This document shows positions 1 through 39,609 of a DNA stretch of 39,609 bases, piece after piece. Location: the NCBI GenBank assembly GCA_017411385.1, contig JAFQQF010000010.1:1-39609 (forward strand), given 5' to 3'. The stretch is from Ruminococcus sp. GTDB lineage: Bacteria; Bacillota; Clostridia; Oscillospirales; Acutalibacteraceae. Both the position numbers and the translations under genes were made by a program. Numbering within the stretch: position 1 is the stretch's first letter; each line of letters begins with the position of its first letter. The notes beneath the pieces were generated by a model. The model was given only the letters and a program-made list of their open reading frames with translations, did not search any database and was not told where the DNA came from.

Positions 1-2086
1 AAAGCTCTCCCCATCCCTGAACTCTGGATTCCTGCAACACAGTAAACTCCACCTCTTCCAAAGGAGCGGTAGGTGCAGGCGGAATGGTGGGCTCTTCATC
101 TACAGGAGGCTTGGGCAGAATGTCTGTATCGTCGATATCAATACTGCTTAATTTCCAATGTCCGATATCAGAAAGGTCTGTTGGATAGCAAAGCACTCCA
201 TCAAAGAGCGCCGTAAAATCCTCTGTCTGTACTGACTCCATAGGTGAGTTAAACACTACTCCTACTGAGTCAGCTGGGATTTCTAAAGCATATAAATCGT
301 AACCGTGGGTACCCTTGCACAGGTAATTCATTTTCACACCGGGCCAGTTAAGCTCTGGATTATCGTTCCAATAGAAAACGTTAATCGTTGTCCACTCCAA
401 GGTGTTTTCAAAGTAAACTGTAATCATCTCTTTTGGGGGCTCGGGGACAGGGTTAGGATCGGGTGTTATAGTGCCGTAAGAACTACCGTTCACGATAGTA
501 TCTACACCCTGTATATCAGAGTTTTTCACCTCTATAAGCACATACTGACGGTTCTTATCGGGAGCTGGCTTAGAGGGTTGATATACGGTTCTGCGCACAG
601 TTAGCACATTATCCTTTACTGTAACGGCGTCAATGGTCTGAAAACAATCTCCACCACCTACCACATTCAGAGAGATAATCAAAGAGTTCTCCTCAAAGAA
701 AGCCTCGTTGTATTTTTCGTCCCTTACAGGCTTTGTATATACAGCAGTATTCTGTCCGCCTATAGTATCAAGAATTTCATCCATCTGTGCAGGAGATTTC
801 ACAAGATAAAGCTTTATTTGTGATGAAGGGTACGACCATACACGGCACTCTTCTGCTATGGTAAATGGAATGGAACTTTCACCATTGTTGAACAATGGCA
901 CAAGCTTTGCCATTGCCTCTTCGATAGCCTTTATAGCTTCGGTCACATCATCCTGTGACTGTCCGTAAAGGCATGCCATCTGTCCCATATAATTTGCATC
1001 TATGAGTCTGTCAAGGCTTTCGTCGGTGTAGCCGCCTGCGTCAATAAGACGCTGAGCTTCTCTCATAAGAGGTGTAAGTTCAGATGTATCAAGTTTAACA
1101 CTTTCAAGACCTTTGATTGCAGCATCAAGCGCCTCAATCTGAGCCATAACCTCTTCGTACGTAGGGGTTTCGCTCTTGTATAAAACCTTAGCCTTATCAA
1201 TTTCTTCAGATAGTCTGTGTAAAGTTGCCGCTACAAAATTACTGCCCGGAGGATTTGCATCTTCGGCAAATTCAATAGTTTCGCCAAGCACTTCAAGTGC
1301 CTGATTTATACCTAGCGGATATTCTTCAAAAACAGCCACAAGATAGCCTGTACCGTTTGAAAAGGTAAAGCCTGCCGAGTATTTCTGAATCTCGGTGGCA
1401 TCCTTGATGTTAACCTCGCCGTCAGCATTTGCATCTGCTTTAAGCTCTGTGGTGGGTGCAAATGTATGCAGGGAAGCTATGCTCTTCTGCACTAAAGTTG
1501 CATCCTTTACGTTGATTTGTTCGTCGTTGTCAGCATCCCCTCTGAGTCCATACACCCACTTGACTTCCGATTGAATAGGATCTCCGGATAATCCACAGTC
1601 AACCATAGTAACACCTTCAATGTCAGAGAGTGTTACCTCCATAAGTGCAAATCTATGCTGCCTTATGAAATCATTTTCATAAACAGAAAAGTAGAATTTT
1701 TCGTAAACATACAGAGTGTTGCCTTTTACAGATAGTTTTTCTATGCTATGACGGTCACTTTCACTTGAAAAAGTATACAGTCCAACAACTACAGCCTTTT
1801 CCTCAAAGAAATCATCTGTGTATTTTGCATCTCTTTCGGATTCAAGGAAGGCTGTGCTGTTTTCGTCACTCTCAATAGAGTCAAGCACTTCCAAAAGCTC
1901 AGCCTGTGACTTAACAAGATAATACTCGTTTTCTACATCTCTGCCCACAAAGCCCTGCACACGACATTCCTTATAAATCGCAAAGGGAATTTCGCGGGTA
2001 ACCTCATCAGCACTCACGCAAGGCACAAACAAGGTGCACATCAAAGCGAGAACCAGCAAAACCGATAAAAACTTTTTAAGATTCAT
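1..2086 (-). CDS. Secreted multi-modular dockerin/CBM26 protein, C-terminus beyond window
   Basis: The reading frame stays open from an ATG at 2086 to the left edge, so at least 695 residues are present and the end is missing. Residues 1-26 form a signal peptide. Residues 32-163 and 406-532 are two copies of an unrecognised domain sharing the pattern ECRV..YYLVKS..EI/VLD...RD.KY...FFEE, and a third copy begins near 677. Residues 180-240 are a type I dockerin with two Ca-binding loops (RGDADNDEQINVKDA and KADANADGEVNIKDA). Residues 280-398 look like FIVAR repeats. Residues 553-637 look like a CBM26 starch-binding module (VYFENTLEWTTINVFYW ... DFTALFDGVLCYP). Pro-rich linkers join the parts. 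Dockerins dock enzymes and binding proteins onto scaffoldins, so a surface polysaccharide-binding role is inferred. The ribosome binding site AAAGGAGTG precedes the ATG. No catalytic domain is visible in the part seen. Confidence 0.85.
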   Translation of the reverse strand, partial: MNLKKFLSVLLVLALMCTLFVPCVSADEVTREIPFAIYKECRVQGFVGRDVENEYYLVKSQAELLEVLDSIESDENSTAFLESERDAKYTDDFFEEKAVVVGLYTFSSESDRHSIEKLSVKGNTLYVYEKFYFSVYENDFIRQHRFALMEVTLSDIEGVTMVDCGLSGDPIQSEVKWVYGLRGDADNDEQINVKDATLVQKSIASLHTFAPTTELKADANADGEVNIKDATEIQKYSAGFTFSNGTGYLVAVFEEYPLGINQALEVLGETIEFAEDANPPGSNFVAATLHRLSEEIDKAKVLYKSETPTYEEVMAQIEALDAAIKGLESVKLDTSELTPLMREAQRLIDAGGYTDESLDRLIDANYMGQMACLYGQSQDDVTEAIKAIEEAMAKLVPLFNNGESSIPFTIAEECRVWSYPSSQIKLYLVKSPAQMDEILDTIGGQNTAVYTKPVRDEKYNEAFFEENSLIISLNVVGGGDCFQTIDAVTVKDNVLTVRRTVYQPSKPAPDKNRQYVLIEVKNSDIQGVDTIVNGSSYGTITPDPNPVPEPPKEMITVYFENTLEWTTINVFYWNDNPELNWPGVKMNYLCKGTHGYDLYALEIPADSVGVVFNSPMESVQTEDFTALFDGVLCYPTDLSDIGHWKLSSIDIDDTDILPKPPVDEEPTIPPAPTAPLEEVEFTVLQESRVQGWGEL

Positions 2087-2174
2087 AATAACACTCCTTT
2101 GTAGTTTTATATGTAAATACACCGCGTATAGTATCCGTTTGAGTTTTTTTGCTCTCTATCTCTAATACAATTCA

Positions 2175-2203
2175 AGTATACCATATATCACATTATTTTA
2201 AAA
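2175..2203 (-). promoter_or_regulatory. Probable promoter of the dockerin/CBM26 gene
   Basis: Reading the minus strand, TTTTAA (2203-2198) and TATACT (2180-2175) are 17 bp apart, and TGG before TATACT gives an extended -10. The site lies just past the terminator of the upstream operon and leaves an ~80-nt leader. The -35 match is poor, so the call is tentative. Confidence 0.4.
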
Positions 2204-2210
2204 TGTTTTT

Positions 2211-2251
2211 AAAAAAAGACACCGTGCCTCAGGGAAAAAGGCACGGTGTCT
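2211..2251 (-). terminator. Intrinsic terminator of the sigma/LRR-dockerin operon
   Basis: A 12-bp perfect stem (AGACACCGTGCC with GGCACGGTGTCT, 11-nt loop) is followed on the minus strand by seven U. It sits 49 nt past the stop of the LRR-dockerin gene and separates it from the next dockerin gene. Confidence 0.9.
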
Positions 2252-2256
2252 GCTTT

Positions 2257-2280
2257 TGCTTTGCGGTGCTACGCAAAGCA
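2257..2280. repeat. Short palindrome beside the terminator
   Basis: Nine-bp perfect inverted repeat TGCTTTGCG / CGCAAAGCA with a 6-nt loop, between the LRR-dockerin stop codon and its terminator. Its style matches the palindromes seen elsewhere in the window. Confidence 0.6.
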
Positions 2281-2299
2281 TTCAGGGGAAAGAATAATA

Positions 2300-3514
2300 T
2301 CAACACAGGGATAAAATAATCTCTGCTATGAACTTCTGAATTTTTGTGGCATCCCTGACAGTCACCTTGCCGTCTGTGTCCACATCTGCGTTTTTATAGT
2401 CAAAGTCCTTGCTGTTTTCACTTACAAGACCTGCAACATACTGCTGGATTGTTGTGGCATCTCTAATATTCACTCTGCCGTCATTATTCGCATCTCCAAT
2501 AGTGCGTACATTCCATGCAAGGGACATAATCTCCTGCTTGTTTCTTTCGAATTCGGGTTTTGCAGCTTCGTTGTAGGTGTACTCGTAATCTGCCATCTCA
2601 CCAGCAAAACCTAATATATAGCCATCCTCGGTAACTACGGTGTCTGACGGAGGATTTGTGGGAGGATTTGTTGGTGGCTCCTCATCCGTTGTGCTGTCGT
2701 CACCATCAACTGAAGGAGGTTTGGGGGATGTAGGCTCATCCATAGGCGGTGTAACCGAGGGATACCCGTTGGGAGTATCATCCCCGCAATTCTCAAAAGC
2801 ATCCTCGGCTATGTACTCTATTTCTCCGTTTTCATAAACATTATACAAGCTTTCACTCTCTGCAAAGGCTTTCTCGTAAATATACTGCACAGTAGACGGT
2901 AGGGTTACACTTTGAAGTCCGCTCCTGTAAAAAGCATAGGGGCAAATCTCAACAAGCTCCTGTGGCAATACAACCGAACGCAGGGATTTGCAATAGCTGA
3001 ATGCACCCTCGGGAATGAAGTAAGCAACATCAGGCAGCTCAATTGTTGAAAGATTTGTGCATCCGTAAAACATATATTTCCCCAAGGAGGCATTGCCGTG
3101 CATATTAACATTTTTAAGGCTTGTGCAAGCTCTGAACACGCCTATGCCTGCTGATTCAAGAGTTGTAGGCAGACTTACGTTTGAAAGCTCTGTGCAGTAA
3201 AAGAACGCTTCATCACCAATGCTCTTTATACCCTCAGAAATTATAATACTTCTAACCTTTGTGGTATAAAAAGCTCTTTCTTCTATACTGATTACAGGCT
3301 TTGAGTCTATGTATGCAGGCACCACAACACCGCTCAGGTTTTTTCCTGTATAATAAAGGATGCTGACTGTGTTATCTTCGTTAACCTCATACACATATTC
3401 ATCATTATAATAAACTCTTCTCTGCCTTTCCTGCGCCGAGCAAATGGCTACTGCTGAAAAAGCCAGCACCATACTCAGGCAAAAGCACAAAAGCTTTTTG
3501 CTTATTGTTTTCAT
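2300..3514 (-). CDS. Secreted leucine-rich-repeat (BspA-type) protein with C-terminal dockerin
   Basis: 404 residues. Residues 1-28 are a signal peptide. Residues about 60-243 hold BspA-type (LRR_5) repeats, recognisable by recurring AF.YC.SL..V.LP / I...AF units. Residues 244-295 are a Pro/Thr/Asp-rich linker, and 340-404 are a type I dockerin with two loops (GDANNDGRVNIRDA and NADVDTDGKVTVRDA). The protein ends in Cys. BspA-type repeats usually mediate surface binding, and the dockerin would anchor the protein to a scaffoldin. No enzyme domain is present. It follows the anti-sigma-like gene by 19 nt and ends in a strong terminator, so it is the last gene of the ECF sigma operon and a likely output of that system. 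The ribosome binding site is GGGGAAG. Confidence 0.88.
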   Translation of the reverse strand: MKTISKKLLCFCLSMVLAFSAVAICSAQERQRRVYYNDEYVYEVNEDNTVSILYYTGKNLSGVVVPAYIDSKPVISIEERAFYTTKVRSIIISEGIKSIGDEAFFYCTELSNVSLPTTLESAGIGVFRACTSLKNVNMHGNASLGKYMFYGCTNLSTIELPDVAYFIPEGAFSYCKSLRSVVLPQELVEICPYAFYRSGLQSVTLPSTVQYIYEKAFAESESLYNVYENGEIEYIAEDAFENCGDDTPNGYPSVTPPMDEPTSPKPPSVDGDDSTTDEEPPTNPPTNPPSDTVVTEDGYILGFAGEMADYEYTYNEAAKPEFERNKQEIMSLAWNVRTIGDANNDGRVNIRDATTIQQYVAGLVSENSKDFDYKNADVDTDGKVTVRDATKIQKFIAEIILSLC

Positions 3515-3533
3515 AATTCTTCCCCGTACTTTC

Positions 3534-4463
3534 TTATTTTATTTCGGTCATAGCACCGACCGAATAATACTCCGAATAAGCTTCAAGCTCTCCATTTTCA
3601 ATTTCAAACACACACCACACGTTTCCCTTTGACTTTTGAACACTATAAACGCCCAAAAGCTTTTCTCCCCTGTAAAGGGTAACCTGTGCCGATGTATCAG
3701 ACAGCGCCTTAGTGCTGTCCTCCTTAAGCGCAGAGTAAGAAGCTACGCTGAATCGGATAAGGGAATTATCCTCGCAGTTGAAAGTTATGGTTTCTGGATA
3801 ACCCGATGTTTCGCTGTCTGTATCCAGAGCGGCTATAACCTCACCCTTATCATTTTCAATACTGCTGTTAAAGTAGTGAAGCTTTTCGGTTTTGCCATCC
3901 TTTGTAATGCTCAGATGTGCGTCCAAATCACACTCAGTTTCCCAAGTAAGTACCGCACGGTAGGTATCTTCATTCATTTCGGGACTGATATAATAATTGT
4001 CCTCGGCTTTGTCTGCAGTAAAAGGAATATAACCCTCTGCATCAATATGCGGAACATAGCCTTCGTTGGGAATAGTCGCCTGAGCCTCACCATTATCGTT
4101 AGTGAAAACCTCCACAGCTTCACCTGTATCATCTGTAAGCAAATCTCCATTTGAGTTTACAAAAACAATCCTCGCACCCTTTACGGCAGAAAGGTTTGTA
4201 GCATTTGAAACCTTGAAGCTTATCTGCATCTCAGATGGCAGCTTGTTCATTGCAAAGAGCGTAAACGCAAGTCCAAATAAAAGCACCAATACCGCCGCCG
4301 CGGATAAAGCATACTTATACACTCTTGCTTTTGTCTTGCTACTTTGACTGTCTTTGCTTTTTCTTTCATCTATTGCGGAGAGGATATTTTCCTGATAATT
4401 CCGTGGCAAAGCTATGCTTTCAACAGACCTTTTATATTCGTTTGTGAATTTCAAATCAGTCAA
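3534..4463 (-). CDS. Single-pass membrane protein, probable anti-sigma factor with extracytoplasmic domains
   Basis: About 309 residues. A cytoplasmic N-terminal region of ~50 residues precedes one membrane segment (YALSAAAVLVLLFGLAF). The outside part begins with a carboxypeptidase-regulatory/PEGA-like beta domain (VKGARIVFVNSNGDLL ... EAQATIPNEGYVP). A C-terminal region around LTWETECDLDAHLSI resembles DUF2135 (YfaP-like), a tentative match. One TM with a short inner domain, directly after and overlapping an ECF sigma gene, is the usual anti-sigma layout. The inner part shows no zinc anti-sigma motif. Start choice: an ATG at 4472 directly abuts AGGAG, which is too close. TTG at 4463 lies 8 nt from AGGAG and is preferred, with an 8-nt overlap with the sigma gene that suggests translational coupling. 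Confidence 0.7.
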   Translation of the reverse strand: MTDLKFTNEYKRSVESIALPRNYQENILSAIDERKSKDSQSSKTKARVYKYALSAAAVLVLLFGLAFTLFAMNKLPSEMQISFKVSNATNLSAVKGARIVFVNSNGDLLTDDTGEAVEVFTNDNGEAQATIPNEGYVPHIDAEGYIPFTADKAEDNYYISPEMNEDTYRAVLTWETECDLDAHLSITKDGKTEKLHYFNSSIENDKGEVIAALDTDSETSGYPETITFNCEDNSLIRFSVASYSALKEDSTKALSDTSAQVTLYRGEKLLGVYSVQKSKGNVWCVFEIENGELEAYSEYYSVGAMTEIK

Positions 4464-4932
4464 AAAAATCATCTCCTATCTTTTCTCTTAATAAGCTTCT
4501 GCCTCTTTGAAGCCTTGTTGACACCGCTGACTCGGTGATTTTCATTAATTTTGCAATTTCCTTCTGACTATAGCCCTCATAATAAAAAAGGTGGATTACA
4601 AGAGAGTATTTTGAAGGCAGAGAGCAAACCGCCTCGTAAAGCCCCGAGGAGTAATTGTCGCAAACGCTTATATCCTCAGTAAGCTCTGCGTAAGTCTTTT
4701 TGTAAGCAGAGGTCATGTGGTTTTTACACAGGTTGATTATGACGCGTATAAGCCATGCTTTTTCGTGCTCCGAGCTCAAAAACTCCGGTGCTTTTTCTAT
4801 GTATTTAAGCAAAGCCTCTTGCACCATATCCTGTGCATCGTACATATTATTTGTGTATGTAAAAGCAACACGCATCAAGCTGTCGCCGTGTTTTTGCAGT
4901 GCCTTCTGTGCACGTAAAGCATTTGATGACAA
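4456..4932 (-). CDS. ECF-type RNA polymerase sigma-70 family factor
   Basis: About 158 residues from a TTG start at 4932. Region 2 carries YDAQDMVQEALLKYI and EKAWLIRVIINLCKNH. Region 4 carries LPSKYSLVIHLFYYEGYSQKEIAKLMKITESAV, the -35-reading helix-turn-helix. There is no region 1 or 3, as usual for ECF factors. An ATG upstream at 5004 would add 24 residues and lies inside the upstream terminator. TTG 4932 has GGGGGTGAG in front and gives the normal family length. It heads an operon with the anti-sigma-like gene and the LRR-dockerin gene. By family knowledge it redirects RNA polymerase to a small regulon when an outside signal releases it. No clear housekeeping promoter is visible in the 70 nt upstream. 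Confidence 0.9.
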   Translation of the reverse strand: MSSNALRAQKALQKHGDSLMRVAFTYTNNMYDAQDMVQEALLKYIEKAPEFLSSEHEKAWLIRVIINLCKNHMTSAYKKTYAELTEDISVCDNYSSGLYEAVCSLPSKYSLVIHLFYYEGYSQKEIAKLMKITESAVSTRLQRGRSLLREKIGDDFFD

Positions 4933-5002
4933 TCTCTCACCCCCTGCATAAATAATACAATTCAAACTATCAAAACATCTCACAAAGCTTAAATTTTTTT
5001 GC

Positions 5003-5032
5003 AAAAAAGCACACCGAAAATCTCCGATGTGC
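5003..5032 (-). terminator. Intrinsic terminator after the 116-residue protein gene
   Basis: Stem GCACATCG / CGGTGTGC (8 bp with one U.G pair) followed on the minus strand by six U. It isolates the gene at 5046 from the sigma operon. Confidence 0.85.
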
Positions 5033-5045
5033 CTTGAAATTCCAT

Positions 5046-5396
5046 TTATTCTTCTGCAACAAACAAACCTTCAACCATGGAGCTTTGCTCTTCAAGCCAC
5101 GAAATTATCTGTGCTATTCCCTGTTGGCTGTACTCAAAGCTTTGACTCCTTTGGTCCACACGTGCAAGCTTCTGAGAGAAGGGAAGCTGAGTAAAGCACT
5201 CGGCAACAAGGATTATTGTGTCCTCATCTTCTCCCTCTCGCTTCTCATCTGTTGCATAAACCTTATAATTAAAGGTCTTAAGATGCAACGAACCGTGGGC
5301 AGGGTCTGTACCCAGAGAGCCCGTAAAAATATTGCGTACAGGGCGATTGTCCTGTATTTGATGAAACCAGCTAAGCTGTGGTAATTTAATTTCCAT
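5046..5396 (-). CDS. Hypothetical protein, 116 residues
   Basis: No family recognised. The protein is soluble, with no signal peptide or membrane segment. It has an acidic stretch DEKREGEDEDTIILVAE in the middle and a helical C-terminal part (QGIAQIISWLEEQSSMVEGLF). The ATG has an excellent ribosome binding site (GGGAGGAG). It stands alone, with its own promoter at 5464-5492 and a terminator at 5003-5032, so it is expressed as a single gene. Function unknown. Confidence 0.75.
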   Translation of the reverse strand: MEIKLPQLSWFHQIQDNRPVRNIFTGSLGTDPAHGSLHLKTFNYKVYATDEKREGEDEDTIILVAECFTQLPFSQKLARVDQRSQSFEYSQQGIAQIISWLEEQSSMVEGLFVAEE

Positions 5397-5463
5397 ATAT
5401 AACTCCTCCCGAGGTTTCGGTGCAAAAATTTCCGCACAAAAGTCTTGTTTTATTCATACCATT

Positions 5464-5492
5464 AGTTTAGCAGATAATTACACATTAAACAA
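5464..5492 (-). promoter_or_regulatory. Probable promoter for the 116-residue protein
   Basis: Minus strand TTGTTT (5492-5487), 17-bp spacer, TAAACT (5469-5464). A partial consensus match at the expected place, ~70 nt upstream of the start. Confidence 0.45.
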
Positions 5493-5509
5493 GTAAGAAG
5501 CATTTCGCT

Positions 5510-5983
5510 TTACAAGATTTTTTCCATACCGATTTTTTGCACACTCAGTCCCATTGCTTCGTAAAATTTTTGGGCACTCTTATTCTCTGCCCAAACGTTT
5601 AAGGTTATATTGTAGCACCCGATGCTCTTTGCAAACTCCACGGCGTATTCATACAAAGCCTTGCCCACGTGCTGACCACGTAAAGTTTCATCAATACACA
5701 AATCGTCTATGTAAAGAGTTTTTACGTCCGCAAGGGCACAATGATTTTTCACCTCATTTATTACCGTAAAGCAATGCCCCAGCACTCTGCCCGAGTCCTT
5801 GCAAACAGCCACGAATAGCGGTGTACTGTCATCATTTATAATTGAAGCAAGCTCCTCGTCACGATACTTCTTACCCTCTGCCTTAAAGATATCGGGTCTG
5901 CCCACGTGGTGCACATAGAGCACCTGTCTGAGCAAATTGTTTATGCCCTCAATATCTGTGATTTCGGCTCGTCTGATAATCAT
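5510..5983 (-). CDS. GNAT family N-acetyltransferase
   Basis: 157 residues covering one whole GNAT domain. The start IIRRAEITDIEGINNLL is the usual beta1-alpha1. LYIDDLCIDETLRGQHVGKALYEYA is the acetyl-CoA pyrophosphate loop (R/Q-x-x-G-x-G/A type, here RGQHVG). NITLNVWAENKSAQKFYEAMGL is the C-terminal beta6-alpha4 signature. The family moves an acetyl group from acetyl-CoA to an amine. The substrate cannot be read from the sequence. It appears to be a single-gene unit with its own promoter (6013-6041). The ribosome binding site is AGAGGTGG. Confidence 0.92.
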   Translation of the reverse strand: MIIRRAEITDIEGINNLLRQVLYVHHVGRPDIFKAEGKKYRDEELASIINDDSTPLFVAVCKDSGRVLGHCFTVINEVKNHCALADVKTLYIDDLCIDETLRGQHVGKALYEYAVEFAKSIGCYNITLNVWAENKSAQKFYEAMGLSVQKIGMEKIL

Positions 5984-6012
5984 AAAACCACCTCTTGCTA
6001 ACTGATAAATAA

Positions 6013-6041
6013 ATTATAAAACAAACAGCAAATAAAAACAA
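6013..6041 (-). promoter_or_regulatory. Promoter of the GNAT gene
   Basis: Minus strand TTGTTT (6041-6036), exactly 17 bp, then consensus TATAAT (6018-6013). It sits in the U-rich tail of the upstream terminator. Confidence 0.65.
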
Positions 6042-6069
6042 TACACCGCTGAAAAATATCAGCGGTGTA
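6042..6069 (-). terminator. Intrinsic terminator after the four-helix-bundle gene
   Basis: Eleven-bp perfect stem TACACCGCTGA / TCAGCGGTGTA with a 6-nt loop and a U-rich tail on the minus strand, 16 nt past the stop at 6086. Confidence 0.88.
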
Positions 6070-6085
6070 AGCCTAAAAATCAGCA

Positions 6086-6520
6086 TTATAAAAACTTGCG
6101 GATGTTGACGGTAAGCTCTTCCTCTAAGTTTATAAGGCGTTTGGTAATATCCTTTGAAACCTCGTCTGCCGCCTTATACTGATTGAGGTATCTGTTAAGG
6201 CTTTTCACACCCATATTACAGCCATCAGTCATCAAATCAGCCACGGTTTTGTCGGTATTTTCAATTCCGAGCTTTACGTTTGTTTTCATCCAAGACATAC
6301 CCTTGGCAATGGGGTTGGGGTCTTTACCGTCATCCTTGTACTTATCAAGAAGCACCTCAAGTTCACTTCTGAGTTTTTCGTGCTCCTGCTTGCAGTCTGT
6401 AAGAAGTTTTCTAAAATCCTCGCTCTTCACGTGAGGAAGCACATCATCAATAGAGGTCACACCCATTTTGATGCCTGCATCGCACTCTCTGAGAAGCTTT
6501 ATAGTATCCTGTTCTACCAC
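6086..6520 (-). CDS. Four-helix-bundle protein, DUF2383/PA2169-like
   Basis: 144 residues, almost entirely helical with heptad-like charge patterning (LLRECDAGIKMGVTSIDDVLPHV; FRKLLTDCKQEHEKLRSELEVLL). There is no signal peptide. The general look, including KMGVTSIDDVL and the GMSWMKTNVKLG middle, matches ferritin-like DUF2383 small proteins of Clostridia. Biochemical function is not known for this group. The start is GTG at 6520, with GGGAG 9 nt upstream; the ATG at 6526 is out of frame. Monocistronic, between a promoter at 6574-6601 and a terminator at 6042-6069. Confidence 0.72.
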   Translation of the reverse strand: MVEQDTIKLLRECDAGIKMGVTSIDDVLPHVKSEDFRKLLTDCKQEHEKLRSELEVLLDKYKDDGKDPNPIAKGMSWMKTNVKLGIENTDKTVADLMTDGCNMGVKSLNRYLNQYKAADEVSKDITKRLINLEEELTVNIRKFL

Positions 6521-6573
6521 TTTGCATTACTCCCTTTGATTATTTACAAAGAGTTTACCCTAAAAAAAAGCAC

Positions 6574-6601
6574 TCTATACATATTGATTTTGTAAATGCA
6601 A
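6574..6601 (-). promoter_or_regulatory. Possible promoter of the four-helix-bundle gene
   Basis: Minus strand TTGCAT (6601-6596), 16 bp, TATAGA (6579-6574). A fair match, ~55 nt upstream of the GTG start. The 150-bp gap between this gene and the acyltransferase holds nothing else I can identify. Confidence 0.45.
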
Positions 6602-6672
6602 GTTGGTTACATACCATTTCAAAGCGTTGTGAGTACCGCTCCTACTAATTTATCTCAAAGTAGAACAGAATA

Positions 6673-7938
6673 TTAACTGTTTAATTTCTCTTTGTTTATT
6701 CTGTAAACTTCTTCGGTTGCAAAAGCGAGCTTTGTAATCACGTTTTCTTTTGTGGGATAGCAATAGAAGGAATCGTTTTCGGTGGAAATATCGAAGCAAT
6801 CGTAGGGCTTGATGTAGCAATAATCGTACTCAACGTGAAGGCTGTTAATCTCAAGCGGTGTACGCTGAATACGGTAGTTTTCGCCGTTGTAAAAACCCTC
6901 AAGCACAAAGCCCTTATCTTTATCGTGAGTAATCCGTGCCTTGCCAAGCTTTTCAAACTTCCAACACCTTGGCAGGGAGTAAACCTCTACCTCATCAGCG
7001 AATGAATACTCACCCTTTTCAATCTGCTGTCTTACCTGACAGCGTTCCCACTCGAACCAATCGGGCACGTGAGAAAACTCGGTTTCGCCCTCGTTGGCTT
7101 TAAGTGTGCCGTCTTCGTTAAGTGTCCAGCTTTTTGAACAAGCTTTGCAGAAAAGCTCTGTACCCTTTGAGTCCATCTTTGACTCAACACCGCAACGAGG
7201 ACACTGATACAACACCTTGTGAATCCCCTCTGCACGGAAAGGCTCCTTAATAAGTATGCCGTTGTCTTTCTGATATTTATACTCGTCATAAGCCATAGCA
7301 CTCTTTACAGCTTCGTTAATTTCCTCCACAGACATACGGCTTATATCCTCCGGAGTAAGAATCTGAGTAAAAGTTGTGTGATAAACACTTTTTCTCTTTT
7401 TGCGGAAATTCCAAAAAGGAGAATGCAGGTAGTTACCTCTATGCACAGCAACCACCACAGGCACCTTATTCATCTTGATAAGCTTACCCAAGGACTCGGG
7501 CAGATAAGAAAGGGTTCCGCAGGGAGAGTACCTTGCTTCAGGATACATAAAAAGAATATCGCCTCGTTTAAGCACCTTTTTTATAGACTTTATAAGATGC
7601 AAATCAAGGGTGAATTTACGGGTGCAAATAGCACCAATAAGCTCCAGAAGCCAAGGTCTGCGGTAAAAGCCGTCAATGCTCACGACGTTGTTAACCCTGT
7701 GAGGAAAGGTTGCCATAGCCGCCAGCTTAAAGTCGATAAAATACATATGGTTACTCAGCACCATATAAGGAGGCTTTAAGTTCTCCATATTAATCTTCTC
7801 AACCTTGTATTTTTTATTAAGAAGGCAAAGCTTGCACAAAATCCAGATAAGCCACACAATAATCTTGGGCTGACGGATTGGATACTTTGCTGTTTTGTAT
7901 CTTTTTTTATTCTTATAATTTACATCAACATTCGCCAT
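6673..7938 (-). CDS. PlsC-type 1-acyl-glycerol-3-phosphate acyltransferase fused to a zinc ribbon
   Basis: 421 residues. A hydrophobic N-terminal segment (IIVWLIWILCKLCLL) would place it at the membrane. The acyltransferase domain has the catalytic H-x4-D motif (NHMYFID, H64/D69) and the substrate motif YPEARYSP (usually FPEGTRS, here with Ala for Gly). Past residue 240 a CPRC-x14-CKAC zinc ribbon (Cys 246, 249, 264, 267) and a ~150-residue C-terminal domain follow, which normal PlsC proteins (~240 residues) lack. The family transfers a fatty-acyl chain onto lysophosphatidic acid or similar lipids. The role of the tail is unknown. Start: an ATG four codons earlier overlaps the AGGG ribosome binding site, so ATG 7938 is preferred. 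A promoter lies at 7971-7999. Confidence 0.85.
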   Translation of the reverse strand: MANVDVNYKNKKRYKTAKYPIRQPKIIVWLIWILCKLCLLNKKYKVEKINMENLKPPYMVLSNHMYFIDFKLAAMATFPHRVNNVVSIDGFYRRPWLLELIGAICTRKFTLDLHLIKSIKKVLKRGDILFMYPEARYSPCGTLSYLPESLGKLIKMNKVPVVVAVHRGNYLHSPFWNFRKKRKSVYHTTFTQILTPEDISRMSVEEINEAVKSAMAYDEYKYQKDNGILIKEPFRAEGIHKVLYQCPRCGVESKMDSKGTELFCKACSKSWTLNEDGTLKANEGETEFSHVPDWFEWERCQVRQQIEKGEYSFADEVEVYSLPRCWKFEKLGKARITHDKDKGFVLEGFYNGENYRIQRTPLEINSLHVEYDYCYIKPYDCFDISTENDSFYCYPTKENVITKLAFATEEVYRINKEKLNS

Positions 7939-7970
7939 ACTATCCCTCATTCATTCATATTTCTACATAA

Positions 7971-7999
7971 ATTGTAAACGATTCATTAACAAAAAGCAA
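7971..7999 (-). promoter_or_regulatory. Probable promoter of the acyltransferase gene
   Basis: Minus strand TTGCTT (7999-7994), 17-bp spacer, TACAAT (7976-7971). It is divergent from, and close to, the hydrolase promoter at 8025. Confidence 0.55.
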
Positions 8000-8024
8000 T
8001 AGTAACTTAGAGGATTACAATTTA

Positions 8025-8053
8025 TTGAAATCCTGCATAAAAAGTGGTATAAT
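8025..8053 (+). promoter_or_regulatory. Promoter of the alpha/beta hydrolase gene
   Basis: TTGAAA (8025-8030), exactly 17 bp, perfect TATAAT (8048-8053). The predicted transcript starts near 8060. Any start codon upstream of that is therefore outside the mRNA, which decides the hydrolase start. Confidence 0.85.
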
Positions 8054-8090
8054 TACCCATCATAAAATAAAACTAAACGGAGATGGTATA

Positions 8091-9041
8091 GTGACATTTT
8101 TATGGATAGCTCTGGGCGTTGTTGTCTTTATAACCTTGCTTGTGCTTGTAACCTCCTTCGTGTGCTTTCGTATGGCCTTTTTTACAAATAGAAAAGAAAA
8201 CAAAAACGCTGACGAATACAGCATCCCCGAGGGTGAAATCTACGAGCCCTACAGAGAACAGATGGTAAACTGGATGAAAGAAGTCCGTGCTATGAAGTGC
8301 GAGGATGTAGAGATCACTTCCTTTGACGGACTTAAGCTCAGGGGCAAGTACTACGAATACCAAAAAGGTGCACCTGTAGAGCTTATGCTTCACGGATACC
8401 GAGGCAACGCAGAAAGAGATTTGTGCGGCGGAGTACAAAGATGCTTTGCACTTAAGAGAAACGTACTCATTGTAGACCAGAGAGCCAGCGGAAAAAGCGA
8501 AGGAAACGTTATTACCTTTGGTGTGAACGAAAGCAAAGATTGTCTGTCTTGGATTGATTTCATAATCAATCACTACGGCGAAGACTCTCGCATAATCCTC
8601 ACAGGCATATCAATGGGCGGTGCTACGGTGCTGATGGCAGCAGGCAAGGAGCTTCCAAAAAACGTAATCTGCGTGCTTGCAGATTGCCCCTATTCCTCAC
8701 CCAGAGCGATTATAAAAAAGGTTATCCACGATATGAAGCTTCCCGAAAATCTGCTTTTCCCTTTTGTAAAGCTGGGTGGCATTATATACGGACACTTCAA
8801 CATTGACGAAACAACACCGATGGAATCCATCTGCAAATGCAAGATACCTGTTATCTTCATCCACGGAGAGGCAGATGCCTATGTTCCCTGCCAGATGAGC
8901 CGTGATATGCACGACAAATGCACCTGTCCCAAGATAATCCTCACAGTCAAGGATGCAGGCCACGGCCTTGCATATCTTGTGGACCCGGAAAGCTACTTTA
9001 AAACTCTTAAGCTCTTCTGTGCCCAACAGGGAATCGAGTAA
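8091..9041 (+). CDS. Membrane-anchored alpha/beta hydrolase (serine esterase/peptidase fold)
   Basis: 316 residues from GTG 8091. An N-terminal membrane segment (residues 3-26) anchors the enzyme, with the hydrolase domain probably outside. The oxyanion region is LHGYRG (100-105), the nucleophile elbow is GISMGG (Ser174), the acid is in HGEADAYVP (Asp262) and the base is His291 in DAGHGLAY. This is the YqkD/BAAT-like family of alpha/beta hydrolases; the substrate is not predictable. An in-frame TTG at 8025 would give 338 residues but is itself the -35 box of the promoter. GTG 8091 has CGGAG 8 nt upstream. The gene is monocistronic and ends at a shared bidirectional terminator. Confidence 0.9.
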   Translation: MTFLWIALGVVVFITLLVLVTSFVCFRMAFFTNRKENKNADEYSIPEGEIYEPYREQMVNWMKEVRAMKCEDVEITSFDGLKLRGKYYEYQKGAPVELMLHGYRGNAERDLCGGVQRCFALKRNVLIVDQRASGKSEGNVITFGVNESKDCLSWIDFIINHYGEDSRIILTGISMGGATVLMAAGKELPKNVICVLADCPYSSPRAIIKKVIHDMKLPENLLFPFVKLGGIIYGHFNIDETTPMESICKCKIPVIFIHGEADAYVPCQMSRDMHDKCTCPKIILTVKDAGHGLAYLVDPESYFKTLKLFCAQQGIE

Positions 9042-9064
9042 AAGAAAAAAACAATGATATATAC

Positions 9065-9100
9065 AAAAAGACCTGTGATGCAATACATCACAGGTCTTTT
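9065..9100. terminator. Bidirectional terminator between convergent genes
   Basis: Eleven-bp stem GACCTGTGATG / CATCACAGGTC with a 5-nt loop, flanked by A5 on the left and T4 on the right. It can end both the hydrolase (plus) and the SPFH gene (minus). Confidence 0.92.
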
Positions 9101-9110
9101 ATATGCTTTT

Positions 9111-9917
9111 TTACTGATTTGCTCCGCCGTCGATATTTGTGATTACAGAGTCACTACCCATTGCCTGAGGAAGCTTACCGTCCCACTTATCGTAGAACTT
9201 GCTTCTGATAACCGCATCGCTCAGAGAAGCCTTGATAAGGGAGTTCGCATCCGCCTCAGCCTGAGCGCGAATACGGGTGGCTTCTGCCTCTGCCTCAGCG
9301 TTGGTAATTGCTGTCTGCTTCTCGGTTTCTGCCTTGAGAAGCTGCTGCTGTGCTACCTGCTTCTCCTCAATAGCGGTGATGAAAGCTTCTGAGAAATCGA
9401 AGTTGATAATGTTAACATCGGTTATATAAAGTCCGCTTGAGTTGAGCTTTTCGTTAAGTCCCTCTACCAATCCGTCAGATATAAGCGAACGGTTTGTAAC
9501 GCTCTCCTCAGCTGTATACTGAGCCGTAATTGCCTTGAGCACCTCGTTTACAGCAGGAGCAACAAGAACGGTTTCGTAATCTGCGCCGATATTCTTGTAA
9601 ATGCTGTAGGACTTGGCGGTATCAACTCGGTAGTTGATAGCAAGGGTTGTTGCAACAGTCTGCAAATCCTTTGAGAAAGCCTCTGTGTCAACCTCCAGTT
9701 TTACAATTCGGTTGTCAATCTTCACAACCTCCTGCACAAAGGGAGCCTTCACGTGCAAACCCTCCTGCAATACACCCTCGTTAACCTTACCGAGGGTTAC
9801 CACTACGCCTGTGTGTCCTGCCTCAACAATTGTAAAGCAGTTGAAAGCTGTAATCAGCAGCAAAAGAGCTGCCACACCAAGAATAACAAATGTTGTAATC
9901 TTCTTTGACTTTGTCAT
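9111..9917 (-). CDS. SPFH/Band 7 (prohibitin-like) membrane protein
   Basis: 268 residues from ATG 9917. One N-terminal membrane segment (TTFVILGVAALLLLITAF), then the SPFH domain starting FTIVEAGHTGVVVTLGKV and containing GLHVKAPFVQEVVKIDNR, typical of prohibitin homologues. A long Ala/Glu/Gln-rich coiled coil follows (residues ~185-235, EKQVAQQQLLKAETEKQ). SPFH proteins form large ring assemblies on membranes and affect membrane domains or proteases. Earlier in-frame ATGs at 9980 and 9938 are rejected: the first lies upstream of the -35/-10 boxes, and the second has no ribosome binding site, whereas ATG 9917 follows AAAGGAA. Confidence 0.92.
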   Translation of the reverse strand: MTKSKKITTFVILGVAALLLLITAFNCFTIVEAGHTGVVVTLGKVNEGVLQEGLHVKAPFVQEVVKIDNRIVKLEVDTEAFSKDLQTVATTLAINYRVDTAKSYSIYKNIGADYETVLVAPAVNEVLKAITAQYTAEESVTNRSLISDGLVEGLNEKLNSSGLYITDVNIINFDFSEAFITAIEEKQVAQQQLLKAETEKQTAITNAEAEAEATRIRAQAEADANSLIKASLSDAVIRSKFYDKWDGKLPQAMGSDSVITNIDGGANQ

Positions 9918-9948
9918 AAATAAATTCCTTTCGTAATTCATTGTATAC

Positions 9949-9977
9949 AATATACCACATAATGTTTCAATTTGCAA
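9949..9977 (-). promoter_or_regulatory. Promoter of the SPFH gene
   Basis: Minus strand TTGCAA (9977-9972), 17 bp, TATATT (9954-9949). A second register, TTGAAA-17-TATACA, is shifted by 8 bp and also possible. Confidence 0.6.
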
Positions 9978-10068
9978 CATTTAAGCATTAAATCCCTGTA
10001 AAATAAATATGAATAAACCGTATACATTACCTGTCAAAGCAAACACTACACAGCAGGGAGGTATGATA

Positions 10069-10248
10069 ATGAACAAAACAGAACTGCCTGTTGGATTTTC
10101 AATGGCATTAGCACAAAACCCCGAGGCGATGCAGAAGTTTGCATCCCTCAGCGAGGATAAACAACAAGCGATAATAAACGGAACACATGCAGTATCCTCA
10201 AAGAAAGAAATGCACAGATATATAGAAAACATAAAATCAATATGCTGA
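10069..10248 (+). CDS. Small conserved protein resembling the C-terminal tail of YdeI/OmdA proteins
   Basis: 59 residues. The core LPVGFSMALAQNPEAMQKF, followed by LSEDKQQAIINGTHAVSSK and a terminal helix, matches a short protein common in Firmicutes that also forms the C-terminal domain of YdeI-like (OmpD-associated) proteins. Function unknown. The start is the second of two nearby ATGs: GGGAGG is 7 nt from ATG 10069 but only 4 nt or less from the earlier in-frame ATG. No good promoter was found in the ~90 bp shared with the divergent SPFH gene. It ends at a GC-rich hairpin. Confidence 0.75.
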   Translation: MNKTELPVGFSMALAQNPEAMQKFASLSEDKQQAIINGTHAVSSKKEMHRYIENIKSIC

Positions 10249-10259
10249 ACAAAAGCAAT

Positions 10260-10293
10260 AAACCGCCGCTTGCAGTTTTGCAGACGGCGGTTT
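10260..10293. terminator. Hairpin terminator between convergent genes
   Basis: Stem AAACCGCCG / CGGCGGTTT enclosing an inner TGCA..TGCA pairing, with TTTGTTT on the right. It lies between the small plus-strand gene and the XRE gene stop and probably serves both, more clearly the plus one. Confidence 0.7.
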
Positions 10294-10295
10294 GT

Positions 10296-10991
10296 TTAAA
10301 TCTGTTCAATTTTTCTTCTTTTGTTTTTCAGTATAAAAAACTCTGTGATTATATCCGCAAGGAGTATCACCCACAGTCGGATACAAATATACAAAGGTGT
10401 AGTGACATACTCCTGCAATGTGTATATGTCGTTTGGATTAATAATAGCAAACAAGACACCTATCCCAAACACAGATATGGTAAGCACCCCTGCATAGATG
10501 AGCTTTTTTCTTGTTGGCAGATATGTTTTTGTAGCGAGTATCACTGCCAGAAGCCCTGCATATCCCCAGAAGGATAGTGCAATATTCACCGCATCCACAG
10601 CTTTGATTTTGTCCCACAAGGACATCTTCATCAAAAGATTCATAAGCTCATCGGAGTGAACCTCTCCATCGTTGACAGGATAAAACATATCTGCATAAGT
10701 AAGCATAAAAGCACTTGCAAAGTTAAGCAAAAACACAACCACCGCCAAAGACAAAGCCACAATACACACAGCCTTATATGCTTTGACAGTTTTTTTCTTG
10801 CCGTAAAGGATGTCATTTATATCTGTGTTATAAACCTTGCACAAGCTTATGAGCATATCAATATCGGGCTGACTTCTGCCGGACTCATAGTGGGAAAGTG
10901 CTTGCCTTGTAATTCCTACCTTCTGAGCTACCTGCTCTTGAGTTAAGCCCAAGTCAAGCCGAGCGCCTTTTAAATTATCATTAATTTTCAT
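10296..10991 (-). CDS. XRE-family DNA-binding regulator with membrane domain
   Basis: 231 residues. Residues ~3-60 are a Cro/C1-type helix-turn-helix (LGLTQEQVAQKVGITRQALSHYESGRSQP). Four hydrophobic segments follow (VCIVALSLAVVVFLLNFASA; ALSFWGYAGLLAVILAT; YAGVLTISVFGIGVLFAI; LYICIRLWVILLADIITEFF). A DNA-binding domain tethered to the membrane is common in Firmicutes and could respond to envelope state; target and signal are unknown. ATG 10991 is chosen because AGAGGTG lies 7 nt before it, while a GTG three codons earlier overlaps that site. A promoter and a short inverted repeat lie upstream. Confidence 0.88.
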   Translation of the reverse strand: MKINDNLKGARLDLGLTQEQVAQKVGITRQALSHYESGRSQPDIDMLISLCKVYNTDINDILYGKKKTVKAYKAVCIVALSLAVVVFLLNFASAFMLTYADMFYPVNDGEVHSDELMNLLMKMSLWDKIKAVDAVNIALSFWGYAGLLAVILATKTYLPTRKKLIYAGVLTISVFGIGVLFAIINPNDIYTLQEYVTTPLYICIRLWVILLADIITEFFILKNKRRKIEQI

Positions 10992-11012
10992 AAAGCTCAC
11001 CTCTGAGCCCAG

Positions 11013-11055
11013 TATATAAACATATCTAATATAAAGTCAAGCAACAATCTGTTGC
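11013..11055 (-). promoter_or_regulatory. Promoter of the XRE gene with adjacent inverted repeat
   Basis: Minus strand TTGACT (11040-11035), 16 bp, TATATA (11018-11013). Directly upstream of the -35, GCAAC-aatct-GTTGC (11041-11055) is a 5-bp inverted repeat that could be an operator for the regulator itself, or a weak terminator of the lipoprotein gene. Confidence 0.6.
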
Positions 11056-11079
11056 ACCCGATGTTTATGGGAGCTTTCA

Positions 11080-11670
11080 CTAATCTGCGTAGTCAAAATC
11101 CTCCACAAGCTCATTGGTTTTTCTGCTGTAGAGTCTGCCGTTTTCAGAGTAAAAGTGCTTGTTCTCCTCAGAACAATTAATACTCACCACAGGATGGTAA
11201 TAAACTACACTGCCGTCATCCTCAATATGAGTATAATATTCATTCTCAACGTACACAATGCTATCCACATTTTTACCGATATTAAGCACATAGGGCAAAT
11301 CCACAATCTTATACCCTACCTCATCTATTGTTGAGATTTCTATGTAGTTTTCTTCATCAGAAGAGCTTATATGCAAAGCATCGATACCAAAGTAAAAAGG
11401 TGTAGGAAAGCCTCTGCCATAGTATCCGCCTATGTGCTTTATGGGTTTACCCTCATACTCATCAGGAATGGTTATCTCCATACCGTATGTATATTCTTCG
11501 CATGTATAAGGTCCCGCAAAGCAACAACCAGCGGTGTCATTGATACAAATATGCAGATTTTCAACATATACGGATTCAGCATACAAAAGTGAAAGGTCTT
11601 CGAGTAATTTACAGCCTGTAAAGCTAAACATAACAATCAATGCGAATATAAACGCAAGCAATCTTTTCAC
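11080..11670 (-). CDS. Predicted lipoprotein of unknown function
   Basis: About 196 residues. A short basic N-terminus, a hydrophobic core and the lipobox FTGC at residues ~17-20 predict a lipid-anchored surface protein. The mature part is acidic and rich in Tyr, Glu and Asp, and its two Cys in AGCCF could pair. The pattern DDGSVVYYHPVVSINCSEENKHFYSENGRLYSRKT resembles the short beta segments of BspA-like LRR linkers, but no repeat array is seen. Start: GTG 11670 has GAGGTG 7 nt before it, while a GTG at 11685 overlaps that site. It follows the Cys-cluster gene by ~40 nt and may be in the same operon. Family not recognised. Confidence 0.7.
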   Translation of the reverse strand: MKRLLAFIFALIVMFSFTGCKLLEDLSLLYAESVYVENLHICINDTAGCCFAGPYTCEEYTYGMEITIPDEYEGKPIKHIGGYYGRGFPTPFYFGIDALHISSSDEENYIEISTIDEVGYKIVDLPYVLNIGKNVDSIVYVENEYYTHIEDDGSVVYYHPVVSINCSEENKHFYSENGRLYSRKTNELVEDFDYAD

Positions 11671-11709
11671 AGTAATACACCTCACAATAAGTCAATGTAT
11701 CAGCTCTGC

Positions 11710-12192
11710 TTACTCCCCTAAAAACTCAGCATAGGTATCTATTTCTTCGGTAGACTTACGCAGAAATTCACGGCATTTTTCATCCTTTGCAAGGATTTTG
11801 CCCACCCTTTTCACAGCCTTGAAAAATCTTTTATCAAAGAGGATTTCCTCTGAATGTGTAAGTAGGGGGCACAGCCTCTTTGCCCTAAAATCAGGCTCAA
11901 CGAAAACTTTGCCATTATCATCAATTGTAGGAAAAAACGGAAAAATCCTGCAGGCAAGAGGGCGCTCATTACGATTGCAGCTGCCGTCGCATACAACAAG
12001 CCTGTCCCCCGTCTTAAGATAAGTTACAGGAAGGCAGGTTTCTTCAAAAGGAAACAGCCTCATTCCTGTGTCACTGTCACCTTTGCAACAGGCACCTGCG
12101 CACAGCTTTCCGCAATCAGCTTTAAGCGGTGTCAGCTCCCCCATCACTTTGAATATCTTTTGATACATCTTTTTATAGTCGGTACTACTCAT
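11710..12192 (-). CDS. YkgJ-like Cys-cluster (zinc/iron-chelating) protein
   Basis: 160 residues with a conserved pattern of cysteines: ADCGKLCAGACCKG near residue 30, then VVCDGSCNRNERPLACRIFPFFP, and a later RLCPLL. This matches the YkgJ/CxxCxxCC group, proposed to bind a zinc or iron-sulfur cluster. The molecular role is not established. ATG 12192 is preferred over ATG 12207 because GCGGGGTGG lies between them, and because 12192 overlaps the TGA of the upstream DUF2752 gene as ATGA, a translational-coupling arrangement. Confidence 0.78.
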   Translation of the reverse strand: MSSTDYKKMYQKIFKVMGELTPLKADCGKLCAGACCKGDSDTGMRLFPFEETCLPVTYLKTGDRLVVCDGSCNRNERPLACRIFPFFPTIDDNGKVFVEPDFRAKRLCPLLTHSEEILFDKRFFKAVKRVGKILAKDEKCREFLRKSTEEIDTYAEFLGE

Positions 12193-12548
12193 AAAACCAC
12201 CCCGCATATCTTCACAATCCAGTTTATCAGAAAACCTGCACCAATGAGCACAAGCACCAAGCTGTCAAGCCATTTAGCTTTAAAAAGCTTCCAGTCAAAA
12301 AGATAGTAAAGAAGCAGTACGGGCACCGACCAGAACATAGGATGCATAGAAAAAGCACCGTAGAAATCCAAATGCAGGAGGCTTATGTATGCTCTCGTCA
12401 TACCGCACGAGGGACATGGAATATTAAGAAGCAAATCAAACACACAGGGGATATCAAAGATTTTATAAACTGCAAGAACAATGCAGAGAATAAGTAGAGT
12501 CAACGCTTTATCGCGGATATTATTGATTTTTACATCTGCAAGCTTCAT
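12189..12548 (-). CDS. DUF2752 family small membrane protein
   Basis: 119 residues. The signature NIPCPSCGMTRAYISLLH of DUF2752 is present. Three membrane segments follow the family pattern (LTLLILCIVLAVYKIF; MFWSVPVLLLYYLF; LVLVLIGAGFLINWIV). Function unknown. Expressed from a strong promoter at 12573-12601 and coupled to the Cys-cluster gene by a 4-nt overlap. ATG 12548 is preferred over ATG 12584, which lies close to the -10 box, so little or no leader would precede it. Confidence 0.85.
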   Translation of the reverse strand: MKLADVKINNIRDKALTLLILCIVLAVYKIFDIPCVFDLLLNIPCPSCGMTRAYISLLHLDFYGAFSMHPMFWSVPVLLLYYLFDWKLFKAKWLDSLVLVLIGAGFLINWIVKICGVVL

Positions 12549-12572
12549 TTCACCACTTCCCTTCTTTAAAAA

Positions 12573-12601
12573 ATTATACACCAATAAGCCAAGATATTCA
12601 A
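12573..12601 (-). promoter_or_regulatory. Promoter of the DUF2752 operon
   Basis: Minus strand TTGAAT (12601-12596), 17 bp, perfect TATAAT (12578-12573). Confidence 0.75.
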
Positions 12602-12636
12602 CTATACAACAAACTTCCCAAAACTCTGTCAGAAAA

Positions 12637-12667
12637 ACAAAAAAGCAGACCGCAAAACACGGTCTGC
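12637..12667 (-). terminator. Intrinsic terminator of the small TM2-like gene
   Basis: Eight-bp stem GCAGACCG / CGGTCTGC with a 7-nt loop, then TTTTTTGTTTTT on the minus strand, 22 nt past the stop at 12690. Confidence 0.9.
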
Positions 12668-12689
12668 CTGATTGTACTGAAAAAGCTGA

Positions 12690-12932
12690 TTATGCGGGGA
12701 TACCGCTTGTGATAGTAGCCTTCTTCTCGTTGAACTCTTCCTCTGTCATCTTGAGAATCTGGATGCCAAGGATGATACCCTTAATCTCGTTGATGATACC
12801 GATAACACCGCAAGAAACGATGCCCAGAACGATTCTGAGGATACCTGTCTTAACGTTACCCTGCATAAAGTTGGGAACACCGATAGAATTGAAAACGATG
12901 CACATAATACCAAATAAAACTTTGTTGTTCAT
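12690..12932 (-). CDS. Small membrane protein, TM2-domain-like
   Basis: 80 residues with two hydrophobic segments (VLFGIMCIVFNSIGVPNF and ILRIVLGIVSCGVIGIINEIKGIILGI) and a charged tail EEEFNEKKA. Similar short proteins (NSIGVPNFMQGNVKTGILRI) are widespread in Clostridia and are grouped near the TM2 family. Function unknown. It has an AGGAGG ribosome binding site and a perfect consensus promoter, which implies strong expression, and it stands alone between that promoter and its own terminator. Confidence 0.8.
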   Translation of the reverse strand: MNNKVLFGIMCIVFNSIGVPNFMQGNVKTGILRIVLGIVSCGVIGIINEIKGIILGIQILKMTEEEFNEKKATITSGIPA

Positions 12933-12962
12933 AAGAAAATACCTCCTATTTGATTTGCGATA

Positions 12963-12991
12963 ATTATATCACGTATTATTGCTACTGTCAA
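12963..12991 (-). promoter_or_regulatory. Perfect consensus promoter for the TM2-like gene
   Basis: Minus strand TTGACA (12991-12986), exactly 17 bp, TATAAT (12968-12963). Both boxes match the housekeeping sigma consensus without error. Confidence 0.92.
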
Positions 12992-13035
12992 CAATAATTG
13001 ACAACTTTCGCACAAAAGATAATTATTGCTATTAC

Positions 13036-13800
13036 TTATTGTTCTATCTGTTTCTTTGTCCTCAAATCCTTAATTAACCAAGGCAGATACATAACAAAAA
13101 ACAGAGCTGAAACCACCGCCGCCATGATAATAAGACGTAATGCAAAGTTCGAGGGCAACACGTCAAGTATGGATGGCGTAGACTCGGGGCGTGCCATAAA
13201 CAGATAGTTGGCACCCTCTCCCAGCATATCGTTGGTAAAGTATGCAACAACCGCAAGTAAAGCCAAGGCTATGTAGGACTTTAGCATAGAACGCCAAGTC
13301 GGTCTGAATTTATGGACAAAAATCATATAGAAAATAGCAATGAAGCCTAAGAGATGCTCTGCCCAGAATTGATAGTATCTAAAGCGTGTGGGACCCGTGA
13401 AGCTTATAACAGTCGGAGTTGCAAGAGCGAACACCGAACCGCACAAAAGCCAGAAGTAGGATATATCAAATAACGTCTGAGATTTACCCACCACCATAAA
13501 ACTGCAGAACACCACAGCCCAACCGCAAACGGTAATGGGCAGATGGTCAATGGGATTCGGTCCCAGTGAAGGCACTGCTACCAAACGCCAATAGTACGCC
13601 ATTTCAGAAATAATCAGTGCAAAGGCTAAGATATAACGAATTGATTTTTCGTATTTCCACTCTCGGATTTTATCCCGCAGAAAGTAAACAAGAAATATTA
13701 CACCAGTAGCCAAAAGAATCGGCAAAAAGTGTGCAAGTGTGAAATTTTCAAATTCTACATTCTCGCCCTTTCCAAAAAAGTAAATTAAAAATTCCTTCAT
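13036..13800 (-). CDS. YwaF-like (TIGR02206) integral membrane protein
   Basis: 254 residues with six or seven membrane segments. The TIGR02206/YwaF pattern is visible: FTLAHFLPILLATGVIF near the start, WRLV..LPITVCGWAVVFCSFMV, SYFWLLCGSVFALATP and RYYQFWAEHLLGFIAI. The biochemical role of the family is not known. The ribosome binding site AGAGGTG precedes the ATG. It has its own promoter (13822-13850). Confidence 0.85.
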   Translation of the reverse strand: MKEFLIYFFGKGENVEFENFTLAHFLPILLATGVIFLVYFLRDKIREWKYEKSIRYILAFALIISEMAYYWRLVAVPSLGPNPIDHLPITVCGWAVVFCSFMVVGKSQTLFDISYFWLLCGSVFALATPTVISFTGPTRFRYYQFWAEHLLGFIAIFYMIFVHKFRPTWRSMLKSYIALALLAVVAYFTNDMLGEGANYLFMARPESTPSILDVLPSNFALRLIIMAAVVSALFFVMYLPWLIKDLRTKKQIEQ

Positions 13801-13821
13801 TTTTTCACCTCTTAATAAATA

Positions 13822-13850
13822 ATACTACCATATTCTTAAAAATATTACAA
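13822..13850 (-). promoter_or_regulatory. Probable promoter of the YwaF-like gene
   Basis: Minus strand TTGTAA (13850-13845), 17 bp, TAGTAT (13827-13822), with TGG in front giving an extended -10. Confidence 0.55.
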
Positions 13851-13865
13851 CCTAAGAAAAGGAAA

Positions 13866-13888
13866 ACAGCAGAGATAAACTCTGCTGT
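13866..13888 (-). terminator. Intrinsic terminator of the CapE-like gene
   Basis: Eight-bp perfect stem ACAGCAGA / TCTGCTGT followed on the minus strand by a U-rich tail TTTCCTTTTCTT, 85 nt beyond the stop at 13973. Confidence 0.8.
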
Positions 13889-13972
13889 CTTATAATCATC
13901 CTTGTAGATTATTGTTTGCACGATGCAAAGGTATTGTGCCCTTACAAACACCAATGCAAAACCACAATATAC

Positions 13973-15010
13973 TCATCGGTTTTTTAAAGCTTCCTGCACA
14001 TAATCGGTGGTGAGAATCTTTTCAACTACACCCTCAACGTCTAACAGACGGGTATTGTGGCTGGTATAGGACTCGTCTGCCTCGGTGTGTACCTCTCCCT
14101 TAACCACAAACTTGTCATAGTTAAGGTCACGGCTATCTGCCGCTACGCGGAAATAGTCGCCCATATCCTCAGCTCTGAGTCGCTCTTCACGTGTCATCAG
14201 GGTTTCGTAGAGCTTCTCGCCGTGTCGTGTACCGATAATCTTGGTACCTGTATCACCAAAAAGCTTCTGAACCGCCTGTGCCAACACACCAATAGTCGAG
14301 GCATCTGCCTTCTGAATGAAAAGGTCGCCGGGGTTAGCGTTCTCAAAAGCAAACTTCACAAGGTCCACCGCCTCATCGAGGTTCATCAGGAAACGAGTCA
14401 TTTCAGGGTTGGTGATTGTGATAGGATTACCCGCTTTAATCTGGTCGATAAACAGCGGAATTACCGAACCGCGGCTGCACATTACGTTTCCGTAACGAGT
14501 ACAGCAAATAACCGTACCTCCCCGTTCAGCTGCAACACGTGCATTAGCGTAAATAACATGCTCCATCATCGCCTTGGAAATTCCCATTGCATTAATCGGA
14601 TAAGCAGCCTTGTCTGTAGAAAGGCAAACAACACGCTTTACCCCGCAGTCAATAGCCGCGTGCAGCAAATTGTCGGTACCCTCTACATTGGTACGCACTG
14701 CCTCCATGGGGAAGAATTCACAGCTTGGAACCTGCTTTAATGCCGCCGCATGGAACACATAGTCCACACCCCACATAGCATCCTTAACAGACTGGGCATT
14801 GCGAACGTCACCAATATGGAATTTAACCTTATTTGCGTATTGAGGGAAGCGAGTCTGCAAATCGTGACGCATATCATCCTGCTTTTTCTCATCGCGGGAG
14901 AAAATACGGATTTCTCCTATATCACTTGCCAAAAAATGCTTGAGTACGGTATTACCAAATGAACCTGTACCACCTGTTATCATTAATGTTGCATTATTAA
15001 AACTACTCAT
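13973..15010 (-). CDS. capE: CapE/FnlA-type UDP-N-acetylglucosamine 4,6-dehydratase (5-inverting)
   Basis: 345 residues, an extended short-chain dehydrogenase. The NAD(P) loop is TGGTGSFG (12-19). STDKAAYPINAMGISK (131-146) carries the active-site region with Met142 where classical members have Tyr, followed by Lys146; Met at this place is a known trait of CapE-type dehydratases. LKQVPSCEFFPMEAV and TRYGNVMCSRGSVIPLF are further family blocks. The enzyme makes UDP-2-acetamido-2,6-dideoxy-beta-L-arabino-hexos-4-ulose, a precursor of L-FucNAc-type sugars for capsule or glycans. The usual partners (capF/capG) are not next to it, so it is an orphan here. A strong promoter lies upstream and a terminator downstream. 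Confidence 0.87.
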   Translation of the reverse strand: MSSFNNATLMITGGTGSFGNTVLKHFLASDIGEIRIFSRDEKKQDDMRHDLQTRFPQYANKVKFHIGDVRNAQSVKDAMWGVDYVFHAAALKQVPSCEFFPMEAVRTNVEGTDNLLHAAIDCGVKRVVCLSTDKAAYPINAMGISKAMMEHVIYANARVAAERGGTVICCTRYGNVMCSRGSVIPLFIDQIKAGNPITITNPEMTRFLMNLDEAVDLVKFAFENANPGDLFIQKADASTIGVLAQAVQKLFGDTGTKIIGTRHGEKLYETLMTREERLRAEDMGDYFRVAADSRDLNYDKFVVKGEVHTEADESYTSHNTRLLDVEGVVEKILTTDYVQEALKNR

Positions 15011-15051
15011 ATATATCTACCTTATTAAAGAATAATTGTAAAGACAAGTTC

Positions 15052-15080
15052 ATTATATACACATTTTTATTTAAAGTCAA
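15052..15080 (-). promoter_or_regulatory. Promoter of the CapE-like gene
   Basis: Minus strand TTGACT (15080-15075), 17 bp, perfect TATAAT (15057-15052). Confidence 0.85.
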
Positions 15081-15225
15081 TATAAGAAGAATGCCGTAAA
15101 AATATCCTACAGTATGCACACGAACAACTGTGCAAGAGAAAAAATTTTAAGCTTAATACTTTCACTTTTCCTAAACAAATTTTTTAAAAATTTGAAAAAC
15201 TATGCATCCAAAAACTGAAAACAGT

Positions 15226-15234
15226 TGTTATAAT
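15226..15234 (+). promoter_or_regulatory. Extended -10 promoter of the second ECF sigma operon
   Basis: TGTTATAAT (15226-15234) is a full extended -10. No -35 match is seen 17 bp upstream. It lies downstream of an in-frame ATG at 15202, which therefore cannot be the sigma gene start. Confidence 0.6.
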
Positions 15235-15279
15235 AGTAGAAGTGCTTCAGAACAGCAACCGAAAGAAAGGGTGAAATCA

Positions 15280-15822
15280 TTGAAAGACGGACTTTTACAA
15301 AGACTGAAAAAACACGACGAAAAAGCATTGGAAGCAATAATGGACCAATATACCAATCTGGTAGTTAAAGTCATCCTGAATATATCAAATGGAAGCCTTT
15401 CTACTGAGGATATTGAAGAAACAACAGCAGACGTTTTTGTTACATTATGGAACAATGCAGATAAGGTGCTCGAAGGCAAGCTGAAAGGTTATATCTGCAG
15501 TATTGCAAGAACCCGCACTCTGAATAAAATAGCAGCTACCACTAAAAAAACCGTTCTCAATATTGATGATTACGACCCCGAGGATGATTTCTCCATTGAA
15601 TACGCAACCGAGGAAAAGGACATACACAGGGAATTGCGTGAGATTATAAGCGATATCCGTATGCCTGACAGAGAAATCCTCATCAGATATTATTACTATA
15701 ACCAGAGCGTTTCACAGATTTCTAACATAATGGGAATCAACCTTGCAACCGTAAAATCAAAGCTCAAGCGTACCCGAGAGAAAATCAAAGCATTACTAAC
15801 CGAAAGGAGTTACACATTATGA
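15280..15822 (+). CDS. ECF-type RNA polymerase sigma factor
   Basis: About 180 residues from TTG 15280. Region 2 is seen as HDEKALEAIMDQYTNLV, then TEDIEETTADVFVTLW and LKGYICSIARTRTLNK. Region 4 is IRMPDREILIRYYYYN followed by VSQISNIMGINLATVKSKL. It redirects RNA polymerase to an unknown regulon. The start is chosen because GAAAGGG lies 6 nt ahead and because the ATG at 15202 is upstream of the probable -10. Its TGA overlaps the ATG of the next gene (ATGA), the coupling typical of sigma/anti-sigma pairs. Confidence 0.88.
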   Translation: MKDGLLQRLKKHDEKALEAIMDQYTNLVVKVILNISNGSLSTEDIEETTADVFVTLWNNADKVLEGKLKGYICSIARTRTLNKIAATTKKTVLNIDDYDPEDDFSIEYATEEKDIHRELREIISDIRMPDREILIRYYYYNQSVSQISNIMGINLATVKSKLKRTREKIKALLTERSYTL

Positions 15823-17075
15823 AAACCACTTTCAAGGCAGTTTTTGATGAATTTGACTACGAATTAGCAGACATTGAAAATAATAACACAGCTGATATTG
15901 ACACAGACAGGATAAAATCCAAAGTGCTTGCACAAATAAGAAACAAGCACATCAAACATAACACAAGCAAGAAAATTACAGCTCTGCTTATAGCGGCGGC
16001 TATTCTACTTGTAGGCACAGTCGGCGTTTTTGCCACACGAAGCATAGGCGATGTCTTCGGAAGCCTGTTTCACAAAGGAAGCAATCTGAACGCTTTGGGA
16101 CTTTATGATGCTAAGAACGTCGAAATCAACTGTGCTGATGATTCCCTGAATGTAAAGCTTCTTGGCATAACAGGCGACCACAACAAACGCTTTGCCTCAA
16201 TTGAAATCACAAAGAAGGACGGCAGCGAAGTTGTAGATAAAAACTACACCCATCCCCAGCACCTGAGAGCAAAAGAATATGTAACTGAAAAGGACGGAGA
16301 AACATGGCCTGACTACAGCTTCGAATATGAGCTTTTAAATGACAATAAAACTCTGATGATTTATACTGACCAGCATGCAGTAGAAAAAAACCAGATGGAG
16401 CGAATCACTATTATCTGCGAAGCCATACGTGTTGCTCGATTTGATGAATTTCTCTATTCCAAAGACGCCCCCATAGACCAGCTCACTTCTCCTTCAGAAG
16501 AAGAAGCTGACGCCGAACGCAAAGAATTAATGGACCTGCTTGAGGAAAGAGGAAATACCAACGAAGAATGCTTCAGCACTTACAATAATGGAAAACGATA
16601 CTACTATATAGGTGAGGCAAAATTCTTTGACATTCCCTTTGAAATAAGCTTCGATATTGACATTGATTACAACGAGGATCTTTTCATCACAAAAGAACTT
16701 ACAAACAGAGAATTCCCCAATCTGATTTGTGAAAAAGCAGAAAAAGCCGAGCTTAAAATAACACCTGTGAGCGTATACGTAACCGCTACCTGCAGCCTTG
16801 ATTCCATCGACACAAAAAACGAGAGTTTGCTGATAACACCCCATTGGGATGATTCATCAAAAGTCATTCTCAAGGATGGTACCACTTATAATCTCTATGC
16901 CTATGTAGACTCTGGTTCAGAGATTGACGAGAAAAACGGCATATTCACAGAAACCCTCTCCCTTAATCTCTCGACAGTAATAGGCCCTGCCTACTACGTA
17001 GAGAAAAACGCAATTGATACAAGGGATGTTGATAAGGTTATTATTAATAATGAGGTGGTTTATGTAAAAGACTGA
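15819..17075 (+). CDS. Single-pass membrane protein, probable cognate anti-sigma factor (DUF4179-like)
   Basis: 418 residues. A cytoplasmic part of ~50 residues (DIDTDRIKSKVLAQI) precedes one membrane segment (ITALLIAAAILLVGTVGVFA, ~53-72), then a ~345-residue outside domain rich in beta strands. The segment just after the membrane, GDVFGSLF ... NVKLLGITGDHNKRFASIEI, recalls DUF4179 proteins found beside ECF sigma genes; this match is by eye. The 4-nt overlap with the sigma gene and the topology support an anti-sigma role. No zinc anti-sigma motif is seen. A strong terminator follows, so the operon has two genes. Confidence 0.7.
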   Translation: MKTTFKAVFDEFDYELADIENNNTADIDTDRIKSKVLAQIRNKHIKHNTSKKITALLIAAAILLVGTVGVFATRSIGDVFGSLFHKGSNLNALGLYDAKNVEINCADDSLNVKLLGITGDHNKRFASIEITKKDGSEVVDKNYTHPQHLRAKEYVTEKDGETWPDYSFEYELLNDNKTLMIYTDQHAVEKNQMERITIICEAIRVARFDEFLYSKDAPIDQLTSPSEEEADAERKELMDLLEERGNTNEECFSTYNNGKRYYYIGEAKFFDIPFEISFDIDIDYNEDLFITKELTNREFPNLICEKAEKAELKITPVSVYVTATCSLDSIDTKNESLLITPHWDDSSKVILKDGTTYNLYAYVDSGSEIDEKNGIFTETLSLNLSTVIGPAYYVEKNAIDTRDVDKVIINNEVVYVKD

Positions 17076-17134
17076 TATAGATATATTACGAATAAAATTA
17101 ACAATCTACCTAAAATCCACACAAATACTCAAAG

Positions 17135-17168
17135 AACAGGGCTTAGCAATCGCTAAGCCCTGTTTTCT
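17135..17168 (+). terminator. Intrinsic terminator of the second sigma operon
   Basis: Thirteen-bp perfect stem (AACAGGGCTTAGC / GCTAAGCCCTGTT) with loop AATC, followed by TTCTTG. It lies 60 nt past the stop of the anti-sigma-like gene. Confidence 0.92.
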
Positions 17169-17201
17169 TGCTAATCTTAAAAAACCTACATATCAAATCA
17201 C

Positions 17202-17236
17202 GGCAAAGACGTGCATATCATCAAAACGAAGTTTTG
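17202..17236. repeat. Short palindromes ahead of the long repeat copy 1
   Basis: CACG..CGTG (17202-17216) and CAAAAC-GAA-GTTTTG (about 17222-17236) are small hairpin units of the same style as those inside the adjacent repeat. No gene is seen in 17169-17283. Confidence 0.5.
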
Positions 17237-17283
17237 TATAGCATCTTTGCGGAAATTTTATACACGCTATGTGTGATAATATG

Positions 17284-17538
17284 CAGTTCACCGGACTGTT
17301 TTCTTAAGCCTCTCAGGGTTCGAAGTCCCTCCATTTCTGCATAACTGTTGCGAAGCAATACACCGTTTGTGCAAAGCACAACACTGTTTGCCGAAAGCAA
17401 CTTCATTTTTGTGCCCGCTTCGCGAACAACGATGTTTTCGCAATGCTCGAAATGATGTTTGCAACTATGTTGCAAAACGATGTTGTGTCCTGCGTACACA
17501 AACACAAAGAGCAAGTCTATCGACTTGCTCTTTCTTTT
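17284..17538 (+). repeat. Long hairpin-rich intergenic repeat, copy 1
   Basis: About 255 bp that recur with high similarity and in the same orientation at 19675-19935. The unit is packed with small palindromes: AGTTC-acc-GGACT, GTTGC-gaa-GCAAT (17347-17359), TTGTGC-aaa-GCACAA, GTTTGC..GCAAC, CGCTTCGCG and GCAAC-tat-GTTGC. It ends in a 12-bp terminator-like stem. Frames are open in places, but differences between the copies break the frame while keeping stems, so I read it as non-coding. The ACT-metallo-beta-lactamase gene stop lies 82 bp to the right. Confidence 0.85.
17506..17538. terminator. Terminator-like stem at the end of repeat copy 1
   Basis: AAAGAGCAAGTC / GACTTGCTCTTT, 12-bp stem with 4-nt loop, then TCTTTT on the plus strand. 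On the minus strand it could end the ACT-MBL/MaoC operon, although the U tract there is weak. The same stem closes copy 2 at 19903-19930. Confidence 0.65.
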
Positions 17539-17619
17539 GGAAACGTAGTACAAATCCAAAACCTTTTAAAATCTCGACCTATATGTTCGAACTTATACAT
17601 ATTAATTAAGCTACATTTT

Positions 17620-19056
17620 TTACGAATTTACAGAATAGTCTTTTTTGAATCCATGTGCGCCGAAAATTTGCCACTCTCCAACACCAAGTCGCCCTATAAT
17701 GGCTTTCCGCTCTTCAGCGCAAAGCTTAGGATCGGTATCTACGGAAGTCATCAAAATAGGTGCGTATTGATTATACTCAGCTTGTTCGGGTGTTAATCCA
17801 TGCACATTAATATATATATCGCCGGTAATAGCGATGTGCTTAGCATATTCAATCAATACAATTTCACCGGGTAAATGACCTCCCTTTCCTTCATAAACCT
17901 CAAAATGCAATTCTTCAAAATCAAAGAATCCGATTTGAGTAAGAGGTTCAGTCAAATTTTCAATATCATTCCACATGCTCTTTATTTTATCGGGATTCGT
18001 TACTTTATAAGAGGTAAGTATTTTACAGATATTGATATATGGCCTATGCAGAGGATTCTTTTCTCTGTAACCGTCATTACCAAGATATTCATTTTTTAAG
18101 CATAGAGCCGTTTTAGTGCTCGCTATTATTTCATCAAACAACGGCAGCAAACCACAGTGGTCAACATCAGCATGAGTTACTAGGATAGTTTTCTTAATCT
18201 CATCAAAGTTGGGAACAATCTTCTGTATAACTTCAAGCATTTCATCGCTGTAACAAGCATATCCGCTATCAACAAACAATACCTTATCATTGCTTTTAAT
18301 AATGATTGTGTTGCTACCGCAAGGAGGCTCTATAAGAATAAATTCCGTGTTATCAGAAATTCTATGAGTGCTGACTCTCGGTGCGAAAGCTTTTCCTTTT
18401 GAAGCACCAAGCAATTCGGCAAACCTGCTAATACTATCAAATGTTCTGTATGGAGATAGTCCTTGCTCATCAAGTGTTTGCATCGCAAGATTAACGTGTA
18501 CCAATAGTTCACGACTGATTTTTTCGGGAAGCCCCACGGTTTGAGCCAACCCCATAACATAAGTATTATAAAAAATACTATTGTCATACACCTTCTCCGA
18601 GCTGTTATAATTAATCACACGAACCTTACACAGCTTTTCTGCCTCCAAAAGAAAATCGGAAATTTTATCAATATCCTCAACATATAAGCCCATCTTAAAA
18701 TATTGATAATCTGTGCCATTTTCTTGAGAGCTGATATAAGAAATATTAAAGTTAAAATCATTGATAAGTGACAAGACATTTGTAACACTGCCGGGCTTAT
18801 CCTCAAGACAAAACTCAATTAACACAATGCTTGTCTTATTTGCATCACTTTGAAGATATCCGATTTTTTTCAGTTCAATATCCGCCTTATTTAACTGTTC
18901 TTCCGTTCCTTCAGCATCAATAAAAAGAGTATTCAAGTCAACGGCTTTGTTATAGCTTACACGGGTAATATTAATTCCCAAAGCAGAAAAGCATTTGCTT
19001 GCCTTCAAAAACGCACCTATATGGTTTGGCATAGACGTTACATAAGTCTTTTTCAA
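17620..19056 (-). CDS. ACT-domain / metallo-beta-lactamase-fold fusion protein
   Basis: 478 residues. Residues ~4-68 and ~75-150 are two tandem ACT-like ligand-binding domains (MPNHIGAFLKASKCFSALGINITRVSYN; VLIEFCLEDKPGSVTNVLSL). Residues ~225-475 are a metallo-beta-lactamase fold with THADVDHCG (H295, D297, D299, H300), GGHLPGE (H394), TGDIYI (D413) and GAHGF (H468). The first motif is HxDxDH, with Asp for the usual second His; this variant is known from ComEC-like members. ACT domains usually bind amino acids and regulate enzymes, so a ligand-gated hydrolase is inferred with unknown substrate. It is transcribed 31 nt behind the MaoC-like gene. The region looks AT-richer than the ribosomal genes, and the operon lies between two direct repeats. 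Confidence 0.85.
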   Translation of the reverse strand: MKKTYVTSMPNHIGAFLKASKCFSALGINITRVSYNKAVDLNTLFIDAEGTEEQLNKADIELKKIGYLQSDANKTSIVLIEFCLEDKPGSVTNVLSLINDFNFNISYISSQENGTDYQYFKMGLYVEDIDKISDFLLEAEKLCKVRVINYNSSEKVYDNSIFYNTYVMGLAQTVGLPEKISRELLVHVNLAMQTLDEQGLSPYRTFDSISRFAELLGASKGKAFAPRVSTHRISDNTEFILIEPPCGSNTIIIKSNDKVLFVDSGYACYSDEMLEVIQKIVPNFDEIKKTILVTHADVDHCGLLPLFDEIIASTKTALCLKNEYLGNDGYREKNPLHRPYINICKILTSYKVTNPDKIKSMWNDIENLTEPLTQIGFFDFEELHFEVYEGKGGHLPGEIVLIEYAKHIAITGDIYINVHGLTPEQAEYNQYAPILMTSVDTDPKLCAEERKAIIGRLGVGEWQIFGAHGFKKDYSVNS

Positions 19057-19087
19057 AGTAATTCACCTCATTTATGATACCGTTTCA

Positions 19088-19519
19088 TTACGGCAGTCTG
19101 CATTTTACGATAGCCTCAGTAACATCGGTTAATACAAGTTCTCCGTTCTGATTGTAAGCTTCTATTGTCACCTCAACCAACCCGTTTTTTTCACTTCTTT
19201 TTGCAAGTTTTGTAATGACTGCTTTTCCCGTTAACACATCATCGGCAAACACCGGCTTCACCCATTCAATTTTGGTGGATTTTCCAGCAATCAGTTCCTC
19301 TCCAAAGAAATCAACTTCAAGATATTTTGCCCATACAGACACAAAAGACATCACACCGGGAGCAATCAACCTTCCAAAAGGCGTTTTCTTTGCATATTCT
19401 TCATCAGTATGAAGAGGTATGTTATCATAATCACGGGCAAAATCCATCATTTTTTCTTTCTTAATAACAGCAGGTTTTGTTTTTACCGTCATTCCTACGT
19501 GCAGTTCATCAAAGAACAT
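19088..19519 (-). CDS. MaoC-like hot-dog fold dehydratase
   Basis: 143 residues, a single hot-dog domain. MFFDELHVGMTV is the typical MaoC opening, and ARDYDNIPLHTDEEYAKKT, then APGVMSF, holds the catalytic Asp/His region of (R)-specific enoyl-CoA hydratases. The family hydrates or dehydrates acyl thioesters. The first gene of a two-gene operon with the ACT-MBL protein, so the pair may act in one small catabolic step, but the pathway is unknown. The ribosome binding site is AAGGTG, 7-8 nt from the ATG. Confidence 0.87.
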   Translation of the reverse strand: MFFDELHVGMTVKTKPAVIKKEKMMDFARDYDNIPLHTDEEYAKKTPFGRLIAPGVMSFVSVWAKYLEVDFFGEELIAGKSTKIEWVKPVFADDVLTGKAVITKLAKRSEKNGLVEVTIEAYNQNGELVLTDVTEAIVKCRLP

Positions 19520-19536
19520 ATCGTATCACCTTGGTA

Positions 19537-19565
19537 ATTATATCATAATACATTTTATTAATCAA
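19537..19565 (-). promoter_or_regulatory. Promoter of the MaoC/ACT-MBL operon
   Basis: Minus strand TTGATT (19565-19560), 17 bp, perfect TATAAT (19542-19537). Confidence 0.75.
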
Positions 19566-19598
19566 CGATTTGCGAAGTAAAGCACATTTTCTTTTATC

Positions 19599-19645
19599 TC
19601 TTCTCTCTTATCTATGGAAATGACAAATTTTGAGAAGAGAGAAGA
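19599..19645. repeat. Inverted repeat between promoter and repeat copy 2
   Basis: TCTTCTCTCT (19599-19608) and AGAGAGAAGA (19636-19645) are exact inverted copies with a 27-nt spacer. It may be a weak hairpin or just purine/pyrimidine-biased DNA. Nothing else is seen in 19566-19674. Confidence 0.4.
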
Positions 19646-19674
19646 ACGATAATATAAGAGTTAAGAGTACAAAA

Positions 19675-19935
19675 CAGTCCACAGGACTTTTTCTTAAGCC
19701 TCTCACCCTCTCAGGGTTCGAAGTTCCTCCATTTCTGCATAATTGTTGCGAAGCAACACATCGTTTGTGCAAAGCACAACACTGTTTGCCTAAGGCAACT
19801 CCATTTTGTGTCCGCTTCGCGAACAACGATGTTCTCGCAATGCTCGAAAAGATGTTTGCAACTATGTTGCAAAACGATGTTGTATCCTGCGCACACAAAC
19901 ACAAAGAGCAAGTCTGTCGACTTGCTCTTTCTTTT
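19675..19935 (+). repeat. Long hairpin-rich intergenic repeat, copy 2
   Basis: Same unit and orientation as 17284-17538, with scattered substitutions, small indels and an extra 8-bp tandem duplication (CTCTCACC) near the left end. Stems are conserved: AGTCC-aca-GGACT (19676-19688) against AGTTC/GGACT in copy 1, GTTGC-gaa-GCAAC (19745-19757) against GCAAT, and GTTTGCC-taa-GGCAAC against GTTTGC..GCAAC. It lies just upstream of the MaoC operon promoter and 90 bp from the stop of the gene at 20026, so the two copies bracket the MaoC/ACT-MBL operon. Confidence 0.85.
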
Positions 19936-20025
19936 GCGAAAGACTACCTAAACGGAGCAGAATTGGGAGAAAAACTACCCAAAAGTAATGTGCCTATCCT
20001 GTTAGACAAATTGGAATTTGACGAA

Positions 20026-20355
20026 TTAAAAAATACCCTTGTTATATTTAATCATGGCACGAAAACTTATAACAAGTCCAAGAATAATACCAATAATCAA
20101 AACAGCAGTTCCAACTAAAATAAAAATATCGTTTTCAGTATATAGGGTTACAGATGACAGAACACTAAATACGATTATGCCAATACCGACAATAATAGTA
20201 CCCAAGCCCACTTGTTTTCCAAATGGTATTCTATCTTCTTCTGAAATACGACTCCTGTGATATGGATGAAGAGATGATATGTTTCCTCGCATATTTGTAA
20301 TTCCAAGAACAATACATACAACACCTACAAGAAAAGTAACAATATTGCCTGCCAT
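20026..20355 (-). CDS. Small membrane protein with three membrane segments
   Basis: 109 residues. Hydrophobic segments at ~4-20, ~48-68 and ~77-98. A charged loop NMRGNISSLHPYHRSRISEEDR precedes FGKQVGLGTIIVGIGI; this loop pattern recurs in unnamed Firmicutes membrane proteins, but I cannot assign a function. The AGGAGG ribosome binding site is ideal, and a strong promoter at 20392-20420 overlaps the edge of a palindrome array. It is monocistronic, with repeat copy 2 as its downstream neighbour. Confidence 0.75.
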   Translation of the reverse strand: MAGNIVTFLVGVVCIVLGITNMRGNISSLHPYHRSRISEEDRIPFGKQVGLGTIIVGIGIIVFSVLSSVTLYTENDIFILVGTAVLIIGIILGLVISFRAMIKYNKGIF

Positions 20356-20391
20356 AGTATAGCCTCCTTCAAATTCTTATTTATTGAACAG

Positions 20392-20420
20392 ATTATATCA
20401 CGCTTTGCTGCGCTTTTCAA
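20392..20420 (-). promoter_or_regulatory. Promoter of the small membrane protein gene, at the palindrome array edge
   Basis: Minus strand TTGAAA (20420-20415), 17 bp, perfect TATAAT (20397-20392). The -35 box borders the first palindrome of the array. Confidence 0.8.
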
Positions 20421-20424
20421 CGAC

Positions 20425-20583
20425 ATATCGCTGGCGCAATATGATATACGGCGTTGCCGTATGATATATTTGCGCTGCAAATATGATATAATATCCGTTC
20501 CTACATACGCGAAGCGTATATCATCGCACGATAGTGCGATATCATATCGAAGATATATCACCCGTTCTGACAGGAACGGATAT
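20425..20583. repeat. Array of six small palindromes with a long enclosing stem
   Basis: Units: ATATCGC-tgg-CGCAATAT (20425-20442, one imperfection), ATACGGC-gtt-GCCGTAT (20446-20462), ATATTTGC-gct-GCAAATAT (20466-20484), ATACGC-gaa-GCGTAT (20505-20519), ATCGCAC-gata-GTGCGAT (20523-20540) and ATATC-gaa-GATAT (20544-20556), joined by TGATATA-like linkers. A 12-bp perfect inverted repeat, ATATCCGTTCCT (20491-20502) with AGGAACGGATAT (20572-20583), encloses the last three. The result would be a branched cruciform or multi-branched RNA. No open frame explains it. Confidence 0.85.
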
Positions 20584-20588
20584 CATTG

Positions 20589-20628
20589 AAAAAAGTCACC
20601 TTTGTCAGTAGACAAAAGTGACTTTTTT
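20589..20628. terminator. Bidirectional terminator downstream of tRNA-Arg
   Basis: AAAAAAGTCAC .. GTGACTTTTTT with an inner TTTGTC-agta-GACAAA pairing. A/T runs on both sides make it work in both directions. Confidence 0.9.
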
Positions 20629-20630
20629 CA

Positions 20631-20707
20631 TGGCCCGCCCGAAGGGATTCGAACCCCCGATCTTCAGAATCGGAATCTGCTGCGTTATCCAACTGCGCCA
20701 CGGGCGG
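20631..20707 (-). tRNA. tRNA-Arg (anticodon CCG)
   Basis: Minus strand: acceptor CCGCCCG pairs with CGGGCGG, D-arm GCGC..AACGC, anticodon stem GCAGA/TCTGA (first pair G.A mismatched), loop TTCCGAT with anticodon CCG, and T-arm GGGGG-TTCGAAT-CCCTT. Discriminator G is followed by an encoded CCA. It decodes CGG. It lies just downstream of the rplQ terminator with no clear promoter of its own, so it may depend on read-through or on an atypical promoter. Confidence 0.95.
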
Positions 20708-20713
20708 ATATTA

Positions 20714-20748
20714 AAGGGACAGCAGGTATTTCTACTTTGCTGTCCCTT
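20714..20748 (-). terminator. Terminator of the ribosomal protein run
   Basis: Eleven-bp perfect stem AAGGGACAGCA / TGCTGTCCCTT with a 13-nt loop, 24 nt past the rplQ stop. The U tail on the minus strand is short (TTTAAT), so termination may be partial and let the tRNA be transcribed. Confidence 0.75.
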
Positions 20749-20771
20749 AATGTTAAAATTGATTAGACCTA

Positions 20772-21113
20772 TCAGATGAGCTCGATAATAGCCATCTCTG
20801 CTGCGTCACCGCGGCGAGGACCGATCTTAGTGATACGTGTGTAACCACCGTTTCTGTCCTTGTACTTGGGAGCAATCTCTGTGAAGAGCTTGTAGGAAAC
20901 ATCCTCCTTAGTTACGAAGGACATAACCATACGCTTGTTGTGCAGAGTATCCTCCTTAGCGATGGTGATCATCTTCTCTGCCATAGAAGCAACTTCTTTA
21001 GCACGAGTTACTGTGGTCTCTATCTTACCGTTCTCGAAAAGGAAGGTTACCATTGCTCTGAGCATTGCTGTTCTGTGAGCTGTAGCTCTTCCGAGTTTTC
21101 TTGTACCGGGCAT
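20772..21113 (-). CDS. rplQ: 50S ribosomal protein L17
   Basis: 113 residues, full bacterial length. The start [21 protein letters not shown] and the end [22 protein letters not shown] are L17 signatures. L17 sits near the peptide exit tunnel of the large subunit. It is the last gene of the run, 38 nt after rpoA. The usual Firmicutes followers (ECF transporter ATPases, truA) are absent here. Confidence 0.98.
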
Positions 21114-21151
21114 TAAAATTCACTCCTTTATCTGATTATAAGAAAGGGTTA

Positions 21152-22102
21152 TTATTCTTCCTCACTGTGAAGGCTGAAGCCAAGGCTTGCCAACTTCTGC
21201 ATAACTTCCTCGAGAGATTTTCTGCCGAGGTTACGAACCTTCATCATCTCTTCCTCACTCTTGCCGATAAGGTCCTCAACAGTGTTGATACCTGCACGCT
21301 TGAGGCAGTTGAAGGAACGAACAGAAAGGTCGAGTTCTTCGATAGTCATCTCGAGAACCTTCTCCTTGCTTGAGTCTTCTTTAACAACCATAATCTCCTG
21401 TGAGCCTCTGTCTGAGAGGTCAACAAAGAGGTTTAAGTGCTCGCAGAGCACCTTGGCTGCAAGGGAAACTGCTTCCTGTGCATTGAGCACACCGTTTGTC
21501 CACACGTCAAGTGTGAGCTTATCGTAGTCAGTAATCTGACCAACACGGGTGTTGTCAACTGTATAGTTAACCTTGAGCACAGGTGTGTAAATGGAATCCA
21601 CGGGAAGTACGCCGATGATTGTGTTGCCTGAAAGAGCCTTGTTACGCTCTGCAGGAACATATCCTCTGCCTTTGTCCAAAGTGATTTCCATATTGAGTTT
21701 TGCGTTTTCGCCGAGTGTAGCAATACGAAGGTCGGGAGTAAGAATCTCAACCTCGCTATCGCATTTGATCATATCAGCGGTTACAGTGCAAGGACCTTCA
21801 GCAGAAATCTCTACTGTCTTAGGACCATTGCTGTGAAGCTTTGCTACAAGACTCTTCATATTAAGAACAATCTCAGTAACATCTTCTTTAACACCCTCAA
21901 TAGTTGAGAACTCGTGGAGAACACCATCAATTTTGATGGATGTTACTGCTACGCCCTCAAGAGATGACAGCAGAACTCTTCTGAGACTGTTGCCGAGGGT
22001 GTTGCCAAAGCCTCTCTCAAGAGGCTCAACTACAAAGCGACCGTAGTTGCCTGTAGGGGATAATTCTTCAACACTGATTCTGGGCTTTTCAATTTCGATC
22101 AT
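21152..22102 (-). CDS. rpoA: DNA-directed RNA polymerase alpha subunit
   Basis: 316 residues from ATG 22102. The N-terminal assembly domain shows [25 protein letters not shown], the dimer interface. The C-terminal domain from ~250 has [22 protein letters not shown] and [11 protein letters not shown], which contact UP elements and activators. An upstream in-frame ATG (22120) is rejected because AAGGAGG lies 6 nt before 22102. A hairpin occupies the 64-nt gap after rpsD. Confidence 0.98.
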
Positions 22103-22115
22103 GCGAATCCTCCTT

Positions 22116-22144
22116 AACATTTTTCAGCATCCTGCTGAGATGTT
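22116..22144 (-). promoter_or_regulatory. Hairpin in the rpsD-rpoA spacer
   Basis: AACAT..TCAGCA-tcc-TGCTGA.ATGTT folds as an inner perfect 6-bp stem plus an outer 5-bp stem, ending directly at the AAGGAGG of rpoA. There is no U run, so an mRNA stability or translation element is more likely than a terminator. Confidence 0.5.
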
Positions 22145-22166
22145 TGTAAACCTGCTTAGTTAGGGA

Positions 22167-22793
22167 TTACTTGGAGTACAGCTCAACGATAAGTGTTTCA
22201 TCAACATCAAGGTCGATGTCCTCACGCTGTGCAACTGCCAGAACCTTACCCTCAAATGTATCAGCTGAACGCTCAAGGAACTTGGGGATAGGACGAGCGG
22301 AAGTTGCCTCAATAACAGTCTTGAACTTAACGCTCTGACGGCTGTTCTCAGCGATAGCAACTACATCGCCGGGCTTTGTCAGATAAGAAGGAATATCTAC
22401 CTTCTTGCCGTTAACGGTAAAATGACCGTGGTTAACAAGCTGTCTAGCCTCTGCGTGGGAAGATGCCCAGCCGAGTCTGTATACTGTGTTATCAAGACGG
22501 CTCTCGAGAATAGCAAGCAATGCCTCACCGGTCTTGCCCTCTCTCTTCTCAGCCAGCTCGTAGTAATGTCTGAACTGACCCTCGAGTACACCATAGTAAC
22601 GTCTTGTCATCTGCTTTGCACGAAGCTGGATTCCGTACTCGGAAACCTTCTTTCTGCCCTGGCCGTGCTGACCGGGAGCATACTCTCTGCGTGCAATAGC
22701 ACACTTGCCGGTGTAGCAACGCTCACCCTTAAGGAAGAGCTTCTTGCCCTCTCTGCGGCACTGTCTGCAAACAGCATCTGTATATCTTGCCAT
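22167..22793 (-). CDS. rpsD: 30S ribosomal protein S4 (zinc-binding form)
   Basis: 208 residues. The N-terminal CRQC...C....C cluster (Cys 9, 12, 26, 31) is the zinc-holding version. The S4 RNA-binding domain is [20 protein letters not shown], then [17 protein letters not shown]4 starts 16S folding and in many bacteria represses its own mRNA. It lies 16 nt after rpsK. Confidence 0.98.
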
Positions 22794-22809
22794 AGTTAGT
22801 TACCTCCTT

Positions 22810-23208
22810 TTATACACGTCTTCTCTTGGGAGGACGGCATCCGTTGTGAGGAATCGGAGTTACGTCTTTAATCATTGTAACCTCGAGACCTGCGGTCTGT
22901 AATGCTCTGATAGCTGCCTCACGACCCTGACCGGGGCCCTTTACGTATACGTCTACGTACTTGAGGCCATGCTCCATAGCTGCCTTAGCAGCTGTTTCTG
23001 CAGCGGACTGAGCTGCAAAGGGAGTGGACTTACGGGAACCACGGAAGCCGAGCTCACCAGCGGAAGCCCAAGAAAGTGCATTACCCTGTGTATCAGAGAT
23101 AGTAACTATTGTGTTGTTGAAAGTTGACTGGATATGTGCTGCACCACGCTCGATATTCTTCTTCTCGCGGCGGCGACGTACAGTCTTCTTAGCATTCTTT
23201 ACTGCCAT
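22810..23208 (-). CDS. rpsK: 30S ribosomal protein S11
   Basis: 132 residues. [16 protein letters not shown], then [10 protein letters not shown], and the C-terminal [18 protein letters not shown] are diagnostic. S11 lines the mRNA exit region of the platform. It is 15 nt behind rpsM, in the alpha-operon order rpsM-rpsK-rpsD-rpoA-rplQ. Confidence 0.98.
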
Positions 23209-23223
23209 TTCGTGTTTCCCTCC

Positions 23224-23592
23224 TTACTTCTTCTTGTTAGCAACCTGCTTACGGGGACCCTTACGAGTACGAGCGTTTGTCTTGGAACGCTGGCCTCTTA
23301 CAGGAAGACCCTTTCTGTGGCGAACGCCACGGTAGCAGCCGATTTCGATAAGTCTTTTAATATCAAATGCAACTTCACGGCGAAGGTCACCTTCAACTGT
23401 GCAGTTGTGGTCAATGTACTCTCTGAGCTTGGAAATATCATCCTCTGTCAGATCTCTGACACGTGTGTCAGGATTAATACCTGTTGCAGCAATGATGTCG
23501 TTTGCAGTTTTTCTGCCGATGCCGTAGATGTAAGTGAGTCCGATTTCAACTCTCTTATCTCTGGGCAGGTCAACGCCTGCTATACGAGCCAT
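23224..23592 (-). CDS. rpsM: 30S ribosomal protein S13
   Basis: 122 residues. [20 protein letters not shown], the GIGRKTA helix-hairpin-helix and the basic tail [17 protein letters not shown] are typical. S13 contacts tRNA and L5 at the subunit bridge. It is preceded by an unusual 94-nt spacer after rpmJ that can fold. The ribosome binding site is GGAGGTG. Confidence 0.98.
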
Positions 23593-23686
23593 ATTGGTTG
23601 CACCTCCATAAAAAATTTAAGTTAATGTTAATTTAGTGCGGTCAGAACTTACTCCGACCTGTAAAGTCTTGCGACCTGTTGAGCTA
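23593..23686 (-). promoter_or_regulatory. Structured rpmJ-rpsM spacer, candidate autoregulatory site
   Basis: A 94-nt gap where neighbours are 0-40 nt. On the minus strand GGTCGGA-gtaagt-TCTGACC (23659-23640) is a 7-bp stem with one G.U pair, preceded by a second AGGTCG copy. An A/U-rich stretch then leads to the rpsM ribosome binding site. In E. coli the same place, upstream of rpsM, holds the S4-binding regulatory RNA. Homology is not shown here; only the location is alike. Confidence 0.45.
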
Positions 23687-23800
23687 TTAGCCCTGTCTTT
23701 GCTTGTGCTTGGGGTTCTCGCAGATAACCATAATTCTGCCTTTTCTCTTGATAACCTTGCACTTTTCGCAAATTTTCTTTACTGAAGGTCTGACTTTCAT
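23687..23800 (-). CDS. rpmJ: 50S ribosomal protein L36 (zinc-binding form)
   Basis: 37 residues starting [15 protein letters not shown] and ending KHKQRQG, full length for L36. Cys11, Cys14, Cys27 and His32 form the zinc knuckle of the C+ type. The smallest gene of the run, between infA (40 nt) and rpsM (94 nt). Confidence 0.98.
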
Positions 23801-23840
23801 TAATAATCATTCCTTTCTTGAATTTTAAGAATGTTCTGAA

Positions 23841-24059
23841 TTACTTGCTTCTCCAAGTAATTCTGCCTCTTGTCAGGTCATAGGGGGACATTTCCACCGT
23901 AACCTTGTCACCGGGAAGAATGCGAATGAAGTTCATTCTCAGCTTTCCGGAAATAACAGCCAAAATTGTGTGGCCGTTGGGAAGCTCAACCTTGAACTGT
24001 GCATTGGGAAGAGCATCCGTTACTGTACCTTCTATTTCGATAACATCCTGCTTAGACAT
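23841..24059 (-). CDS. infA: Translation initiation factor IF-1
   Basis: 72 residues, one S1-like OB fold: [20 protein letters not shown], then [20 protein letters not shown], and [13 protein letters not shown]-1 occupies the A site of the 30S subunit during initiation. It is 11 nt after the KOW gene, with AGGAGG upstream. Confidence 0.98.
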
Positions 24060-24070
24060 AAAATAACCTC

Positions 24071-24316
24071 CTAAAGTGTAGCCTCGTTAAAGTTTCTGAG
24101 AACTTCTCTGATTCTGCGGTTAGTAACCATTGAAACATCATACACGGTGTTTGTAGCCTGAAGATGCATAAGCTTCTTTTTCTTTGGGTTTTCTGCCTTG
24201 CGGCGTCTGCCGTCAGCAATGAAAGCAAAATCGCCTTCAAGCTTCAGCACCAAAAAAAAGCCGTCTTTGTCCCTTCCTGCTTTTGCTCTGACCACAGAGC
24301 CCTCTGAGATGGTCAT
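24071..24316 (-). CDS. KOW-domain RNA-binding protein (L14e/L6e-like)
   Basis: 81 residues. [21 protein letters not shown] is a KOW motif, followed by a basic patch [18 protein letters not shown]. Such a gene occurs between map and infA in many Clostridia. By fold it binds RNA, probably the ribosome, but its task is not known. Its ATG overlaps the map TGA by 4 nt (ATGA). Confidence 0.88.
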
Positions 24317-25080
24317 AAACTCACCTCATCGTCAGGTACTGTGAGAATCTTTGCTCCGTCCTGAGTAATGACAACTGTATGCTCAAAATGAGCAGAGAGC
24401 TTGCCGTCTGCTGTGACGGTAGTCCATTCGTCATCAAGAACGTTTACCTTGTGTGTGCCCATATTAATCATAGGCTCAATGGCAATAGTCATACCAGGTA
24501 TCAATCGCACGCCTCGACCGGGGGTGCCATAGTTTGGTACGCTTGGTTCTTCGTGTAACTTCGCACCTACGCCGTGGCCGACAAAATCTCGTACCACCGA
24601 GTAACTGCGAGCTTCGACATAACTCTGAACTGCGTGGCCAATGTCACCTACACGATTTCCTGCCTGAGCAGCTTTGATACCCTCATAAAGAGATTCTCTG
24701 GTTGCATCAAGTAAAGCTTGTGCTTCTTTTGAAATCTCTCCGCAAGGATAAGTGTAAGCGTTATCGCCGTGGTAACCCTCAAAGAAAGCGCCAACATCAA
24801 TGCTGACTATATCGCCTGCTTTAAGGATGCAGTTCTTATTGGGTATGCCATGGATAACCACATTGTTAACAGAGATACATGAACTCTTGGGAAATCCATT
24901 GTAACCGAGAAAGGAGGCGATAGCGCCTTCTTTCTCGATGTACTTTTGGATAAGAGTATCAATCTCAAGTGTCGAAACACCCGGCTCAACAGCCGTACCC
25001 GCGAGCTTGAGAGCGTTTGCAGAAATTCTGCAAGCCTCTCTCATAAGCGAAATCTCGCGCGGAGACTTGATAACTACCAT
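24313..25080 (-). CDS. map: Type I methionine aminopeptidase
   Basis: 255 residues. Metal ligands are Asp95 (VSIDVG), Asp106 (YHGDNA), His169 (VGHGVG), Glu202 (AIEPM) and Glu233 (HFEHT), with substrate-binding His77; all are offset by two from the E. coli enzyme. It removes initiator Met from nascent proteins. No N-terminal zinc extension. It is 3 nt after adk and overlaps the KOW gene. Confidence 0.98.
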   Translation of the reverse strand: MVVIKSPREISLMREACRISANALKLAGTAVEPGVSTLEIDTLIQKYIEKEGAIASFLGYNGFPKSSCISVNNVVIHGIPNKNCILKAGDIVSIDVGAFFEGYHGDNAYTYPCGEISKEAQALLDATRESLYEGIKAAQAGNRVGDIGHAVQSYVEARSYSVVRDFVGHGVGAKLHEEPSVPNYGTPGRGVRLIPGMTIAIEPMINMGTHKVNVLDDEWTTVTADGKLSAHFEHTVVITQDGAKILTVPDDEVSL

Positions 25081-25083
25081 AGT

Positions 25084-25716
25084 TTAAGCCTCAAGTGCCT
25101 TGAGCGTTAAAGCTGTTGTATCCTCAACCTTATCCTGGCCCTCAACAATTACGAGCTTACCCTGCTTTCCGTAGTAGTCCTTCAGGGGCTCAGTTTCGGC
25201 ATGATAAATGTCAAGTCTTGCCTTAACGGTATCAATGTGGTCGTCCTTGCGCTGGATAAGGGCGCCTGTGCAGTCGTCACAAACCCCGTCAACCTGAGGC
25301 TTCAGGTCAACAATGTGATAGGGTCTGCCACACTTCTCACAAACGCGGCGTCCGGACAGTCTGGTAACGATGACTTCGTCAGGTACTTCGATATCGATTA
25401 CCTTGTCGATGACAACGCCCATCTTATCAAGAGCCTCAGCCTGAGGAATAGTTCTGGGGAAACCATCAAGGATAAAACCGGACTTACAATCGTCAGCCTT
25501 CAGTCTTTCCTCAATGATGCCGATAACTACCTCGTCGGGAACAAGCTTGCCTGCATCCATAAAGGACTTAGCCTTGAGTCCCATCTCAGTGCCGTTTCTC
25601 AGCGCCTCTCTGATAATATTACCAGTAGAGATAGTGGGGATTGAAAGGTGATTGCAGATAACTGCCGCCTGTGTGCCTTTACCGGCACCGGGCGCACCTA
25701 AGAGAATAATATTCAT
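25084..25716 (-). CDS. adk: Adenylate kinase (zinc LID form)
   Basis: 210 residues. P-loop GAPGAGKGTQ (7-16), NMP-binding TISTGNIIREA, DGFPRT, and a LID with four Cys (126, 129, 146, 149) that hold zinc, as in Gram-positive enzymes. It interconverts AMP, ADP and ATP. It lies between secY (25 nt) and map (3 nt). Confidence 0.98.
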   Translation of the reverse strand: MNIILLGAPGAGKGTQAAVICNHLSIPTISTGNIIREALRNGTEMGLKAKSFMDAGKLVPDEVVIGIIEERLKADDCKSGFILDGFPRTIPQAEALDKMGVVIDKVIDIEVPDEVIVTRLSGRRVCEKCGRPYHIVDLKPQVDGVCDDCTGALIQRKDDHIDTVKARLDIYHAETEPLKDYYGKQGKLVIVEGQDKVEDTTALTLKALEA

Positions 25717-25741
25717 AATCCTACTCTCCTTTAACTTTTGA

Positions 25742-27073
25742 TTAGTCCAGGAAGCCTCTGTAATGACGCATCATCATCTGGCTTTCAAGCTGCTTAACTG
25801 TTTCAAGTGCAACACCTACAACGATGATGATGGAGGTACCGCCCATAGAAAGGTTGTGCAAACCTGCAACCGCTGTGTAAACACTGGGTACGAGGTAGAT
25901 GAAAGCGAGGAAGAGTGCACCGATAAGAGTGATTCTGGAGAGAATCTTCTTGATAAAGTCGGCAGTGGGACTACCGGGGCGAATGCCGGGGATAGTACCG
26001 TTATTCTGCTTGAGATTGTTAGCCATCTCAACAGGATTATACTGAATAGTTGTGTAGAAGTATGCAAATGCAAGAATCAGCAGGAAGCTAAGTGTCAGAT
26101 ACAGCCAACCGTTCTGGTTGAATGCCTGGAAGAAGCCGTACCAGAAGGTACCCTCCTGAGGATTGACAAACATAGCAATTGTGCCGGGGATTGAGAGGAT
26201 AGAGGAAGCGAAGATTACGGGCATAACACCGCCGAGAGCAACCTTGATGGGAAGGTGGCTGGACTGGCCGCCGTACATCTTTCTGCCTACAACTCTCTTT
26301 GCATACTGTACGGGAATTCTTCTTTCTGCATCCTGCATAAAGGTGATAACCCATACCATAACAAGGAAAATGAGAATAAATACAGGAACGAGGATGTAAT
26401 ACTTCCACTGTCCCTGCTGTGCAAGGTACCAGTAGCTCATAGAAGCTGTGGACTTCTGCACGGGGAACATATAGTAGATGGTGGAGGGCAGACGAGCAAT
26501 GATACCTGCGAAGAGGAGCATTGAGATACCGTTGCCGATACCCTTCTCGTTAATCTGCTCACCAAGCCACATCATAAATGCAGTACCTGCTGTAAAGCTA
26601 AGCACGATAACAAATGCTGCAAACCATACAGGGAAGCCGGTCTTGTACTGGAGGAAGCCGTAGCCCTTCAGATAGAAGAAGTAAGCTGTACCCTGAATCA
26701 GACCGAGGATAACGGTCAGATAACGAGTCATTGTAGCAATCTTCTTTCTGCCGTCCTCGCCTTCCTTGCTCATTCTCTCAAGAGCAGGGATAGCAACGCA
26801 CAGAAGCTGCATAATAATGGAGCTGTTGATGTAGGGTGTAATACCCATTGCGAAAATTGTTGCGTTACCAAATGCACCGCCTGAAATAGTATTCAGATAA
26901 GCGAAAACTGTGTTGCCGCTTGTCAAGAATGAGCTGTTTGCAAGGGATGCAATGTCAACAAAGGGAACAGGGATAACACAGCCGATTCTGTAGATAACAA
27001 GAACAAGAAGTGTAAAAAGAATCTTCTTTCTTATATCTGCAATTGACCATGCGTTTCTGATTGTCTTAAACAA
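25742..27073 (-). CDS. secY: Preprotein translocase subunit SecY
   Basis: 443 residues with about ten membrane segments, including the plug-region SGGAFGNATIFAMGITPYIN and PVIFASSILSIPG. It forms the protein-conducting channel with SecE and SecG. The start codon is TTG at 27073, directly abutting the rplO stop, with AGAGGTG 6 nt upstream. An unusual start for an essential gene and perhaps a rate control. Confidence 0.97.
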   Translation of the reverse strand: MFKTIRNAWSIADIRKKILFTLLVLVIYRIGCVIPVPFVDIASLANSSFLTSGNTVFAYLNTISGGAFGNATIFAMGITPYINSSIIMQLLCVAIPALERMSKEGEDGRKKIATMTRYLTVILGLIQGTAYFFYLKGYGFLQYKTGFPVWFAAFVIVLSFTAGTAFMMWLGEQINEKGIGNGISMLLFAGIIARLPSTIYYMFPVQKSTASMSYWYLAQQGQWKYYILVPVFILIFLVMVWVITFMQDAERRIPVQYAKRVVGRKMYGGQSSHLPIKVALGGVMPVIFASSILSIPGTIAMFVNPQEGTFWYGFFQAFNQNGWLYLTLSFLLILAFAYFYTTIQYNPVEMANNLKQNNGTIPGIRPGSPTADFIKKILSRITLIGALFLAFIYLVPSVYTAVAGLHNLSMGGTSIIIVVGVALETVKQLESQMMMRHYRGFLD

Positions 27074-27514
27074 TTAGATCACCTCTGCCTTTCCGCCTGC
27101 GGCCTCGATTTTTGCCTTAGCAGATTCGGAATAAGCAGATACCTGAACTGTCAGATTCTTGGTGAGGTTACCGTTGCCGAGAATCTTAACACCGTCAAAG
27201 GAGTTCTTTACGATGCCTGCAGCAACAAGAGCCTCAACGTTAACAACTGTGCCATTGTCAAACTTCTCAAGAGTTCCAACGTTAACAGAAACAATCTTCT
27301 TAGCGAAAATGTTATTGAAGCCACGCTTGGGAACACGTCTCTGAAGGGGCATCTGACCGCCTTCGAAGCCTACTCTCATACCACGGCCTGCTCTTGCCTT
27401 CTGACCCTTGTGGCCCTTACCGGCAGTTTTGCCCTGGCCTGAACCGTGACCTCTACCGATTCTCTTAGCTTCCTTTTTGGAGCCTTCAACCGGAGATAAA
27501 TCGTGTAATCTCAT
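27074..27514 (-). CDS. rplO: 50S ribosomal protein L15
   Basis: 146 residues from ATG 27514. [20 protein letters not shown], then the Gly-rich [20 protein letters not shown], and [17 protein letters not shown] identify L15. An earlier in-frame start at 27547 is rejected because GGGAGGTG lies just before 27514. It abuts secY without a gap. Confidence 0.98.
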
Positions 27515-27530
27515 TTCTCGCACCTCCCTA

Positions 27531-27698
27531 TTAAGCTTCAACCTCAATGAGGTGGATGATCTTCTTTACCTTGCCCTGAGTCTGAGCGTTGTCAGGCTGC
27601 TCTGTTACATCGCCGATTTTGCGAAGTCCGAGAGCGTGAGCTGTAGCAATCTGATCTTTCTTAGAGCCGATAAGGCTTTTAACCAATGTGATTTTCAT
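27531..27698 (-). CDS. rpmD: 50S ribosomal protein L30
   Basis: 55 residues: [20 protein letters not shown], then [20 protein letters not shown] and a terminal HLIEVEA. Full-length bacterial L30. It is 13 nt after rpsE and 16 nt before rplO, at its standard place in the spc cluster. Confidence 0.97.
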
Positions 27699-27711
27699 TA
27701 TGCGGCCCTCC

Positions 27712-28209
27712 TTACAGAATTTCCTTAACGGACTTGCCTCTGATAGCAGCTACCTCTTCAGCAGTGCGCAGAGCCTTAAGTCCCTGGAAAGTAGCACGAA
27801 CAACGTTGCAGGGGTTGTTAGAACGAAGTGCCTTTGTTCTGATATCCTTGATACCAGCAACCTCAAGCACAGCACGAACGGGACCGCCTGCGATAACACC
27901 GGTACCGGGAGCAGCGGGCTTCATAAGAACTCTGCCTGCGCCGTACTCACCGATAACATCGTGAGGGATTGTAGTGCCACGAAGTGAAATCTTAACAAGA
28001 TTCTTCTTAGCATCCTCGATGCCCTTGCGGATTGCATCGGGAACTTCACCTGCTTTACCAATACCGAAGCCGATTGTACCTTCGCCGTCGCCAACTACTA
28101 CGAGAGCAGCAAACTTGTAGATACGACCACCCTTAACAGTCTTGGAAACACGGTTGATAGCGACAACGCGCTCTTTAAGATCCATTGTGGAAGCGTCAAT
28201 AATAGCCAA
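27712..28209 (-). CDS. rpsE: 30S ribosomal protein S5
   Basis: 165 residues. The N-terminal dsRBD-like part includes [21 protein letters not shown] and [34 protein letters not shown] is the S5 signature. S5 takes part in decoding fidelity. The start [15 protein letters not shown] follows a good ribosome binding site, 18 nt behind rplR. Confidence 0.98.
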
Positions 28210-28227
28210 AGTAATTCCTCCCCTTCC

Positions 28228-28587
28228 TTAGAAATTGAGGCCGCTCTCACGAGCGCCTTCGGCCAATTCTTTAACACGGCCGTGGTAGATATTACCGCCT
28301 CTGTCAAATACAACATCAGCGATGCCCTTGTCCTTTGCACGCTCTGCGATGAGCTTGCCGACTGCCTTTGCAGCCTCTTTGTTACCGCCGTTACCCTCGA
28401 TGGACTTATCCAAAGAGGAAGCAGAAGCCAAAGTAACACCGTTTACGTCATCAATAAGCTGAGCGTAGATGTTATTTGTGGAGCGATAAACACAAAGACG
28501 GGGACAATCTGCTGTACCGCTTACTTTGCCACGAACTCTCTTGTGGCGCTGAATACGAGCCTTTTTTGTATCAGGTCTTTTAACCAT
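28228..28587 (-). CDS. rplR: 50S ribosomal protein L18
   Basis: 119 residues. The basic tail [23 protein letters not shown], then [20 protein letters not shown] and the ending [17 protein letters not shown] define L18, which binds 5S rRNA together with L5 and L25. Spaced 18 nt from both rplF and rpsE. Confidence 0.98.
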
Positions 28588-28605
28588 TTTAATTCACTCC
28601 TTAAA

Positions 28606-29145
28606 TTACTTCTTACCGGCTTTGCCTTCCTTGCGGCGGATATGCTCATCAACATACTTGATACCCTTGCCCTTATAAGGCTCAGGAGCACGCTTAGAGC
28701 GAACCTCGGCAGCAAACTGACCTACCTTTTGCTTATCTGCGCCGTGAATGATGATCTTGTTGGGACCGGGTACCTCAATGGTAATGTCCTCGTTGTCAGA
28801 CATAATTACCTGATGAGAATAACCCAGATTCATAACAAGATCCTTACCCTGCTTCTGAACACGGTAACCTACACCGTTAACCTCCAGCTCCTTCTTGAAG
28901 CCTTCGGATACACCCACCATCATATTGAAGATGAGTGTTCTGGTTAAACCGTGGAGTGAGCGGTTGAGCTTATCATCGTTGGGGCGGGAAACAGTAATCT
29001 CTGCACCATTAATCTCAACCTGCATGTTGGGATGGATAGCCTGTGTAAGAGTACCCTTGGGGCCCTTAACAGTCATAACGCCGTTTTCGAACTTAACGTC
29101 AACACCGGCGGGAATATTTATAGGTTTTCTTCCAATTCGAGACAT
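28606..29145 (-). CDS. rplF: 50S ribosomal protein L6
   Basis: 179 residues. MSRIGRKPINIPAGVDVKFE opens the protein, and the RNA-contacting PEPYKGKGIKYVDEHIRRKEGK closes it. L6 supports the GTPase-factor site. It is 12 nt after rpsH. Confidence 0.98.
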   Translation of the reverse strand: MSRIGRKPINIPAGVDVKFENGVMTVKGPKGTLTQAIHPNMQVEINGAEITVSRPNDDKLNRSLHGLTRTLIFNMMVGVSEGFKKELEVNGVGYRVQKQGKDLVMNLGYSHQVIMSDNEDITIEVPGPNKIIIHGADKQKVGQFAAEVRSKRAPEPYKGKGIKYVDEHIRRKEGKAGKK

Positions 29146-29157
29146 CTTCGCACCTCC

Positions 29158-29556
29158 TTACCAAACAAACGCAAGAACCTCGCCGCCAACATTCTCTTTG
29201 CGTGCCTGACGGTCAGTCATAACACCCTTGGAAGTGGAAACGATTGCAACGCCAAGGCCTTTCATAACCTTAGGCATATTCTCTACGTCAGAGTAAATAC
29301 GCAGGCCGGGCTTGGAAACTCTTCTGAGCCCTGTGATTACGGGAGTCTTACCCTCGCCGTACTTGAGAACTACAGTGATGAGGCCCTGCTTGCCGTCTTC
29401 TGTAACTGTGAAATTCTTGATATAGCCTTCATCAAGGAGAATCTGGCAAATTGCCTTCTTCATGTTTGATGCAGGGATATCAACTGTGTCGTGCTTTGCT
29501 GAGCTTGCATTACGAATTCTGGTAAGAAGGTCAGCAATAGGATCAGTAATCTGCAT
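29158..29556 (-). CDS. rpsH: 30S ribosomal protein S8
   Basis: 132 residues. [20 protein letters not shown] and the C-terminal [20 protein letters not shown] are classic. S8 binds 16S helix 21 and in E. coli represses the spc operon at the L5 cistron. No obvious S8-site copy was recognised near rplE here. 23 nt after rpsN. Confidence 0.98.
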
Positions 29557-29579
29557 TCTTAATTTCCTCCTTTGATGAA

Positions 29580-29765
29580 TTACCAGCTTGCTTTCTTTAC
29601 ACCGGGAATCTCGCCCTTGTATGCGAGCTCACGGAAGCAAATACGGCAGATACCGAACTTACGGAGGTAGGCGTGGGGTCTACCGCAGATTTTACATCTG
29701 TTGTACTCTCTGGAAGAGTACTTCTGGGGTCTCTGCTGCTTGATTTTCATAGCTGTCTTTGCCAC
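29580..29765 (-). CDS. rpsN: 30S ribosomal protein S14, type Z (zinc-binding)
   Basis: 61 residues, the short zinc type. Cys24, Cys27, Cys40 and Cys43 lie in [20 protein letters not shown] and RICFREL. It joins the 30S head late. It is 12 nt after rplE, with AGGAGG upstream. Confidence 0.98.
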
Positions 29766-29777
29766 AGTAATACCTCC

Positions 29778-30317
29778 TTATTTAGCGAAGGGAGCGCCCA
29801 TAAGTGTGAGTAACTCACGAGCCTCTTCGTCTGTTGTTGCGGTTGTAACAAAGCAAATGTCCATACCGCGGATTTTGTCGATCTTATCGTAGTCAATCTC
29901 AGGGAAGATGAGCTGCTCTTTGAGGCCCATGTTGTAGTTACCACGGCCGTCAAAGGAGTTGGGGTTGATACCTCTGAAGTCACGAACTCTGGGGAGAGCT
30001 ACGTTGAAGAATCTATCCAAAAACTCATACATTCTTTCGCCTCTGAGTGTAACCTTAGCACCGATGGGCATACCCTCACGGAGCTTAAAGTTAGCAACTG
30101 ACTTTCTTGCGTGACAAATCATAGGCTTCTGACCTGTGATTGTAGCAAGGTCTGTGCAGATAGCGTCCATCATCTTGGAGTTATCCTTAGCCTCGCCGGA
30201 AGATACGTTAAGAACGATCTTGTCCAGCTTGGGAATCTGCATTACGCTCTTGTAGGAGAACTTCTTCTGAAGAGCAGGTGCAACTTCCTTGATGTAATAA
30301 TCCTTAAGTCTTGCCAT
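29778..30317 (-). CDS. rplE: 50S ribosomal protein L5
   Basis: 179 residues. [20 protein letters not shown], then the [17 protein letters not shown] block, and [19 protein letters not shown] are conserved L5 motifs. L5 links 5S rRNA to the central protuberance. 18 nt after rplX. Confidence 0.98.
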
Positions 30318-30335
30318 TTCTTTTAGTCCTCCTTA

Positions 30336-30653
30336 TCAAAGCTTCTCGCCGCACTTAGCGCAAACGCGGGTCTTATCGCCCTTATCGTTTACCTTGTGTG
30401 CAACTCTTGTAGGCTGCTTGCAACGTGAGCAATAAATCTGAGCCTTGCATGCATAGAATGCACCCTCAGCCTTGATGATACCGCCCTGCTCACCCATCTT
30501 TCTGGGCTTAACGTGCTTGGAAACCATGTTGATTTTCTCAACGATGATTTTGCCTTCCTTAGGGCTTACAGCAAGAACCTTGCCCTTCTTGCCCTTATCC
30601 TTACCGCTGATTACAACTACGGTGTCACCTGTTTTTACATGAACTTTAGCCAT
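30336..30653 (-). CDS. rplX: 50S ribosomal protein L24 with Cys pairs
   Basis: 105 residues from ATG 30653. The KOW domain is VKTGDTVVVISGKDKGKKGK. The C-terminal half has CSRC and CAKC pairs, a zinc-ribbon form seen in part of the family. L24 starts 50S assembly. The ATG at 30668, which overlaps the rplN stop, is rejected because GGAGGTG sits 6 nt before 30653. Confidence 0.97.
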   Translation of the reverse strand: MAKVHVKTGDTVVVISGKDKGKKGKVLAVSPKEGKIIVEKINMVSKHVKPRKMGEQGGIIKAEGAFYACKAQIYCSRCKQPTRVAHKVNDKGDKTRVCAKCGEKL

Positions 30654-30667
30654 TGTTGACACCTCCA

Positions 30668-31036
30668 TTAAAGTACTTCGGGAGCAAGGGAGAGAATCTT
30701 GAGATAATCCTTATCACGAAGCTCTCTTGCTACCGGTCCAAAGATACGAGTACCCTTGGGGTTCTTGTCTTCCTTAATGATAACCGCTGCATTCTCATCG
30801 AAGCGGATATATGTGCCGTCATCTCTTCTTACACCCTTAGCGGAGCGTACTACAACAGCGCGAACAACGTCGCCCTTCTTAACTACGCCGCCGGGAGCTG
30901 CCTTCTTAACGGAAGCAACGATAACGTCACCAATGTTTGCGTACTTTCTACGAGTACCGCCGAGAACACGGATACACATAAGTTCCTTAGCACCTGTGTT
31001 GTCGGCAACCTTTAAATAGGTCTGCTGCTGAATCAT
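30668..31036 (-). CDS. rplN: 50S ribosomal protein L14
   Basis: 122 residues. [20 protein letters not shown], then [20 protein letters not shown] and ending [11 protein letters not shown]14 forms subunit bridge B8 and is the RsfS target. 12 nt after rpsQ. Confidence 0.98.
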
Positions 31037-31048
31037 CGTGTTCCCTCC

Positions 31049-31306
31049 TTACTTAGCTTTCTCTACGATTTCAACAAGTCTCCATCTCTTATCTCTGGAG
31101 AGGGGACGAGTCTCCATAATCTTAACGCGGTCGCCAACTCTGCACTCGTTGTTCTCATCGTGTGCCTTGTAGCGAACTGTGCGCTTAACGATTTTGTTAT
31201 AAAGCTTATGCTTTACGCTGTCCTCGATTGCAACAACGATGGTCTTATCCATCTTATCGCTTACAACCTTACCGATAACAGTCTTTCTCATGTTTCTTTC
31301 GCTCAT
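31049..31306 (-). CDS. rpsQ: 30S ribosomal protein S17
   Basis: 85 residues, OB fold: [20 protein letters not shown], then [20 protein letters not shown] and [16 protein letters not shown]. An early 16S-binding protein. 14 nt after rpmC. Confidence 0.98.
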
Positions 31307-31320
31307 TTTTTCGTCCTCCC

Positions 31321-31521
31321 TTATGCCTTATTCTCAAGCTCGAGCTGACGAAGAACTGTGGAAACTCTTGCGATGTCCTTCTTTACAGCACTGATACGCA
31401 TGGGGTTCTCGAGCTGGTTGATAGCAAGCTGGAATCTGAGGTTAAAAAGCTCCTCTTTGAGGTCAGCAAGCTTCTTCTCGAGCTCAGAAGCGGATAATTT
31501 CTTAAGTTCTGTAGCTGTCAT
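31321..31521 (-). CDS. rpmC: 50S ribosomal protein L29
   Basis: 66 residues, two helices: [20 protein letters not shown] and [21 protein letters not shown]29 lies by the tunnel exit, where SRP and trigger factor dock. Its ATG shares one base with the rplP stop. Confidence 0.98.
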
Positions 31522-31946
31522 TACTGCTCAACCTCCTGATCTGCTTTCTTTACAAACTTGCACTTGATGGGAAGCTTGTTAGCTGCAAGACGCATAGCCT
31601 CACGAGCAATCTTCTCATCAACGCCTGCGAGTTCAAACATAACTCTGCCGGGCTTAACAACTGCTACCCAGTACTCGGGTGAACCTTTACCGGAACCCAT
31701 TCGGGTTTCAGCGGGCTTAGCTGTTACGGGCTTATCGGGGAAAATCTTAATCCAAACCTTACCGAAACGCTTGCAGTAACGGTTGATTGCAATACGGGCT
31801 GCCTCAATCTGGTTTGAGGTAATCCATGCAGGCTCTAATGCCTGAAGACCAAACTCACCGTAAGTAACCTTGTTGCCACGGTAAGCCTTACCGGTCATAC
31901 GACCTCTGTGTACTCTTCTGTACTTAACTCTTTTGGGCATCAGCAT
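31521..31946 (-). CDS. rplP: 50S ribosomal protein L16
   Basis: 141 residues: [20 protein letters not shown], then [20 protein letters not shown] and [21 protein letters not shown]16 contacts the A-site tRNA elbow. The ATG at 31946 overlaps the rpsC stop by one base (TAATG), and GGAAGGGGG is 9 nt upstream, so this start is kept over the Met two codons later. Confidence 0.98.
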
Positions 31947-32641
31947 TATTTATTGCCCCCTTCCCTGCGGTTTCTTCTGGGACGGTCGGATCTCTGGTTG
32001 TTGTTTGTGTAACCGAGAACCTCACCCTTGTAAAGCCATACCTTTACGCCAATCTTGCCGTAAGTGGTATCAGCCTCTGCAAATCCGTAGTCGATGTCGG
32101 CACGGAGTGTCTGCAGCGGGATAGTACCCTCGTGGTAACGCTCAGAACGAGCGATTTCTGCGCCGCCAAGACGACCGGAGCACTGAGTCTTGATACCACG
32201 TGCACCGAGTCGCATAGCACGACCGATAGCCTGCTTCATAGCACGGCGATAAGAAATTCTCTTTTCAAGCTGAGATGCAATGCTCTCTGCAACCAGCTGT
32301 GCGTTAACATCAGGCATCTTTACCTCAACGATGTTAATGGAGCAAGCCTTGCCGCCGAGCATCTTCTCGCACTGGAGTCTGAGCTTCTCAATCTCTGCAC
32401 CGCCCTTACCGATAATCATACCGGGCTTAGCGCAGTGGATGTGAATTCTAACCTTTTTGCCATCGCGCTCGATTTCAATCTTAGCGATGCCTGCAGCGTA
32501 GAGCTGCTTCTTCAGTTCCTTGCGGAGGTTATAGTCCTCAACAAGTGTGTCACCGAAGTCCTTCTTATTAGCGAACCAGCGTGAATCCCAGTCCTTAATA
32601 ACGCCTACACGTATGCCGTGTGGATTAACTTTCTGACCCAT
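31946..32641 (-). CDS. rpsC: 30S ribosomal protein S3
   Basis: 231 residues. [20 protein letters not shown] opens it; the KH domain includes [17 protein letters not shown]; the C-terminal domain shows [21 protein letters not shown]3 forms the mRNA entry helicase region. 17 nt after rplV. Confidence 0.98.
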
Positions 32642-32658
32642 GACTATTTACCTCCTTC

Positions 32659-32997
32659 TTAGTTTTCTCTCTCTTTGAGAACCATTGTGATGTGGGAAGT
32701 CTTCTTGTTAATTCTGAAGGCTCTGCCCTGTGCACGGGGACGGATTCTCTTAAGAGTGGGACCCTGGCTTACGCTGCAAGCTGCAACGTAAAGCTTTGTA
32801 ACGTCCATATCGTGGTTGTTCTCTGCATTTGCCATAGCTGACTTGAGAAGCTTCAGAAGAGGCTCACAAGCTGCCTTGGGTGTATGGTCGAGAATAGCCT
32901 TTGCAAGCTTAACATCCTTACCGCGGATAAGATCCAGAACGATGCTAACCTTACGAGGTGAAATACGGACATAATTAAGATATGCCTTAGCTTCCAT
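32659..32997 (-). CDS. rplV: 50S ribosomal protein L22
   Basis: 112 residues. [20 protein letters not shown] and the exit-tunnel loop region [20 protein letters not shown] are typical. Changes in this loop affect macrolide sensitivity; nothing unusual is seen. 20 nt after rpsS. Confidence 0.98.
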
Positions 32998-33017
32998 TTC
33001 TGTATTCTCCTTCCCGC

Positions 33018-33290
33018 TTATCTGGATGTTTTGGAACCTGCATGACCTCTGAAGGATCTTGTGGGAGCAAACTCACCGAGCTTGTGACCAACCATATCCT
33101 CAGTTACATATACAGGAACGTGCTTGCGTCCGTCATGGACTGCAAATGTGTGACCTACAAAATCAGGGAAAATTGTAGAGCTTCTGGACCAAGTCTTGAG
33201 AATTCTCTTCTCGCCGGAAGCGTTCATTTCCTTAACCCTTTTGAGCAGTACAGGCTGAACAAAAGGACCCTTTTTCATACTTCTACTCAT
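33018..33290 (-). CDS. rpsS: 30S ribosomal protein S19
   Basis: 90 residues. [20 protein letters not shown], then [20 protein letters not shown] and [19 protein letters not shown]19 sits in the 30S head with S13. 25 nt after rplB. Confidence 0.98.
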
Positions 33291-33315
33291 ATTAAATAAG
33301 CTCCTTTCTTACGCC

Positions 33316-34149
33316 TTACTTGCTGTTTCTACGCTTCACGATATCCTTATCGGAGCGGTTGTGTGTCTTTCTGGTCTTATAACCAAGAGCAGGTTTACCC
33401 CAGGGGGTAACAGGACCGGGACGACCAACAGGGGACTTACCCTCACCACCACCGTGGGGGTGATCGCAGGGGTTCATTACAGAACCACGAACTGTAGGTC
33501 TCCAACCCATGTTTCTCTTACGACCTGCGGAACCAATCTTAACGTTCTCGTGGTCTGTGTTACCTACCTGACCGATTGTAGCCATACAATCAACAGGAAC
33601 CTTACGGAGCTCGCCGGAGGGAAGTCTCAGAAGAGCCTTGCCGTCCTCTTTAGCCATAAGCTGAGCCATGTTACCTGCAGCACGAGCAAACTGTGCGCCT
33701 CTGCCGGGATAAAGCTCAACGTTGTGGATGAATGTACCTGTGGGGATAGCGGACAAGGGAAGTGCGTTACCTACCTTGATGTCTGCATCCTTACCGGATA
33801 CTACTGTATCTCCAACCTTCAGGCCTTCGGGAGCGATGATGTATGCCTTCTCGCCGTCCTCGTACTGAACAAGTGCAATGAAAGCACTTCTGTTGGGGTC
33901 GTACTCAAGTGTCATTACCTTGCCGGGAACGTCAAACTTCTGACGCTTGAAGTCGATGATACGATACTTTCTTCTGTTACCGCCGCCTCTGTGACGAACG
34001 GTGATTCTGCCGTAGCTGTTGCGACCGGAATTCTTCTTCAGCGGTGCAAGCAGGCTCTTTTCAGGCTCTACCTTAGAAAGGATAGAGTAATCTGTAACCG
34101 ACATGTTACGGCGTGCGTTTGTAGTCGGTTTGTAAACTTTAATAGCCAT
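33316..34149 (-). CDS. rplB: 50S ribosomal protein L2
   Basis: 277 residues from ATG 34149. [18 protein letters not shown] opens it, and [20 protein letters not shown] near the end is the conserved segment with the peptidyl-transferase-linked His. GAGGAGTG lies 8 nt ahead, ruling out the start six codons earlier. A 96-nt spacer with two hairpins separates it from rplW. Confidence 0.98.
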
Positions 34150-34245
34150 TATATTCACACTCCTCATGATGGCTTTGCGGGAAGATGGCGCTTCCCATAC
34201 ATTCTGCCTGTATTAATATAGTATAGAGTATATTTTTTTACAGGC
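34150..34245 (-). promoter_or_regulatory. Structured rplW-rplB spacer
   Basis: 96 nt, against 0-25 nt for most gaps in the run. GCCTGTA (34206-34212) and TACAGGC (34239-34245) close a long A/U-rich hairpin right after the rplW stop. GGGAAG-atggcg-CTTCCC (34179-34196) is a second perfect 6-bp hairpin before the rplB ribosome binding site. There is no clear terminator U run after the second. Candidate processing or regulatory element. Confidence 0.5.
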
Positions 34246-34536
34246 TTACATCATGCCTTCAAAAAATTCGATGTTTTTGCTGTCAGCTGTCAGTGTAACG
34301 ATAGCCTTTTTCCAAGCTTTTGTGTAGCCCTCGCTTCTGCCCTGTCTGCGGTACTTGCCGCGAACATTAACAGTGTTAACCTTAGCTACCTTTACCTTGA
34401 AAACTTCCTCAACAGCGCGGGCGATTTCAATCTTGCCTGCTGTCTTTGCAACCTCGAAAGTGTACTTCTTCTCGGTAGCACCCAGCATGCTCTTTTCAGT
34501 GATGATAGGTCTGATTATGATGTCATGAGAAATCAT
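34246..34536 (-). CDS. rplW: 50S ribosomal protein L23
   Basis: 96 residues: [20 protein letters not shown], then [20 protein letters not shown] and [16 protein letters not shown]23 is at the tunnel exit, the docking site of trigger factor and SRP. Its ATG overlaps the rplD TGA by 4 nt. Confidence 0.98.
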
Positions 34537-35156
34537 GCGTACACCTCCTCGAGCTTTGCAACGGCATCCTTAACGATGATGAGCTTATCAGCGTTGAGTA
34601 TGTCATATACATTAATAGTGTTAACCTGAGCGGTCTTAACACCCTTGATGTTAGATGCAGACTTGATAACAAAGTTGTTAACCTCGGGAAGAACGATAAG
34701 TGCCTTCTTCTCAGCGCCAACTGCCTTGAGCATATCAGCAACTGTCTTTGTTTTGAACTCTGTCATTGCGATGGAATCGAGAATTACGATTTCCTCTGCT
34801 GCACACTTAGCGGAAAGAGCAGACTTCATAGCGAGTCTTCTTACCTTCTTATTAACTGTGAAACGATAGCTTCTGGGCTTGGGTGCAAAAGCAACACCAC
34901 CGTGAGTCCACTGGGGAGCTCTGGTTGAACCCTGACGAGCACGACCTGTACCCTTCTGACGCCAAGGCTTCTTGCCGCCACCGGAAACTTCTGATCTTGT
35001 AAGTGCAGACTGTGTGCCCTGTCTTTGGTTTGCCAGATAGTTAACTACCATATCATGCATAACAGCCTCGTTGGGCTCTATTGCGAAAATAGCATCGGAA
35101 AGGTCGATTGTACCAACCTTCTTACCTGCCATATCTAATACTGCTACGTTAGGCAT
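34533..35156 (-). CDS. rplD: 50S ribosomal protein L4
   Basis: 207 residues. The tunnel loop region [20 protein letters not shown], then [20 protein letters not shown], is conserved. In E. coli L4 is also the repressor of the S10 operon, acting on its leader; whether it does so here is open. 18 nt after rplC; overlaps rplW. Confidence 0.98.
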
Positions 35157-35174
35157 TAATACTCCTCCTCCCTA

Positions 35175-35801
35175 TTACTTGATGTCTTTGATAACAACAT
35201 AACCGCCGTTTGCACCGGGGATAGCACCCTTGATAGCGATGAGGTTGTTCTCAGCATCAACCTTGACAACTGTGAGGTTCTTAACGGTAACCTTCTCTGC
35301 GCCCAGGTGACCTGCCATCTTCTTGCCCTTCCAAACTCTGGAGGGAGAAGAACAAGCACCCATGGAACCGCCGTGGCGGGCAACAGGACCTGAACCGTGA
35401 GTTTCCTTCAAGCGGCCGAAGTTCCAGCGCTTGATAACGCCTGCATAACCTTTACCCTTGCTGGTACCGGTAACATCTACCTTCATACCTGCCTCGAAGG
35501 TGTCAGCCTTGATGATGTCGCCAACGCTGTATGCGTCGCAATCATCGAAGCGGAACTCCTTGAGAACCTTCTTGGGAGCAACGTTTGCCTTGTTGAAATG
35601 ACCCTGCATAGGCTTGGTAACTTTGTTAGCTTTTACATCACCGAAGCCAATCTGAACAGCTGTGTAGCCGTCAGTTTCAACTGTCTTTTTCATAGAAACA
35701 ACGCAGGGGCCTGCTTCTACAACAGTTACGGGAACTACATTTCCCTTCTCGTCGAAAATCTGAGTCATACCGATTTTCTTGCCGATTAATGCTTTCTGCA
35801 T
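35175..35801 (-). CDS. rplC: 50S ribosomal protein L3
   Basis: 208 residues. [20 protein letters not shown], then [20 protein letters not shown] and [21 protein letters not shown]3 is an early 23S assembly protein. Its AAAAGGAGG site lies at the foot of a folded 101-nt spacer after rpsJ. Confidence 0.98.
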
Positions 35802-35902
35802 TTTATTTTCCTCCTTTTAAGGTTATTGGTCGGGGGCGATGTAGTCATCCTCCGACTTGACCCTGTCTGCTTGTAGGTTGATAACCGAACCTTAAGTCTT
35901 AA
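35802..35902 (-). promoter_or_regulatory. Structured rpsJ-rplC spacer with competing helices
   Basis: 101 nt. On the minus strand TTAAGGTT (35895-35888) can pair with AACCTTAA (35824-35817), which runs into the rplC ribosome binding site. Alternatively GGTTAT (35886-35881) pairs with ATAACC (35826-35821), using part of the same 3' segment. Inside, GTCGGaGG (35856-35849) faces CCcCCGAC (35836-35829). Two exclusive closing stems beside a ribosome binding site suggest translational control of rplC. No known RNA family was recognised. Confidence 0.55.
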
Positions 35903-36214
35903 TTAGAACTTAATCTCGATTTCAACGCCGGCAGGGAGCTCAAGATTAGTAAGAGCATCTACAGTTTTGTTTGAGGGTCTGAGTATATCGATCAGACGCT
36001 TGTGAGTTCTCATCTCGAACTGCTCGCGGCTGTCCTTATACTTGTGAACCGCACGAAGAATTGTAACAACCTGCTTCTCTGTGGGAAGGGGAACAGGACC
36101 GGAAACTCTGGCACCTGTACGCTTAGCTGTCTGAACAATTCTCTCTGCAGACTGATCAACTAACTGATGATCATAGCCCTTTAATCTGATTCTGATTTTT
36201 TCCTTGACTGCCAT
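35903..36214 (-). CDS. rpsJ: 30S ribosomal protein S10
   Basis: 103 residues. [20 protein letters not shown], then [20 protein letters not shown] and [20 protein letters not shown]10 (NusE) also works in transcription antitermination with NusB/NusG. First gene of the run; AAGGAGG lies upstream and a ~300-nt leader precedes it. Confidence 0.98.
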
Positions 36215-36515
36215 AAAAACGCCTCCTTAAATATTTTTGAGTTGGCGGGCATCTTTGCCTTCCAGACTCCTTGGCTTTTTTATTACACACAGCCGGGTGT
36301 TTCATCACCCTGCATTAAAAAAGCCGATTAACTTTTCTGTTAACCGGGAAGTCCAAAAAAGCAAAAGTACACACTTCGGGCATAGCAACCCCTTTGTCCG
36401 TTATGTGCATTGAAATTTTCTTTCGCCCGGTTTGAAATCGGACATACTCCACGGAAAAACCGGCTAAAAAGCCGCAACCTCCCGCTTCATCGCATATCAT
36501 TATTGCAGTCACGCA
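36215..36515 (-). promoter_or_regulatory. Long structured leader of the S10 operon
   Basis: The ~300 nt between the inferred transcript start (~36515) and rpsJ hold several complementary segments. On the minus strand GCCGGTTT (36464-36457) pairs with AAACCGGGC (36433-36425), with one C bulged. TGTCCG (36444-36439) pairs with CGGACA (36400-36395). An intrinsic terminator lies at 36317-36347. AACCGGG (36432-36426) can instead pair with CCCGGTT (36348-36342), which is the 5' arm of the terminator. Past the terminator GGGTG-atgaaa-CACCC (36310-36295) is enclosed by GGCTTTTTT pairing with AAAAAAGCC. This looks like an attenuator. Confidence 0.6.
36317..36347 (-). terminator. Intrinsic terminator inside the S10 leader
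   Basis: Minus strand CCGGTTAAC (36347-36339), 6-nt loop, GTTAATCGG (36332-36324), a 9-bp stem with one G.U, then C and six U. It lies ~100 nt upstream of rpsJ and after the only promoter seen, so it must be read through for ribosomal gene expression. Confidence 0.8.
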
Positions 36516-36521
36516 TCGAAT

Positions 36522-36550
36522 ATTATATATTATATATAGGGCAAAATCAA
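36522..36550 (-). promoter_or_regulatory. Promoter of the S10-spc-alpha run
   Basis: Minus strand TTGATT (36550-36545), 17 bp, perfect TATAAT (36527-36522). The upstream 100 bp are extremely A/T-rich, fitting an UP element. 36551-36737 holds this A/T-rich stretch, including the 12-bp palindrome ACAAAATTTTGT (36633-36644), and no gene. Confidence 0.8.
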
Positions 36551-36737
36551 GGGTTTTCGCCGATTTTTCTGCAAAAATTCTTTGTAGAAATATATAAAAT
36601 TTTTAATTGAAATTTTGTTAATAATGCACAATACAAAATTTTGTGTTTATTTTTGTAATCAGCCTATATATTGTGGTTTCAGCACCCACTCACCACTAAT
36701 TTGCAAATTTTAATTCAGTACACTAAAGAAAAATTAA

Positions 36738-36769
36738 ATGGGCGGTTCATATAAAAACCGCCCATTTTT
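36738..36769. terminator. Terminator of the acyltransferase operon
   Basis: Ten-bp perfect stem ATGGGCGGTT / AACCGCCCAT with T-rich flanks on both sides. It ends the minus-strand operon coming from 38-39 kb, upstream of the S10 promoter region. Confidence 0.9.
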
Positions 36770-36844
36770 AATTATTTTAATAGCTTTGTGCAAAAATTAA
36801 CAAAAACACACAAATTATGCTCAATCTAAGGCTTCATTGTGGCT

Positions 36845-37882
36845 TCAAGCTTCAGACTTAGCTTTCTTCTTTTTCTTCGGCAAAATTAAATCAGTTAAAG
36901 TCTGCAAAATAATCCCCGAGAAAACCGAAGCCAGATAAATAGGAACCGTTACACAAATAAACATCAATATGTACTTTTCGGGGTTCTTATACTGGGGATA
37001 AAGATCGTAAACCCACGCATCAAACAGATGGCATAATAAATAACCGCCATAACAGCCGCCCGACATAACAGCCAGCACGCTTGCAGGAAATTTGGGAATA
37101 TTCAAACGATACAAGGAAACAAAAAGGCAAACCGCAATAAATACAATCCAGATATCTGCAAATTCCCATGTCAACGCTTCGCTTAGCTGTCCGTCTGTAG
37201 AAAGCACCGTAAAGGCTCCGAGAATTGCCGCCATAGTAAGAGCACAGCCTATGCCAAGGAAAGGATTAAGCTTTGGCTGAAGTCTGCGCACAACAGCACC
37301 CAGCACATAATAAGTAAGCGGATAGGTCACGCGCCAATGGTCGGGGAAAATAACCCACTTTGTTGCTCCTGAAAGAGCCGTGAGCACAAGCATCGCCCCT
37401 GCAAAGCAAAGAAGATGCTTTGTCTTTGTTATCTGCTTGAGCGCCATATTCACAAAGGGGATAATCAACACAAGACCTAAGTACATCTCTACATACCAGC
37501 CATAGTACAATGCGCTGAAATCAAAGAGCTTTGTCATCCATTCGGTGAAGGTGTGCTCTGCCCCAAACTGAAAATGACGGATTGGAATAGTAATAAAAGC
37601 CGCCAAAAGATACCCTACACCTGTCGTGAGCAAGGCTCTGTAACACGACCTGATGCTTGTGTTTTCACATTTGAGATATCCTGTGAGCATCAGAAACAAG
37701 CCGATACAGCCTACGCTGAGCCAACGGAAGCTACCGGCAAGCCACATCAACCCTCCCGTCTGAGGTGTGTAATAATAGCCGTTATATAGAAAGGAATGAA
37801 AGGTTATCACAAACAAAAGCGCAAGACAACGAATCAAATCCAGTCCCGCATACCTTGTTCCTCCTGATGCAAGCTTACTCAT
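36845..37882 (-). CDS. Acyltransferase-3 family membrane protein
   Basis: 345 residues with about ten membrane segments. The opening GLDLIRCLALLFVITFHS has the conserved Arg18 and His29 of acyltransferase family 3 (OafA/WecH type). The C-terminus is a Lys-rich tail PKKKKKAKSEA. The family moves acyl (often acetyl) groups onto sugars of surface polymers. It follows the beta-helix gene by 12 nt and ends at a terminator, so the two probably share an mRNA and perhaps a glycan-modifying role. Confidence 0.88.
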   Translation of the reverse strand: MSKLASGGTRYAGLDLIRCLALLFVITFHSFLYNGYYYTPQTGGLMWLAGSFRWLSVGCIGLFLMLTGYLKCENTSIRSCYRALLTTGVGYLLAAFITIPIRHFQFGAEHTFTEWMTKLFDFSALYYGWYVEMYLGLVLIIPFVNMALKQITKTKHLLCFAGAMLVLTALSGATKWVIFPDHWRVTYPLTYYVLGAVVRRLQPKLNPFLGIGCALTMAAILGAFTVLSTDGQLSEALTWEFADIWIVFIAVCLFVSLYRLNIPKFPASVLAVMSGGCYGGYLLCHLFDAWVYDLYPQYKNPEKYILMFICVTVPIYLASVFSGIILQTLTDLILPKKKKKAKSEA

Positions 37883-37894
37883 AAATAACTCCCC

Positions 37895-38560
37895 TTATCT
37901 TTTCTCTACAACCTCGCCCTGCTTCTTATAGATAGAGTTTGCCTCAACATAACCTCTTACAAAGGAGAGCGGATAAACATTTGTGCCCCTGCCGATAACC
38001 GAGCCTGGGTTCATAACCGTATTGCATCCGATATCGCCGAAGTCGCCAATCATAGCACCGAACTTCTTAACTCCTGTAGGCACCTTCTCACCACGGAAGT
38101 TAACTGTTACAAGGGACTTGTCTGCTTTAAGGTTTGATGCGATAACACCTGCCCCTGTGTGTGCCTTGTAGCCGTAAATGCTGTCACCCACATAGTTATA
38201 GTGAGGGGTCTGCACACAGTCAAAGAGAATGCAGTTTTTAAGCTCTGTTGAGTTACCTACAACAGCTCCCTTGCCCACAATTGCATTACCGCGGATGTAT
38301 GCACAATGGCGAACTTCAGCATCCTCATCAATGATAAGAGGACCGTTAAGTGAAGCTGTGGGTGCAATCTTTGCACTCTTTGCAACCCAGATGTTCTCCC
38401 CTATTTTATCAAACTTATCCTCGCTGAGTGTTTCGCCCAGCTTTACTATGTACTCAGAAATGAGAGGCAGCAGCTCCCAAGGATACTCCTTGCTCTCAAA
38501 AAGCTCTCTTGCAATAGTTTTTGAAAAGTCAAACAGATTTACGGATTTAAGTTCATTCAT
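37895..38560 (-). CDS. Left-handed beta-helix (hexapeptide) protein, GlmU C-terminal-like
   Basis: 221 residues. After a ~50-residue helical N-terminus (SKTIARELFESKEYPWELL), hexapeptide turns run from ~58 to 205: IWVAKSAKIAPTASLNGPLI, then VGKGAVVGNSTELKNCILFD and IGDFGDIGCNTVMNPGSVIG. This resembles the acetyltransferase half of GlmU without the uridylyltransferase domain; such proteins are often labelled nucleotide-sugar pyrophosphorylases. Acyl transfer to a sugar is inferred; the substrate is unknown. AGGAGG precedes the ATG. Confidence 0.82.
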   Translation of the reverse strand: MNELKSVNLFDFSKTIARELFESKEYPWELLPLISEYIVKLGETLSEDKFDKIGENIWVAKSAKIAPTASLNGPLIIDEDAEVRHCAYIRGNAIVGKGAVVGNSTELKNCILFDCVQTPHYNYVGDSIYGYKAHTGAGVIASNLKADKSLVTVNFRGEKVPTGVKKFGAMIGDFGDIGCNTVMNPGSVIGRGTNVYPLSFVRGYVEANSIYKKQGEVVEKR

Positions 38561-38604
38561 ACCAAAACCTCCTGATATATATAATGTAGTGCGAGTCGTG
38601 CAGT

Positions 38605-39162
38605 TTACCTGCCAAAGCTTTGAAGCTTTCTGTCAAGGTGAGTTTTTGTGAAAATCAAATATGTTGCAAAGGCACAAAGGATGCCAAGCACAGCTCCTGC
38701 CAGAACATCTGTTGGGAAATGCACAAAGAGGTACATCCTAGAAAGACCTACAAGAAGCGCCAACCCCAAGGCAGGAATACCAAGCTTTTTATTAAAAGCA
38801 AAAATTCCTCCTGCCGCGGCAAATGACGAACCTGTGTGTCCGGAAGGGAAGCTGTAAGATGAAGGCGCAGGAATAGCAAGCGCCACAGAAGAATCCACCA
38901 CGCAAGGTCTTTCTCTGCAGATAATATTCTTAAGTCCCAGCTCACCTATAAGCAGAGCAAGGAGCATAGAGCAAAGAAGAGAAACTCCTGCCACCCTTGT
39001 TTTGCGAAAGGCAATGAGCACCACAGCCGTCACAATCCAGAGGAAACCAGCCTCAAAAGCGTAGCTGAGCATTGCACAAAAAGAGTCCAAAAAAGGTGTG
39101 CGGATTGTTTCCTGTATCCAATATAGAATGTTAAAATCCCATTGGGTAACAACCTCAAACAT
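38605..39162 (-). CDS. PAP2-family membrane phosphatase
   Basis: 185 residues from ATG 39162. The three phosphatase motifs are intact: K-x6-RP (KNIICRERP, 78-86), PSGH (106-109) and SR-x5-H-x3-D (SRMYLFVHFPTD, 141-152). About five membrane segments. Members dephosphorylate phosphatidic acid or undecaprenyl pyrophosphate. Earlier in-frame starts are rejected because AAGGAGGTGG lies just before 39162. It is the first gene after the promoter at 39190-39218, and the beta-helix and acyltransferase genes follow on the same strand. Confidence 0.92.
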   Translation of the reverse strand: MFEVVTQWDFNILYWIQETIRTPFLDSFCAMLSYAFEAGFLWIVTAVVLIAFRKTRVAGVSLLCSMLLALLIGELGLKNIICRERPCVVDSSVALAIPAPSSYSFPSGHTGSSFAAAGGIFAFNKKLGIPALGLALLVGLSRMYLFVHFPTDVLAGAVLGILCAFATYLIFTKTHLDRKLQSFGR

Positions 39163-39189
39163 ATTCCCACCTCCTTGCATATATATAGT

Positions 39190-39218
39190 ATTATAACACG
39201 GCAAAAGCATGGTATCAA
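39190..39218 (-). promoter_or_regulatory. Promoter of the PAP2 operon
   Basis: Minus strand TTGATA (39218-39213), 17 bp, perfect TATAAT (39195-39190), also with an extended -10 (TGT). Confidence 0.85.
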
Positions 39219-39261
39219 CAAATAAATACAATAAAGACAGGAAAATCTCAACATAATAATA

Positions 39262-39290
39262 TTGACAAAGACAAAACGAATTGATATAAT
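39262..39290 (+). promoter_or_regulatory. Perfect consensus promoter of the CAU tRNA
   Basis: TTGACA (39262-39267), 17 bp, TATAAT (39285-39290), 19 bp before the mature tRNA 5' end. Confidence 0.93.
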
Positions 39291-39309
39291 TACTTTTGCT
39301 ACCAAATGA

Positions 39310-39386
39310 GGGCCATTAGCTCAGTTGGTTAGAGCAACCGGCTCATAACCGGTTGGTCCGGGGTTCGAGTCCCTGATGGCCCACCA
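39310..39386 (+). tRNA. tRNA with CAU anticodon (elongator Met or Ile2)
   Basis: Acceptor GGGCCAT / ATGGCCC, D-arm GCTC-AGTTGGTTA-GAGC, anticodon stem ACCGG/CCGGT with loop CTCATAA (anticodon CAT), T-arm CGGGG-TTCGAGT-CCCTG, discriminator A and encoded CCA. It is not the initiator, since the first pair is G-C and matched. CAU is shared by elongator Met and lysidine-modified Ile2; the body resembles both, so identity is left open. Own promoter and terminator: a single-gene unit. Confidence 0.95.
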
Positions 39387-39387
39387 T

Positions 39388-39433
39388 ATCAAAAGGCAGT
39401 AACACCAAATGGTGTTACTGCCTTTTGATTTTA
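39388..39433 (+). terminator. Terminator of the CAU tRNA
   Basis: A 19-bp perfect stem (39388-39406 with 39411-39429, loop AAAT) followed by TTTT, directly after the CCA end. Confidence 0.95.
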
Positions 39434-39446
39434 CCCGTAGTGGCGA

Positions 39447-39532
39447 CATCAGGGACTCGAGGCGACTGTGCCGAGGATACAGCGACTTTGCGCTGTATCC
39501 GAAGGTAAAAATGATTCGGTGAATCATTTTTA
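39447..39532. repeat. Palindrome cluster with inverted tRNA 3'-end fragment
   Basis: CATCAGGGACTCGA (39447-39460) is an exact inverted copy of tRNA bases 39365-39378, and weaker similarity continues toward a CCA-like end. It is followed by GGC..GCC, a 10-bp perfect hairpin GGATACAGCG / CGCTGTATCC (39475-39500) and an 11-bp perfect hairpin AAAAATGATTC-ggt-GAATCATTTTT (39508-39532). No gene is seen from 39434 to the window end. Confidence 0.75.
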
Positions 39533-39609
39533 AGGAGAGCGCTGATGAAACTTCTACACGATGCACACCGCAACATGCGAGGACAATAGGCTTTGTATAT
39601 ATGATAGTA

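What the first reader, a model, noticed from the sequence alone, without database searches (positions are those of the whole stretch)
17284..19935. Two direct ~255-bp repeats bracket the MaoC / ACT-metallo-beta-lactamase operon
Copies at 17284-17538 and 19675-19935 lie in the same orientation on either side of a complete two-gene operon, 82 bp from its stop and just outside its promoter. Direct repeats flanking a cassette allow loss, duplication or exchange by recombination, and the cassette looks AT-richer than the ribosomal genes beside it. No transposase or integrase is visible, so this could be a passive repeat-delimited cassette slot.
Basis: partly seen in the sequence, partly recalled or inferred. 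Interest (0 to 1): 0.72.

Follow-up and report, generated by a model that had tools for sequence, protein, structure and literature searches.

The report
Orphan tRNA-trailer repeats around a gene pair
Two near-identical 260-base hairpin-rich repeats really do bracket a two-gene operon that was probably acquired from other bacteria, but their relatives mostly sit just behind transfer-RNA genes, so they look like displaced tRNA tails rather than the ends of a dedicated gene cassette.

Summary
17284-17543 and 19675-19941 align at 243 of 258 positions (94.2%, 4 gap blocks), same orientation, either side of MaoC and ACT-metallo-beta-lactamase (MBL) genes. On the minus strand each reads: terminator hairpin, array of small hairpins with fixed linkers, inverted tRNA T-arm piece, palindrome. 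Elsewhere the array is mostly a tRNA trailer: 15 of 23 arrays examined outside the window start 27-36 bp after a tRNA. The T-arm/palindrome part is the head of a roughly 150-210 bp mini-element at tRNA/tmRNA 3' ends, with copies of that RNA's own 3' end on both sides; an empty/filled site pair shows one insertion. The architecture resembles Rfam Gut-1, but the repeats do not match its model. The operon is accessory and probably horizontally acquired: 3 of 150 genus genomes including this one, closest placed copies (91%) in other genera. It occurs without the repeats (0 of 80 loci), and none of the 23 other arrays was seen as a gene-flanking pair. A 'cassette slot' is not demonstrated. One parallel exists: a regulator/SLOG-like gene pair between mini-element copies behind tRNA-Met in G038.

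The parts
17284..17543 (-). Repeat copy 1 (composite, displaced tRNA-trailer element), 3' of the MBL gene
17506..17533 (-). Terminator-like hairpin of copy 1 (within the inverted repeat 17501-17538)
   Evidence: inverted repeat I2; sequence
17338..17508 (-). Hairpin array of copy 1; linkers AACATCRTTT, then the reverse-complement type
17315..17330 (-). Inverted tRNA T-arm piece (AGGGACTTCGAACCCT on the minus strand)
   Evidence: sequence; compared with tRNA-end elements
17284..17298 (.). Palindromic head of the mini-element (CAGTTCACCGGACTG)
17620..19056 (-). ACT domain + metallo-beta-lactamase-fold protein, 478 aa, patchily distributed
19088..19519 (-). MaoC-like hydratase, 143 aa
   Evidence: directly upstream of MBL in 15 of 80 relatives
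19675..19941 (-). Repeat copy 2 (same composite), upstream of MaoC and 3' of the ORF at 20026-20355
20026..20355 (-). Small ORF (Tetraspanin match below cut-off) between copy 2 and tRNA-Arg; matches in 4 of 161 genus genomes including the own one, the other three weak or 28 aa long
20418..20588 (.). Gut-1-type hairpin array, two opposed halves (20418-20494 plus, 42.6 bits, below the cut-off of 50; 20513-20588 minus, 59.5 bits), directly behind tRNA-Arg
20631..20707 (-). tRNA-Arg (CCG), the RNA gene next to the region

Best explanation
The two repeats are displaced ('orphan') copies of one composite element: a tRNA-trailer hairpin array fused to the head of a tRNA-3'-end mini-element. They lie downstream of tRNA-Arg(CCG)/rplQ, where gene content differs between the species compared. 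Most likely the composite was duplicated there, as mini-elements are in tandem at a number of tRNA genes, and acquired genes (the MaoC-MBL operon, perhaps also the small ORF at 20026) came to lie between tRNA-Arg and the copies. Each copy sits 76-84 bp behind the stop of a minus-strand gene and opens with a terminator-like hairpin, so it probably acts as that gene's terminator. Shown: kinship of the repeats with trailer elements, a mini-element insertion at a tRNA end in a relative, accessory nature of the operon. Inferred: order of events, the duplication step, horizontal acquisition, terminator function. Not shown: exchange of genes between the copies.
For: Array: 15 of 23 homologous arrays outside the window start 27-36 bp after a tRNA 3' end (Thr, Arg, Cys, Tyr, Ser, Ala); the syntenic tRNA-Arg(CCG) of G088 has one directly behind it. 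Stems change while hairpins stay: in one hairpin 5 of 8 pairs have a change on both sides in at least one of 5 sequences (no shuffled control run on this alignment). Head: in 111 of 161 genus and 54 of 300 family genomes, reversed-pattern control 0 in the rows shown; 43 of 86 deduplicated heads lie within 100 bp after a same-strand tRNA/tmRNA, controls 2 (same strand, downstream) and 0 (opposite strand); 20 of 32 in a family sample. Around 26 distinct RNA genes the own 3' end recurs in direct orientation behind the head (own score above every other gene type's in 23 of 26) and the own T-arm recurs inverted before it (19 of 26). Empty (G010) and filled (G028) site at tRNA-Arg(CCG): a 203-bp unit with 16-bp copies of the tRNA end; flanks agree at 51 of 52 bases on the trailer side and over 82 bases on the gene side. 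Of 79 distinct heads, that of G028 tRNA-Arg(CCG) scores best against copy 2 and second against copy 1 among the 12 rows printed. Operon.
Against: Both copies lack the mini-element's tail, and no direct copy of the tRNA-Arg 3' end was detected near them (score 7 in both, reached by 114 and 123 of 300 shuffles), so they are not intact insertions. The closest arrays are not at tRNA-Arg and not in the genus: L347 (G355, tRNA-Tyr, 85% over 162 against copy 1), L345 (G427, tRNA-Tyr, 84% over 175 against copy 2) and the truncated L346 (G427, tRNA-Ser, 93% over 91), ahead of G088 tRNA-Arg (76-79%). The composite may therefore have come from another genus, possibly with the operon (G427, G253 and G356 of genus g94 carry MBL relatives). 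No tandem or single-copy intermediate was seen. 8 of 23 arrays have no tRNA within 60 bp, and 24 of 86 heads have no upstream tRNA in the fetched stretch.
Confidence: 0.6

Rival explanations
1. Repeat-delimited cassette: operon plus one composite entered as a unit by recombination with a composite already present, and can be lost or exchanged the same way.
For: Direct orientation; operon probably foreign; nucleotide homology of the operon to its relatives stays inside the repeats, e.g. L146 17612-19543; the closest arrays also come from other genera, one of which (g94) carries MBL too; in G038 a regulator/SLOG-like gene pair lies between mini-element copies behind tRNA-Met, the distal one a fragment identical at 47 of 48 bases.
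Against: 0 of 80 MBL loci carry the composite within the fetched flanks of at most 6 kb; the composite pair was seen once in all data examined; longest identical run only 33 bp.
Confidence: 0.25
2. Independent insertion: a mobile hairpin element inserted separately behind two neighbouring minus-strand genes; the bracketing is coincidence.
For: Discrete ends; each copy lies behind a gene; related arrays are dispersed in the family (21 of 300 genomes including the own one, 18 of 135 genera; a lower bound because at most two candidates per genome were scored).
Against: Only two copies found in the genome, 2.4 kb apart, and each is the other's best match by score (209 bits; next 153 for copy 1 and 163 for copy 2), which fits local duplication better. 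Against this: the truncated L346 is as alike (93%) over its 91 bp.
Confidence: 0.12
3. Assembly artefact of a metagenome-derived contig.
For: Such elements often lie near contig ends, so they may disturb assembly.
Against: The copies differ at 15 of 258 aligned positions plus gaps and have different unique flanks on one contig.
Confidence: 0.03

Closest known systems
Gut-1 RNA (Rfam RF01706)
   Same: Array of short hairpins separated by a fixed linker word, often as two opposed halves; of 30 loci, 9 lie 28-44 bp behind a same-strand tRNA, 4 at 231-239 bp and 2 further off.
   Different: Linker TGAAAT/TGATAT instead of CATCRTT; the two repeats give no RF01706 match at E<=5. The 2010 description lists it as 'Human gut only' and among likely non-coding RNAs (PMC2864571, passages seen).
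tRNA-targeted integrative elements with att-like direct repeats (general class, recalled)
   Same: The mini-element lies at tRNA/tmRNA 3' ends between copies of the RNA's last, mostly 13-18, nucleotides and occurs in tandem.
   Different: About 150-210 bp, no gene seen in it; carries an inverted copy of the host tRNA's T-arm; recombinase unknown.
Casposons
   Same: tRNA 3' ends as targets with about 14-15 bp target duplications (recalled; papers seen only as a search listing).
   Different: No casposase searched for; elements far smaller.
23S rRNA intervening-sequence protein (IVP, PF05635) elements
   Same: An IVP-like gene follows 7 of the 23 arrays outside the window on the same strand (Pfam run on two of the seven proteins), and lies in 3 of 30 Gut-1 loci.
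   Different: Here behind tRNA genes, not inside 23S rRNA; none in the window. The gene also occurs in loci chosen for other reasons, e.g. 4 of 80 MBL loci.
Integron gene cassettes
   Same: Gene followed by a structured repeat, units in one direction.
   Different: No integrase among the 18 proteins scanned; attC structure not tested.

Membership tests
Gut-1 (RF01706) | score above the gathering cut-off of 50 bits | tested here: not met
   no match in either repeat at E<=5
Gut-1 (RF01706) | tandem hairpins with a fixed linker | tested here: met
tRNA-trailer hairpin array (named here) | homologous array directly behind a tRNA in other genomes | tested here: met
   15 of 23 within 60 bp, 8 not
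tRNA-trailer hairpin array (named here) | tRNA directly upstream of the window copies | tested here: not met
   tRNA-Arg is 0.7 kb and 3.1 kb away with genes between
tRNA-3'-end mini-element | palindromic head with an inverted T-arm | tested here: met
   inverted match of the tRNA-Arg end scores 11 at copy 1 (shuffle maximum 9) but only 9 at copy 2 (shuffle maximum 10)
tRNA-3'-end mini-element | direct copy of the tRNA 3' end beside the element | tested here: not met
   tRNA-Arg 3' end: score 7 near both copies, no better than shuffles; other tRNAs not tried; present around relatives
gene cassette / genomic island | integrase or transposase | tested here: not met
   none among 18 window proteins; other ORFs not scanned
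gene cassette / genomic island | empty site or other cargo between the same repeats | tested here: inconclusive
   one genome per species; no second pair found
casposon | casposase (Cas1 homologue) | not tested
   no search made
integron cassette | attC site and IntI | not tested
   no search made

The most novel reading that the evidence does not exclude
In this Clostridia family, tRNA 3' ends act like an integron's insertion point: ~200-bp gene-less elements, bounded by copies of the target's 3' end and carrying an inverted copy of its T-arm, insert next to the tRNA, pile up in tandem, and sometimes enclose genes, giving gene-plus-structured-trailer units (here MaoC-MBL; in G038 a regulator/SLOG-like pair). 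Hairpin arrays of the Gut-1 type and IVP-family genes would be parts of the same system.
Probability: 0.2. Interest if true: 0.85.

Novelty: new variant of a known kind. Interest (0 to 1): 0.55.

Why it matters
It explains the repeats without a cassette system and gives genomic context to an orphan RNA family: Gut-1-type arrays, and an array type with another linker, often lie behind tRNA genes. It also exposes a widespread mini-element at tRNA/tmRNA 3' ends (head motif in 54 of 300 family genomes, 32 of 135 genera) that carries an inverted copy of its host tRNA's T-arm. Such elements often lie near contig ends, so they may be under-represented in metagenome assemblies.

Tried and rejected
Array as derived from the trailer of tRNA-Arg(CCG): favoured from three genus arrays (G088 tRNA-Arg 83.5% and 80.8% by global alignment including the terminator), weakened when family arrays at tRNA-Tyr/Ser proved closer. 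Operon breaking assemblies because repeats lie next to it: upstream contig end within 1 kb in 11 of 80 loci, downstream in 3, expected 4.8 per side; L146's first 155 bases show no composite by eye; mild, not pursued. Of 17 matches to the array-start pattern, the 12 with two mismatches were not used as members, because the reversed control pattern gave 14; the five perfect ones lie in three genomes. A covariance model of the array was not built; no tree was built. Literature: palindrome letters gave 0 papers; other searches gave nothing on these elements (listings only). That they are undescribed rests only on these searches and on Rfam. Corrections to my notes: the G028 array lies behind tRNA-Thr, not Leu; MaoC adjacency is 15 of 80, not about 17; the count of Gut-1 loci at 28-44 bp is 9, not 10; the flank test printed as False was a slicing error, redone.

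Full report
Observation. The two repeats are real and distinct: 243 of 258 aligned positions identical, 4 gap blocks, same orientation, the only full copies found in the 2.1-Mb, 62-contig genome. Between them lie MaoC and ACT-MBL genes on the minus strand, AT-rich against the ribosomal genes. Flanking direct repeats of this kind were seen in 0 of 137 random segments.

Anatomy. Read on the minus strand each copy is: terminator-like hairpin; 'TTTGTGTTTGTGT'; an array of small hairpins with linkers AACATCRTTT and then the complementary type; an inverted T-arm piece; a palindrome. In a five-sequence alignment of the array, 13 of 53 predicted pairs have a sequence in which both sides changed and the pair was kept, five of them in one hairpin of 8 pairs. 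Single-strand folding of each copy is stronger than that of dinucleotide shuffles (z -3.4, 0 of 200 as good; z -4.1, 1 of 200).

The array is mostly a tRNA trailer. A perfect match to the array-start pattern occurs five times in 161 genus genomes: twice in the window, twice in G088, once in G028. A family search found array DNA in 21 of 300 genomes including the own one, 18 of 135 genera (at most two candidates per genome scored). I examined 23 arrays outside the window: three in G028/G088 and 20 stretches from the family search. 15 begin 27-36 bp after a same-strand tRNA. Of the other 8, L348 and L359 have what reads as a tRNA 3' end without a complete tRNA directly upstream, L364 has a palindrome-like head between tRNA-Val and the array, L362 is cut by a contig end, and four (L349, L357, L360, L361) have no tRNA in view. 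The array motif is found once in each stretch; L361 has in addition a 31-bp match to the terminator hairpin 0.7 kb away. An IVP-like gene follows 7 of 23; Pfam confirms PF05635 for the two proteins tried.

The head is a second element. The palindromic core occurs in 111 of 161 genus and 54 of 300 family genomes, with no hit for the reversed control in the rows shown. Of 86 deduplicated heads from 70 fetched loci, 43 lie within 100 bp, 47 within 200 bp and 60 within 800 bp after a same-strand tRNA or tmRNA; 24 have none in the fetched stretch. For 26 distinct RNA genes, the gene's own 3' end recurs in direct orientation behind the head (20 of 26 matches end exactly at the gene end, lengths mostly 13-18, three genes have no clear copy), and its own T-arm recurs inverted between gene and head. 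Heads repeat in tandem, mostly 151-344 bp apart, with two wider spacings of 659 (G067) and 1189 bp (G038). G010 (empty) and G028 (filled) at tRNA-Arg(CCG) show a 203-bp unit bounded by 16-bp copies of the tRNA end; the flanks agree at 51 of 52 bases on the trailer side and over 82 bases on the gene side. Of 30 Gut-1 loci, 9 lie 28-44 bp behind a same-strand tRNA, 4 at 231-239 bp, 2 at 404 and 645 bp, and 15 have none upstream; the second group fits one ~195-bp unit between tRNA and array. The Gut-1 search itself had one control genome of 14 ring, below the cut-off. Rfam has no family for these elements in 7 loci searched at gathering threshold.

The operon. MBL relatives occur in 3 of 150 genus genomes including the own one (81% and 73% for the others), but at 91% in genera g65 and g94 (21 of 300 family genomes), and at 92% in an unplaced goat-gut Clostridia MAG (80 of 269 confirmed stretches kept, genus not given). 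MaoC sits directly upstream in 15 of 80. No composite is found in those 80 loci, whose flanks are at most 6 kb and often cut; a head-like motif lies 5.4 kb from MBL in one, L165; no array pattern in G065/G020. Homology of the operon stops inside the repeats, e.g. 17612-19543 in L146. In close relatives the region behind tRNA-Arg(CCG) holds other genes. This fits horizontal acquisition into a variable tRNA-adjacent region; donor and date are unknown, and no tree was built.

Judgement. Its reading as a cassette slot is possible but stands on one case plus a parallel in G038, where an HTH regulator and a YpsA/SLOG-like gene (match below cut-off) lie between mini-elements behind tRNA-Met and a distal fragment identical at 47 of 48 bases. 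The better supported part is what the repeats are: displaced copies of elements that live at tRNA 3' ends. How those elements insert, and why they carry an inverted copy of the host tRNA's T-arm, is open.

Noticed in passing
window 39310-39575: By reading: tRNA-Met near the contig end is followed by a terminator, an inverted copy of its own 3' end and a palindrome of the same layout with another stem (AAAAATGATTCGGTGAATCATTTTT); probably the same kind of mini-element, not counted in the searches.
   Followed up: no
window 20418-20588: Gut-1-type array as two opposed halves directly behind tRNA-Arg(CCG); Gut-1 was described as human-gut-only, here 50 of 161 genus genomes have a match at E<=0.001, 26 over the cut-off.
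   Followed up: partly
L347 3017-3361; also L006, L345, L349, L353, L354, L359: Genes like the 23S_rRNA_IVP family (PF05635) directly behind hairpin arrays, same strand.
   Followed up: partly
L286 511-2312 (G038): tRNA-Met, two mini-elements, HTH regulator and YpsA/SLOG-like gene, mini-element fragment, DUF4180 gene.
   Followed up: partly
L292 (G018) and L321 (G183): Mini-element heads 73 and 72 bp behind tmRNA, so the target is not limited to tRNA.
   Followed up: no
L094 (G010:C88), L095 (G077:C19), L078 (G071:C17): Contigs end about 50-160 bp behind tRNA-Arg(CCG), as if trailer repeats broke the assemblies.
   Followed up: no
L207 4267-4512: A stretch 83% identical to window 20412-20654 (Gut-1-type array and tRNA terminator) 2 kb from an MBL relative in a water-deer MAG.
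   Followed up: no
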